Shown here: positions 1 to 54,017 of the stretch, one piece after another
How positions within the stretch are numbered: position 1 is the stretch's first letter
How the letters are laid out: each line of letters opens with the position of its first letter
NCBI GenBank assembly: GCA_003279455.1
Contig: QCHU01000005.1
Span: 1 to 54,017 of the forward strand
DNA: 54,017 nucleotides
Direction of reading: 5' to 3'
DNA from: Prochlorococcus sp. AG-402-G19
GTDB lineage: Bacteria; Cyanobacteriota; Cyanobacteriia; PCC-6307; Cyanobiaceae
Translations under genes and position numbers: made by a program
Notes under the pieces: generated by a model
Told to the model about the DNA's origin: nothing
Databases searched by the model: none
What the model saw: the letters and a program-made list of their open reading frames with translations, nothing else

Positions 1-487
1 TTGTCATAGGTTCTCTATGCAATGCCATTTCATTAAGACAAAGGGCTTCCCATCTACATTGATCGCCTCTCATAACACTTACAACTAAACTCGTTCTCTC
101 CTCAATATTCCATTGCCTTGAAGCTAGACATTTGAAAATTTTATCTATATCTGAAAGGTACGCCTCCGCTAAAAAACCTAAATGTCCAGTATTAATGGTG
201 AGTATAGGAATGCCAATTGGTGCAGTTTGTCTTGCTGCAGATAAAACAGTGCCATCACCACCTAAGACAACTGCAAGCAAAATTGAAGAATCAAATCCAT
301 CAGGGATACAAGAGTTATATCCTTGTGAACTCATATATTGATCAGGATTAGCAAAACCTAATAAACCACCTGAGCTGCTAACTCTGATAACTTCAAAGCC
401 AGAATCTTCTAGTCTTTTCTGAAAAGTTTTTGCTGTCTTAACAGCAAGCTCTTTCCCGTCATTAACGATCAGTCCTACTCGGGGCAC
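1..487 (-). CDS. nadK: NAD kinase, partial (C-terminus beyond window)
   Basis: Phosphorylates NAD to NADP using ATP or polyphosphate in the cytoplasm. Translating the minus strand from a GTG at 487 gives an open frame to the window edge, about 162 residues. It begins [20 protein letters not shown]. The family nucleotide motif GGDGT lies near residues 75-79, followed by [13 protein letters not shown]. Near the cut end is [14 protein letters not shown], which holds the conserved NE(x)nLHR-type active-site segment. An ATG at 494 is out of frame, so GTG is the most likely start. The family is about 300 residues, so roughly half the protein is present. Identification is firm; the C-terminal part cannot be judged. 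Confidence 0.93.
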
Positions 488-582
488 CGATCATACTTAC
501 AAAGAATTTTTCAATATTAGCAATTAAATGTGAATAATATTTATTTAATACAATAAAAAATTAATTCCAAAAAAATTTAAAT

Positions 583-1590
583 TTAAAATTGTTCTAAAAA
601 TCTCAAATCACTTGTATATAACTTTCGAATATCATCTATACCATGTCTGACCATACAAAATCTCTCAACTCCGAGTCCAGCAGCAAACCCACTATATTTT
701 TCTGGATCAATCCCTAATCCCTCTAAAACAGCAGGATCAACCATTCCACAGCCCATCACCTCCAACCATTTTCCTCTCCATTGAACATCAACTTCTGCAG
801 ATGGTTCTGTAAATGGGAAATAACTAGCTCTGAAACGAATAGGTAAATCTCCAAAAAACGCTTTTAAAAATGCCATTACTGTCCCTCTCAAATGACTAAA
901 ATTAATATCTTCGTCAATTGCTAGTACCTCTATTTGATGAAAGACCGGAGAGTGAGTTGCATCAACTGCATCTCTTCTATACACCCGTCCAGGCGAAACA
1001 ATCCTTACAGGAGGCTTCTTACTTTCAAGACAACGAATCTGTACAGGAGAAGTATGAGTTCTTAAAAGATATTCACCTCCCAGATAAAAAGTATCTTGCA
1101 TATCTCTGGCAGGATGGTCAGGCGGTATATTTAATGCCTCAAAGTTGTAGAAATCATTTTCTATTTCAGGACCTTCTGAAACTTGATAACCAAGACCCAA
1201 GAAAAGATCAATTATTTGCTCAGTAGTTGATATTAAAGGGTGCCGATGTCCTTGAGAAATACCAGTTGGAGGAGCTGTAACATCTATAGTTTCTTTTATT
1301 AGTATCTGATTTAGGGCTTGAGCTTTTAAAATTTCAAGCTTTTCCTTTATTAATTCTTGCAATTGAGTTTTTAAAACGTTTCCTCTTTGACCAATTAAAG
1401 GTCTTTCCTCGTTTGAAAGATTTTTCATCCCTCCTAATAGAAGTGAGAGTTTTCCTTTCTTTCCAAGAAAAGCCAACCTCAATTTTTCTATTGATTCATG
1501 ACTTTCAGCAGCAGCAATCTCTTTTGCAGCCTCGTTTTCTAAAATATCAAGCTCATTAGTGAGCTGTTTTAGGGATAATGTTGAACTCAA
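583..1590 (-). CDS. pheS: Phenylalanyl-tRNA synthetase alpha subunit
   Basis: Catalytic alpha subunit of the alpha2beta2 synthetase that charges tRNA-Phe. The 335-residue length is normal for bacterial PheS. The first ~100 residues form the tRNA-binding coiled-coil arm, rich in Leu, Glu and Lys. The class II core follows, with [19 protein letters not shown] near residue 117, [21 protein letters not shown] near 200 (motif 2) and [18 protein letters not shown] near 305 (motif 3). The partner pheT is not in this window; cyanobacteria commonly keep pheS and pheT apart. It lies divergent to surE with only about 70 bp between the two start codons, so their promoters share that gap. Confidence 0.97.
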
Positions 1591-1657
1591 TGAATTCCAA
1601 TCTCGAGTATTAGTTTAATCCGCAACCAGTCTTGTTCTAAAAAACAATAGCTAAAAA

Positions 1658-2446
1658 ATGAAACCTTTGAGAATTTTAATTAGTAATGATGATGGAGTTT
1701 TTGCAGAAGGAATAAGAACACTTGCCTCATCTGCAGCGAGCAGAGGTCATAAAGTTACTGTTGTTTGTCCAGATCAAGAAAGATCAGCAACTGGACATGG
1801 ATTAACTTTACATTCGCCAATACGAGCTGAAAAAGCAGATGAATTGTTTGGGGAAGGTATTAAGGCTTGGGGATGTAGCGGCACTCCCGCTGATTGTGTG
1901 AAACTCGCACTTAATGAAATTCTTGATCAAAAACCAGATTTAATCCTCTCTGGAATAAATCATGGACCAAATCTTGGTACAGATATTTTTTGCTCAGGGA
2001 CTGTTGCTGCTGCACTTGAAGGGACTTTGGATGGGATCCCATCTATTGCTGTGAGCATAGCAAGTTTTCAATGGAAAAGTTTTAGTTTTGCTGGAAAACT
2101 AGCCTTAGATATCGCTGAGAAAGCAATCGAACAAAGTTGGCCAAAAAACTTATTACTAAATTTAAATATTCCCCCTTGTGAAGAAAAAGAGATGAAATCT
2201 TTGGTTTGGACAAGACTTTCAATCAGACAATACGAGGAGCAATTCATTCGTCGTGTAGACCCAAGAGGGAACACCTATTTTTGGATGGCTGGTGAGGCTG
2301 TAAAAGATCTTCAATCAGCTGGCGAAGGGCCTCAAGCCTGGCCAAGTGATGTATCTCAAATCGCATTATGCTCTCCTTCCTTAACCCCTATTCAGCCTGA
2401 TCTTTTTTGGAGAGGCGATTTAGATGATTTGCCAAAACTTATATAA
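1658..2446 (+). CDS. surE: 5'-nucleotidase SurE
   Basis: Metal-dependent phosphatase that removes the phosphate from nucleoside 5'- and 3'-monophosphates, linked to stationary-phase survival. The N-terminal metal site [16 protein letters not shown] (residues 8-23, with the paired Asp at 11-12) is diagnostic. It is followed by [11 protein letters not shown] near residue 77 and [19 protein letters not shown] near 98, where the conserved Asn binds metal. The 262-residue length is typical. It starts at ATG 1658 and converges on the DUF3611 gene with only 3 bp between stop codons. Confidence 0.95.
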
Positions 2447-2449
2447 AAC

Positions 2450-3013
2450 TCAGTTTTTCCTATAAATCCTCTGTAACAACCACAAAGAAAAAATCAAACC
2501 TATTAAGTGCGCAAATAGAACTTGTGTATTACTCAAAACAGAGAGCATTTCTAAAGAGGTAATTGGATAATTTTCCATTGCCCTCATTCCTGCACCTATG
2601 GATATACCAGGAGCTTGCATTGAAGCTTGAACAAATAAAGCACCTGCCAAGGATTGGTATCCAACCGACGAAAAAACTAATCCCACCAAATCGACAAACA
2701 AACCTCTCTTAAGTAATCGGCTTGTTTCTCCTCTTCCCGGTCTTGCCTCACTATCGAGGGCTCTCCCAGTCTTTACAATTAACCACCCTTGCCAAAGGCT
2801 AAATAGCAATAAAATGAAAGCCAATGTCGTGAGAGACAAACCTGGACCTAGTCCTAATGCTCGCTCTGAATTTCTAGCTAAACTACTTCCAACATTATTG
2901 AACAACAAAACGCCCACTACTACTACACCCAAAATTGTTTGAATCCAAAATCGAATCCAACCAATTCTTCTCATTCCCAAGGAAAGCAATTGAAAGTCAC
3001 GTTGATCTGCCAT
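2450..3013 (-). CDS. DUF3611-type cyanobacterial membrane protein
   Basis: Integral membrane protein of unknown function that resembles the DUF3611 family of cyanobacteria and plastids. The opening GMRRIGWIRFWIQTILGVVVV is the feature I associate with that family. Four hydrophobic segments are visible: IRFWIQTILGVVVVGVLLF, LTTLAFILLLFSLWQGWLIV, a segment from LFVDLVGLVFSSVGYQ, and VLFAHLIGLIFSLWLL. I chose ATG 3013 (MADQRDFQLLSLGMRR). A longer frame to 3055 exists but would overlap the divergent ribF start. From 3013 the product is 187 residues. Family assignment is from memory of the pattern, not a search. Confidence 0.75.
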   Translation of the reverse strand: MADQRDFQLLSLGMRRIGWIRFWIQTILGVVVVGVLLFNNVGSSLARNSERALGLGPGLSLTTLAFILLLFSLWQGWLIVKTGRALDSEARPGRGETSRLLKRGLFVDLVGLVFSSVGYQSLAGALFVQASMQAPGISIGAGMRAMENYPITSLEMLSVLSNTQVLFAHLIGLIFSLWLLQRIYRKN

Positions 3014-3040
3014 CACGATGAATAAGGCGATAATCCAAAT

Positions 3041-3994
3041 TTGCCATCTAAGCACAAAAATTGCACGCTTATCTTGATTCCTCTCTGTGCTCCTGAAAAT
3101 GCGAAACTACCTACTGCACTGGCTTTAGGTAGTTTCGATGGCCTACATTTAGGTCATAAAAAAGTAATAAAAGCTATTTTAAAAGAACCTATTGGCATAC
3201 CAACGGTTGTCAGCTTCTGGCCTCACCCACGCGAAGTTCTTTTCGGAGAATCAAGATTAAGGTTAGATTTACCAAATGAGAAATTATCTTTACTCGAGCC
3301 ACTTGGAATAGAACAATTAGTTTTAGTTCCATTTAATAAAAATCTTGCTTCTAAAAGTGCTGAAACATTTGTAAATGAAATCCTAGTAAAGACCCTTCAA
3401 GCTAAGCACATATCAGTTGGAGAAAATTTCAGGTTTGGTCGTAATAGAGAAGGTGACGTCTCTACTCTGAAGAAAATTGGAGCATGTCTGGGAATAAAAG
3501 TTTCTATCACTCCAATCATTGAAGATAATGATGGAAGACTAAGTAGTAGCAGGATACGCAAAGCACTTAAAGAAGGTGATCTAAAACATGCCAAATATTT
3601 ATTGAACCGTCCATATAGCTTCACCGGAACGGTGGAGAAAGGTAGAGGGTTAGGTAAAACAATTGGATGGCCAACAGCCAATTTAAAAATAGATGGGCGA
3701 AAATTTCTTCCATCATTGGGGGTTTATGCAGCCTGGGCTTCAATAGCAAACGGACAAGAACGTTTCTCAGCCGTAATGAATATGGGACCTCAACCTACTA
3801 TTGATCCAAACTCATTATCAGCAGTAGAAGTTCACCTTCTAGATAAAGAAATCAACCTTTTAGGAAAAGAGTTAAATATTGAACCTGTACAAAGAATTAG
3901 GCTTCAAAAAAAGTTTGAGAATATTGAAGCCCTGAGCGAACAAATAAGTTTAGATGCCATATTGGCAAAAGAAATTTTGACAAGCAACCTCTAA
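3041..3994 (+). CDS. ribF: Bifunctional riboflavin kinase / FAD synthetase
   Basis: Converts riboflavin to FMN and then FMN to FAD. The N-terminal adenylyltransferase domain shows ALGSFDGLHLGHKKVI (residues ~28-43, the nucleotidyl-transferase GxFDxxHxGH motif) and SSSRIRKALKEGD near 168. The C-terminal kinase domain shows GKTIGWPTANLK near 204 and LGVYAAW. The 317 residues are full length. The start is uncertain: 3041 is a TTG, and an in-frame TTG at 3074 would give MIPLCAPENAKLPTALALG, closer to what I expect of relatives. The gene is divergent from the DUF3611 gene. Confidence 0.93.
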   Translation: MPSKHKNCTLILIPLCAPENAKLPTALALGSFDGLHLGHKKVIKAILKEPIGIPTVVSFWPHPREVLFGESRLRLDLPNEKLSLLEPLGIEQLVLVPFNKNLASKSAETFVNEILVKTLQAKHISVGENFRFGRNREGDVSTLKKIGACLGIKVSITPIIEDNDGRLSSSRIRKALKEGDLKHAKYLLNRPYSFTGTVEKGRGLGKTIGWPTANLKIDGRKFLPSLGVYAAWASIANGQERFSAVMNMGPQPTIDPNSLSAVEVHLLDKEINLLGKELNIEPVQRIRLQKKFENIEALSEQISLDAILAKEILTSNL

Positions 3995-3996
3995 AT

Positions 3997-4113
3997 TTAA
4001 GTAATTGTGGGATAAGCGTTGGATAAACCCCACACAACAAATAAACCTATGCCCCCTAATAAAAAAACGCCCCAAATAAGCACAGCCATATTGTTCTCAG
4101 AATCATTTTCCAC
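3997..4113 (-). CDS. Tiny single-span membrane protein, unknown
   Basis: A short frame reads MAVLIWGVFLLGGIGLFVVW followed by GLSNAYPTIT from ATG 4089, which is 30 residues. An in-frame GTG at 4113 adds the acidic stretch VENDSENN before the Met, and an ATG at 4131 is also in frame. The product is one transmembrane helix with a short polar tail, in the size range of small cytochrome or photosystem subunits, but it matches none I recognise (not PetN, PetL, PsbM or PsaI). It fills most of the gap between ribF and thiE and converges on ribF, with 2 bp between stop codons. I support it as a gene because the hydrophobic frame is clean and nothing else occupies the gap. Start uncertain. Confidence 0.55.
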   Translation of the reverse strand: MENDSENNMAVLIWGVFLLGGIGLFVVWGLSNAYPTIT

Positions 4114-4151
4114 AATAAAATTTAAATACATATCATCTAATAAAGGATGAC

Positions 4152-5198
4152 ATGAAATCAATGACTGTCACCCCTCCATCTAATAATCGTATTGCTCAAT
4201 TGATTGACGCGAACCTTGATAGAGCCAGGGAAGGGCTTCGAGTTATGGAAGATTGGTGCAGGTTTGGTCTAAAGAGGAGTGATTTTTCTATTCAAATCAA
4301 AGACTGGAGGCAACAATTAGGAGTCCATCACCACAATATTTATAGAAAAGCAAGGCTTACCTCAAAAGATCCAGCCATGGGGGTTTCGCATCCGTTACAG
4401 AAACTCAGAGCAACCCCTAAGGCTGTATTTATTGCAAACTCATCCAGAGTTCAGGAAGCCTTAAGAGTAATTGAAGAATTTACTCGATTAACAGATCCGA
4501 AGCTTTGTGAAATAGCCACCAAAATTAGATACGAAACTTATGAGATCGAGATCAAAGTTCTTAACACAACTGAAGGTATAGATAAAAGACAAGCCTTAAA
4601 AGATTGTTCAGTATATTTAATTACCGCAAACAGAGAAAATCTCGAAGAGATAGTTCATGAAGCTCTTAAAGCCGGAGTAAAAATAGTTCAATACAGAGAA
4701 AAGTTTTTAAATGATTTTGAAAAAATTTCTCAAGCGAAATCTTTAGCCTCTCTTTGTAAAAAATACAATTCACTGTTTATAGTCAACGATCGAATCGATA
4801 TCGCACTTGCTGTAGATGCTGATGGAGTTCATTTAGGCCAAGAAGACATACCAACAAAAATCGCGAGAGAGCTTCTAGGGGATGGGAGGATTATTGGGCG
4901 AAGCACGCACTGCCTTGAAGATATAAAGAATGCCGAAGAGGAAGGGTGTGATTATATTGGCATTGGGCCAATTTTCCCATCTAAGACAAAGAAGCAACTA
5001 ACTCCAATTGGAACTGACTACCTTAGGAAGGGATTAACTGAGACTCCCCTAACGGCATTTGCTATTGGTGGTATCAACAGCTCAAACGTCAACCAATTAA
5101 ATAAGGTCAATAATCTACGTATCGCTGTGTCAGAGGCAATTATTAATTCAAATGATCCCTTTTCAAAAGCTGAGGAGCTTCTTAAATTCTTAAAATGA
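4152..5198 (+). CDS. thiE: Thiamine phosphate synthase with N-terminal ThiD2-like domain
   Basis: Joins HMP pyrophosphate to thiazole phosphate to make thiamine monophosphate. The C-terminal half (from about residue 150) is a ThiE barrel: VYLITANRENLEEIV, VKIVQYREK, LFIVNDRIDIALAVDADG, VHLGQEDIP, GRSTHC, YIGIGPIFPS and AFAIGGI are its standard phosphate and pyrophosphate sites. The first ~130 residues hold IAQLIDANLDRAREGLRVME and DWCRFGL, which resemble the ThiD2 domain (proposed HMP-phosphate kinase) found fused to ThiE in cyanobacteria. The fusion could supply both pyrimidine phosphorylation and coupling. ATG 4152 follows AAGGATGAC; a second in-frame ATG is at 4161. Its stop overlaps the thiS start (ATGA), so the two are translationally coupled. 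Confidence 0.92.
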   Translation: MKSMTVTPPSNNRIAQLIDANLDRAREGLRVMEDWCRFGLKRSDFSIQIKDWRQQLGVHHHNIYRKARLTSKDPAMGVSHPLQKLRATPKAVFIANSSRVQEALRVIEEFTRLTDPKLCEIATKIRYETYEIEIKVLNTTEGIDKRQALKDCSVYLITANRENLEEIVHEALKAGVKIVQYREKFLNDFEKISQAKSLASLCKKYNSLFIVNDRIDIALAVDADGVHLGQEDIPTKIARELLGDGRIIGRSTHCLEDIKNAEEEGCDYIGIGPIFPSKTKKQLTPIGTDYLRKGLTETPLTAFAIGGINSSNVNQLNKVNNLRIAVSEAIINSNDPFSKAEELLKFLK

Positions 5199-5413
5199 AC
5201 TTGAAAATAAACGGAGAAAGTAAAACCATTGAAAACCATGAGGAAAACTTTCTACTAGAAGATTTAATTCAATACTTAGGGTACAAACCTCAATTGGTTG
5301 TTGTTGAGTTAAATGGTTCGATTATCAACCCAAAAGATTGGATAAGTACAAAAATAAAAAATGGCGATTGCCTAGAGGTTGTGACAATTGTTGGTGGAGG
5401 TTCCTACAGTTAA
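5195..5413 (+). CDS. thiS: Sulfur carrier protein ThiS
   Basis: Small ubiquitin-like sulfur carrier for thiazole synthesis. The 72 residues begin MNLKINGESKTIENHEENFL and contain VVVELNGSIINPKDW, the typical ThiS middle segment, then LEVVTIVGGG. The family normally ends in Gly-Gly, whose carboxylate is adenylated and thiocarboxylated. Here the frame continues GGGSYS before the stop, so the Gly-Gly is masked by Ser-Tyr-Ser. A protease would have to trim the tail, or the carrier works differently. It overlaps the end of thiE by 4 nt. Assignment is firm from sequence and context. Confidence 0.9.
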   Translation: MNLKINGESKTIENHEENFLLEDLIQYLGYKPQLVVVELNGSIINPKDWISTKIKNGDCLEVVTIVGGGSYS

Positions 5414-5432
5414 TTAATTCCGATAAAAATAA

Positions 5433-6401
5433 GTGTTTAATTTTACTTGCTTCAACTTGTTTAAAAGAAAAAGATTGTCTTCTTTTCTGGTTATTTCATT
5501 ATTAATTTCATCTTTTTTATTGATGAATCCAAGCTTAGCGTCAGCGGCCAGTGGAGGACGCATCGGTGGAGGAAGTTTTCAGACCCCTACGGCACCACGA
5601 AACCAGAATTACGGAGGAGGTTATGGAGGGAACAACTTTCGAGGCTATGGAAGTGGGTATAGAGGCGGTGGAATTGGTTTCCCTTACTTATTGCCTATAT
5701 TTGGCTTTGGTGGTGGTGGTATTTTTGGTTTTTTAATACTTATGTCAATAGTTGGCGTAATTGTCAATTCAGTTAAAAACTCTTCAAGTTTTTCCAACTT
5801 AAGCAATAGTTCAATTGTTTCTCAACCAGCGAACCCATCCAAAGTATCTTTAATACAGTTTCAAATTGGCTTATTGGCGAGTGCAAAAGAGATTCAAGTG
5901 AAACTTAGAGAGCTTGCCACCCAAGCCAATACCTCTACTTCATCTGGTCTTCAAAGAATTCTTCAAGACACAACTCTTTCCTTACTGAGGACGCCTGAGC
6001 TGTGGGTCTATTCAAATATAGAAACAGGCTCCGTTCCATTTGCCTTAGCAGAATCAACATTTAATCGGATATCAATAACTGAAAGAAGCAAGTTAAAAGC
6101 AGAACTCACCTCAAACTACTCAGGTCAAATAACTTCATCAACAAATGATGAATCTAATCCTGGTGATTCTGATTCAACAAATGAATACATCGCTATTACT
6201 ATTCTTGTGGCGACCAAAAAGAACTTAAAATTGAATAACTCTGTAAACAACGAACAAATTACAGATGCTTTGAGAAGCTTAGGGTCAATCTCATCAAATG
6301 AGCTAATCGCTTTAGAAGTTATCTGGCAACCCGACGGAGAAGGAGAGACTTTGAGAGAAGAAGAGCTAATTACTCAATACCCAAATCTTAAACATTTATA
6401 A
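5433..6401 (+). CDS. DUF1517-type membrane protein with Gly-rich region
   Basis: Function unknown. The pattern is that of the DUF1517 family of cyanobacteria and plants. It has a basic N-terminus and a signal-like hydrophobic segment (LSSFLVISLLISSFLLMNPS, residues ~15-34). A Gly/Arg/Tyr-rich stretch follows (GGRIGGGSFQTP to GYGSGYRGGG, ~41-80), then a second hydrophobic segment (GGGGIFGFLILMSIVGVIVN, ~93-112), then a soluble domain. That domain contains LIQFQIGLLASAKEIQVKL, SNIETGSVPFALAESTFNRI and ALEVIWQPDGEGETL, with the C-terminal ...EELITQYP of the family. The GTG start at 5433 sits 19 bp after thiS, so it may be co-transcribed. Confidence 0.8.
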   Translation: MFNFTCFNLFKRKRLSSFLVISLLISSFLLMNPSLASAASGGRIGGGSFQTPTAPRNQNYGGGYGGNNFRGYGSGYRGGGIGFPYLLPIFGFGGGGIFGFLILMSIVGVIVNSVKNSSSFSNLSNSSIVSQPANPSKVSLIQFQIGLLASAKEIQVKLRELATQANTSTSSGLQRILQDTTLSLLRTPELWVYSNIETGSVPFALAESTFNRISITERSKLKAELTSNYSGQITSSTNDESNPGDSDSTNEYIAITILVATKKNLKLNNSVNNEQITDALRSLGSISSNELIALEVIWQPDGEGETLREEELITQYPNLKHL

Positions 6402-6528
6402 AGCCAAGAAACAAGGCAACCAAAACCTGATTTCTTTATATTATTTTCATCTTATTTACGTAAACAAGAGTCAAAAATCACACAAATAACAGTTAGCATT
6501 CCGTGACAGTTATTCAATAGAAATAGAA

Positions 6529-6696
6529 GTGTCGGCTTCTTCGCAACCAGAACCTCGCTCAATGAAATGGGAAAGCTCTGGAGAGCTTGCTCAAAGAGAT
6601 TTATCAGAATTAGTCACTCGTCTTCTCGATGTTGAATCGAGTAACAACAGTGATGAGTTAACAAGACTTGGTAGCAAATATGACGAAGATTCATAA
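6529..6696 (+). CDS. Small acidic protein of unknown function (55 aa)
   Basis: An open frame from GTG 6529 gives VSASSQPEPRSMKWESSGEL then AQRDLSELVTRLLDVESSNN and SDELTRLGSKYDEDS. An internal ATG at 6562 would give a 44-residue form. The sequence is amphipathic and acidic with a likely helix (LAQRDLSELVTRLLDVE). I recognise no domain. Protein-like composition and a good codon pattern for this genome, in a gap otherwise without genes, support it. Low to moderate confidence because it is short. Confidence 0.5.
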   Translation: MSASSQPEPRSMKWESSGELAQRDLSELVTRLLDVESSNNSDELTRLGSKYDEDS

Positions 6697-6762
6697 GACT
6701 ATTAATTTGCTCTTGCGCTCCTTGCGTTCATAGCACAACGTAGGAAAAAGAAAAAAGTTTTA

Positions 6763-6900
6763 ATGAGCAGAAAGACTATTCAGTGGATAAATACCCCTGT
6801 TATTACTGAAGCGATATTTCGTTATGAGAAAGGTCTACTGCCTAATTCAATGAAATTATGGTTAGAAAAGGTACTAGAAATTGATTCATATAAAAATTAG
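6763..6900 (+). CDS. Small basic protein of unknown function (45 aa)
   Basis: ATG 6763 opens MSRKTIQWINTPVITEAIFR then YEKGLLPNSMKLWLEKVLEI and DSYKN. The same frame is open upstream and reads FALALLAFIAQRRKKKKVL before the Met, but it has no ATG, GTG or TTG there. A run of Lys/Arg therefore precedes the start only if a rare start codon is used. The TAG stop overlaps the larB stop on the other strand by 4 bp. I know no homologous family. The amphipathic composition looks protein-like. Confidence 0.45.
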   Translation: MSRKTIQWINTPVITEAIFRYEKGLLPNSMKLWLEKVLEIDSYKN

Positions 6901-7544
6901 GCTAGTAAAATCCTAATTGCAGCCATCGCAGCGCCATAACCATTATCAATATTCACTACTAATAATCCTGGAGCACAGCTTGCAAGCATCCCCTCTATGG
7001 CGGTTTTACCACCACCACTAACTCCATATCCAACTGAGACAGGAAGTCCAATGATTGGCTGAGGAATTAATCCTGCGAGCACCGTAGGCAAAGCTCCCTC
7101 CATGCCAGCACATGCAATCACTACTTTTGCTAATTTTATTTCTTCAAGCCTGTCTAGCAGCCTGTGAAGTCCTGCTACACCGACATCAATCAACAATTTA
7201 GTTTTTATTCCATGCAAATTCAAAGCTACTTCTGCTTCTGACGCCACTCCTACATCACTTGTTCCTCCAGTCAAAATAATTACTTCTTCTTCACAAGAAG
7301 TACATTCCTTAAACTCCCCCATAGTTAAACAACCAGATATTTCATGAAATTCTGCAGAAGGAAATTCAACTAACAGTTTTTCTCCTTTCTCTTTGGAAAG
7401 TCTTGTCACCAAAGCTGTTTCAGATTCAAGTTGATATTTTTTCAAAATTTGAGAAATTTGTTCAATTGTTTTATGCTCCCCCCATATAGCCTCAATGACA
7501 CCAAGTCGACTTCGCCTCTGGAAATCAATAATTGATTGATTCAT
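6897..7544 (-). CDS. larB: LarB-like (PurE-related) carboxylase/cyclo-ligase
   Basis: LarB carboxylates and hydrolyses nicotinic acid adenine dinucleotide in the first step of nickel-pincer nucleotide synthesis. The C-terminal half is the PurE-like AIR-carboxylase fold: VIILTGGTSDVGVASEAEVA (~84-103), KVVIACAGMEGALPTVLAGL and IIGLPVSVGYGVSGGGKTAI, ending in NIDNGYGAAMAAIRIL. The N-terminal helical part carries RLGVIEAIWGEHKT, typical of LarB rather than PurE. The 215 residues are slightly short for the family (~250). No larC, larE or lactate racemase is visible here, so the nickel-pincer role is an inference. Its start lies 2 bp from the stop of the next minus-strand gene, so they form one operon with ispF. 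Confidence 0.85.
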   Translation of the reverse strand: MNQSIIDFQRRSRLGVIEAIWGEHKTIEQISQILKKYQLESETALVTRLSKEKGEKLLVEFPSAEFHEISGCLTMGEFKECTSCEEEVIILTGGTSDVGVASEAEVALNLHGIKTKLLIDVGVAGLHRLLDRLEEIKLAKVVIACAGMEGALPTVLAGLIPQPIIGLPVSVGYGVSGGGKTAIEGMLASCAPGLLVVNIDNGYGAAMAAIRILLA

Positions 7545-7546
7545 GT

Positions 7547-8002
7547 TTACTCTGGATTTAATTCTCCTTCAAAAACCAATGGAAAAGGATTTTCACTGGT
7601 TTCACCTGTTTCCTTTCTGGCAACCTTTTCAAAATCCTGCTGGACAAGATTTATTTCTTGTTGAGAGATGTTTTTCCAAACTTCTCTTGACTCCCAACCT
7701 ATCAATAGGGTTGCTTCCTCAGCTTTAGGATCCCAAAAAAGTTGACGTCCTAAAAAACCATCTTGTTTCAGCAACCATGGTTCCCAACTTTCTTCTTCAG
7801 CTTTTAACCAAGCATGTTTAAATTTTTTTGGGACATCAAGCTTAAGGTGCTCGACAATAGATTTTTTTGGGAAACTCACTTTCAATAAAGACTCAGCTTG
7901 AATATTTGTCACTTTCCCAAAAATAGTAGAAAGAAAAAACAAACTAAGAAAAAGGAAACTAAATATTTTTTCGATAAAGTTTTTCTTTCTACTTGTTTTC
8001 AT
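7547..8002 (-). CDS. TIGR03792-type secreted cyanobacterial protein
   Basis: The mature part shows [40 protein letters not shown] and [20 protein letters not shown]. This is the repeated-Trp pattern of the TIGR03792 family, a cyanobacterial group distantly like antibiotic-biosynthesis-monooxygenase barrels. The N-terminus [20 protein letters not shown] plus LFFLSTIFG is a signal or anchor sequence, so the protein is likely exported or membrane-tethered. Function unknown. It overlaps the end of ispF by 14 nt and is followed 2 bp later by larB, a tight ispF-this gene-larB operon. Confidence 0.8.
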
Positions 8003-8498
8003 TTCTTTTAATCAAAACAACTGCATGACAACATATACCCTCCTCTCTACCCTCAGCACCTAATTTTTCATTTGTAGTTGCTTTAACTCCTACATCATCA
8101 ATTTCAATTCCTATTTTCTTAGATATTTTCTCCTTCATCAAGTCAATATAAGGTTTTAATTTTGGCCTTTCAGCGACAATAACTGAATCAATATTTTGAA
8201 TTTGCCAGCCTTTCTTCTCAATTAATTGCATTACCTGTTCAAGAAGAATCAAGCTATCTGCATTTTTCCATTTAGGGTCTTCTGGAGGGAAATACTTCCC
8301 AATATCACCCAACGATAATGCCCCTAAGATGGCATCCATAATTGAATGAGTAAGAACATCAGCGTCACTATGCCCATCAAGACCTAAACCTTCAGGATGG
8401 GTCAATTTAACCCCTCCAAGAATTAAAGGTCGACCAGGCACCAATCGATGCATGTCATAACCGTTGCCGATCCGTAGCTGAGGAAAATTATCTGTCAT
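7989..8498 (-). CDS. ispF: 2-C-methyl-D-erythritol 2,4-cyclodiphosphate synthase
   Basis: Makes the cyclic diphosphate intermediate of the non-mevalonate isoprenoid pathway, needed for carotenoids, phytyl chains and quinones. The metal ligands are visible in [20 protein letters not shown] (Asp and His near 14-16) and [20 protein letters not shown] (His near 42). The [20 protein letters not shown] segment near 140-160 is the family's C-terminal signature. The 169 residues are normal. In related genomes I expect trmD or era nearby; here a 4.5-kb insert lies upstream instead. Confidence 0.96.
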
Positions 8499-9311
8499 AT
8501 CAGCGGTTTCCGGGGAAGGATTTCGACTTGTGACTCAACTGTGATTCAATTACGTAACTTTGTGAAGTAATTGTTTAACAAGAATTGTCGATCAATTTCA
8601 TCATAGTTCAGCGAAGAGCGTGCAACGAAAGATTTAGATAAGCCTTATTTAATACTCAAGGGTTAGCAAGTGATAAATAAGAAACGCTGATTGTTACATA
8701 GACCCATATCAGAACAAACATAACTTACATACCCTGCATCCATGGGATCTCTAATGCTAATGCTCCTTTACCTAATCTCTTTTTCTCTACTTATTTAGAT
8801 TGCTAACACAATTTAATCCTTTATTAGATAACTATTACTAATAAAATGAAATTTTAAATGATATAATCATTATAAAAATCTAACGCTGAGAATATCAATC
8901 ATAGTGAACTTAGGTGTATTAAATTTAAACAGAGACTTAAAACTTAGCGAGCATAATAAAATATCAGGACAAGCTAGAGCGATCATGAATTGACTTATTG
9001 AATTTAAATATCATATTGATATACGCAAGAAAATAAGAAATTGCGAAATGTCACTAAATATACACCCTATCTTCTAATACTTGCGGGAAAGACTTTAGAC
9101 ATATTTATAAAATTGGTTATAAATATGAATAGTTGTAGATTCTAAGATAATGATTGAGGTAAATGATATAGATTAATTTCTTTTGTGGATTTAGCTGCTT
9201 TACCTATCAATAAAAATCTAGTCAAGGTTAAAACAAAATTTTTGCTTTTCAAGGAATATAATCTTGCTAGTTGACTATAATAAATTAAGATACTAGAAAT
9301 TTATATTTCTT
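8499..9311. other. Long AT-rich non-coding stretch
   Basis: About 810 bp with no supportable gene on either strand, unusual in so compact a genome. I see many short stop-interrupted frames, several TATAAT-like boxes (around 8860, 9257 and 9276), and a hydrophobic 18-residue frame at 8742-8798 that is too short to call. It forms the left edge of an accessory insert and may hold promoters, an untranslated RNA or eroded gene remains, none of which I can demonstrate. Confidence 0.6.
9257..9281 (+). promoter_or_regulatory. Two candidate -10 boxes before the GT32-like gene
   Basis: Two perfect TATAAT hexamers occur at 9257-9262 and 9276-9281, 50 and 31 bp before the ATG at 9312. No convincing -35 box stands at the right distance, which is common in Prochlorococcus promoters. 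The second overlaps a TTGAC at 9271-9275. Only motif matching in AT-rich DNA supports this, so it could be chance. Confidence 0.3.
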
Positions 9312-10085
9312 ATGATAAAAAATATATCACAGATATTAATTACAAGTGAACCTGAAGATATTCCTCCATTAATAAAAGGTGCTGTCTCGACCGTGAAGAG
9401 TTGCTTTCAGGATAGTTCTTATACTTTGTATGATAATGAAAAAATTATCGAGTTGATTAAATATGGGTTCGGAGATGAAACCCTGAAAGCATTCAATAAA
9501 TTAAAACCCTATTCTTACAAATCAGATTTGGCTAAATATTGTATTTTATATTTAAAAGGTGGATGGTATATAGATATTACATTGAGAATGTCATCTTTTA
9601 TGATAGGGAAATGTATTGATTTGCCTGATAATATTGACTTCGTCGGATTTAAAGATTTTGGGGAGGGGCTTATGCCAAAATTGCCCTTACCATACAATCT
9701 ACAAGCTAGCATTTTCTACAGTAAGCCCACAAATGAAATACTAGAAAAAGCAATTGAACTTGTAATAGAAAATTGTAAAAGCGAAAATTTCGGAGTAACA
9801 CCTGTATGTCCAACTGGTCCAGGTGTTCTTGGACGAGCATTTGCAAATGTTGGAGCTAAAAATTCACACGTTTTGGGAATGTTTATGCCTCTTACTCCTT
9901 TTCATGAAAACAAAAACAGATCATATATTTTCCCAAGTGGAAATATTGTTGCATTGCATAAAGATGCTTGGATGCCTAAAGCCCTTCCAGCAGATATAAG
10001 TGTCTTTGGATTTAAGTCAACTAATAATTACTGTAAGATGTGGCATGACAAAGATATTTATGATACTTCAATCAGCATATCCTAA
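9312..10085 (+). CDS. GT32-like glycosyltransferase (DXD sugar-binding family)
   Basis: Probable sugar transferase of the Gly_transf_sug/GT32 type, cytoplasmic, likely for cell-surface glycans. The core is KPYSYKSDLAKYCILYLKGG followed by WYIDI (residues ~66-90), the family's SDxxRyxiLyxxGGxYxDxD region. The second Asp of the DXD is replaced by Thr (Asp-Ile-Thr), which could weaken metal binding. Further conserved-looking pieces are TPVCPTGPGVLGRAFANVG (the usual TGP segment) near 163-181 and the C-terminal PADISVFGFKSTNNYCKMWH. The 257 residues are normal for the family. It is flanked by long non-coding AT-rich DNA and opposes a methyltransferase gene. Exact substrate unknown. Confidence 0.7.
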   Translation: MIKNISQILITSEPEDIPPLIKGAVSTVKSCFQDSSYTLYDNEKIIELIKYGFGDETLKAFNKLKPYSYKSDLAKYCILYLKGGWYIDITLRMSSFMIGKCIDLPDNIDFVGFKDFGEGLMPKLPLPYNLQASIFYSKPTNEILEKAIELVIENCKSENFGVTPVCPTGPGVLGRAFANVGAKNSHVLGMFMPLTPFHENKNRSYIFPSGNIVALHKDAWMPKALPADISVFGFKSTNNYCKMWHDKDIYDTSISIS

Positions 10086-10407
10086 CCTATATTTTTTGAT
10101 GACCATCTTGGTTTATCAAGCTCGCGAAATAGGGAATTTAATATATATAAATAATTTCATGAGAGTAGGTTTTATAAAACGTAAATCATTTTAAATAAAT
10201 AACTCTAAGTAATTATCTTTCTTAGAGTTATTTATTAATTCAATATCCTTAGTCAATCATTTTTGATAACCTAATTGCTTTTTTCTCTTTTGAATTGTTG
10301 TTATTTACCTGTTATCAGAGTGAATCTTTTTTGTAATTCTCCTGTGATTTGTGATAAATTTCCCTCCTTATTAAACACACTAGCAATTAAAAGATATACC
10401 GTCTTGA
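10086..10407. other. Intergenic gap between convergent genes
   Basis: About 320 bp between the converging GT32-like and methyltransferase genes. The main content is a long perfect hairpin listed separately. A 64-codon frame at 10000-10194 runs out of the glycosyltransferase 3' end but has no recognisable features, so I do not count it as a gene. Confidence 0.5.
10194..10236. terminator. Terminator-like hairpin between convergent genes
   Basis: The segment 10194-10209 is perfectly complementary to 10221-10236 (16 bp stem, 11-nt loop, core ACTCTAAG/CTTAGAGT). The arm ends are A/T runs, so each strand gives a stem closing in U-rich sequence. Lying between convergent genes, a bidirectional terminator is the natural reading. 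The stem is mostly A-T, so its strength is uncertain. Confidence 0.55.
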
Positions 10408-11202
10408 TTAATTGATAGTTTTAGATAAGTTGCCAATTAAACCTAAATATTTATTTTGAAATTTAAAGACTTTCCAATTTGAAATATTATTTTCATTTAT
10501 GTAGTCATAAAAGAATGAATTGTCCTGTATGTCATCCATGACGATAACTGAATTTTCATTTAATAGATGAGATATTTTTTTTAATGTTTTCGCCCTACCA
10601 GAATATGTTTTATCAGAATCATAACTAACCATATCTAGTTTATTTACTCTTTTGCATATCTTTGACAAATTATTTTCATCCCCTTCAATAAAAAGATGCC
10701 AATTTTTTCTTAATTTTTTTTCTACTACTATTCCAATATATTTCTCAGGATCTTTAATTCGAAAATATGGGAAATCACTACTATAAAGAACTCCACTTCC
10801 GTTTTTATCTAAGGCAGATAATATTGAATACGAGGAAAATCCTGCAGCGACTCCTGTTTCTAAAACATTTTCGGGACTCAAATATCGCGTCAAAAAATAA
10901 AGTAGAGGATATGCAGCACCACCTCCAAGATTATATTTTATATTTTCCAAAGTTTTATTAGCATTCTGTTCTAAAATTTTTGATTCAATTTCTGCCTCTG
11001 CCCAAAGAGTAGAAGAAATACTATTTGCATAAGAATAAATTTCAGTAGTATTTTTCTTAATCCATTCCAAATTTTGTTCTTTACTTAATGATTCTTTATG
11101 TGGAAAAAACCTATTGTAAACTTTATTAACCATCACTAAAAACCTTGATGGTTTTAATGCCTGAGAAACAATACTTTCGAAATTAAATTTTTGCATTCTC
11201 AA
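10408..11202 (-). CDS. Class I SAM-dependent methyltransferase (Methyltransf_24 type)
   Basis: Probable methyltransferase of unknown substrate. The SAM site is NVLETGVAAGFSSYSILSAL (residues ~113-132), a motif I with the E-T-G-V-A-x-G-F-S pattern of the Methyltransf_24 group. It is followed by VLYSSDFPYFR, DMVSYDSDKTYSGRAKTLKK (~190-209) and SVIVMDDIQDNSFFYDY, the D-S-D-K-x-Y and D-D metal/substrate segments. This type is often found in surface-polysaccharide or flagellin-modification clusters. The 264 residues appear full length. It belongs to the AT-rich insert between ispF and trmD, likely working with the neighbouring glycosyltransferase, which is an inference. Confidence 0.72.
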   Translation of the reverse strand: MRMQKFNFESIVSQALKPSRFLVMVNKVYNRFFPHKESLSKEQNLEWIKKNTTEIYSYANSISSTLWAEAEIESKILEQNANKTLENIKYNLGGGAAYPLLYFLTRYLSPENVLETGVAAGFSSYSILSALDKNGSGVLYSSDFPYFRIKDPEKYIGIVVEKKLRKNWHLFIEGDENNLSKICKRVNKLDMVSYDSDKTYSGRAKTLKKISHLLNENSVIVMDDIQDNSFFYDYINENNISNWKVFKFQNKYLGLIGNLSKTIN

Positions 11203-11506
11203 AATTTTACTTTCTAGATAGTCTATTAGTCTAGATTACATAGATACAAAAATACATTTAGAATAAAAAACCTTAAAAATATATTCTACAAAATTTTTCT
11301 TAAAGAATGTATTTGATCTTAGATTTCTACTTTTCATAAGAATGGCATGTAAAATTAATGCAATATTTTTGTTGAGACCCATAATACTTATTTAAATAAA
11401 AATATTTTTTCGATTTAATTTACTACTATATACATTCTATGACCTCTGTTTTAAACAAAAGAACCTAGCACTAAATCAATTCTTAATATGATTAATGCAT
11501 TCAATA
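11203..11506. other. Intergenic gap, no feature seen
   Basis: About 300 bp of very AT-rich sequence between two minus-strand genes. I see no reading frame, hairpin or repeat I can support. Confidence 0.5.
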
Positions 11507-12931
11507 TTAGATTTCATTTTCCTGAGAACTTTCTTTTCCTAAATCAATTATTCCTATAGAGGCTGTATCTTCAAGGTAAAGTAAAAGTTTATTTTTATAA
11601 AGAGCTAAATCCCTTATCCTCTCACCTATTTCTAAGCGCTGCAAATTTTCAATTTGATTAATTGAATTTAGATTTATAATATATAAGCCTTTATCTCTTA
11701 GTGATGCTAAAGCATATTCTTTTTTCGGAGATATTGCTAAAATATCTGATATCCCAATACTTGGAGTAAAGTATTTTATAGGTTCAACGAATCCATATTT
11801 CTCGTGATTTTTATGTAAAGGATATTTTTTATATTTCAAATAATCATTTTTTCCTGAATAATGCTCCCCATAAGAAGAGATGGGCCAACCATAATTAGGA
11901 ATCTCATTGGATTCCATTTCTATTATGTTTAATTCATCTCCACCTTTAGGGCCATGTTCTGTTGTAATCACATAATTATTATTATCATCAAAGAATAAAC
12001 CTTGCTGATTTCTGTGCCCTTTACTAAAGATAGAAAAGTCTTTGGTAATTAAATTTATTTTAATAGATTTACCATTAACACTATTATCATCTTGTGATAA
12101 GTTCCTGCTTCGATAATCTCCTATAGATAACAAGATATGTTTATCATCCAATTTAGTTATCCTACCTCCAGACTGAATAAGCTGAAATTCATTGCTTTCA
12201 TTAAATCTAGCGTCAACACATTTATTAGGAATAAATAATGGTTTAAAATCTATATAATCAAAATCTAAATCTCCCTCTAATAAGCTTGTATTCCAACAAT
12301 CTTTTTCTATTTCTTGTGTTAAAGATAAATAAACCTTACCGTTAAAAACTTTTATATCTTTAAAAGAAACATCACCTCCCAGACTTCGATTCTTATCAAA
12401 TGCAATATAATCAGATAAGTTATGTCTTATTTGCTCAAAATCTATGTTTTCTAAAATGTTTTTAGAATAACCCAAAATTCCTTTTGAAGATAAAATATAA
12501 ATATTATTTAAGTCAACATCAAGATATGCACTACCAGGATAATCATTAGTAATTCCAGTTGCAATTATTAGTTCTTTAGGGTTATAAATCTTAAGTAAGT
12601 AATCGGTATTTTTCAGATCAATTAACTCTTCAGAGGCCTCAAATTGTAAGGGTATTTTCATTTTCTTTGCTAATGTTTCAATCTCATTAGTAGCCTCTCT
12701 CATCTGCCTCGATAGTTTCCCAATCTTGTTTTCATATTTTTGTTTTATCTTTCTTAGTGTTTCAATTTCACTATATGGCGCTAAATATTTTTTCAATTTA
12801 TTCTTTTGAGAGGTTGTCAAGCCAGCATCTAAGATTGATTTACCATGATTATGGTAAAAAAGCACAGATATCGTAATCAAACCTAACGATGAAAATAGAA
12901 TAAATATATTTTTGAAGTTAATACTTTTGAT
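11507..12931 (-). CDS. Membrane-anchored sugar-dehydrogenase-type beta-propeller (GSDH-like)
   Basis: Resembles the soluble PQQ-dependent glucose/aldose dehydrogenase family. The segment GHRNQQGLFFDDNNNYVITT then EHGPKGGDELNIIE and NYGWPISSYGEHYSG is that family's hallmark (RNxxGl, EhGP, dElN, NYGWP). An N-terminal hydrophobic anchor and a coiled coil (about 50 residues rich in Lys/Glu) precede the propeller. The start is odd. The first usual start, TTG 12880, cuts the hydrophobic helix after about eight residues. The frame is open upstream to an ATC at 12931 (IKSINFKNIFILFSSLGL), which follows a GAAGAGG ribosome site by 8 nt. I therefore extend to 12931; the conservative gene is 11507-12880. 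PQQ use and substrate are not shown by sequence alone. Confidence 0.7.
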   Translation of the reverse strand: MKSINFKNIFILFSSLGLITISVLFYHNHGKSILDAGLTTSQKNKLKKYLAPYSEIETLRKIKQKYENKIGKLSRQMREATNEIETLAKKMKIPLQFEASEELIDLKNTDYLLKIYNPKELIIATGITNDYPGSAYLDVDLNNIYILSSKGILGYSKNILENIDFEQIRHNLSDYIAFDKNRSLGGDVSFKDIKVFNGKVYLSLTQEIEKDCWNTSLLEGDLDFDYIDFKPLFIPNKCVDARFNESNEFQLIQSGGRITKLDDKHILLSIGDYRSRNLSQDDNSVNGKSIKINLITKDFSIFSKGHRNQQGLFFDDNNNYVITTEHGPKGGDELNIIEMESNEIPNYGWPISSYGEHYSGKNDYLKYKKYPLHKNHEKYGFVEPIKYFTPSIGISDILAISPKKEYALASLRDKGLYIINLNSINQIENLQRLEIGERIRDLALYKNKLLLYLEDTASIGIIDLGKESSQENEI

Positions 12932-12983
12932 GTTAAATACCTCTTCAATTCTTTAACATCCTAGCAAGTGAATATATAAGGAG

Positions 12984-13694
12984 CTATTTTTCTAAATTGG
13001 TTTGGTTGAGCTTCCAAAGTTCATATAAATCTGGTCTGCGTGACCGTGTTCTAACTTCTCTTTGCTTCTGTCTCCATTCTTTAATTAATTTATGGTTACC
13101 ATTTAAAAGAACATTAGGAACTTTTAAACCTCTGAAATTAGAGGGTCGTGTGTATTGAGGATGTTCTAAAAGAAAGTCATTATGACTTTCTTCTTTTAAT
13201 GATTCAGAGCTGCCCAAAGTTCCGGGCAATAGACGTACTACTCCATTAATAAGAGTTATCGCAGGTATTTCTCCACCAGTAAGAACAAAGTCTCCTATAG
13301 AAATTTCTTCATCAGCTAAAGAACGAATCCTCTCATCAAATCCTTCATAGCTTCCACATATCAATATCAGCTGATCTTCTTTTGACCATCTACAAAAATC
13401 AGATTGAGACATTTTACTGCCTTGCGGAGTCATCAAAAGGACTCTTTTTTTATTGAACTTTGGAATTTGATCAAATACAGAAAAGTAGGGTTCTGGCTTT
13501 AAGACCATTCCAGCTCCTCCGCCATATGGTTCATCATCAACTTTTCTATAGTTATCTATTGCATAGTCACGAGGATTGTGTATGTGAATTGATGCGATCT
13601 TCTCCTCAAATGCCTTTTTTATAGGTCCATGATTAAAAAAATTTTTAAATGCTTCTGGAAAAAGGCTTACCACATCGAACCTCAATTTACTCAT
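12984..13694 (-). CDS. trmD: tRNA (guanine-37-N1)-methyltransferase
   Basis: Methylates G37 next to the anticodon to prevent frameshifting. The trefoil-knot SAM site is visible: DYAIDNYRKVDDEPYGGGAG (~43-62), LILICGSYEGFDERI near 108 and SIGDFVLTGGEIPAITLING near 130, followed by LLEHPQYTRP. The 236 residues are typical. It starts 5 bp after the era stop on the same strand, so era-trmD are co-transcribed. Confidence 0.97.
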   Translation of the reverse strand: MSKLRFDVVSLFPEAFKNFFNHGPIKKAFEEKIASIHIHNPRDYAIDNYRKVDDEPYGGGAGMVLKPEPYFSVFDQIPKFNKKRVLLMTPQGSKMSQSDFCRWSKEDQLILICGSYEGFDERIRSLADEEISIGDFVLTGGEIPAITLINGVVRLLPGTLGSSESLKEESHNDFLLEHPQYTRPSNFRGLKVPNVLLNGNHKLIKEWRQKQREVRTRSRRPDLYELWKLNQTNLEK

Positions 13695-13699
13695 ATGAA

Positions 13700-14641
13700 T
13701 TAGCTCCCTTCATAACCAAACTCATTAAGCCGAGAAGATTTACTTCTCCAATCAGGAACAACTTTAACAAATAATTCTAAATAGACATTTCCATTAATTA
13801 AAGTTTGAATTTGCAGTCTTGATTCCTGGCCAATTTTCTTCAACATCGATCCCCCTTTACCTATTAAAATTCCTTTCTGACTTTTCTTCTCAACACAAAT
13901 AGTTGCAAGAATTCCTATTCTTGCATTCTCTTTAGATTTTTTTTTCGAGGGTATTTCTTCAATTTTATCAATAGAAACTGCAACACTATGTGGAATCTCT
14001 TCACGTGTATTTATTAACACTTGTTCTCTTATAAATTCAGCCATTAAAAACTTCTCAGGATGGTCACACGTCATATGACTTGGATATAACTGAGGCCCCA
14101 AAGGTAGTGTTTCTTCTATTTGATTAATCAATTCATTACATCCTTGTCCTGTAAAAGCACTACAACAAAAGACTGGCCAATTTGTACCCTCAAAAAAGTC
14201 TAAATATTCTTTCTTTCTCTCTTTAAATTGATTCAACTGAACAAGATCCCATTTATTCAAAGCAACAATCACTGGAATTTGTAAATTTCTAATCAAATTC
14301 AAAATAAATGCATCACCCCTACCTGGTGAATGATTGGCCTCAAAAATGACTAAAACTGCATCCACCTCTCCAATAGATCTCTTGGCACTCTGAACAAGTC
14401 TTTCACCTAACAAATGATGGGGTTTATGAATACCAGGAGTATCTACAAAAATAATTTGAGACTTTTTTTTAGTAAGTATTACTTTTAGTCGATTTCTAGT
14501 AGTTTGAGCGATGGGTGATGTAATTGCTATTTTCTCACCTATAAATTTGTTTATGAAAGTTGATTTACCAACATTGGGTCTGCCGATTAAGGAAATGAAT
14601 CCTGATTTAAAATCGTCTTGATTTAAATTTTCCAAGGACAT
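13700..14641 (-). CDS. era: GTPase Era
   Basis: Essential GTPase that binds the 3' end of 16S rRNA in small-subunit assembly. G1 is GRPNVGKST (residues 20-28), G3 is DTPGIHKPHH near 67 and G4 is ALNKWD near 128. The C-terminal KH domain shows GILIGKGGSMLKKIG near 259. The 313 residues are normal. It is the upstream member of an era-trmD pair and is divergent from the hypothetical gene at 14693 with about 50 bp between starts. Confidence 0.97.
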   Translation of the reverse strand: MSLENLNQDDFKSGFISLIGRPNVGKSTFINKFIGEKIAITSPIAQTTRNRLKVILTKKKSQIIFVDTPGIHKPHHLLGERLVQSAKRSIGEVDAVLVIFEANHSPGRGDAFILNLIRNLQIPVIVALNKWDLVQLNQFKERKKEYLDFFEGTNWPVFCCSAFTGQGCNELINQIEETLPLGPQLYPSHMTCDHPEKFLMAEFIREQVLINTREEIPHSVAVSIDKIEEIPSKKKSKENARIGILATICVEKKSQKGILIGKGGSMLKKIGQESRLQIQTLINGNVYLELFVKVVPDWRSKSSRLNEFGYEGS

Positions 14642-14692
14642 TTTCTTTCTCTACGATTATCTATAGCCTTACTCTAAAAGAGCAATAAAACC

Positions 14693-15205
14693 ATGAATGA
14701 ACAGAAACCAACTTTTAAAGAGGCTATGCAAGCAACAATGATATGGTGCAAAAGTTGGGAAAACGATGAAATAAGTGACGAAGTTATTTCTGATCGTATT
14801 GGCGAGCTTATTAAAACATTAGAAGGCGCTAGAGGATTTTTGGTTGTAAGTCTCTCAATAGATTGTCCTTTAATGGATAGATGTCCTGATGCATTAATTT
14901 TTCAATTAAGAAGTTCTGGAGCAATTATTGTTGATTTAATCGTAAAGAATCTTGCCATGAGTTCGGCAATGATAATTACACATCGAAATAATGAAGATCC
15001 TCAAGAAATTCAATCAGAGAGAATAAAAATTCGGTGTATTGAATTACTTAAGCTATTAGATTCAACTCAGGTAAAAAAGCGTTTAAATACTCTACTAGAA
15101 GCAACAAAAGGGATGGGAACGGACTTGAAATTTTTTAATAAATGGGGGTATAACTATGAACAAATCAATGCAATATCAGAAAGTATTTATAAAGTTGCAA
15201 CATAA
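14693..15205 (+). CDS. Conserved cyanobacterial hypothetical (possibly DUF1824)
   Basis: A soluble 170-residue protein without signal or membrane segment. The segment TLEGARGFLVVSLSIDCPLM (residues ~44-63) resembles the GARGFxVxxL pattern I associate with DUF1824 proteins of cyanobacteria, but this is a weak memory. The C-terminal half is helical and ends FFNKWGYNYEQINAISESIY. Function unknown. It is followed directly by an intrinsic terminator and so seems to be transcribed alone. Confidence 0.6.
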   Translation: MNEQKPTFKEAMQATMIWCKSWENDEISDEVISDRIGELIKTLEGARGFLVVSLSIDCPLMDRCPDALIFQLRSSGAIIVDLIVKNLAMSSAMIITHRNNEDPQEIQSERIKIRCIELLKLLDSTQVKKRLNTLLEATKGMGTDLKFFNKWGYNYEQINAISESIYKVAT

Positions 15206-15232
15206 AAAAAGAGCCTTTCGGCTCTTTTTTTA
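15204..15232 (+). terminator. Intrinsic terminator
   Basis: GAGCC (15211-15215), loop TTTC and GGCTC (15220-15224) form a GC-rich stem extended by flanking A and T runs, followed by seven T. It overlaps the stop of the gene ending at 15205. The A run gives a T run on the other strand, so it can also end the Bax-inhibitor-like gene that converges on it. Confidence 0.9.
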
Positions 15233-15251
15233 TATTTAGTTTGATATCGTC

Positions 15252-15989
15252 TCAATCTCTTCTACCACCGCCTTGAAGAGCAATAATCAAGCGAAGAACA
15301 AATACAAATAAATTTATATAAGTTAGGTACATTCCCAATGCTCCTGCTAAATACTGCTCATCGTTGTACCTTCTTGGCATTGTGTAGAAGTCTACAAAAG
15401 ACATCGCAACAAAAAGTACCGTTCCAAAGCCAGCAATCATCAATTCAAAGCCACTGCCTCCAAACATCCCTGGAGCAAATAAACCACCAACAAACTGGAA
15501 AACCATTGCAATAATTAGACCAAGCAAACCAAGACCAACTGCGCCTTGCAAAGCTTGACCAACGTTATCACTCATTTTTCTGCCTACAGAAGATGCAATC
15601 ACAAAAGTGATTCCAGTCGCAAATACAGCAGTTCCTATCGCTCCCATTCCTGCAACTTGAATTGCCAACCCAACTATCCCACTTAGAGTAAAACCAGTTA
15701 ATAAGCTGAATCCCGTCAATAGTGGAAGCGCTTTAGAATTATTAGCGTTGTTGGCAGCGCTGCTTGCCATGAAAAACAGAACTATTTCTGCAATAAATGC
15801 GACTATAAATAGTGGCCCAAATAGAGGATTGTTTGTTGCTTGAAGAGAAAGTCCACCTAAAACACCTAATCCGGTTAAAGCCATTCCTCCGCCTACATAG
15901 GGCAAGGCTTTATTAACTACATTAGGGCCTATTAATGCACTCGATTGTGCTTCACGAATAGCTTGTTGAAAATTGCTGTTTGCTGGCAT
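15252..15989 (-). CDS. Bax inhibitor-1/YccA family membrane protein
   Basis: Integral membrane protein of the BI-1 (TMBIM/YccA) family; bacterial members are linked to calcium leak or membrane-protease control. The 245 residues hold about seven hydrophobic helices, such as LTGLGVLGGLSLQATNNPLF, PLFIVAFIAEIVLFFMASSA and FELMIAGFGTVLFVAMSFVD. A C-terminal helix pair follows (YLAGALGMYLTYINLFVFVL), with the RRYNDEQY segment just before it. The N-terminus ANSNFQQAIREAQSSALIGP is cytoplasmic. It lies downstream of phoH on the same strand. Confidence 0.82.
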   Translation of the reverse strand: MPANSNFQQAIREAQSSALIGPNVVNKALPYVGGGMALTGLGVLGGLSLQATNNPLFGPLFIVAFIAEIVLFFMASSAANNANNSKALPLLTGFSLLTGFTLSGIVGLAIQVAGMGAIGTAVFATGITFVIASSVGRKMSDNVGQALQGAVGLGLLGLIIAMVFQFVGGLFAPGMFGGSGFELMIAGFGTVLFVAMSFVDFYTMPRRYNDEQYLAGALGMYLTYINLFVFVLRLIIALQGGGRRD

Positions 15990-16064
15990 AACGCACCAGA
16001 TAATTATTAATACCTATTTTGACACAAAAAAAATAACTCTTCACAAATGTGAATGCGGATCACC

Positions 16065-17042
16065 CTATCGTCTTTTTTTATCTAGTTCTGCATAGGCATC
16101 CACAACACTTTGAACAAGTGGATGTCTCACTACATCTGCTGAGGTAAGTCTGCAAACTGAAATCCCATCAACCTTTTCGAGTAAATCTGCTGCTTCAACA
16201 AGTCCACTCATTTGTCCGAATGGCAAGTCTACTTGAGTTACATCCCCAGTTACTACCATTCTTGATCTTTCGCCTAACCTAGTAAGAACCATTCTCATTT
16301 GTGCTTGAGTCGTGTTTTGAGCTTCATCAAGTATCACAAAAGATTCTTCTAAAGTTCTGCCTCGCATGTATGCCAAGGGAGCCACTTCAATTACGTTTTT
16401 TTCAATAAGTAAATTAGTTTTTTCTTGACCAAGTAGATAGTGTAGAGAATCATACAAAGGTCTCAGATAAGGATCTACCTTTTGTTGTAGGTCTCCAGGT
16501 AAAAAGCCCAATCTTTCTCCAGCCTCAACTGCAGGTCTTGTCAAAATAATTTTCTCAATTTTTCTCTCAGTAAGCATTCGCACAGCCAATACAGTTGCCA
16601 AGAATGTCTTACCAGTTCCTGCCGGACCTAAAGCAAAAGTAAGATCACTCTTTTCCATTGCTTCTACATAAATTTTTTGTCTAATAGTTCTTGGCCTTAA
16701 AAGATTTCCTCTTTGACTTCTAGCTAAAACCTTTTTTGTTGATTTGGCATGATCATTTTTTTTTCCATTATCTAATGCTCCAGCAGCGGCATGTAAATCA
16801 ACGCTTGAGACCATTTGACCTTCTTGCCATATTGGTCTAACGAGTTCAACAATTGCTGCAGCTCTCTCTAATTCATAAGAATTTCCTTTTATTTCAAGTT
16901 GTAATCCCCTTAAAGAAAAAGATGCTCCTGTAAGGGTTTCCAAGTTGTGAAGTGTTGACTGACCAGTCCCTGACAAAGCTGTAGCAGCATCAGAATCAGG
17001 CAGATCTATAGAAAAGCGACCTTCAGTGGTTGCTTCAGACAT
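16065..17042 (-). CDS. phoH: PhoH-like ATPase
   Basis: Cytosolic P-loop ATPase of the PhoH family, thought to act in RNA metabolism with YbeY-type partners. Walker A is ALGPAGTGKTFLATV (~136-150) and Walker B is SFVILDEAQNTT near 233. TVLAVRMLTERKIEKIILTR and the arginine-rich RLGERSRMVVTGDVTQVDLP are also typical. The 325 residues match the family. The N-terminal ~90 residues form the KH-like region. It lies 37 bp after rpsP on the same strand, in the ffh-rpsP-phoH cluster. Confidence 0.93.
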   Translation of the reverse strand: MSEATTEGRFSIDLPDSDAATALSGTGQSTLHNLETLTGASFSLRGLQLEIKGNSYELERAAAIVELVRPIWQEGQMVSSVDLHAAAGALDNGKKNDHAKSTKKVLARSQRGNLLRPRTIRQKIYVEAMEKSDLTFALGPAGTGKTFLATVLAVRMLTERKIEKIILTRPAVEAGERLGFLPGDLQQKVDPYLRPLYDSLHYLLGQEKTNLLIEKNVIEVAPLAYMRGRTLEESFVILDEAQNTTQAQMRMVLTRLGERSRMVVTGDVTQVDLPFGQMSGLVEAADLLEKVDGISVCRLTSADVVRHPLVQSVVDAYAELDKKRR

Positions 17043-17079
17043 AAATTTTGTTGAAATTCTTGATATTCATCAAAACTTC

Positions 17080-17412
17080 TTATTCAGAAGTTTCCGATGC
17101 TGCTGCACCTTTATTCTTAGCTAGTCTCTCTTTTTCTTGTTTTTGCTTACCTAGAACTTCTGCTGGTCGAACTTTCTTTTCAAGAAGTCCTCCTTTTTCT
17201 AATAAAGTTCTTACTGCATCAGTAGGCTGTGCTCCTTGTCCTAATCGAGTTCTTAAAGCCTCAGTATCTAATCGAGTTTCTTTGGTTCTTGGATTGTAAA
17301 AGCCTAGTTCTTGCAGAGGTCGACCATCACGCCTTGATGTGCTATTACAGGCAACTAGACGAAAACTGGATTCACGCTTTTTACCAAACCGCTTAAGGCG
17401 GAGCTTGATCAT
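17080..17412 (-). CDS. rpsP: 30S ribosomal protein S16
   Basis: Structural protein of the small ribosomal subunit. It begins [20 protein letters not shown], with [20 protein letters not shown] and YNPRTKE, the unmistakable S16 core. The last ~30 residues are a Lys/Glu/Ala-rich tail ([20 protein letters not shown]), longer than in E. coli and usual in marine picocyanobacteria. It lies between ffh and phoH. Confidence 0.98.
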
Positions 17413-17499
17413 CTTCTATTTATACGTAAGTGGATTGAACACAAAGGTTCTTTGTTTTAATAATACTCCACAGATGATTAATTTAGCCTTTTGTTATCT

Positions 17500-18963
17500 C
17501 TAAAGATCACCAAAACCTTTCTTTTTCTTAACTGGTCGCTGTCTCCGAGGCGCAGAACCTGGACCGCCTCTTCCTTTTCTTGATTGATTGGGGTTAGCAC
17601 CTAACGAAGACATACCAGGAAGTCCTCCCATACCAGGAAGTCCTCCTTCCATGCCAGGAAGTCCGCCTCCAGTAGACATTTGCTTCATCAAACCTCGCAT
17701 CCTCTGGAAATCAGCAAGGACCTTATCAACGTCTGCTGGCTGATGCCCACTACCACTGGCCACTCTTCGTCGCCTTGAAGGTTGTGCTGCCAATAATTCA
17801 GGCTTATTCCTTTCCTCTTCTGACATTGAACCAATCATGGCCTCGATTTTTTTAAGTTGATCTTCGCCACTTTTAATCATTCCATCATCAATTTTATTCA
17901 TTCCAGGAATCATTTTTAACAAGCCACCTAACGAGCCCATTCTCTTTATCATCCTCATCTGCTTTACAAAATCTGAGAAATCAAAAGTTGCTTCTTGAAG
18001 CTTCTTTTGCATGATTTCTGCATCAGCAATTTCAACTTCTTTCTGTGCTTTTTCAACAAGAGTTAAAACATCACCCATTCCTAAGATTCTGCTAGCCATC
18101 CTCTCGGGATAAAAAGGTTGCAATGCCTCAACCTTTTCTCCAGTCCCAATAAATTTGATTGGTTTCCCACTGATTTTTCTAATAGAAAGAGCAGCACCTC
18201 CTCTCGAATCTCCATCTAGTTTTGTGAGAACAGCTCCTGTTATTCCAACTTTTTCATGAAAGCTCCTAGTAATGTCAGCAGCCTCTTGGCCAATCATTGA
18301 GTCAACTACCAATAAAACTTCATCTGGTTGAACGGCCTCTTTAATTCGAACCATCTCACCCATCATTTCTGTATCAATTTGAAGCCGACCGGCAGTATCT
18401 ACAACAAGAGTGTCAAATCCTTCTTCTCTGGCTTTCTCCAAGCCTTTTCTTGCAATCTCTTCTGGATTTAGATTGGAACTTAAATTAAAAACCTCTACAT
18501 CAATTTGATTTCCCAGAGTTACTAATTGATCAATAGCTGCTGGTCTATAAGTATCAGCAGCTACCAGTAATGGTTTTAGATTTTTTTCTTTAAGGAGCAA
18601 TCCAAGTTTTGCGGTGGCTGTAGTCTTTCCAGCTCCTTGAAGGCCAGCCATTAAAATCACGGTTGGTTTTTCATCTGAATTAGCCAAGGGATCATTCTCT
18701 CCTCCCATTACATTTACAAGTTGTTCATGAACAACTTGAATAAATTTCTGGCCAGGATTTATACCTCTGACAACTTCCGTACCAACTGCCTTGACTCTAA
18801 CTTCTTCGATAAATTCTTTTACAACAGACAAACTGACGTCTGCCTCTAAGAGAGCTCGCCTTACTTGCTTAAGTGCTTCATCAACATTTTCCTCTGAAAT
18901 CTTAGCTTCACCCTTAAATGCCTTTACGGCATCTTCAAATTGATTGGATAGTTCCTCAAACAT
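17500..18963 (-). CDS. ffh: Signal recognition particle protein Ffh
   Basis: GTPase of the signal recognition particle; binds signal peptides and 4.5S-type RNA to target membrane proteins. The NG domain shows LMAGLQGAGKTTATAKLG (~104-121), VDTAGRLQ near 188 and LTKLDGDSRGGAAL near 247. The Met-rich M domain contains FSDFVKQMRMIKRMGSLGGL and LKMIPGMNK. The C-terminal tail holds GGLPGM repeats and ends in a basic KKKKGFGDL. The 487 residues are normal. The SRP RNA gene itself is in this window at about 44764-44857. It is first in the ffh-rpsP-phoH order. Confidence 0.98.
   Translation of the reverse strand: MFEELSNQFEDAVKAFKGEAKISEENVDEALKQVRRALLEADVSLSVVKEFIEEVRVKAVGTEVVRGINPGQKFIQVVHEQLVNVMGGENDPLANSDEKPTVILMAGLQGAGKTTATAKLGLLLKEKNLKPLLVAADTYRPAAIDQLVTLGNQIDVEVFNLSSNLNPEEIARKGLEKAREEGFDTLVVDTAGRLQIDTEMMGEMVRIKEAVQPDEVLLVVDSMIGQEAADITRSFHEKVGITGAVLTKLDGDSRGGAALSIRKISGKPIKFIGTGEKVEALQPFYPERMASRILGMGDVLTLVEKAQKEVEIADAEIMQKKLQEATFDFSDFVKQMRMIKRMGSLGGLLKMIPGMNKIDDGMIKSGEDQLKKIEAMIGSMSEEERNKPELLAAQPSRRRRVASGSGHQPADVDKVLADFQRMRGLMKQMSTGGGLPGMEGGLPGMGGLPGMSSLGANPNQSRKGRGGPGSAPRRQRPVKKKKGFGDL
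17611..17670. repeat. Short tandem repeat in ffh encoding GGLPGM
   Basis: Three adjacent copies of an 18-base unit (CATACCAGGAAGTCCTCC and near copies) start at 17611, 17629 and 17650. The last two starts are 21 bases apart, because one extra codon is inserted. They encode Gly-Gly-Leu-Pro-Gly-Met repeats in the flexible C-terminal tail of Ffh. Repeat number may vary between strains. Confidence 0.8.
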
Positions 18964-19002
18964 TTTCTTAGAGTTTCAGAATTAATTTTAAAAATTTATT
19001 TT

Positions 19003-21060
19003 TTAATTACCACTAATATAATCAACTATTTGCCAGTTATTTTTATTCTTACCTATTATATACTTTACTTTTAAAGAAGGGTAAACACTTGACTCTAAAA
19101 TATCACCAGAAGAATTAATCTTTTTATCTTTATATTTCATTTCAACATCTGCTTCTATTCTTTTATTTGTTTTTTTAACTATATCAATTGTAGTTATTCT
19201 CGCATCAATAATAATATCCTGGCCTAGTTTATTGTATTTATTCCTTCTTTCAAGTTCTATATTATAAAGATTAGGAGATGCGACAGAAGAGAGAATTTCG
19301 CTTTCTAAACCACTTAAAATATCTGCTTTTCCCTTTAACCATGATTCAATAAGAAATTGAATTTCTTCATCCGTAGGGGCGGGAGTAGTAAGTGGAATTG
19401 ATTTGTTTATATCCAACCTTTCTTTATCATTAACTGTTTTATTTGAGCCACTATCTTTGTTTTTAACATCTTCTGATTTAACGACTTCAGAAGTCGAAAT
19501 ATTTTTGAGATTAATAGTTCCAGATGGTTTTCTCTGTGTCAGTATCCCAAAGCTGGTTCCAATAATAAATAAACCAATGAATGCAAAAGCACTTGTATAA
19601 ATCGGTTGTTTCAATAAGAAGGATTTGAAGTCTGATCTTTTGATCAATTCAACAGTTGAATGATATTTCGAAAATATTTTTTTAACTATATCGGTTCCCA
19701 AGAAAGCTTCTTTGCTTTGCAATCGTGATTTAAAAGACTTTTCTTTCAAAATATCATCCAAAGACCCACCTGGCATTGGCAAATCAGCTTCTTCTTCATC
19801 CAAGTTTATTGATGACTTATTCTCAATTTCTTGTTCAGGGGTCAAGGAGGATAGGAAAGAAAATCCTGCTTTTGCTATTGCTAATGCACCTTTTGTTTCT
19901 AACTGTTCTACATATATTTGTACTTCTTGATTAGAGAACCAATCATCAAGATTTACTGCTTGTATTTGAATATCACTAAAACCTACCAACACATCTTTAC
20001 TTAACCAATTTCTGCAGTAGTCACAAAGTGCAGCCAATGTTTCACCTGGATAATTATCTAGCCAATCTTTTAATTTCTCATCTGAACTGCTTCTAAAACG
20101 AGACTCTGCTTGCTTTACATCGCCTAATAAAAGATCAAGACATCCAATTAATGGCATAGCGTCAAAACCATTAATGTTTATATTTCGAAGATATTTGCGT
20201 GCCTCTTGCAAGAGTTCTGGTTTTCGATAAGAAAAACCGGAGGCAATTAATGCAAAAGCAGCAAGAAAACCAGCATCTTCGGACCCCCTTCGGTACCAAT
20301 TCAAGTAAAGTCTTGACTGATCTTTTGCAGTTAAAAATCTTCTAATTTGGAGAAAAAATAGCTCAAAGTCATTTTGATTTAATCCTGCTATTTTTGCTGA
20401 ATTTCTTTTCCCTTCAAGTCCGCCCCTTTTGTTAACAAATTCTTCCAACAACATCAGGCCTTCCTGATGAGATTTTTCACCTTCACTCTCTCTACTTAAC
20501 AAATCAAGAATTCTGTATGGAAGTAAGGTCTCTAGATCAGACTCGAGGGTTTTTCTTTCCTCAACAAGCTTTCCCATCCTTTGAAGCAACTGAATACCTT
20601 CTTGGAGCAGATCTGCCCCTGAGGCGTATCTTCTGCATGCCTGCTCATCAATAGAGGCGTCTCTACAAGATAAAGCTGCTATTAATGTTAAATCTGACTC
20701 TCTTCCGCTACCCAAGGCAGGGGCTTGTGGCGGCTGCAGTGCTTTCTTTGCAAGCTTAAAAGCTTGAAAAGAAGAATTTGATTCCCACAGAAGAAGCAAA
20801 CCTGCTACTTCACGATTTGAAGACAAGTCAAGTCCTGAAGAGCCCTCAATAAGAGCAAGTTCGTAAGATTGGCGTTCAGTAGGATTGGATAAAAGATCGG
20901 CAGAAAGTCTTAGCAGCTCAGCTCTTTGAGCTAAAACTTCATAAGTAAAGCCTTGCTTGGGAGGACGATCTAGCCTTAGCTGAAAAGCTCTGAGGACTTC
21001 TTCAGCATTTGCAGAAGGGCTAACCCCCAATAAGCGAAAATGATCAATAGGTAATTCCAA
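19003..21060 (-). CDS. ftn2: Cell division protein Ftn2/ZipN (ARC6 homologue)
   Basis: Cyanobacterial division protein that tethers the FtsZ ring to the membrane; homologue of plant ARC6. The N-terminus is a J-like domain (MELPIDHFRLLGVSPSANAE, RAFQLRLDRPP, LLSNPTERQSYE). A long alpha-helical middle follows, then a single transmembrane helix near residues 490-510 (IYTSAFAFIGLFIIGTSFGI). The periplasmic C-terminal IMS-type domain begins about TDEEIQFLIESWLKGKADIL and ends NWQIVDYISGN. The 685 residues are in the family range. It is divergent from pdhA with about 95 bp between starts. ftsQ and ftsZ, its functional partners, are elsewhere in this window. Confidence 0.93.
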   Translation of the reverse strand: MELPIDHFRLLGVSPSANAEEVLRAFQLRLDRPPKQGFTYEVLAQRAELLRLSADLLSNPTERQSYELALIEGSSGLDLSSNREVAGLLLLWESNSSFQAFKLAKKALQPPQAPALGSGRESDLTLIAALSCRDASIDEQACRRYASGADLLQEGIQLLQRMGKLVEERKTLESDLETLLPYRILDLLSRESEGEKSHQEGLMLLEEFVNKRGGLEGKRNSAKIAGLNQNDFELFFLQIRRFLTAKDQSRLYLNWYRRGSEDAGFLAAFALIASGFSYRKPELLQEARKYLRNININGFDAMPLIGCLDLLLGDVKQAESRFRSSSDEKLKDWLDNYPGETLAALCDYCRNWLSKDVLVGFSDIQIQAVNLDDWFSNQEVQIYVEQLETKGALAIAKAGFSFLSSLTPEQEIENKSSINLDEEEADLPMPGGSLDDILKEKSFKSRLQSKEAFLGTDIVKKIFSKYHSTVELIKRSDFKSFLLKQPIYTSAFAFIGLFIIGTSFGILTQRKPSGTINLKNISTSEVVKSEDVKNKDSGSNKTVNDKERLDINKSIPLTTPAPTDEEIQFLIESWLKGKADILSGLESEILSSVASPNLYNIELERRNKYNKLGQDIIIDARITTIDIVKKTNKRIEADVEMKYKDKKINSSGDILESSVYPSLKVKYIIGKNKNNWQIVDYISGN

Positions 21061-21156
21061 TCGCTACTTGGTAATTAGGAAAAAAGCTCTAGGCATCGTA
21101 AGGGGTTTTATCCATTTTGCATCCATTGACGCTTAAAGTCTAAAAAGGATTGATAC

Positions 21157-22251
21157 GTGAATATGAACAAAGTCATGTCTCACAACAAGGACAAAAGCAG
21201 CCAAGACCCTGTTCAGCACAGGGAACACGCCGACAGACTAAGCCATTTAGCTAACATCAAACCCGCTGAAATCAATAGAGAAATTGGTTTAAATCTTTTC
21301 AAAGATATGACTTTGGGAAGAAGATTTGAAGATAAATGTGCAGAAATGTATTACAGAGGAAAGATGTTTGGGTTTGTTCATCTTTACAACGGGCAGGAAG
21401 CAATAAGCACAGGTGTTATTGGTGCAATGAAACGCAAACACGACTGGTTTTGCAGCACTTACAGAGATCATGTTCATGCTTTAAGTGCTGGAGTTCCTGC
21501 AAAAGAGGTTATGAGCGAGCTGTTTGGCAAGGAGACAGGCTGCAGTAAGGGGAGAGGAGGTTCTATGCACCTATTTTCAAAAGAACATCATCTTCTTGGG
21601 GGTTATGCATTTATTGGTGAAGGTATTCCAGTCGCGCTTGGAGCTGCTTTCACCAGCAAATACAAAAGAGAGGCTCTTAGAGAAAATAGTGATTCTGTAA
21701 CTGCAGCTTTTTTCGGAGATGGCACATGCAATATTGGTCAATTTTATGAATGTTTAAACATGGCTCAATTATGGAAATTGCCAATCATATTTGTAGTAGA
21801 AAATAACAAATGGGCAATTGGGATGGCCCATGACAGAGCAACTAGTGAAACAGAGATATGGAGAAAAGCTTCTGCATTTGGAATGCCCGGAGAAGAGGTT
21901 GACGGGATGGACGTGCTAGCTGTAAGAGGAGCTGCTCAAAGGGCTCTAGAACGGGCAAGAGCTGGGGAAGGCCCAACTTTGATAGAATGTCTTACTTACA
22001 GGTTTAGAGGCCATTCACTAGCCGATCCAGACGAACTTAGGTCTGAAAAAGAGAAGGAATTCTGGGCTAAAAGAGATCCAATTAAAAAGCTAAAAAATGA
22101 TTTAACCAGTTCTGGATTCGTCTCGGATGAAGAGTTAAAAAATATCGAGAAAGAAATTGATTTAGAAGTTAACGATGCTGTTGAATTTGCTCTAAATGCT
22201 CCAGAACCTGACCCTAGTGAATTAACTAAATACATCTGGGCTGAGAGCTAA
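21157..22251 (+). CDS. pdhA: Pyruvate dehydrogenase E1 component, alpha subunit
   Basis: Thiamine-diphosphate-dependent decarboxylation of pyruvate in the pyruvate dehydrogenase complex. The TPP/Mg site is [20 protein letters not shown] (residues ~188-207), followed by [20 protein letters not shown]. The phosphorylation-loop-like segment [17 protein letters not shown] is near 289. The 364 residues are normal. It starts at GTG 21157 ([11 protein letters not shown]). An internal ATG at 21163 or 21175 is possible, since the first ~20 residues are poorly conserved. It converges on the sigma factor gene. Confidence 0.95.
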
Positions 22252-22269
22252 AACTAAAGTAGATCAAAT

Positions 22270-23211
22270 TCAAATTCCACTTGGAAGCTTTCTCGTGAGA
22301 TTTCTCAATTTTCTTAAAGCTTTTAACTCAACTTGCCTAACCCTCTCACGAGAAACCTGTAACAATCTTCCTATCTCTGCGAGAGTATGTCTTTCATTGC
22401 CCTCTAATCCAAATCTAAGCCTAATAACATGCTGTTCTTGTTCGCTTAGATGACTTAGCCATCTTCCAAGTTGCTCTTGATGAATTTTTTGTTCAACTTT
22501 ATCTAGCGGTTCTTCTCCAGAGCCGTCAGCTATTAGATCACCTAAAAAACTACGACCTTCATCACCATTAACGGGTGCATCAAGACTGCTAGTAGTAAGA
22601 GCTTGTCTCAAAATCGAATCAAGTTCTTCTAACTCAATTTCCATCGCCTCAGCTATTTCAATACGACTAGGCATTGCTCCGAGCTTATGAGCTAAATCCA
22701 AACTGACTTTTCTTATAGTCGCTAATCTCTCACTTAAATGAACAGGTAATCGAATTGTTCTTGACTGACAAGCAATAGCTCTTGTCATGCTTTGCCTTAT
22801 CCACCAAAAAGCATAAGTAGAAAACTTATAACCACGAGTTGGATCAAATTTTTCTACCGCCCTTTCTAATCCAAGAGAACCTTCCTGGACTAAATCCAAG
22901 AGTTCCAGACCTTTTCCTTGATATTTCTTTGCAACACTTACAACCAGTCGAAGATTGGCTTTCATCATTCTTTCCTTTGCCCTCCTTCCAATTCGAATCA
23001 ATCTTCTTTGATGTGAATTAAATTCTTTGCTCTCTTCCTTAATCTGACCATCTTCAGTAAGGCTCATCATTGTTTGAACCTGGTTACCAAGTTCAATTTC
23101 TTCCGCTGGAGTTAAAAGAGGAACTCTTCCTATAGAAGAAAGGTACCAACTAATTGGATCACTGCTGCGTCGTTTTTGGGATTCAGCAGGCTTGGGTGCA
23201 GTTGAAACCAT
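22270..23211 (-). CDS. Group 2 sigma-70 family RNA polymerase sigma factor
   Basis: Alternative, non-essential type of primary-like sigma factor. Region 1.2 is DPISWYLSSIGRVPLLTPAE. Region 2 is LELLDLVQEGSLGLERAVEK, then FDPTRGYKFSTYAFWWIRQS and MTRAIA (core binding and -10 recognition). Region 3 holds IRLPVHLSERLATIRKV, and region 4 ends with the helix-turn-helix TLAEIGRLLQVSRERVRQVE. At 313 residues without an extended region 1.1 it is shorter than the housekeeping SigA. It could be a SigB-, SigC- or RpoD4-type factor; I cannot choose among them. Confidence 0.9.
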   Translation of the reverse strand: MVSTAPKPAESQKRRSSDPISWYLSSIGRVPLLTPAEEIELGNQVQTMMSLTEDGQIKEESKEFNSHQRRLIRIGRRAKERMMKANLRLVVSVAKKYQGKGLELLDLVQEGSLGLERAVEKFDPTRGYKFSTYAFWWIRQSMTRAIACQSRTIRLPVHLSERLATIRKVSLDLAHKLGAMPSRIEIAEAMEIELEELDSILRQALTTSSLDAPVNGDEGRSFLGDLIADGSGEEPLDKVEQKIHQEQLGRWLSHLSEQEQHVIRLRFGLEGNERHTLAEIGRLLQVSRERVRQVELKALRKLRNLTRKLPSGI

Positions 23212-23325
23212 TGTTTCTAGACCCGTTTTTCAAAGTGATAAGACTTTCCTACAGAAATCGTAAAAGATGGCTGGGTTACAGGAAGGCTTCAGATTCTGTT
23301 GACGATTAGTTAACAAATGACACCA

Positions 23326-23359
23326 AAACAACCATTTAACGCACTTTAAATGGTTGTTT
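23326..23359 (-). terminator. Hairpin terminator after nnr
   Basis: The segment 23326-23339 is perfectly complementary to 23346-23359 (14 bp, core AACAACCATTTAA, 6-nt loop). On the minus strand it lies 10 nt after the nnr stop codon and ends in GTTGTTTT. It is a typical position for an intrinsic terminator, though the stem is AT-rich. Confidence 0.7.
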
Positions 23360-23368
23360 CAAAACATT

Positions 23369-24934
23369 TCAAGTGCTTTCCTTTTTTATTAATTCACTAA
23401 GAAAAGTGCAAATAGTGCTTGCGGTGCTCCCTTTTACGCAAAAAGCCCCTGCATATGCATGCATCAAAGCTGAAGCAGCAAGCAAACTTGTATCCAATTT
23501 TTTATCACTTGCGAGTCCAGCAGCACCCATCCCTGAAACAAACCCAGCCAAAACATCGCCAAGGCCAGTTCTTGCAACACTTGAATTAACTTGCCCTATT
23601 TGCCAGGTTTTCCCTTCTGGATCTGAAATAACACTATGAGCAGATTTCAATAAGACAGAAGAACTGCTGATTTTGGCAGCTTCAATTCCAGCCTTCAATG
23701 GATTCGAGCAATCAATTAAAGGAAATAGCCTTTGAAATTCTTCAAGATGAGGGGTAAGCCAGGTAGGACCTTCTCGATTATTTAGCCATTCCCAACCTTT
23801 CCAAGTTATCGAAAGCCTATTGATTGCATCAGCATCAAGAACAAGTAGGCCTTTGAAATCCTGCAATTCAGAGCCAAAACAATCTTTTTCTTCTGCAATC
23901 CCTAATCCAGGTCCAAGCAAAATCGAGTCAAACCTATTCAAATCAACTTCATTTAAAACTTTGGAAAAACCTGAAGAACCGTCCTGAAAAGTATTTAGAT
24001 CTCCAAGCAATAAGACCTCAGGGTGAGAACTCCAAAGGGCAGATGCAACTGAATTAGGCAAAAAAGCGCTAACACTACCAGTTCCACTTGCTAAAGCCCC
24101 ACTCAAAGCAAGGGATGCTGCTCCTCTGTATCTCTCACTTCCTGCAATCACCAGAACTCTTCCTCTTTTATATTTACTTTTACTTTTGCTTGGCTTAGGC
24201 CAAACGAAGGTAGATAAATCTGAAAACGAAATCCTCAGAGGCTGGGTTTCAGGTAGATCAGCCAAAATCTTATCTGGAATCCCGATATCTACTCTCTCTA
24301 AATCGCCCACAAAATCAATAGCCGAATCTTGAATTAACCCAGTCTTAAAGAGGCCTAAAGATAGCGTAGAAGAAGCTTTAAATGATGTATTTGATACTGT
24401 GTTTCCATTATCTGAGTCTAATCCAGCGGGGATATCAATACTAATTAATTTACCAGGACTAAATTTCTTCTTCATATTCAATAAGTGAACTATTTCATCA
24501 GAAATAATTCTTGATTGACCTAATCCAAATAATGCCTCAATCCATAATAAATCAGAATTTGAATCAGGTTTATGCTCCAAGTTTTCAATACCTATTCGCA
24601 TTGCATAGTCGAAATGTTTTTGTGTTAATTCTTTTTTCAATGGGAATGGACACCAAATAGAGATATCAACGCCTGACATATAAAGTTCTCTTGCAACAAC
24701 GAGTCCATCGCCTCCGTTGTGCCCTGGACCTACTAAAACGATTGCACCATTTTCAATCAATCCTTGTCTGTCTAATATCCATGTAGAGATACCAATCCCT
24801 ACTTTTTCCATCAGAGCTTCAACAGGCATACCCATAGAAAACATTTCCTTTTCTATGTTTTTCATCTGCTCTGAAGAAACCATCAAATGTTCCGAATCAG
24901 ATTTAGGCCAATTCAAAATCAAAAAGCAACCCAA
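23369..24934 (-). CDS. nnr: Bifunctional NAD(P)HX epimerase/dehydratase
   Basis: Repairs hydrated NAD(P)H. The N-terminal epimerase domain (~1-220) has VSSEQMKNIEKEMFS, VLVGPGHNGGDGLVVARELY and ISIDIPAGLDSDNG. The C-terminal ADP-dependent dehydratase domain (~230-521) has RGRVLVIAGSERYRGAASLA, ILLGPGLGIAEE, LLVLDADAINRLS and TGLGDVLAGFVSGMGA, with the catalytic Asp in GDVLAG. The 521 residues fit the fused form. The residues before VSSEQM (NWPKSDSEHLM) support the start at 24934 rather than the internal Met. It is divergent from mnmA with 25 bp between starts. Confidence 0.95.
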   Translation of the reverse strand: MGCFLILNWPKSDSEHLMVSSEQMKNIEKEMFSMGMPVEALMEKVGIGISTWILDRQGLIENGAIVLVGPGHNGGDGLVVARELYMSGVDISIWCPFPLKKELTQKHFDYAMRIGIENLEHKPDSNSDLLWIEALFGLGQSRIISDEIVHLLNMKKKFSPGKLISIDIPAGLDSDNGNTVSNTSFKASSTLSLGLFKTGLIQDSAIDFVGDLERVDIGIPDKILADLPETQPLRISFSDLSTFVWPKPSKSKSKYKRGRVLVIAGSERYRGAASLALSGALASGTGSVSAFLPNSVASALWSSHPEVLLLGDLNTFQDGSSGFSKVLNEVDLNRFDSILLGPGLGIAEEKDCFGSELQDFKGLLVLDADAINRLSITWKGWEWLNNREGPTWLTPHLEEFQRLFPLIDCSNPLKAGIEAAKISSSSVLLKSAHSVISDPEGKTWQIGQVNSSVARTGLGDVLAGFVSGMGAAGLASDKKLDTSLLAASALMHAYAGAFCVKGSTASTICTFLSELIKKEST

Positions 24935-24959
24935 CCACTATGAATAGAAGCTACTATCA

Positions 24960-26174
24960 ATGCTCATGAATGTGGACACAAGAGAAACAAAAAAAGTTTT
25001 AAATGATTTGACTTCAGAAGAAACAGTCGAGAAAACATTAAAAAGACTGCAATCATTTTCTGGAAATCATTCCGTTGTCGTGGGGCTTTCTGGAGGTGTA
25101 GATAGCTCCTTAACGGCTGCTCTACTCTGTGAAGCTGGTTGGGATGTAGTGGGATTAACTTTGTGGCTAATGAAAGGGAAAGGATCTTGCTGCTCAGATG
25201 GATTAATTGATGCAGCAGGGATATGTGATCAACTTGGAATTAAGCATCACATAGTCGATTCAAAAGAAATTTTCCAAAAAGAAATAATCAATAATGTCAT
25301 CAAAGGATATGAAGAAGGAATCACTCCTTTACCCTGCTCTCGCTGCAATAAATCAGTCAAATTCTCAGAAATGCTGAAATGGGTTAAAGAAAATAAAAAC
25401 GTCGAAAAGATCGCTACTGGGCATTACGCAAGGATTAAATATTCAAATGAATCTTTCGACAGAAATGATCTTCCGAGTGATGGAATTAAAAGACATAAGC
25501 TTTTAAGAGGGAAAGATCTCAACAAAGATCAAAGCTATTTTTTATATGATCTCCCACAAGAAATCTTAGGAAAAACAATTTTTCCTCTTGGAGAATTAAC
25601 TAAAGAGACAACACGAATCGAAGCTTTTAAACATTCATTAAAAACTGCCGAAAAACCTGAAAGTCAAGACCTTTGTCTTGCTGAACATTACGGATCAATG
25701 AATGCTTTTATTGATAAGTATCTACCCCAAAAGGAAGGAGAGATTGTCCTTAAAAACGGGGAAATAATAGGGTCCCATAATGGAATTCAGCATTACACGA
25801 TAGGACAACGAAAAGGATTAGGGATTGCATGGGAAGTACCTCTACATGTTGTTGAAATTGATGCCTCTTTCAACAGAGTAATTGTTGCCCCAAGAGAAGA
25901 TTCTGGTAAGTCAGAGTGTATTGTCAAAGATATAAATTGGGTATCAATTGAAGCGCCTCAAAAGCCAATAGAAGTTGAGGTCCAAATCAGATACAGAAGC
26001 AGAGCAGTGAAAGCAAAGTTAACACCAAATATTGATAGTACTAAAGAAAATTATTGTAATAAATGTCATATTCATTTTAAAGAAGATCAATTTTCAATTA
26101 CTCCTGGGCAAGCAGCAGTATTTTATAAGGGTGATTATGTATTAGGAGGAGGAATTATTTCGAAAGAGTCTTAA
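24960..26174 (+). CDS. mnmA: tRNA-specific 2-thiouridylase MnmA
   Basis: Adds sulfur to the wobble uridine of tRNA-Lys, -Glu and -Gln. The PP-loop is [20 protein letters not shown] (residues ~36-55). The catalytic Cys pair fits [13 protein letters not shown] near 119 and [12 protein letters not shown] near 238. [19 protein letters not shown] and [12 protein letters not shown] are also family signatures. The 404 residues are normal with a C-terminal beta barrel. The stop overlaps that of lnt by 4 bp (TTAA on both strands). Confidence 0.96.
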
Positions 26175-27649
26175 TTTGAATCATACTTACGTAATCGCAA
26201 AACGCCTATTAAACTTATAAAAACAACTGAAATTAAAGGGAATTCAGAAATCAAAGTATATAGTGTTTTCTTTCCATTTAATTCCAGATCAACGAGTTTA
26301 ACAAGTTCTCTTTTTGGTTCAAGGAGGGTATCAATTCTTCCATTACTTTTAATCAAAGATGTTGGTCCGGTATTGGAGACAGATATTAAATTTTTTGATG
26401 TTTCAATACTCCTTAATTGAGCAATAGATAAAAATTGTCTTTGCAAAGAAATAGGATAGGGATCTAAATTTGCAATCACTAAAATCCATTTAGCTCCTTG
26501 ATTTACTGCTTTAGCTATAGCTTTCCCATTACTCAATTCATAACAAATAGCACCTGCAAAAGAGGGACCATCCCAATCAAGAAGTCTTGACGGATTCCCA
26601 CTTTCAATTCCGCCTACTGCAGAAAGGCCATTTTTCATAAAGTTGGGCAATGCAGGAATCCATTCGCCCAGAGGGACTAATCTAGATTTGTCCAATACAT
26701 CCGAAAAAGACACATCACCTGGATTAAAAACCAATATTGAACTTCGTAGAGAACCCTTTATTTTCCTGAAACCTCCAGAGAGAAATTTAACAGGAAAATC
26801 TCGAATCTTTCTTCTATCCAAAGGCAACGTTCCTTCTGGAGCAATTAAAAAAGATGCATTCATTTCAACAGCATCAGTTAATGCTTTATCTACTTTTGAA
26901 GGCAAAGCATTTATTTCTTCCTGACTAAATTTTTGTCTTATTGGAATATTTGTTTGCCACAAAGCAACCTGTTTTAGCGAATCAGTTGGAGAATCCAACA
27001 ACAAGATAAATCCAATTAAATGAGCTAACGAAAAATAAGCAACACCTAGAATAATCAATTTCTTGAGTTTTTTTCTTGCTTGAAAAGCAATTGAAAGTTG
27101 CCAAATCCACCATCCAGCTAAAAGATGGATAGAGGCCAAGCCGCCCGAACCTATCCATCTTGCTAATCCAGCCAAATATCTATCTTGTGGTAATAAACTT
27201 GGCCCTACACCCATCCAAAACAAAGGGCCTCTAGATAGGATTTCTTCAGTTAGACCCCATATTGTTGATAATAAGACGGCATAAATAAACTTATTTTCTA
27301 ATTTAGAAAACTGCATTCTTCCTTTAGCCAAAAAGCCACTTAAAGCTGACCAACTAAAAACCAGAGTCCCTCCAAAGGCTCCACACAAAAGCCATATAAA
27401 AATAGTAATGGGCAAGCTTAAATTTGAGTTTATTCCTACCCAACTGAGTGGATGCAAAGATAGCAACCACTTATGACTCCATAAAATAGCCATCGCACCC
27501 CAACAAAAGCCCCCCCATGGATTCTTACTAGCAGGCCAAAGTAAAGATATTCCCAAAAGCATGAATACATAATTGCCTTCACCAAGGGAGATTCCTGCTA
27601 GAGCTCCACCAGCAAAAGCTTTAATAAAAAGAGAATAGATATTATTCAT
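26171..27649 (-). CDS. lnt: Apolipoprotein N-acyltransferase
   Basis: Final enzyme of lipoprotein maturation in the cytoplasmic membrane. The N-terminal ~220 residues carry six to seven hydrophobic helices (such as [20 protein letters not shown] and [18 protein letters not shown]). The carbon-nitrogen hydrolase domain follows, with [12 protein letters not shown] (catalytic Glu), [13 protein letters not shown] (catalytic Lys region) and [13 protein letters not shown] (catalytic Cys). A last hydrophobic helix closes the protein. The 492 residues match the family. Catalytic residues appear intact. Confidence 0.94.
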
Positions 27650-27767
27650 AAATCTAATTTAATAAAATACACACCAACAAAATTCATGCTCTCTGGTTAG
27701 TTATCTTTTAAATAGATGTAATTTGGGTATTAATCTGTAAGAATATTTCCGACTACTTAATATTGCT

Positions 27768-28367
27768 GTGAGAGAAATCTTAATTAGCTTTTCTGTTTGC
27801 CTTAGCTGCTTGATGATTGCAGTGATCAGCCAAATCATCTCACCGACTCCAACGAATGCCTTACAAATTGACCAACCAATCCAAGCGGATGTAAGGCAAT
27901 CCACAAAAAACAGAGAATCTGTAACTAATCCATTTGAATTAGACCCAGAAGACCCAAATCCATCACTTTTTACTATGGCTTCAGATAAAACCAGTGCAAG
28001 TAACTCTCCTCTCGGAGGAGCTGAGATAGGAGCATCTCAAGTAACTTCAAGTGGGCTTAAACTTACTGAATTAATTTTAGGTGATGGTCAAGAAGCCACC
28101 CCAGGGACAAGTGTCTCAGTAAATTACAAGGGTACTCTTGATGATGGGAAAGAATTTGACAGCAGTTATGGAAGAGGTCCTTTTGAATTTACTTTAGGTG
28201 CAGGGATGGTGATAAAGGGTTGGGACGAGGGAGTCGAAGGCATGAAAGTTGGAGGCAAAAGAAAATTAGTCATCCCACCAGAATTGGGGTATGGCAGCAG
28301 AGGAATAGGTCCAATCCCCCCTAATTCAGTTTTAATTTTTGAAGTGGAATTATTAGCTGTTAAGTGA
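27768..28367 (+). CDS. Exported FKBP-type peptidyl-prolyl isomerase
   Basis: Proline isomerase likely in the periplasm or thylakoid lumen. A signal sequence ([20 protein letters not shown], residues ~4-23) is followed by a disordered linker. The FKBP domain spans about residues 95-199: [60 protein letters not shown] and [20 protein letters not shown]. The active-site aromatics of the family are present. Starts at GTG 27768. Confidence 0.92.
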
Positions 28368-28403
28368 ATTTCTTAAATTATTCAGAAAGCTCTAGAAAAA
28401 GTT

Positions 28404-28427
28404 ATGGCGTTTGTTGACAAACGCCAT
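28404..28427. promoter_or_regulatory. Perfect palindrome upstream of sodN
   Basis: ATGGCGTTTGT (28404-28414) and ACAAACGCCAT (28417-28427) are exact reverse complements separated by TG. It stands between the FKBP gene and sodN, about 36 bp before the preferred sodN start. No T run follows on the plus strand (a run of A does), so it is not a standard terminator for the FKBP gene. It could be an operator, for example for a nickel- or iron-responsive Fur-family repressor, or an mRNA 5' structure. Function not shown. Confidence 0.5.
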
Positions 28428-28462
28428 TAATGTAAAAAAAAATGTTCACAAATTATTTTCAG

Positions 28463-28933
28463 ATGTTGAGCGAAACACTTACATCAATCTTTAACAAGCT
28501 TCCAGCAAAATCTGTTCACGCTCACTGTGACGGACCTTGCGGTGTATATGACCCTGCTTCTGCGAGAGTTGCGGCAGAGGCAGTTTTATCTATGACGAAA
28601 AAACTTATTGCTCTAGCTCCAGCTGGTAACGATCAGTCTTCTATTTCAGCTTATAACAACACTTTTTCTCGCTTCGTTGCGATTAAAGAAGAAGAGTCAC
28701 AAAAGGCCAAAAAAGAACTTCTAATCCTCTGGACTGATTACTTCAAGCCTGAACACTTAGCTACATATCCAGATCTTCATGACACTTTTTGGAAAGCAGC
28801 AAAGCTTTGTAGTGCATGCAAGGTAAATATTGATCAAAGCAAGGCAGAAGAATTATTAGCAGCTGTACAAAAGATTCACTCTATGTTTTGGTCATCAAAA
28901 GGTAGAAGTGATAGCTGGGTTACCGCAAGCTAA
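28463..28933 (+). CDS. sodN: Nickel-type superoxide dismutase
   Basis: Converts superoxide to peroxide and oxygen using nickel. The nickel hook HCDGPCGVYDP is complete (His1, Cys2 and Cys6 after processing). The rest is the four-helix bundle: SARVAAEAVLSMTKKLIALA, TLFSRF-like NNTFSRFVAIKEEE, ELLILWTDYFKPEHLATYPD and LHDTFWKAAKLCSACK. I chose ATG 28463, giving a 20-residue propeptide (MLSETLTSIFNKLPAKSVHA) before His. An in-frame ATG at 28442 would add seven residues. sodX, the protease that removes the propeptide, overlaps its 3' end by 26 nt. Confidence 0.96.
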   Translation: MLSETLTSIFNKLPAKSVHAHCDGPCGVYDPASARVAAEAVLSMTKKLIALAPAGNDQSSISAYNNTFSRFVAIKEEESQKAKKELLILWTDYFKPEHLATYPDLHDTFWKAAKLCSACKVNIDQSKAEELLAAVQKIHSMFWSSKGRSDSWVTAS

Positions 28934-29285
28934 TAAAAGTCTTTTCCACAAGCCAGACTTATTTACTTTATTTACTTTAATAATCGGTTACCGACAACAT
29001 TTACGTGTTGTCGGTACTTCTATGGAAAGAACTCTTAAAGAGGGAGATTTAGTAACATACAAAAAGTTAAACAAAAAAAATATTGACTTAAAGATTGGAG
29101 ACATCGTAGTTGCCTCTCATCCAAAAACAAAGAACAAGTTAATCATTAAAAGAATTCATAGAATTTATCAAAATAAATTTGATTTAAGGGGAGACAACTC
29201 CTTGAAGAGTACCGATAGTCGAGAATTGGGTTTGATTGAATTAGATTTAATCATTGGGAAAGTAGAAAAAATTTTCTCTAAATAG
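28908..29285 (+). CDS. sodX: Nickel SOD maturation protease SodX
   Basis: S26-type signal-peptidase-like protease that cuts the SodN propeptide to expose the nickel hook. The catalytic Ser is in VVGTSMERTLKEGDLV (residues ~34-49), and the catalytic Lys lies in KNKLIIKRIHRI near 78. DLRGDNSLKSTDSRELGLI is the conserved C-terminal box. The 125 residues fit the family. It overlaps sodN and is clearly translationally coupled. The start is less sure (28908). Confidence 0.92.
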   Translation: MIAGLPQANKSLFHKPDLFTLFTLIIGYRQHLRVVGTSMERTLKEGDLVTYKKLNKKNIDLKIGDIVVASHPKTKNKLIIKRIHRIYQNKFDLRGDNSLKSTDSRELGLIELDLIIGKVEKIFSK

Positions 29286-29318
29286 TCTCAAGTGATTGGT
29301 ATGAATCTTTTCCTTAGT

Positions 29319-30206
29319 TTATAACTTACCAATTAATTTTTTAACTCCACCTAATATATCTTCCTTTGACATAAGAGATTCACCAACCAAAACAGCATCA
29401 GCCCCATAACTCTTTACTAAATCCAAATCCTCACGAGTAAATAAACCTGACTCGCTTACCAAAGTAATAGAATTTTCCTTGATTTGGTTAGCATATTTCT
29501 TAGCCAACTTCTTTGTAACTTCAAGATCAGTTTTAAAACTCTTTAAATTTCTATTATTAATACCTATTAAGTTAAATACATTAATTTTTAGGACTCTTTC
29601 AAGTTCTTCTGAGTCATGAACCTCTACTAATATTGTTAGTCCCAAATGTTCAGCAACCTTAGATAAGTATTTTAAATCTGAATCATTCAGGATTGCTGCT
29701 ATCAAAAGTGCAGCATCAGCGCCAGCAGCTCTTGCTTGGTAAAGCTGATAGGGATAAAGAATAAAATCCTTACAGAGGATTGGAATTTTTATTTCCTTTC
29801 TAACTTCAACTAAGACATCAAAACCACCTTGAAAAAATTTTTTATCTGTTAAGACTGATATACAGTTAGCGCCTCCATCTTGATACATTTTACCTATCAT
29901 TTTTGCGTCAAAGTCCTCTCTAATTATTCCTCTACTTGGACTAGCTTTTTTTATTTCTGAAATTAGTGCTGGTTTCGAATTACTATTTCTTAATGCATCT
30001 ATAAAATTTTTTGTTTTGGGTAAATCCTTGATCTTTTTCTTTAAATCTTCTAGCGAAACTTTTTTTCTTGCAATCTCAACTTCAAGATGTTTTTCCCAAA
30101 CAATTTCCTCCAAAATATTTTTAGGTTTTGAATCTGGGTGAGGGATTGCATACTCTAAATTAGCTACTTTTATACTTGGATTAGGAGGTCTTCTTCTGAT
30201 TTCCAT
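29319..30206 (-). CDS. trpC: Indole-3-glycerol phosphate synthase
   Basis: Closes the indole ring in tryptophan synthesis. A (beta/alpha)8 barrel with [20 protein letters not shown] (residues ~78-97), [57 protein letters not shown] and [31 protein letters not shown] is near 250. All expected catalytic Lys/Glu/Asn residues appear in place. The 295 residues include an N-terminal extension of about 40 residues, usual in cyanobacteria. Downstream of lpd on the same strand, about 40 bp away. Confidence 0.96.
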
Positions 30207-30247
30207 AATTTAAATAATTAATGATCTATAAAATAAAATTTGATTTA

Positions 30248-31690
30248 CTACTTCTTTATTTGTAAAGATGCCTGTTTATAGGCAACCTCTACAACTTCGC
30301 TTAATGTTGGATGCGTATGAACTTCTTTTGCTAAGTCTTTGACTCGTTGTCTTCTAGAAATTGCATTAGAAACTTCTTGTATCAGATCAGCCGCATGTAG
30401 TCCATAAATATGAGCCCCAAGGACCTCTCCCGTATCTTTATTAAAAATCAACTTCATAATTCCATCACTTTCTAATTCAGCCAAGGCCTTAGAGTTCGCT
30501 TTAAAATAACTTCTAACTATTCCAAGTTCAAAGCCTTCATTTTTCGCTATGTCTTTTGCTTCTTCTTCCGAAAGTCCAACGGAACTGATCTCGGGGTGAG
30601 TAAAAGTTGCGGCAGGAATACTTCTGTAGTCAATTTCAATTTCTTTTCCTAAAATATTTTCTACAGCAATACTCCCCTGTGCTGCAGCGGTATGGGCCAA
30701 CATCAACTTACCCGTAACATCTCCCACTGCCCATAGATTAGGAATTGGTTTTTCATTTACCAATACTCTCATCTGATCATCAATTGGAATAAAACCTCTT
30801 GTTGTTTCAACTCCAACGGATTGTAGATTTAGATTTTTAGTCGACGGTACTCTGCCTGTTGCAACCAGAACAGCGTCAACTTGTAACTCCTCAATAACTT
30901 CTCGACTCTTTGCATCTGTAAGCTCGACCTCTACGGGACAGCCTGGCTTAACTTTAGTAGCGAACACTCCAGCTCGAGTTTCAATATCTCTTTTATCAAT
31001 TAAATTTCTTGAAGCAATTTTCGTGATATCAGGATCAAAAGTAGGCATTACTTTATCGAGAGCTTCAATCATGGTTACCTCACAACCTAAAGCTGTATAA
31101 ATATCAGCAAATTCCAAACCTATATAGCCACTACCAATTATTGCAATCCATTTTGGCAACCACTCTAAATTAATAGCCTCATCACTTGTGAAAACAGTTC
31201 GTCCATCAATTTCAATCCCAGGCGGTACAAAAGGGTCAGAGCCTGTAGCCAAGATAATATCTCTGGCGGAAAAGATTCTATCAACTCCATTTGTTTCTCG
31301 TAAACCGACCTTTTGATTTCCTTCTAAACGTCCTTCTCCTCTAAGTATCTCAACTCCCGATCTTTCTAATGTTTTAGTTAGATTTTTTCGAATTGTCTCA
31401 ACTAAGTTTTTTGCATGTTCGGCAATTTTTTTACGTTCAAATCTGACCGGAGCGGAATGTATACCAAATTCAGCAAGATGGGGAACATTAGCAAGCTCAC
31501 GAACTTTACCACTGGCTGCTAGTAATGCTTTAGACGGGACACAGCCTCTGTTGACACAGGTTCCACCCATATCTCTTGATTCGACAATCGCCACTTTCAA
31601 GCCAGCCTCTGCTGCATGTTTAGCAGCATCAAAACCTCCATATCCAGCTCCGACAACAATTAGGTCAAAGTCAAAAGAAATTTCACTCAC
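30248..31690 (-). CDS. lpdA: Dihydrolipoamide dehydrogenase
   Basis: FAD flavoenzyme (E3) that reoxidises lipoamide in the pyruvate dehydrogenase complex and glycine cleavage. The FAD site is DLIVVGAGYGGFDAAKHAAE (residues ~9-28), the redox disulfide is GGTCVNRGCVPSK (~42-54) and the NAD site is IIGSGYIGLEFADIYTALG near 185. The C-terminal active-site His-Glu is in VHTHPTLSEVVEVAY. The 480 residues are normal. It overlaps the end of the methyltransferase gene by 4 nt (31687-31690). Confidence 0.96.
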   Translation of the reverse strand: MSEISFDFDLIVVGAGYGGFDAAKHAAEAGLKVAIVESRDMGGTCVNRGCVPSKALLAASGKVRELANVPHLAEFGIHSAPVRFERKKIAEHAKNLVETIRKNLTKTLERSGVEILRGEGRLEGNQKVGLRETNGVDRIFSARDIILATGSDPFVPPGIEIDGRTVFTSDEAINLEWLPKWIAIIGSGYIGLEFADIYTALGCEVTMIEALDKVMPTFDPDITKIASRNLIDKRDIETRAGVFATKVKPGCPVEVELTDAKSREVIEELQVDAVLVATGRVPSTKNLNLQSVGVETTRGFIPIDDQMRVLVNEKPIPNLWAVGDVTGKLMLAHTAAAQGSIAVENILGKEIEIDYRSIPAATFTHPEISSVGLSEEEAKDIAKNEGFELGIVRSYFKANSKALAELESDGIMKLIFNKDTGEVLGAHIYGLHAADLIQEVSNAISRRQRVKDLAKEVHTHPTLSEVVEVAYKQASLQIKK

Positions 31691-32523
31691 GGTTTTTTTT
31701 GAATACCCTTAACCATTTTTACTCTTTGTCGCTCCAACAACAGAGGAACTGCCGCAGATGCCACATTTAGTGAATCAACTAATGAGCTATGAGGCAACGT
31801 AACAAAGTCTGAACAACAGGCTTCAATTGAAGAATGAACACCTGAGCCTTCATTACCAAGAACCAATACAGTAGGGAGATCCCAGTCTAATTCCCAATAA
31901 GGTTTCACTTTCTTATCAGTAATTTTATTCGGTGAAATCGTTCCTACTACTTGATAATTTTCATCAATTGCAATATTGAGTTTTGAAACAAGCATTTCAA
32001 TACTTGAAGAAGATGAATCTCCAATACGTTGAAAAGGTAAATGAAGAACTGTGCCAGCTGAAGATCTTAAAACCTTTTGATTTAGGGGATCTGCTCCCGA
32101 AGCTAACCAAATAACTTCATATTCAGCAGCAAAGGCTGATCGGAATAAATTTCCCAAATTGCCAGGATCTTGAATCCTATCTAAAGCTAAAATGTGTTTT
32201 GGAGCTTTTCCCGGTTTTGGCAACCCTGACATTGGGAATATCGCTGCAACACCATCAGGAGTCACTGTTGACAAAGATGCTTCTAAAACATGTGTAGTTA
32301 CACGGGTTAATAAAGATTTTGAAGCTATTTTTTTTAAAACATCCTCATGCTTATCACACCATTCAGGAGTTGCAATAACTTCTTTTGGCAAAAAATTTGT
32401 TTTCAAAGCCTCTTCTAACAAATGAGACCCCTCAAGCAAAAGAGAAGAATGCTCTTCTCGCCCAGTTTTTTTTAAAAGGGCCCTCAATTTCCTAACCAAA
32501 GGGTTCCTTTTACTTGTAATCAA
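31687..32523 (-). CDS. SpoU/TrmH-family RNA 2'-O-methyltransferase
   Basis: Methylates a ribose 2'-OH in rRNA or tRNA; target not predictable. The substrate-binding N-terminal part starts MITSKRNPLVRKLRALLKKT and includes SLLLEGSHLLEEAL. The SPOUT knot shows ILALDRIQDPGNLGNLFRSA (~111-130, motif 1), VLVLGNEGSGVHSSI near 222 (motif 2) and LPHSSLVDSLNVASAAVPLL near 243 (motif 3). The 278 residues are normal. It is the first gene of a run with lpd and trpC. Confidence 0.92.
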   Translation of the reverse strand: MITSKRNPLVRKLRALLKKTGREEHSSLLLEGSHLLEEALKTNFLPKEVIATPEWCDKHEDVLKKIASKSLLTRVTTHVLEASLSTVTPDGVAAIFPMSGLPKPGKAPKHILALDRIQDPGNLGNLFRSAFAAEYEVIWLASGADPLNQKVLRSSAGTVLHLPFQRIGDSSSSSIEMLVSKLNIAIDENYQVVGTISPNKITDKKVKPYWELDWDLPTVLVLGNEGSGVHSSIEACCSDFVTLPHSSLVDSLNVASAAVPLLLERQRVKMVKGIQKKP

Positions 32524-32765
32524 TGGAGAATATGAATTATTAATTTTCCAACCTCAAATTATTTAATTTTTAAAAGCAAAAAAGTTTCTTGCGTTGAAAT
32601 AAACATTGAATTTTCTAATTAAATTCAATAAAAACTATTTTAAAAATTTTATTCAAACTTTCAACATTATCAATATTTAATTTGAACCCATCAATTTTCA
32701 ATAAGGTTGACTGGACTATTTGAAATCCACTTGGCATTATGGCTGGGTAAGCAGTTCGCTCCAAT

Positions 32766-34142
32766 ATGAGTAGTGTGGCGACAATTAAAAGGAATATTAT
32801 TCCGCCACATCTGGAGGTAAAAGGAGGGTATCCGCTTAGTGGGGGCTTAAGAGTTAGTGGGGCAAAAAATTCTTCACTAGCTTTAATGGCTGCATCTCTT
32901 CTTACGAAAGAAAAACTCCTCATTAAAAATGTCCCACAACTCACGGACATTGAAGTCATGTCAGAGATTCTCCGTAATTTGGGCGCAAAGTTAACTAAAA
33001 CAAATAATTCTATCGAGATTAATTCGGAGTCCATTCATAACGTTGAATTACCCTATCAACTAGTTCATAGTTTGAGAGCAAGCTTTTTCTGTGTTGGCCC
33101 CATACTTTCAAGACTTGGAGAAGCAAAAATCCCTCTACCCGGTGGTTGCAATATTGGAGCAAGACCTGTTGATGAACATATAAATGGTCTAAAAGCTTTA
33201 GGAGCGGAAGTTGAAGTTATAAATGATGTTGTAAAAGCTCAAGTCTCAAACAAAGACAAAAGATTACGTGGAGCAAATATTACTCTCAAATATCCCAGCG
33301 TTGGAGCGACAGAAACCATCTTGATGGCATCTTGCCTTGCGTTGGGCAAAACAACAATATCGAATCCCGCTAGAGAACCAGAGATCCAGGATCTTGCAAA
33401 AATGCTTAATTCAATGGGAGCAAAAGTTTTTGGAGCTGGAACAAAAAGAATCACAATCCTTGGAGTGGAATCTTTAAGCGGGACTTCTCATTGTGTTATA
33501 CCCGACAGGATAGAAGCAGGAACTTTTCTTATTGCAGCAGCCATAACACGCTCGCCCCTCATTATTGGTCCAGTAATCCCAAATCATTTGAGCGCTGTTA
33601 TTTCAAAATTAAAAGAATGTGGCTGTTCAATATCTCAACATGGGAATCATCATTTAAAAATCATTCCAAGAGAAATTTCAGGAGTCGACATTACCACAAG
33701 TCCATTCCCTGGCTTTCCAACTGATCTTCAAGCTCCATTTATGTCATTAATGGCCACAGCTAAAGGTTCCAGCAAAATCAAAGAAAAAGTTTTTGAGAAT
33801 AGGATGCAACATGTTTTGGAGCTAAACAAAATGGGCGCTTCTATTTATCTAGAAAACAATACTGCCCACATACAAGGAGTAAAACAACTCATAGGTAGAA
33901 AGGTAGAAGGTGGAGATTTACGTTCATCTGCCGCCATTATCCTTGCATGTCTCTCTGCGAAAGGTAATAGTATTTTCACTGGTCTCGAGCACTTGGATAG
34001 AGGGTATGAAAAATTAGAAGAAAAATTAACTAATGCAGGCTCGGTTATTTCTAGAAAATTCGATCAAACAACCTCTAAAAATTCCTTCCCCAGCAACACA
34101 ATTAGTGAAGACAATATTAATACTCAAAAAAATGCAGCTTAG
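32766..34142 (+). CDS. murA: UDP-N-acetylglucosamine 1-carboxyvinyltransferase
   Basis: First committed step of peptidoglycan synthesis, adding enolpyruvate to UDP-GlcNAc. The fold shows [20 protein letters not shown] (residues ~25-44; Lys and Asn bind substrate) and [20 protein letters not shown] near 122, with the catalytic, fosfomycin-sensitive Cys retained. [14 protein letters not shown] is near 245 and [15 protein letters not shown] near 310. The 458 residues are slightly longer than in E. coli because of a Ser/Asn-rich C-terminal tail. Confidence 0.96.
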
Positions 34143-34181
34143 TTTCATTTTTTTGCTAGTTTTGACATAAAATAAATGTAT

Positions 34182-34263
34182 GGGAGCGTGGTGGAATTGG
34201 TAGACGCACCGCACTCAAAATGCGGCACCTTCGGGTTTGTCGGTTCAAGTCCGACCGCTCCCA
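34182..34263 (+). tRNA. tRNA-Leu (anticodon CAA)
   Basis: The acceptor stem GGGAGCG (34182-34188) pairs with CGCTCCC (34256-34262), with discriminator A. The anticodon stem CCGCA/TGCGG encloses the loop CTCAAAA, giving anticodon CAA. A long variable arm (CACCTTCGGGTTTG region) marks it as class II. The T arm CGGTTCAAGTCCG is canonical. No CCA is encoded. The argD start codon begins five bases after it. Confidence 0.97.
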
Positions 34264-34268
34264 CTTCA

Positions 34269-35453
34269 TTGATCAAAACTTACAATCGTTTTCCTTTAGA
34301 CCTCGTTAAGGGTAGAGGTTCGTGGGTATGGGACAAAGAAGGTAGAAAATATCTTGATGCTGTAGCTGGCATTGCCACTTGTTCCTTAGGCCACAGTGAT
34401 AAAGCATTAAATAAATCTTTATCAAAGCAATTAAGAAAACTTCAACATGTATCTAATCTTTACGGGATACCAGAGCAAGAAGAACTCGCTCAGTGGTTAA
34501 CTTCTAATAGTTTTGCCAAGAGTGTATTTTTCTGTAATAGCGGTGCAGAAGCAAACGAAGCGGCAATTAAATTGGCAAGAAAATATGGGCATATTGAACG
34601 TAATATCGACAATCCAGTTATTCTTTGCTCAAAGGAAAGCTTTCACGGAAGAACTCTTGCAGCTGTAAGTGCGACAGGGCAGCCGAAATATCACAAAGGC
34701 TTCGAGCCAGTTGTTCGGGGATTTAAGTTCTTTTCTTATAACGATAATGAGTCTTTTGAAAATCTTTTTGATGATTTAGAAAAAACAGGTCCAACAATTG
34801 CAGCTGTTTTAATTGAACCCATACAAGGTGAAGGAGGAATAAATATTGGAAAAAAATCATTTTTTGAGCTTTTAAGAAAAAAATGTACGAACAGCAATGT
34901 TTTATTGATATTTGACGAAGTTCAAACCGGAATGGGAAGGACAGGTACTCTTTGGGGATATGAGCAACTAGGAATTGAACCTGATGTTTTCACATTAGCC
35001 AAAGGCCTTGGAGGAGGTCATGCAATTGGAGCCTTATTGGTAAATACGCTGGCTGATGTCTTTCAGCCCGGTGATCATGCAAGCACTTTCGGAGGGAATC
35101 CTTTCGCTTGTAGAGCAGCTCTTACCGTTGGAAAAGAAATTCAAAAAAGAAACATCCTAAATAAAGTCAAAGAAAGGGGTGCTCAGTTAAAAGAAGGATT
35201 AATTAAAATATCAGATAAATATTCAGATATATTTATCTCCACCAGAGGCGTTGGTCTTATTCAAGGTCTCGTCTTAAAAGACAATATCAAAATAACATCT
35301 CTTGATATTGTGAAATCCGCCTTAGAAGAAAAACTTCTTCTAGTGCCAGCCGGTACAAAGGTATTAAGAATAGTCCCACCTTTAACTATTACAAAAAAAG
35401 AAATCAAAGAGCTTTTATTGAGACTAGACAAATCTCTGATGAAACTTTCATAA
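34269..35453 (+). CDS. argD: Acetylornithine aminotransferase
   Basis: Pyridoxal-phosphate enzyme of arginine synthesis. SNLYGIPEQEELAQWLTSNS, FFCNSGAEANEAAIKLARKY (~82-101), ESFHGRTLAAVSATGQPKYH and LLIFDEVQTGMGRTGTLWGY are family motifs. FTLAKGLGGGHAIGALLVN holds the PLP-binding Lys. The 394 residues are normal. The longer frame reads through the tRNA gene, so the true start is TTG 34269 (MIKTYNRFPLDLVKGRGSWV), which fits the N-terminus of relatives. Confidence 0.93.
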   Translation: MIKTYNRFPLDLVKGRGSWVWDKEGRKYLDAVAGIATCSLGHSDKALNKSLSKQLRKLQHVSNLYGIPEQEELAQWLTSNSFAKSVFFCNSGAEANEAAIKLARKYGHIERNIDNPVILCSKESFHGRTLAAVSATGQPKYHKGFEPVVRGFKFFSYNDNESFENLFDDLEKTGPTIAAVLIEPIQGEGGINIGKKSFFELLRKKCTNSNVLLIFDEVQTGMGRTGTLWGYEQLGIEPDVFTLAKGLGGGHAIGALLVNTLADVFQPGDHASTFGGNPFACRAALTVGKEIQKRNILNKVKERGAQLKEGLIKISDKYSDIFISTRGVGLIQGLVLKDNIKITSLDIVKSALEEKLLLVPAGTKVLRIVPPLTITKKEIKELLLRLDKSLMKLS

Positions 35454-35479
35454 CAAAATCGAACTTCATATTTGAAAGC

Positions 35480-36697
35480 ATGAGCACAGAATATAAAGAT
35501 ATGAATCTGGGTATAGATCGTATGTTATTGGCTATAAATGCGATGGGAGATCCCTGTAAAAAAATACCTGCTATCCATATTGCCGGAACCAATGGGAAAG
35601 GCTCTATTGCAGCTTTTATTAACAGTGTCCTTAGCTTAGTAAATATAAAAACCGGAGTTACCACTTCTCCCCATTTAGTTGATTGGGTAGAGAGAATATG
35701 TATAAACAAAACTCAAATACCAAAAGAAGAATTTCAATCATTGAGTCGGGCTCTTGCTCCAATTGTAGAAAAATATAGTTTGACTCCTTTTGAATGTGTT
35801 ATTGCAATAGCACTTAAATATTTTACTTTAAAAGAAGTTGAACTTCTTATTCTTGAAGTAGGGCTTGGAGGTAGACTTGATGCAACAACCGCACATAATT
35901 ATAGACCTATTATTGCATTTGGAGCTATTGGTCTTGATCATTGCGAATACTTAGGTGATAGTCTAGAAAAAATAGCTACTGAAAAAGCAGCTGTAATAAC
36001 TTCAAAGAGTGTTGTCATTACAGCTGCTCAAGACAATATTGTAAAAAGAATTTTAGAAGAAACTGCTCTCAAGCAACAAGCCGTCATTCATTGGGTAGAT
36101 CCACTACCATCAGACTGGGAACTTGGTCTATCAGGAGCGATTCAAAAAGAAAATGCAGCTGTAGCCAAAGGAGTTCTTGAATCCTTAAAAAATATTGGAT
36201 GGAGTATTTCTAGAGAACAAATTCGAGAAGGTTTCTCTCTTGCTAAATGGCCTGGAAGACTTCAAGCAACAACATGGAAAGGATTGCCAATAGTTGTTGA
36301 TGGTGCACACAATCCTAATGCGGCAAAGCAATTATCCATTGAAAGAGACGCATGGACTAATCAAGAAAATGGAGTTATTTGGATACTAGGGATTCAAATA
36401 AAAAAAGATATGATAGGCATTCTGCAAAAACTAATCAGAGAAAAAGATTTAGTATGGCTAGTTCCTGTTCCTTACCAACAAAGCTGGTCTAAAGATCAAA
36501 TTTTAAGTTTTTGCCCTGAATATAAAACCCAAATCAAAGAAGCTTTTAGTGTAGAAGAAGTTTTATCAGCACTTAAAAAACAAGACCGATGGCCATCTCC
36601 ACCACCTATAATTACAGGATCACTATATTTAATAGGTAATCTTTTTCAAAGGCAATTATTGATAAGTCAAAAGGGTAGAAATAGGGAGTTAAATTAA
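35480..36697 (+). CDS. folC: Folylpolyglutamate / dihydrofolate synthase
   Basis: Adds glutamate to dihydropteroate and folates. The ATP site is IHIAGTNGKGSIAAFINSVL (residues ~32-51), then TGVTTSPHLVDWVERICIN, LLILEVGLGGRLDATTA and IGLDHCEYLGDSLEKIATEK. The C-terminal Mur-ligase-like domain carries WPGRLQATTWKGLPIVVDGA and HNPNAAKQL. The 405 residues are normal. Its stop overlaps that of the FAD-oxidase gene by 4 bp on the opposite strand. It probably follows argD in one transcript (26 bp gap). Confidence 0.95.
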   Translation: MSTEYKDMNLGIDRMLLAINAMGDPCKKIPAIHIAGTNGKGSIAAFINSVLSLVNIKTGVTTSPHLVDWVERICINKTQIPKEEFQSLSRALAPIVEKYSLTPFECVIAIALKYFTLKEVELLILEVGLGGRLDATTAHNYRPIIAFGAIGLDHCEYLGDSLEKIATEKAAVITSKSVVITAAQDNIVKRILEETALKQQAVIHWVDPLPSDWELGLSGAIQKENAAVAKGVLESLKNIGWSISREQIREGFSLAKWPGRLQATTWKGLPIVVDGAHNPNAAKQLSIERDAWTNQENGVIWILGIQIKKDMIGILQKLIREKDLVWLVPVPYQQSWSKDQILSFCPEYKTQIKEAFSVEEVLSALKKQDRWPSPPPIITGSLYLIGNLFQRQLLISQKGRNRELN

Positions 36698-38046
36698 TCC
36701 TCTTTTAGATTCCACCCTTTGAGTTTACCTGGATTAAGAATCCCTTTTGGATCAAAATTACTCTTTGCTTGCACTTGATCAGAATCAATTACACCTAGGC
36801 CTCCATCTTCAACAGTGATTGTATGTGGATTAAAAATTACTGCACCAAGCTCTTTGCATTGGCTCATTAAATGGTTCATCGCCTTTTCTCCTCGCCATTT
36901 CACAAGAGGGAGTGAAGCTAATCTTTGAACTCCATTTTGACGAACACATTCTAAATGCCATAAAAGATCTGATCCCCACTCGGATTTTAATTTTCTCATA
37001 ATCTCATACTCAGGCTGAGGAAGAAGCATTTGCAAATATGTCCAACTTGGATCAATACCACGCATATGCAAAGTTGTATGGTTCCAAGAAAGCTCTCGCA
37101 GACCTGTCCCTGCCCTCAGGTTTTCAGGTCCTAAGTCATCAAAATCAGCTTCAGCCGATTTTGCAAGCCGGGCAATTGTACTAACACCATCTGGCGAGAC
37201 CAAAAGTAAAATCCTATGCTTACCTGAAGGTTTACCAGACCAATCTGGAAGACAATTAACAATTTCTTTTTCTAATAAGGTTCCCAAGTAAAGATCCAGT
37301 GCAGCACAATTAAATTTAGCTAACAAATCAACAGCCTGATTCCAGTCAGCACAATCGACAACTATTTGGTGCCAATTAACATATGGAGCAGTTGTTAATT
37401 TCAAAGCTGTAATAATTCCGTTAGTTCCATAAGCATGATTCAAAGCCTCTGAATTATTTGCATTCAATTCAAGTTTTCTTGGTGAAGCCTCAGTCGTAAT
37501 TATTTCTAAGGATTGCAAATGCCCAGGATCTCGTAGGAATCCCCAACGAACAGATCCTATTCCACCTGAACCACCAGCAATGAAGCCACCAATAGAGGCG
37601 CTTCTCCATGTGCTTGGAAGCAACCGCAACTGACGACCATGCTTAATCAACTCATCATTAATATCTCTAAGCAAACAACCAGATTCAACTGTAATTTCAC
37701 CTGATTTTGAATCGAAATTTCTAATTTTCTTAAGACCAGACATAACCATAACAACTCCACCGTTAAGAGGAACACACTGCCCATAGTTTCCTGTTCCAGA
37801 TCCTCTAAGGGTCAAAGGAGTTGAATACTTGTTACAAATTTGAGCCACAAAAATAATTGCATCTACCGAAAGTGGTCGAACGACTATTTCAGCCAAACAA
37901 TCTTTTAATTCATTAATCAATATTGGCGAGTACTCAAAGAAATCTTTAGAAAACCTTTTTAAATCACTAATTTTTTGATAGATCTCTAGATCAGAAATTG
38001 ATGTTAAGTCACTTAAAAGCAACTCAATTTGCTTTTTATTAGTCAT
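36694..38046 (-). CDS. FAD-linked oxidase, GlcD-like
   Basis: PCMH-type flavoprotein like the D-subunit of glycolate oxidase or D-lactate dehydrogenase. The FAD fold shows PLTLRGSGTGNYGQCVPLNG (residues ~76-95), LRLLPSTWRSASIGGFIAGG and SGGIGSVRWGFLRDPGHLQS, then YGTNGIITALKLTTAPYVNW. The C-terminal part ends NFDPKGILNPGKLKGW, the usual FDPxGxLNPGK motif. The substrate is unknown. It follows the amidohydrolase gene by 13 bp, suggesting a joint pathway. No Fe-S partner (GlcE/GlcF type) is adjacent. Confidence 0.82.
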   Translation of the reverse strand: MTNKKQIELLLSDLTSISDLEIYQKISDLKRFSKDFFEYSPILINELKDCLAEIVVRPLSVDAIIFVAQICNKYSTPLTLRGSGTGNYGQCVPLNGGVVMVMSGLKKIRNFDSKSGEITVESGCLLRDINDELIKHGRQLRLLPSTWRSASIGGFIAGGSGGIGSVRWGFLRDPGHLQSLEIITTEASPRKLELNANNSEALNHAYGTNGIITALKLTTAPYVNWHQIVVDCADWNQAVDLLAKFNCAALDLYLGTLLEKEIVNCLPDWSGKPSGKHRILLLVSPDGVSTIARLAKSAEADFDDLGPENLRAGTGLRELSWNHTTLHMRGIDPSWTYLQMLLPQPEYEIMRKLKSEWGSDLLWHLECVRQNGVQRLASLPLVKWRGEKAMNHLMSQCKELGAVIFNPHTITVEDGGLGVIDSDQVQAKSNFDPKGILNPGKLKGWNLKED

Positions 38047-38059
38047 GGCTAATCATTTA

Positions 38060-39358
38060 TTAATGTTGATTTTTTGTTTTAGTCAATTCATTCAAGAATT
38101 CACCATTAACTACAACTCTTCGTTGAGGGTTTTCAGACAATGTTTTTACCCAACTATTTGAATCTAACACGACAAAATCGGCAGGACTTCCCTTTTGAAA
38201 AATACCGTCCCATTGAAGGCTTAGCACGTGTGCTGCAGACGAAGTAAAGGGAGAAAGACCCAATCTGTCCCAGGGAGACAAATGCGCAATTGGCATGGAA
38301 AAAGCCATTAAATTTATTGGATCAAAATTGGATAAAGGAAACCATGCATCATTTACATTGTCTCCTCCAACAGATACAACAACTCCCGCCTTTTGAAGTT
38401 GAAATATTGGAGCCAATGGTCTTTTAATTAAAGTGGTCCGATCTTTTCTTCCAAGAAGCCAAGAGTTAGTTAGTGGTAAAGCAACAACTTTTAATTTGTT
38501 CTTAGCCATTTTTTCGGCCAAATTTGAAATCGCCTTGTCTCCCAACAATCCCATGCTGCTTAAATGACTACAGGTTATTGATATATCATTTTTAACTTGA
38601 TCTAATACTTCTAAAAGAATTTTCAATCCTCCAGCGAAGCAAGTCTGAGACTCATCAATATGTAAATCAATATCACAATTTAGTTTGTTTGCGAGTTGCA
38701 CCAAATGTGATAAAGAATGAAAAGTCTTCCTCTTATTAAAAGGAGGAGCTATTACTCCACCCAAAAGGTCTCCATTCGAGGCAACTCTTTGAGCTAAAAG
38801 CTCGCCTTCATCAGTTTGCCAAAACTCCAATGGAACCAAAGCCACAAACTCTAAGAAAATTTTCTCTTGCCATTTTTTTCTCACATCGTCCAATACATCC
38901 CAATCTCTCATTGCAGTTTTTCCAAAACTATCAATATGAGATCTGATTGCCCTAACCCCATTGACAAGAGCTAGATTGAGAGACTTTTCAACGCTGAAAA
39001 TCAATTCATCTCTGGACCGCAATTTATACTCACTTAGATTCGCTGCCAGGGCTTCTTGATAAGTGCCCTTCAAGTTAGATGAACGAGACCATGAGAATGC
39101 TTTATCTAAATGTGCATGAGGTTCCGTAAATCTTGGCAAAAGAATTTCCTCAGGAAGTTTAGATGTTTGTTTTAAACCCTCAATTGAGGTTATTGTGCCA
39201 TCCCTCCACTCAACTTGAATGGGCGACAATCCTTCTTTATCAATTGAGGTTCCTAATACATCCTGTCCATTACCGATCAAGCATCTTGGTACTAGAACAT
39301 CTAAGTGCCCAGACTTTGGAGAACTTGCAATCAGTTCAATATTGTTTGCGAGATTCAC
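38060..39358 (-). CDS. Cytosine-deaminase-like amidohydrolase
   Basis: Metal-dependent amidohydrolase of the CodA type. The metal ligands appear as LPRFTEPHAHLDKAFSW (HxH, ~75-91), CDIDLHIDES near 227 (His), SITCSHLSSMG near 261 and VSVGGDNVNDAW near 328 (the Asp). The C-terminal GSPADFVVLDSNSW and RRVVVNGEFL are the composite-domain strands. The 432 residues match CodA-like deaminases, but the substrate (cytosine, isoguanine or an ammelide-like compound) cannot be told. Upstream of the FAD-oxidase gene in a two-gene operon. Confidence 0.82.
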   Translation of the reverse strand: MNLANNIELIASSPKSGHLDVLVPRCLIGNGQDVLGTSIDKEGLSPIQVEWRDGTITSIEGLKQTSKLPEEILLPRFTEPHAHLDKAFSWSRSSNLKGTYQEALAANLSEYKLRSRDELIFSVEKSLNLALVNGVRAIRSHIDSFGKTAMRDWDVLDDVRKKWQEKIFLEFVALVPLEFWQTDEGELLAQRVASNGDLLGGVIAPPFNKRKTFHSLSHLVQLANKLNCDIDLHIDESQTCFAGGLKILLEVLDQVKNDISITCSHLSSMGLLGDKAISNLAEKMAKNKLKVVALPLTNSWLLGRKDRTTLIKRPLAPIFQLQKAGVVVSVGGDNVNDAWFPLSNFDPINLMAFSMPIAHLSPWDRLGLSPFTSSAAHVLSLQWDGIFQKGSPADFVVLDSNSWVKTLSENPQRRVVVNGEFLNELTKTKNQH

Positions 39359-39562
39359 TTTTGAATAAAATTCACTCCCGAGCTTTTGTTAATCCGGGTT
39401 CTTATTCCACAGTAACTTCATTACCAAACAATTGCGTTGTGATCAAGATATAAAAAGTGATAATTTCAATCGGTAATACCTAGAATACAATCAAGCAAAT
39501 TTCTTACCAAAATCATTTTGTAATCTCAAAATGACAAATCATTGGTAGATTGTAAGCACAAG

Positions 39563-39635
39563 GCGGGCGTCGCCAAGTGGTTAAGGCAGCGGCTTGTGGC
39601 GCCGCTATTCGGGGGTTCGAATCCCCTCGCTCGCC
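39563..39635 (+). tRNA. tRNA-His (anticodon GTG)
   Basis: The acceptor GCGGGCG (39563-39569) pairs with CGCTCGC (39628-39634), with C at position 73. The genomic G at 39562 is the extra G-1 that marks tRNA-His and pairs with C73. The anticodon stem GCGGC/GCCGC holds the loop TTGTGGC, anticodon GTG. The T loop GTTCGAAT is canonical. No CCA is encoded. Confidence 0.96.
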
Positions 39636-39694
39636 CTTTGAACATTTTTTGGAATCAATCTCAAAATCTTTTTTTCCCAAGGAAAAAATAATCT

Positions 39695-41089
39695 GTGATG
39701 ACAGCATCCATAGCTCCTAATCAACAAAGAACATCTTTAAGTATCAACAGAGGAAGCTATTGGATTACCACTTTTGGATGTCAAATGAATAAAGCTGATT
39801 CAGAAAGAATGTCAGGTATTCTGCAAACGATGGGCTATCAACTTGCAGAAGAGGAACTTAAAGCAGATCTAATTCTTTACAACACATGCACTATTCGCGA
39901 TAATGCTGAGCAAAAAGTTTATAGCTATTTAGGAAGGCAAGCCAGAAGAAAAAAGTCTGATCCTCATTTAAAAATCATCATTGCAGGATGCTTAGCTCAA
40001 CAAGAAGGTGAAACCCTATTAAGAAGAGTTCCTGAAATAGATCTTGTGATGGGACCTCAGCATGCAAATCGACTGGAAACTCTTCTTAATCAAGTTGATA
40101 ACGGACACCAGGTATTAGCAACCGATGAACAGCACATATACGAAGACATAGCAACAGCAAGAAGAGAAAGCGCTATTTGTGGTTGGGTTAACATTATTTA
40201 TGGATGCAATGAGCGATGCACTTATTGCGTAGTCCCATCGGTAAGAGGGAAAGAACAATCAAGAACACCGCAAGCTATTAAACATGAAATAGAAGAATTA
40301 GCGAAAATCGGATACAAAGAAATAACTCTTTTAGGGCAAAATATTGATGCTTATGGAAGAGACTTTAAAGATTATGAATTTAATAAGTCTGGACAATTAA
40401 CACTTTCATATTTATTAGAATATATTCATGATATTGACGGAATTGAGCGTATTAGGTTTGCCACAAGTCATCCAAGATATTTCACGAAAGAGTTGATAAA
40501 TGTATGCGCAAAACTTCCTAAGGTTTGTGAACATTTTCATATACCATTCCAAAGTGGAAGTAATAAAGTGCTTAAAAACATGGGTCGAGGATATACTGTC
40601 CAAACCTATAAAGAAATTATAAGTTATATTAAAGAAATAATGCCTAATTCATCTATTACTTCTGATGCAATTGTAGCTTTTCCTGGAGAGACAAGAAATG
40701 AATTTGAAGAAACACTATTACTTATAGAGGATATAAAGTTTGATCTTGTCAACACTGCAGCCTACTCTCCAAGACCAAACACACCAGCTGCTTTATGGCC
40801 TAATCAATTACCTGAAACAATAAAAATTGATCGGCTAAGGGAAATTAACAACTTAGTGGAGAAAACTGCAAAAGAAAGAAATCTAAGATACAAAGGCTCA
40901 TTACAGGAAGTGCTTATAGAAGACATAAATTCTAAAGATAGTTCCCAGCTAATGGGAAGGACTAGAACAAATCGACTTACATTTTTTCCAAGGTCCACAG
41001 GTAATAATAAATCACATCAACCTGGCGAAATAGTGAATATAAAAATCAATGAGATACGACCATTTTCATTAACTGGAAGCTTTTCATAA
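39695..41089 (+). CDS. miaB: tRNA-2-methylthio-N6-isopentenyladenosine synthase MiaB
   Basis: Radical-SAM methylthiotransferase acting on A37 of tRNAs that read UNN codons. The N-terminal cluster Cys residues are in [31 protein letters not shown] and [12 protein letters not shown]. The radical-SAM CX3CX2C is [19 protein letters not shown] near 168. [19 protein letters not shown] is the SAM-binding stretch. The C-terminal TRAM domain ends the protein. The 464 residues are normal. The start is GTG 39695 or ATG 39698. Confidence 0.96.
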
Positions 41090-41142
41090 ATGTTGATTAA
41101 TTCAAAGATCTTTATTTATAAAACATTGAAAACCAAATAAAT

Positions 41143-42204
41143 ATGTCAAATACAAAGCTAATCATAGGACTAGTTTTCGGTGGAAAATCAAGCGAACATG
41201 AAGTATCAATCAAATCAGCTAAAACCATTTATGATGCTCTATCTCATCCTTACAATAGTGAAAACTTTATTGTAAATCCAATGTATATAAACAAGAATGG
41301 TTTTTGGGAAAATTCAGAATACTCAAAATCAATTTTATTTGAAGAAAAAAAATCAAACAACACAATAGAAAGCAATACAGTTTCCAATAATAATCTCACT
41401 AACTTTCCAATATTAAGTAACAATATTGATGTATGGTTCCCCGCACTACATGGTCCAAATGGGGAAGATGGGGTTATTCAGGGATTATTTAAATTAACAG
41501 GAAAATCTTTCGTTGGATCAGGAACTCTTGGTTCATCATTAGGAATGGATAAAATAGCAATGAAATCAATTTTCAAATCATTTAACCTTCCTCAAACTCC
41601 ATATATTTTCTTCCAGAAAGAGGATTTATCAAATAAATTATTAATGAAATCTATTTTTGATGAAATAGAAAAAACAATAAATTATCCATGTTTTGTTAAA
41701 CCAGCTAATTTAGGATCTTCTATTGGCATAACCAAAGCAAAGTCAAAGCAGGAACTTATTACTGGGATAGAAATTGCAGCAAAATATGATGAAAGAATAA
41801 TAGTTGAAAAGAACATCAAGGGGAGAGAACTTGAATGCGGAGTATTAGGAAAGTCCAAAATGAAATCCTCAGTTGTTGGCGAAGTTAAATTTGAAACTGA
41901 TTGGTATACATATGAGTCAAAATATAATCAGTTTTCAAGCATTACAATCATCCCAGCTGATTTAAACAAAAGAATATCTAATGAAATACAAAAGCTAGCC
42001 ATCGAGGCATGTCAAGCTATCAATGCTTATGGCTTGGCTAGAGTCGATTTCTTTTATCAAGAAAGCACGCAACAGATTTATATAAATGAAGTTAATACCT
42101 TGCCAGGCTTTACTAGAACAAGCATGTATCCAATGTTGTGGGAAGCTTCAGGATTAAAACTAGAAAAACTTGTTGCTAATCTCATAGAAACAGCTAGAGA
42201 ATGA
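41143..42204 (+). CDS. ddl: D-alanine-D-alanine ligase
   Basis: Makes the D-Ala-D-Ala dipeptide of peptidoglycan; ATP-grasp fold. It has GLVFGGKSSEHEVSIKSAKT (residues ~9-28), WFPALHGPNGEDGVIQGLFK, VGSGTLGSSLGMDKIAMKSI (D-Ala ligase signature) and YPCFVKPANLGSSIGITKAK. INEVNTLPGFTRTSMYPMLW is the metal and substrate site. The 353 residues are normal. It begins a cell-wall and division run with a hypothetical gene, ftsQ and ftsZ. Confidence 0.96.
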   Translation: MSNTKLIIGLVFGGKSSEHEVSIKSAKTIYDALSHPYNSENFIVNPMYINKNGFWENSEYSKSILFEEKKSNNTIESNTVSNNNLTNFPILSNNIDVWFPALHGPNGEDGVIQGLFKLTGKSFVGSGTLGSSLGMDKIAMKSIFKSFNLPQTPYIFFQKEDLSNKLLMKSIFDEIEKTINYPCFVKPANLGSSIGITKAKSKQELITGIEIAAKYDERIIVEKNIKGRELECGVLGKSKMKSSVVGEVKFETDWYTYESKYNQFSSITIIPADLNKRISNEIQKLAIEACQAINAYGLARVDFFYQESTQQIYINEVNTLPGFTRTSMYPMLWEASGLKLEKLVANLIETARE

Positions 42205-42240
42205 ATTAACCATGACATTTTTAGATCTCCATTTCAAAAA

Positions 42241-42651
42241 ATGATTCACGGTCTCCTTTGGTTGCCATTACTAATGGCTTTTATTCTTATTGCTTCCCTT
42301 GGTTGGATAGAGAGAAGGCGACAGAATCTCTACTTGATTTGGGCTAAAGGTTCCGAGCTGGCCAAACTTGATGGAACAGGAGCTGCCCGATTAAAAGCTG
42401 GAATTTTATGCTGGAGCAGCTTTGAGGCCGGCAGCTTCAAGGAGGAAGCTACTTTTGAAGTTAAGAAATTAGAAATGGTTGAGCTAATGGCTCTAAGTTC
42501 AGGGGAAGCGCCCTTAACAAAAGAATCTGAAGGACGATGCCGATTAAGGCTTGTTGGTTCAGGGAAAGAAATAGATGTGCCTTTTTCAGATGCTGAACGT
42601 GCTCGTCAATGGATGGACAAACTTATGTCCAGAGCAAGATGCGACCTTTGA
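42241..42651 (+). CDS. Small membrane-anchored protein between ddl and ftsQ
   Basis: A 136-residue protein with one N-terminal transmembrane helix (GLLWLPLLMAFILIASLGWI). A soluble domain follows, with IERRRQNLYLIWAKGSELAK, AARLKAGILCWSSFEAG and EIDVPFSDAERARQWMDKLM. The latter part recalls a PH-like or barrel fold, but I recognise no family. Position between ddl and ftsQ in an apparently co-transcribed cluster hints at a cell-envelope role, which is guilt by association only. Its end overlaps the ftsQ start. Confidence 0.7.
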   Translation: MIHGLLWLPLLMAFILIASLGWIERRRQNLYLIWAKGSELAKLDGTGAARLKAGILCWSSFEAGSFKEEATFEVKKLEMVELMALSSGEAPLTKESEGRCRLRLVGSGKEIDVPFSDAERARQWMDKLMSRARCDL

Positions 42652-43469
42652 AATCAAATAAAATAAAAAAAAGAAACTCAGATAACAACAATCGAAAATC
42701 AACTAGAAAAGTCTCGTTTGTTTTACAAAATAAGAATTTCCTCATTGAACTTTGGCAATTACTTTTTTTCTCAAGCACTTCAATTTTTCTGATCATTACT
42801 TTTTTAAACCAGGCTTGGAAACCAATTAATTTTGATCAAACTAAGATCACAGGTTTATCTGGAATAACAAAACACGACATCAAAAAAACCACCAGTATTT
42901 TTTATCCAAAGAATTTGTTGGAATTAAATCCAAAAGAAATCGAATCTTATTTAATAAGAAACCTACCTATTAAAAGTGTTTCCGTGAGCCGAAAGATTTT
43001 CCCTCCAGAAATTCATTTAAATTTTTTAGAAAGAGAACCAATTGCATTAGCGAGTCGAGTTTTATCAAATACTACAGAAATAGGAATGATTGACATAGAA
43101 GGATCCTGGATACCACTTGAATTTGTAAATGAATCACAACAAAATAAAATAAAATTATCTATCGAGAATTGGAATCCAAATAAAAAAAAAGAGATTATTT
43201 TAATAATAAAAAATAGATCTAACTTGGAAAGCTCTCTTCAAAAAATCAAAATAAATCCTCTTGAAGAAATAAGCCTAAAAACCGAGCACTTCGATTCAGT
43301 CCTTCTAGGCGCGGGAACTGATCGCTTAATCGAGCAAATTAATAAACTCAACCAGCTACAAAAATCATTACCAAATCTTTTAATCAACACAAAAGTAAAA
43401 ATCGTGGATCTTAAAGATCCAAGCAAACCAGAATTAAAAATAGAAAAAACATTGGGGGATGACATATAA
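42639..43469 (+). CDS. ftsQ: Cell division protein FtsQ (POTRA domain)
   Basis: Bitopic division protein that links cytoplasmic and periplasmic parts of the divisome. It has a basic N-terminus, a transmembrane helix (LWQLLFFSSTSIFLIITFLN) and then a POTRA-type domain (GLSGITKHDIKKTTSIFYPK, LLELNPKEIESYLIRNLPIK, SVSVSRKIFPPEIHLNFLER). The repeated P-I-x-S-V-x-V-x-R-x-x-P pattern is FtsQ/DivIB-like. ATG 42639 (MRPLKSNK) gives 276 residues; an upstream ATG at 42609 gives 286. It overlaps the preceding gene and precedes ftsZ by about 157 bp. Confidence 0.85.
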   Translation: MRPLKSNKIKKRNSDNNNRKSTRKVSFVLQNKNFLIELWQLLFFSSTSIFLIITFLNQAWKPINFDQTKITGLSGITKHDIKKTTSIFYPKNLLELNPKEIESYLIRNLPIKSVSVSRKIFPPEIHLNFLEREPIALASRVLSNTTEIGMIDIEGSWIPLEFVNESQQNKIKLSIENWNPNKKKEIILIIKNRSNLESSLQKIKINPLEEISLKTEHFDSVLLGAGTDRLIEQINKLNQLQKSLPNLLINTKVKIVDLKDPSKPELKIEKTLGDDI

Positions 43470-43626
43470 AAGCCTTGCTACAACTCAACTTTTCAGGAAC
43501 ACCTAATAGATATTTAATATTTCGGGGCTGATTTTGGAAATTAATTTGTTAATCAATTTGAACCTATAAGCCAACAGAATCCATGGATGATGTTCATAAT
43601 GCCAAAAACGAGTTCTAATCCTGAAT

Positions 43627-44736
43627 ATGGTGATGGGAATGGGAAACAAATCTAGTTTCAACATGGATGAAGGAATCCTACCCAGTCAATCTGCACGTAT
43701 TGAGGTTATCGGCGTTGGGGGTGGAGGGAGTAATGCCGTCAACAGGATGATTAATAGTGATCTTGATGGAGTCACATATCGGGTTCTCAATACAGACGCT
43801 CAAGCTCTTATCCAATCATCCGCCACTCATAGAGTTCAGCTTGGTCAAAGCTTAACTAGAGGACTTGGCGCAGGAGGCAATCCAAGCATTGGTCAAAAGG
43901 CTGCAGAAGAATCTAGAGCAGACCTCCAACAAGCTTTAGAAGGGGTAGATCTTGTATTTATTGCTGCTGGCATGGGCGGAGGAACAGGGACAGGAGCTGC
44001 CCCTGTTGTCGCTCAAGTTGCCAAAGAAAGTGGTGCTTTGACAGTAGGGATAGTTACTAAACCATTCAGTTTTGAAGGGAAACGTCGTTTGAGGCAAGCA
44101 GATGAAGGTATCGCAAGGCTTGCAGAAAATGTTGATACATTAATTGTTATTCCAAATGACAGATTAAAAGACGTAATTTCAGGAGCCCCTTTGCAAGAAG
44201 CCTTTAGAAGTGCTGATGATGTTTTAATGAAAGGAGTTCAAGGAATAAGCGACATAATCACTTGTCCAGGATTGGTGAATGTAGATTTTGCTGATGTGCG
44301 TTCTGTGATGACAGAAGCTGGTACTGCCCTTTTAGGTATTGGTTTAGGCTCTGGAAGATCAAGAGCTTTAGAAGCAGCTCAAGCAGCAATCAATAGCCCT
44401 CTTCTAGAAGCAGCTCGAATAGATGGAGCTAAAGGTTGTGTAATAAATATCACTGGTGGAAAAGATATGACTCTAGAAGACATGACTTCTGCTTCTGAGG
44501 TCATATCTGATGTAGTAGATCCAGAAGCAAATATTATTGTAGGCACAGTTGTTGATGAAAAACTTGAGGGTGAAATCCAAGTAACCGTTATTGCAACTGG
44601 ATTCGACAGTAATCAGATTTATTCAAACGAGAGAAATAGAGCAAGACTCTCGCCTAAATCACTTTACGAACAGTCAGAAGTTAGGGAATCAGGTGCTTCC
44701 ATACCAGAATTTTTACGTCTAAGACAAAATCGTTGA
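43627..44736 (+). CDS. ftsZ: Cell division GTPase FtsZ
   Basis: Tubulin-like GTPase forming the division ring. [20 protein letters not shown] (residues ~24-43), [20 protein letters not shown] near 114 (the tubulin signature GGGTGTG) and [11 protein letters not shown]-like [18 protein letters not shown] are present. [20 protein letters not shown] and [20 protein letters not shown] also match. The C-terminus [11 protein letters not shown] is short and basic. The 369 residues are normal for picocyanobacteria. Alternative downstream Met starts at 43633 or 43639 exist. Confidence 0.97.
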
Positions 44737-44763
44737 GACCTATCAACTTACTTGAATTAAGGT

Positions 44764-44857
44764 GACCCGGAGTCCACGCCTGCTTTGAGCATCCATTATG
44801 GCTGCTACCTTCCGGTCCTGACCAGGTTTAGGCGTCACAGCCGCATGGGGCCGAGTC
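44764..44857 (-). ncRNA. ffs: Signal recognition particle RNA (4.5S type)
   Basis: On the minus strand the sequence runs from GACTCGG (44857-44851) to CCGGGTC (44770-44764), which pair to close the hairpin. The apical domain reads CCTGGTCAGGACCGGAAGGT then AGCAGCCAT, matching the conserved SRP apex (TCAGGxCCGGAAGGxAGCAGCC). It lies in the gap between ftsZ and panB and is opposite in direction to both. It works with Ffh, which is also encoded in this window. Exact ends are estimated to within a few bases. Confidence 0.93.
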
Positions 44858-44899
44858 AATAATATTCTAGCAACAGCTAAACTAGTTATTAAGAATTAA

Positions 44900-45673
44900 A
44901 TGCAAACCACAGAATTAGTTAATTTTAAAAAGGTAGGCAAACAGATCACTGTATTAACTGCTTGGGATGCTATTTCATCTTCAATTGTCGAAGCAGCAGG
45001 AGCTGATGTTGTTCTAGTTGGAGATTCACTTGGAATGGTTGTCTTAGGTCACGCAACGACACTTCCGGTAACACTTGATCAAATGCTTCACCATACGAAA
45101 GCGGTTTGTAGAGGTTTTTCTAAACCCCTTTCCGAGCAACCTTTAGTGGTGTGTGATTTGCCTTTTTTAAGTTATCAATGTGGAGAAGACAAGGCTGTTG
45201 AAGCTGCTGGAACTCTCCTGAAAAATTCCACTGCTTCAGCAGTGAAACTTGAAGGAGCGGAACCTGAGACTTTATTGGTTATTAAAAGACTTATTAGAAT
45301 GGGAATTCCAGTGATGGGGCACCTAGGCCTAACTCCACAATCTGTTCATCAACTTGGATATAAATCACAAGCTAGGGATAAAAATAGTCAAGAAAAAATT
45401 TTCAACGATTCAAAAATGCTTCAGGAATCGGGGTGTTTTGCAATAGTTCTAGAACACATACCAGGAGAAATTGCCAGCCGACTAAAGAAACATTTAAACA
45501 TTCCAATAATAGGCATTGGTGCAGGAAATGATTGCGATGGGCAGGTTAGAGTTACAGCTGATATTCTTGGACTTTCAATTGCACAGCCCCCTTTTGCAAA
45601 ACCTTTATTTGCAGGACGAGAACTATGCATCGATGCCTTAAAAAAATGGATTAATTCTACCAATGTTAATTAA
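44900..45673 (+). CDS. panB: 3-methyl-2-oxobutanoate hydroxymethyltransferase
   Basis: First step of pantothenate synthesis, making ketopantoate. A beta/alpha barrel with [20 protein letters not shown] (residues ~18-37), [31 protein letters not shown] and [10 protein letters not shown]. The metal and substrate side chains appear in LVGDSLGM and [30 protein letters not shown]-type [20 protein letters not shown] is near 196. The 257 residues are normal. It converges on hemW with an 8-bp overlap of 3' ends. Confidence 0.96.
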
Positions 45674-46889
45674 GCGAATCCCACCACAAAAACATTTGAA
45701 TTAAAACCTGATTGCTAATTTGCATCCCTTTAGGATTACTTAAAAAATACCTTCCATTTTTTCTTACTAGAGATCCTTGATTTAAAGAATTTAGCCAGAA
45801 TTTGTGCAGTAATTCTAAATTCTTATCGCATTCTTTCTGAGTCCATCCAACATTTTTAGCAAGTTCCTCCAAATGCACACCCTCGCGTCTTCTGAGACCA
45901 ATCATCAGTAGTTCATCTAGAGGCATTGGTTTTGACTTCTCTTTAAACAAAGTTCGCTCTAAAAATTGACTCCCTTGCTGATCTAGCCATTTTTTATACC
46001 CGGCAATTGTTCTGGGTCTTGAAAATCTTTCCCCCCAAGGAGCACTTGTTGCTCCCATTCCAAAGCCCCACCAACCAGAACCACTCCAATACACACGATT
46101 ATGTCTAGATGCATGACCGGGCAATGAATAACTTGAAATCTCATATCTAGAAAAACCCTTGCTTTTCAGAAATCTATTGGTTACAAAATCTATTTTTTGA
46201 GCTTCAGATTCAATTGGGATATTCAACTTACCTTTTTCGTGTCTTCTTCCAAAAACAGTATCTGGTTCAATAGTTAAATCATAAATTGACAAATGAGGGG
46301 CTTCTGTTTTTACTGCTTTTTCTAACTCTATTAGCCACTTTGACAAATTTAGTCCTGGAAGATTTTGAATCAAATCAAGACTCCAGCTTCTTAACATTCC
46401 CTCTTTAAATAAATCATTTACCCAATTACAAGCCTCTATTAATTGAGAACCATTATGTTTCCTTCCAATTGAAGCCAAAGTAATGTCATCAAATGACTGA
46501 CCTCCCAAGCTAAATCTATTGATTCCAATATCTATATATCCTTTCAGGTCATTTTCAACAAAGGTTGCTGGATCAACCTCCATAGTTATCTCCGCACCAT
46601 CTTGAAATCCAAATTTTCTTTGAAGATTTCTCAACAAATCACCTAACTCATCTTTTTTCAATAAAGAAGGGGTGCCACCGCCCAAATAAATTGTTGACAA
46701 TGCAGGACCTCTAGGTGCAATTGAAATTTCTCTATGAAGTAAATCCAAATATGCGTTAATAGAATTTATCCCTGGACTACCTGGAGCTTGGGCGCTATCA
46801 CCTAAAGGGATAATGGAAAAATCACAGTAAAAACATCTTTTATGGCAAAAAGGTATGTGCAAATATGCACTTCTGGGTGGGGCTACCAT
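45666..46889 (-). CDS. hemW: HemW-like radical SAM heme chaperone
   Basis: Radical-SAM protein of the coproporphyrinogen-III-oxidase-like family; HemW is now known as a heme chaperone. The cluster motif is [18 protein letters not shown] (residues ~8-25), CX3CX2[49 protein letters not shown] and [20 protein letters not shown] are typical. It lacks the extra N-terminal Cys of true HemN oxidases, so I prefer HemW. The 407 residues fit. Some annotators would call it hemN. Confidence 0.88.
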
Positions 46890-46997
46890 TTGAGCTCTAG
46901 ATATACAAACCCAAATAATTGTTCACTTTTACAGTCCAAATCTTTGAAAATAAATAAAGCTTTAGTAAAAAACGAGAAGCAAGCATAACCTGAATAT

Positions 46998-48083
46998 ATG
47001 GCAGACATAGTTATTCTGGTTTTATTTCTCTTATCAGGTGCAATCACCGGATGGATTGGGGTGAATTGGTTACCTGAAGAGACTTTAGATCGTATAACTA
47101 ATTTAAAAAATTTTAAAATTGCTCTATCAGGGTTAACCGCTTTTGTAGGTCTTTTAGTTGCCTTTCTTTTTCAGCAGTTTAGAAATAAATTAACTAAAAG
47201 GATAAGAACAATGCCAACAGATCTACTAGTAAGTAGATCTGTTGGCATTGTTCTTGGACTTATCATAGCAACACTTTTATTAGTACCCGTATTACTTTTA
47301 CCTTTACCCGCTGAATTATTTTTTGTAAAGCCAATTTTTGCTGTACTAAGCAACATATTTTTTGGAGTACTTGGATATAACCTTGCTGATGTTCATGGTC
47401 GAACAGTTTTACGTCTTTTCAATCCAAACAGCACTGAATCTTTATTAATGGCAGATGGGATTCTAACCCCAGCGAGTGCAAAAGTTTTAGATACAAGTGT
47501 AATAATTGATGGACGCATTCAGGCCCTCCTTAAATTTAGGCTCATAGAAGGGCAAATAATTGTCGCTCAATCAGTTATAGACGAGCTACAAAAACTCGCT
47601 GACTCAAGTAACAATGAAAAGCGAGGAAAAGGAAGGAGAGGTCTTAAATTGCTAAACCAATTGAGAGAAAGTTATGGCAGAAGATTAGTTATCAACAGTA
47701 CAAAATATGAAGGAGAAGGAACTGATGAAATTCTTTTAAAATTAACTTCAGACATTTCAGGAATGTTAATAACTGTTGATTACAACTTATCTCAAGTAGC
47801 TCAAGTACAAGAAATAAAAGTTCTAAATCTAAGCGATCTAGTTCTCGCAGTTAGACCTGAGGTTCAACCTGGTGAAAAATTAAATTTAAAAGTAGTTAGA
47901 GAAGGCAAGGAAAATTCACAAGGTATTGCCTATCTTGAAGATGGCACAATGGTTGTTATTGAGGAGGGCTTCCAATGGATAGGTAAAAGAATAGAAGTAG
48001 TTGTGACTGGAGCACTACAAACACCGACAGGGCGAATGGTTTTTAGTAAAGCTTCCAATGATCAGCCCACGAACAAATTTTAA
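46998..48083 (+). CDS. PIN-TRAM domain membrane protein (YacL-like)
   Basis: Predicted membrane-bound RNase or RNA-binding protein of unknown target. The N-terminal ~140 residues have about four hydrophobic helices (such as IVILVLFLLSGAITGWIGVN). The PIN domain starts at about residue 162 with KVLDTSVIIDGRIQALLKFR and IIVAQSVIDELQKLADSS, and has LITVDYNLSQVAQV near 255 with the last acidic residue. A TRAM-like C-terminus follows (EGKENSQGIAYLEDGTMVVI). The 361 residues match the family. A 24-bp perfect inverted repeat lies at codons 69-86, between the second and third hydrophobic helices. Confidence 0.88.
   Translation: MADIVILVLFLLSGAITGWIGVNWLPEETLDRITNLKNFKIALSGLTAFVGLLVAFLFQQFRNKLTKRIRTMPTDLLVSRSVGIVLGLIIATLLLVPVLLLPLPAELFFVKPIFAVLSNIFFGVLGYNLADVHGRTVLRLFNPNSTESLLMADGILTPASAKVLDTSVIIDGRIQALLKFRLIEGQIIVAQSVIDELQKLADSSNNEKRGKGRRGLKLLNQLRESYGRRLVINSTKYEGEGTDEILLKLTSDISGMLITVDYNLSQVAQVQEIKVLNLSDLVLAVRPEVQPGEKLNLKVVREGKENSQGIAYLEDGTMVVIEEGFQWIGKRIEVVVTGALQTPTGRMVFSKASNDQPTNKF
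47204..47255. repeat. Perfect 24-bp inverted repeat inside the PIN-TRAM gene
   Basis: The arm at 47204-47227 (beginning AAGAACAATGCCAAC, ending AGATCTACT) is the exact reverse complement of 47232-47255, with a 4-base loop AGTA. It encodes Arg-Thr-Met-Pro-Thr-Asp-Leu-Leu-Val-Ser-Arg-Ser-Val-Gly-Ile-Val-Leu. Because the repeat is a palindrome, the minus strand also encodes an RTMPTDLL-type stretch. Such length without mismatch is not expected by chance. Confidence 0.97.
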
Positions 48084-48145
48084 ACAAGAAAAGCATCTCA
48101 AGGCTAGATCTAGCTAGGCTCGAGTCCAAGGATACTTAACTTCAT

Positions 48146-48820
48146 ATGACTGCATCACAACCGTATTATGGCGATTCTGCCGTAATGAGAACTCCACCCC
48201 CTGATTTACCATCCCTTTTGCTGAAAGAGAGGATAGTTTATTTAGGCTTGCCGCTTTTTTCCGATGATGATGCCAAAAGGCAACTAGGAATGGACGTCAC
48301 TGAACTAATTATTGCCCAACTTCTTTTTCTAGAATTTGATAATTCAGAAAAACCTATTTATTTTTACATTAACTCCACGGGAACAAGTTGGTATACAGGA
48401 GATGCAATTGGATTTGAAACTGAAGCCTTTGCAATTTGCGACACGCTTAGATATGTGAAGCCTCCCGTGCACACAATTTGCATAGGTCAAGCAATGGGAA
48501 CTGCAGCAGTAATTCTCTCAGCAGGGACAAAAGGGCAACGAGCAGCATTACCTCATGCATCAATTGTTCTTCATCAGCCTAGAAGTGGCGCCCAAGGCCA
48601 AGCAACTGATATTCAAATCAGAGCGAAAGAAGTTATTCACAATAAGAAAGCTATGCTAGAAATTCTTAGCCATAACACTGGAAGATCAGTAGATCAATTA
48701 TCTAAAGACTCAGATCGAATGAGTTATCTCAACCCTCATGAAGCTGTTAATTATGGGATTATTGATCGAGTTCTTACAAGTAGAAAAGATTTACCAGGAG
48801 AGAAAGTTTTGCCCACATAG
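48146..48820 (+). CDS. clpR: ClpR, inactive Clp protease subunit
   Basis: Non-catalytic ClpP paralogue that forms a mixed ring with ClpP3 in cyanobacteria and plastids. It shares the ClpP fold (KPIYFYINSTGTSWYTGDAI, SAGTKGQRAALPHASIVLHQ). At the nucleophile position, where ClpP has G-L-A-A-S-M-G-A, this protein has G-Q-A-M-G-T-A-A, so the catalytic Ser is Gly. The His region (VLHQP) remains. The 224 residues fit ClpR. It is 63 bp upstream of clpP3, as expected for the clpR-clpP3 operon. Confidence 0.93.
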   Translation: MTASQPYYGDSAVMRTPPPDLPSLLLKERIVYLGLPLFSDDDAKRQLGMDVTELIIAQLLFLEFDNSEKPIYFYINSTGTSWYTGDAIGFETEAFAICDTLRYVKPPVHTICIGQAMGTAAVILSAGTKGQRAALPHASIVLHQPRSGAQGQATDIQIRAKEVIHNKKAMLEILSHNTGRSVDQLSKDSDRMSYLNPHEAVNYGIIDRVLTSRKDLPGEKVLPT

Positions 48821-48883
48821 CCTAATAATTTTTTCAAAATATTTTTTAAATCATTAACCTCAACTACTAAACATTAATTAGCC

Positions 48884-49486
48884 ATGCCAATAGGTACTCC
48901 AAGCGTTCCATACCGTCTTCCAGGAAGTCAATTTGAAAGATGGGTTGATATATATACCAGACTGGGTGCGGAGAGAATTCTATTTCTTGGCCAAGAGGTA
49001 AACGACGGCATCGCAAATAGCCTTGTGGCACAAATGCTTTATCTTGATTCTGAGGACAGCAGTAAGCCAATCTATTTGTATATCAATAGTCCTGGTGGCT
49101 CAGTAACCGCGGGTTTAGCGATATATGACACAATGAAATATGTAAAAAGTGACCTTGTAACCATTTGTGTTGGGTTAGCAGCCTCAATGGGTGCTTTTTT
49201 ATTATCTGCAGGAACAAAAGGAAAAAGACTTGCATTACCTCACAGCAGAATCATGATTCACCAACCTTTGGGAGGTACTGCTCAAAGACAAGCGAGTGAC
49301 ATAGAAATAGAAGCACGTGAAATTCTTAGAATAAAAGAAATGCTCAATAAATCTATGGCAGAAATGACGGGACAAACATACGAAAAGATAGAAAAAGATA
49401 CTGATCGTGATTACTTTTTGAGCGCAGAGGAAGCAAAAGATTATGGTCTAATTGATCGAGTGATAAATCATCCAAGTGAAAGTTAA
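48884..49486 (+). CDS. clpP: ATP-dependent Clp protease proteolytic subunit
   Basis: Serine protease subunit of the Clp machine, most likely the ClpP3 paralogue that pairs with Clp[41 protein letters not shown] (with the catalytic Ser, residues ~92-111) and [20 protein letters not shown] (catalytic His) are intact, as is the Asp in [20 protein letters not shown]. The 200 residues are normal. Adjacent to clpR. Confidence 0.97.
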
Positions 49487-49579
49487 TTTGATAATTTTGT
49501 TTTTCTTTTTAATTTAATTGTCTTGATAGTCAAAAAAATATCTCAACAAAAGTGGTCTCGATAGCACTCTATTTCGTAA

Positions 49580-50611
<1,032 letters not shown>

Positions 50612-50615
50612 AAAT

Positions 50616-51623
50616 ATCATTCACTTAATCTTAATCGCCTTTCTACTTGACCTTTTAATTGGCGATCCAAAAAGCTTGCCACACCCAGTGCAATTAATGG
50701 GTGTGGTTATTTGTTTTTTGAGAAGGTTGGCTGAAGGAATTGCGAAAGGAAATAAAACAAAGTTATATATTTTAGGCGCAATAATTACAATTATAGTCGT
50801 ATCATTAAGTGGTATAACTGGATGGCTTATAGAAAGATTATTTTTATTTTTTCAACTTAAAAATCCTATTTTTAGTACATTATTTTTTTCTTTAATTTTA
50901 AGTAGTTCGCTTGCCTCAAGAAGTCTAAATAAAAGTATTTTAGAAATTATAAATTTAATAAGCAAAGAAAATCTAAGAGATGATCTTAGTAATTTAAGAC
51001 AAAAATTAAGTCTTATAGTTGGTAGAGATGTTGAGAATTTAGATACGAATCAAATTCTCAGAGCTACAGCTGAGACAGCAAGTGAAAATTCTGTTGATGG
51101 TATCTTTGCTCCATTATTTTGGATGTTTTTAGGAACTATTTTCTGGGAGTTTGATCAATCAATACCAGGTCCATTAGCCATGGCATGGATCTTTAAAGCA
51201 GCTAGTACCATTGATTCAATGCTTGGATATAAAGAGGGAAATTTAAAATGGCTAGGGTTTGCTGGTGCAAAACTTGATGATCTAATGGTCTGGATCCCTT
51301 CAAGAATTGTATTAATTACACTTCCTTTTTGTTGCAAAACAAAAAAGTCAATTTTCAAAACAATAAGGGATTCTTGGGAGGATGGGATTCTGGATGCTTC
51401 TCCTAACTCAGGAATTTCCGAGGCAATATTTGCTTATTGTGCTGGAGTAAGAATGGGGGGTATAAACCATTACAAAGGGCAAAAAAGGATAAAAGCAATA
51501 ATTGCAAAATCTTATCCTATTGCGACTATAAGTTCAGTCAAAAAGATACTTAATATCAGTTTTAGGCTTCAGATTGCTTGGATTCTTTTTTTTTACTTGA
51601 TAATTAAATTTATAAATTTATAA
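50616..51623 (+). CDS. cbiB: Adenosylcobinamide-phosphate synthase CbiB/CobD
   Basis: Membrane enzyme that attaches the aminopropanol-type linker in (pseudo)cobalamin synthesis. The family N-terminus LLDLLIGDPKSLPHPVQLMG is present but lies upstream of the first standard start, TTG 50676 (which would yield LPHPVQLMG only). The frame is open upstream and holds no ATG, GTG or TTG. ATC 50616 or ATT 50619, which follow a GAG ribosome-site core by 7 or 10 nt, are the likely start and give IHLILIAFLLDLLIGDP. Other motifs are TAETASENSVDGIFAPLFWM, AWIFKAASTIDSMLGYKEGN and ASPNSGISEAIFAYCAGVRM. The gene follows ilvC and converges on the sugar transferase gene. Confidence 0.88.
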   Translation: MIHLILIAFLLDLLIGDPKSLPHPVQLMGVVICFLRRLAEGIAKGNKTKLYILGAIITIIVVSLSGITGWLIERLFLFFQLKNPIFSTLFFSLILSSSLASRSLNKSILEIINLISKENLRDDLSNLRQKLSLIVGRDVENLDTNQILRATAETASENSVDGIFAPLFWMFLGTIFWEFDQSIPGPLAMAWIFKAASTIDSMLGYKEGNLKWLGFAGAKLDDLMVWIPSRIVLITLPFCCKTKKSIFKTIRDSWEDGILDASPNSGISEAIFAYCAGVRMGGINHYKGQKRIKAIIAKSYPIATISSVKKILNISFRLQIAWILFFYLIIKFINL

Positions 51624-51625
51624 AA

Positions 51626-52378
51626 TCAAAAAGCACCCCTATCCATGGGAAAGAGTAATACACCTAATGTAAGAATAATAATTTCTAAATCAAGTATAAA
51701 ATTTCTATTTCTTGCATAAGCCAAATCTAATTCAACCCTTTTTTTATAACTAAGGTTATTTCTACCACTAACCTGCCATAAGCCAGTTAGTCCTGGTCTT
51801 ACTGAGATAACTTCTTCCATAAAAAGACTATATTTATTAATCTCATTACTAACAATTGGTCTTGGACCAACTACACTCATTTCCCCTTTTAAAACATTAA
51901 AGAATTGAGGTAATTCATCTAAACTAGACCGTCGCAGAAATCTTCCTAATTTTGTTATTCTAGGATCCTGACGTAATTTAAAATCTTTTTCAAATTCTTT
52001 TCTCATAAGAGGATATTTATCTAATAAATTTGGTAGTAAATCATCAGCATCTTTATACATAGTACGAAACTTTATGCACCCAAATTCTTTATAATTTCTA
52101 CCTACTCTTTTTTGCACATAAAAAACAGATCCTGGAGAACTAAACTTTACTAATATTCCAATTAAGATAAATACTGGTGAGCCTATAGTTAATACAAGAA
52201 GAGAAAAAACAATATCCCCTATCCTTTTTAATGTACGTCCATATCGACTTTGATTTCTTATTATTTCTAAAGCAGGCAAAGAAGAGGGTTCTTTCGAGAT
52301 TACTTCAAAAGGAATCATTGGAGAACCTTTACGGAACTCAGACCATCGTAATAAAGATTTTCTAGGATTATTTTGCAC
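51626..52378 (-). CDS. Polyprenyl-phosphate sugar-1-phosphate transferase
   Basis: Initiating transferase of surface polysaccharide synthesis (PF02397 type, like WbaP/WcaJ), membrane-bound. One hydrophobic helix (GDIVFSLLVLTIGSPVFILI) precedes the catalytic core: SVFYVQKRVGRNYKEFGCIK, FRTMYKDADD, RRSSLDELPQFFNVLKGEMS, VVGPRP and RPGLTGLWQVSGRNN. The D-E-L-P-Q and V-V-G-P-R-P segments are the core motifs. The 250 residues are the short form without the extra helices of WbaP. It starts a minus-strand polysaccharide region. Confidence 0.9.
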   Translation of the reverse strand: MQNNPRKSLLRWSEFRKGSPMIPFEVISKEPSSLPALEIIRNQSRYGRTLKRIGDIVFSLLVLTIGSPVFILIGILVKFSSPGSVFYVQKRVGRNYKEFGCIKFRTMYKDADDLLPNLLDKYPLMRKEFEKDFKLRQDPRITKLGRFLRRSSLDELPQFFNVLKGEMSVVGPRPIVSNEINKYSLFMEEVISVRPGLTGLWQVSGRNNLSYKKRVELDLAYARNRNFILDLEIIILTLGVLLFPMDRGAF

Positions 52379-52430
52379 AAATTATTGAGTTAACAAGCTC
52401 AAGACTGCAATAAAGGTACACCTTACTTAA

Positions 52431-53663
52431 TTAAGATTTTCTTGATATAGAACTAAGGTCACTAGTAGTAATGTCACAAGAATTCATATGCTCACTCCAA
52501 GCTCTAGTTATGGTTTGCTCAAATCTTTTTTTAAATGAATCTTGAGAAAAAGAATTACTCCAATCCCTAATTAACTCAGAGTTTAAATCTCTCCAAAGTT
52601 GTTTTTCCTTAAAAAATTCAATCGCTTCAACTAAGGAATTCACTGTCTGATCATGAAATAAAAGTCCTGTTGCTCCTTCATCTGAATTTAAATTAAAGCA
52701 TTTGACTGTATCTAAAATCCCTCCCTTACCATAAGCAATAACAGGAGCCCCAGAAGCCATTGCTTCAACAGGAGCGATCCCAAAATCCTCAATACCAGCA
52801 TAAACAAATGCCCTACATTTGCTCATAAGTTTTCGAACCTTCTCTTTGCTCTGAAAACCAAGAATTTGAACTGTTGGGCCTGCAAGATTTTTTAAATATA
52901 CTTTTTCGACTCCATCACCAACAACAACTAAAGGTAATTTAAGTTTGTTAAAAGCCCTCACGACCAAATCAACCCTTTTATTTGGTACCAATCTACAAAC
53001 ACTCAAATAAAAATCTTCTCTAGGCTTATCCCACTTAAAAAGATTGACATTTACAGGTGGATGTAAAACCTCTGAACGCCTTCTCCAATACTTCCAGATT
53101 CTCTTTGCAGTAAAATTAGAATTTGCTAGCAAGTAATCTACTCTTGTGCTACTTAATTGATCCCATTGCCTCAAAGCGTGCAATTGCCATCTAATTAATG
53201 GTCCTAAACCAATTCTTCTTAACAAAGATCGTTTCAAATATATATTCATTTGATCCCAAGCGTATCTAACGGGTGTATGCACATAACTAATGTGAAGTTG
53301 ATCAGGCGAGGTCAAAACACCCTTAGCCACAAGATGATTACTACTTATAACCAATGGATACCCCTCTAAATCAATCTGCTCGATTGCGAAAGGTAAAAGA
53401 GGTAAATATTTTTGAACATGTGAGATACCAAATGGTAATTTTTGAATAAAGCTAGTTTTTACTTTTCTTTTAAACAACCAACTATTTTTCAGTAAATTCT
53501 CTTCATTAACTAAAGAGAAAAGTTCTGGCTGTGATGAAATTTCAGTAAGCAAATCATCGATCACCCTAACAACATTCTCAGCACCACCTGTTGATTTAGG
53601 AGTAAACCATTCATGTACTAATGCAATATTGCTTGGAAGATCTAAAGATGAATTTACACTCAA
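52431..53663 (-). CDS. Group 1 (GT4-type) glycosyltransferase
   Basis: Retaining glycosyltransferase with a GT-B fold, cytoplasmic, adding a sugar to a lipid-linked glycan. The N-terminal domain has IALVHEWFTPKSTGGAENVV (residues ~12-31) and LHISYVHTPVRYAWDQMNIY. The C-terminal domain has YLSVCRLVPNKRVDLVVRAF, VQILGFQSKEKVRKLMSKCR and AFVYAGIEDFGIAPVEAMAS, then GAPVIAYGKGGILDTV. The E-D-F-G-I-A-P-V-E-A-M-A-S-G motif is the nucleotide-sugar site (EX7E type). It lies 52 bp upstream of the sugar transferase on the same strand. Confidence 0.9.
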   Translation of the reverse strand: MSVNSSLDLPSNIALVHEWFTPKSTGGAENVVRVIDDLLTEISSQPELFSLVNEENLLKNSWLFKRKVKTSFIQKLPFGISHVQKYLPLLPFAIEQIDLEGYPLVISSNHLVAKGVLTSPDQLHISYVHTPVRYAWDQMNIYLKRSLLRRIGLGPLIRWQLHALRQWDQLSSTRVDYLLANSNFTAKRIWKYWRRRSEVLHPPVNVNLFKWDKPREDFYLSVCRLVPNKRVDLVVRAFNKLKLPLVVVGDGVEKVYLKNLAGPTVQILGFQSKEKVRKLMSKCRAFVYAGIEDFGIAPVEAMASGAPVIAYGKGGILDTVKCFNLNSDEGATGLLFHDQTVNSLVEAIEFFKEKQLWRDLNSELIRDWSNSFSQDSFKKRFEQTITRAWSEHMNSCDITTSDLSSISRKS

Positions 53664-53797
53664 AATTAAAACCTTAAATTATAAAATTAATTTTAGTTTA
53701 TTACAACTAAGATATTATGACAACAAATAATTAAATCATCAAGTTAGCAACCTTAAATTATTCTTCATTAAGGTCCTTATCTAATCAAATAATCTCT

Positions 53798-54017
53798 TTA
53801 GAAAGAAATACCTGTTTTATCTAAAGATGTTATTAATGGATCATAAAAGTTGTGAAATAAGCCACCACTAAAAGAGAATAAATAAACAAAACCACTTAAG
53901 AATCCTAAAAAAATAAAGTATCTAACATAGCCACTTCTTCTTTTTAGCTTGGCAACGGAAAAAAGCATAATAAATAAGAAAACCAAACCTATAAATTCGG
54001 AAACCAACAAAGCTGGT
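53798..54017 (-). CDS. C-terminus of a polytopic membrane protein, partial
   Basis: An open frame from the window edge to the stop at 53798 reads ...LLVSEFIGLVFLFIMLFSVA KLKRRSGYVRYFIFLGFLSG FVYLFSFSGGLFHNFYDPLI TSLDKTGISF. Two hydrophobic helices separated by a basic loop suggest the end of a multi-span protein. Given the neighbouring polysaccharide genes, a polymerase or ligase (Wzy/O-antigen type) is a reasonable guess, but nothing in the visible part proves it. The gene begins beyond the window. Confidence 0.5.
   Translation of the reverse strand, partial: PALLVSEFIGLVFLFIMLFSVAKLKRRSGYVRYFIFLGFLSGFVYLFSFSGGLFHNFYDPLITSLDKTGISF

Follow-up and report, generated by a model that had tools for sequence, protein, structure and literature searches.

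What maintains a perfect inverted repeat inside a protein-coding gene, and do matched changes between its arms reflect selection or templated mutation? This question is raised by a coding palindrome in a contig of Prochlorococcus sp. AG-402-G19 (QCHU01000005.1, positions 1 to 54,017; this whole stretch of 54,017 nucleotides is referred to here as the window). The two arms (47204..47227 and 47232..47255, forward strand) are 24 nt each, are 100% complementary and enclose the loop AGTA (47228..47231), 52 bases in total, and among inverted repeats with arms no more than 100 nt apart this is the longest of the window. The host gene (46998..48083, forward strand) encodes a PIN/TRAM protein of 361 amino acids with a PIN_4 domain at residues 163-277 (26.3 bits; Pfam cut-off 21.9) and a TRAM domain at residues 289-338 (23.7 bits; cut-off 21), of which the N-terminal part may, on our reading of the sequence, be membrane-embedded. 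The exact repeat with its 4-nt loop in a PIN-TRAM gene, as given in a preliminary description of this DNA, is thus confirmed. From the look of their translations, we take the neighbors of the gene to be hemW- and panB-like genes upstream and two clpP-type genes downstream. The left arm runs from the third base of codon 69 to the second base of codon 77 (R70 T71 M72 P73 T74 D75 L76 L77), and the loop, which varies in sequence, consists of the third base of the L77 codon plus codon 78 (V here; V in 18, I in eight and F in four of 30 sequences of the main clade defined below). The right arm, which is the exact reverse complement of the left one, comprises codons 79-86 (S R S V G I V L), including I84 and V85 (47247..47252), two replacements relative to sequences outside the genus that form pairs 9 and 6. 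An antisense open reading frame of 61 amino acids (47171..47356, reverse strand) repeats the residues of the arms (RTMPTDLL-SRSVGIVL) and is taken as a by-product of the palindrome.

The predicted RNA fold of positions 47190-47270 is very stable (-44.2 kcal/mol, z -10.7), with none of 200 shuffled sequences reaching the same stability, and the palindrome helix is also present in the fold of a 703-nt RNA. The features of an intrinsic terminator are absent from the coding palindrome, which lies in mid-gene and is not followed by a T run after the stem. It was also considered as a known RNA family; however, no Rfam family reached its gathering score, the matches consisting of five below the threshold (four microRNA hairpin families and one rliD). 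Mobile palindromic elements that insert inside genes, e.g., REP and Rickettsia palindromic elements, likewise place a palindrome within a reading frame. Unlike these, the palindrome is single-copy in its own genome (G000; 1.28 Mb in 45 contigs, 67% complete), where a 101-base query matched only its own place and its own reverse strand, and its homologues align without a gap at this site, so that it brings no extra residues. A repeated mobile palindrome is therefore ruled out. The Rickettsia elements are also cited in PMC6649704.

A search of 41 genomes of the genus gave a match in 37 and none in four, and three of the matches were fragments elsewhere in the gene, leaving 34 that cover the region. 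After collapsing duplicate gene rows (28 removed, from 136 to 108), the comparison comprised 30 sequences of a main clade, four deep branches of the genus (L052, L053, L054 and L113) and 74 sequences taken as lying outside the genus by a protein identity of at most 73%. Within the main clade, 24 of 24 pairs are formed in 13 sequences, 23 in ten, 22 in three, 21 in two and 19 in two. The deep branches form 17, 15, 17 and 20 pairs, respectively, and the outside sequences carry an imperfect palindrome of 10-18 pairs. The absence of the near-perfect repeat outside the genus holds for these 74 sequences (57 + 17 rows) alone, because only they were compared whereas 373 genomes of the family had a match. 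The pattern expected of a quasipalindrome, imperfect in relatives and perfect in the focal lineage, is hence what is found (10-18 pairs outside against 19-24 in the main clade). Since the outside relatives already hold an imperfect palindrome, the chance expectation of 4^-24 per site put forward in the preliminary description is based on the wrong null, although its conclusion that the repeat is not due to chance stands. The 30 main-clade sequences include 27 distinct 52-mers and 21 distinct arm pairs, and the independent states are fewer than the sequences because the 13 perfect ones collapse to five distinct arm sequences. At least one mismatch, of many kinds, is present in 17 of the 30, and L018 and L024 carry five unrepaired mismatches each. 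The relatives include Prochlorococcus single-cell genomes, e.g., AG-402-M18, and the clade is probably the low-light LLI group. In L113 (genome G011), which branches deepest in the genus, a core of 17 bp is perfect and uses another codon pair (CCT/GTA) at position 13, and L84I is present; L052-L054 branch later than L113 and are less paired, which amounts to either parallel gain or loss. In three draft genomes, a contig ends inside the PIN/TRAM gene (G012:C12, G026:C9 and G028:C49, near residues 220, 20 and 148, respectively), perhaps by chance or because of assembly trouble near the hairpin.

The protein sequence encoded by the arms is partly ancient and partly new. At residues 73-77, 79-80 and 83, all 74 outside sequences are identical, in agreement with the earlier impression that this stretch is conserved in marine cyanobacteria; that impression does not extend to GIVL at residues 83-86, which is peculiar to the main clade. 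At residues 84 and 85, every one of the 74 outside sequences has L and I, whereas every one of the 30 main-clade sequences has I and V; pairs 9 and 6 arise from the first bases of these two codons and are formed in 0/74 and 30/30, respectively. Among the four deep branches, I84 occurs in two and V85 in one, and given the tree, I84 of L113 apparently arose in parallel. Residue 89, which lies outside the palindrome, has also shifted, from L in 74/74 outside sequences to V in 20, I in seven and L in three of the main clade. Because of this shift, L84I and I85V may have another cause, and the region may have been freer to change in the main clade.

The register of the repeat places third codon bases opposite third codon bases at arm positions 1, 4, 7, 10, 13, 16, 19 and 22, which allows covariation to be followed at silent sites. 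In the main clade, 218 of the 240 wobble-wobble cells are paired against 84.5 expected from the codon usage of the clade (maximum of 113 in 2000 draws). In a tree from which the arm region was left out, both partners of a pair changed on a shared branch in 11 cases, whereas third positions matched for the number of changes give 3.0 on average (maximum of 9 in 10,000 draws). When the partner columns were slid by 1-4 codons, 41-141 of the 240 cells were paired and 2-6 co-changes were counted. The synonymous sites of the two arms thus do covary, as the preliminary description had proposed to examine, and they do so beyond relatedness, as is typical of conserved RNA structures. Outside the genus, co-change is not significant in the 74 sequences (24 versus 20.6 expected, p 0.23), which led us to reject an ancient, family-wide hairpin. 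Pairs 13 and 16 do exceed the codon-usage expectation there, both in 27 low-GC3 sequences (15 versus 9.8 and 15 versus 9.5, respectively) and in 44 high-GC3 sequences (31 versus 19.5 and 23 versus 11.0), and four of the 74 sequences (L139, L073, L077 and L078) are singly above the pairing expectation at p <0.01. These excesses are taken as shared ancestry, while a weak signal may be conceivable.

A functional RNA helix is usually demonstrated by covariation of its paired bases, and a hairpin in the mRNA that is under selection is the first rival to consider. According to this explanation, the 24-bp coding helix acts when translation lags and compensatory mutations keep its pairing, and it may serve as an RNase III substrate, as a pause site or as a site read by the PIN/TRAM protein itself. 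Besides the strong covariation in the main clade, the very stable fold, the RNase-like domain encoded by the host gene and the lack of a comparable repeat in the predicted open reading frames of 854 kb (see below) are all consistent with it. Moreover, Prochlorococcus populations are thought to be very large, so that even weak selection on pairing could work. The fine structure of the changes, however, is not that of an RNA helix. Of the pair breaks reconstructed on the tree, five are G.U, 11 are A.C and 13 are others, and the mismatched cells of the 30 main-clade sequences include seven G.U and 12 A.C. The excess of G.U over A.C expected of an RNA structure under selection is not seen, the two classes of break being not different from equal (p 0.21). 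In rRNA stems, 78.5% of two-step compensations involve G-U pairs (PMC8794818); with this share, five or fewer G.U among 16 has a probability of 7e-5, in a comparison in which the sample is small and the reference ratio comes from rRNA. In addition, 9-10 of the 14-15 direct pair replacements are double transversions and only five could pass through G.U, whereas 61.0% of instantaneous rRNA compensations could do so (PMC8794818). Double transversions speak against the RNA route because no G.U intermediate exists for them, although the four at pair 7 say less, since the genetic code closes the silent route from T-A to T.G (ATA to ATG).

Rates point in the same direction. On the 30-tip tree of the main clade, third positions changed 3.2 times per site in the arms and 3.3 times elsewhere in the gene (3.6 and 3.5, respectively, when L052 is added). 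The arm sites are uneven, with 0 to 8 changes each, and the five fourfold sites among them changed 5, 4, 8, 1 and 2 times, compared with a mean of 4.5 at 79 others. Such unslowed third positions count against an RNA helix, in which the need for compensating pairs should slow them. Together with the mismatches in 17 of 30 main-clade sequences, the non-significant co-change outside the genus and the failure of any Rfam family to reach its gathering score, these observations make a selected mRNA hairpin unlikely, if still worth taking seriously: of that proposal in the preliminary description the covariation holds, while the G.U excess is missing, many replacements are double transversions and third positions are not slowed. 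The lack of a G.U excess, the double transversions and the unslowed third positions are all strand-symmetrical and fit copying at the DNA level.

Four observations call for an explanation: the palindrome exists, it is conserved, silent changes in its arms are coordinated, and these changes do not look like those of an RNA. The best explanation, and in our view a fairly probable one, is that the palindrome is kept by repeated copying of one arm from the other through template switching under coding constraint. The starting point would be an imperfect inverted repeat in the ancestral gene. During replication, the nascent strand would fold back at the hairpin, or switch to the other strand, so that one arm serves as the template for the other (quasipalindrome correction) and a near-perfect repeat results. 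A substitution entering one arm would subsequently be either copied to its partner or erased, and changes that damage the protein as well as loop inversions would be purged. Many of the copied changes would be silent, and thus tolerated, because third codon bases pair with third codon bases. That the arms change together even where no G.U route exists is what this process predicts, and it is what the double transversions document. The same kind of replication event as at the intergenic hairpins described below would act at the PIN/TRAM gene, and the hairpin would need no function to persist. Of the three options listed in the preliminary description, a quasi-palindrome perfected by template switching is the best supported, by the co-change, the double transversions, the unslowed third positions and the footprints described next.

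These footprints are found at hairpins between genes in the same genus. A terminator-type hairpin at window positions 15199-15236 (orthologues L263-L292) was followed in 30 genomes. In G005, this locus holds a perfect 30-bp inverted repeat whose right flank, by eye, repeats the left one in reverse complement. In G002, G010 and G030, which are 94-96% identical over the locus, the left flank is that of G005 (with one difference in G010) and the right flank is another one, two bases shorter (by eye). The hairpin forms 24/24 pairs in G005 and G024, 22 in G036 and 21 in G001, the arms being perfected beyond the core, and in G040 the loop is GAAA where the relatives have TTTC, one candidate loop inversion. 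At a second intergenic hairpin, the left flank copies the right one in G002 and G010 (by eye), while in G030 the left flank is another sequence and the right flank deviates by a single T. In the comparison of the intergenic hairpins, L351 gave no usable hairpin and L336 a different one, and both were dropped. Judged by eye, the flank differences at both hairpins are multi-base and separate close relatives, as template switching predicts; selection at the RNA level may nevertheless act on both, as they resemble terminators. At the coding site, changes occurred mostly one pair at a time and no multi-base copying event was seen, nor was a loop inversion noticed, which there would change the protein.

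A further aspect is how exceptional the coding palindrome is. Inverted repeats were surveyed in 854 kb, i.e., the window and 40 stretches of 20 kb from the 2.05-Mb genome G005, 39 of them spaced along the genome and one set on the PIN/TRAM gene, with predicted open reading frames of at least 80 codons. Perfect arms of at least 16 nt inside such frames occur only at the PIN/TRAM site, in both genomes, and the runners-up score 15, among them an 18-nt arm with one mismatch. The palindrome may be rare because few protein sequences permit such a repeat: in the 735 predicted frames of the G005 sample (633 kb), at most 43 positions could hold 24 pairs by synonymous change, an upper bound since many overlap and overlapping loops were counted apart, and the PIN/TRAM site is the only one of them in third-third register. 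Two shorter coding inverted repeats used as controls lose their pairing (8-14 of 14 pairs across 30 sequences, the query among them, and 6-8 of 15 across five others; partial matches of one search in other genomes, within residues 1-75 and with 40-59% identity, were left out), and arm-copying therefore does not keep every coding inverted repeat. An inverted repeat of 14 bp within the coding sequence of a 414-aa gene (L162 15478-15511 of G005, orthologues L231-L259) is fully paired (14/14) in L230 and L237, though by different base pairs, forms 8-13 pairs in the other 28 sequences, and is possibly a weaker case of the same process. Outside predicted open reading frames, the survey also showed a 19-nt inverted repeat (95%) with a 5-nt loop at window positions 10194-10236 and a palindrome of 26-nt arms with one mismatch and no loop at L177 2905 of G005.

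Template switching and selection could also act together, the former supplying the paired changes and weak selection on some property of the hairpin removing broken versions. The uniqueness of the site in the coding sequence sampled agrees with such a mixture, and so, as a marginal hint that broken forms are short-lived, does the position of 27-28 of the 29 breaks on terminal branches compared with 895 of 1137 third-position changes elsewhere, a terminal share that is inflated because ancestral ties were resolved towards paired ancestors. Since breaks would also be erased by arm-copying alone, which may be enough to hold the palindrome, we consider the mixture rather improbable. A selected DNA feature, e.g., a cruciform or a protein-binding palindrome, would explain that pairing is kept while the sequence changes and that A.C and G.U breaks do not differ significantly; with 21 distinct arm pairs in 30 sequences there is, however, no fixed motif, we know of no established family of such palindromes inside genes, and this possibility is very improbable. 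An assembly, amplification or strand-switch artefact, which the fragmented state of the window's genome (45 contigs, 67% complete and probably from a single cell, judging by its named relatives) might evoke, can be dismissed, because 34 of the 41 genus genomes hold the region, and the repeat is present in 30 main-clade sequences with the reading frame open across it, six of them from the single-contig genomes G002-G007, which carry 22-24 pairs each.

Arm-copying through template switching has precedents. It is described as creating and maintaining hairpins in rRNA genes (PMC8794818) and occurs in yeast coding genes (PMC8604942), and loops of 4 nt are overrepresented where compensatory changes were instantaneous (56.0% versus 42.1%; PMC8794818). 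The palindrome resembles known cases of quasipalindrome correction (PMC8794818, PMC8604942, PMC7202029) in that an imperfect inverted repeat with a short spacer becomes perfect and its arms are homogenized. It differs from the cases presented in the parts of these papers considered here, i.e., hot spots in reporters, changes between yeast strains and rRNA stems, in that the process would have acted again and again at a single coding site across much of the genus. Perfect coding palindromes are also known from nematomorph mitochondrial genes, for which arm conversion, possibly by template switching, was raised as an alternative to function (PMC6649704). There too, both arms encode conserved residues, although here residues 84-85 are conserved only within the clade. 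As far as the portion of that study considered here goes, the nematomorph repeats have arms of up to 142 bp and are many per genome, and the third-third register, frequent among the short ones, does not occur in those longer than 65 bp (PMC6649704). The present case, by contrast, is a single 24-bp third-third site in a bacterial chromosome, one in the predicted open reading frames of 854 kb, followed in a larger sample of species that shows covariation. Template switching has also been invoked to explain why inverted repeats of 6-9 bp are slightly overrepresented in coding sequence (Ladoukakis and Eyre-Walker, cited in PMC4060949); the proposed cause in protein-coding DNA is the same, but, as cited there, it concerns a statistical excess of short repeats and not one long conserved site. 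With structured mRNA elements of the Rfam type the palindrome shares a helix conserved by paired changes, but it lies inside codons, is seen in one genus and lacks a G.U preference. Among the titles and abstract openings listed, a scope outside which most subscription journals fall, neither the PIN/TRAM palindrome locus nor a genus-wide coding palindrome in a bacterial chromosome was found, and the part of PMC2518516 covered holds nothing on the PIN/TRAM gene. What sets the palindrome apart from these known cases is that it is a single long site of a bacterial chromosome whose covariation can be followed through most of a genus.

The palindrome offers a natural case in which many species and a coding frame that serves as internal control reveal strong covariation with a fine structure that points to arm copying, and which makes the question of selection or templated mutation testable. 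If arm-copying is the true explanation, a working RNA structure cannot be concluded from matched changes alone. The palindrome could even be a self-perpetuating mutational attractor, kept through most of the genus, producing RNA-like covariation without an RNA function and rewriting two otherwise invariant residues, a proposal that we advance tentatively, as plausible but short of probable. For the protein, the palindrome suggests that a hairpin can drag a conserved sequence along with it.
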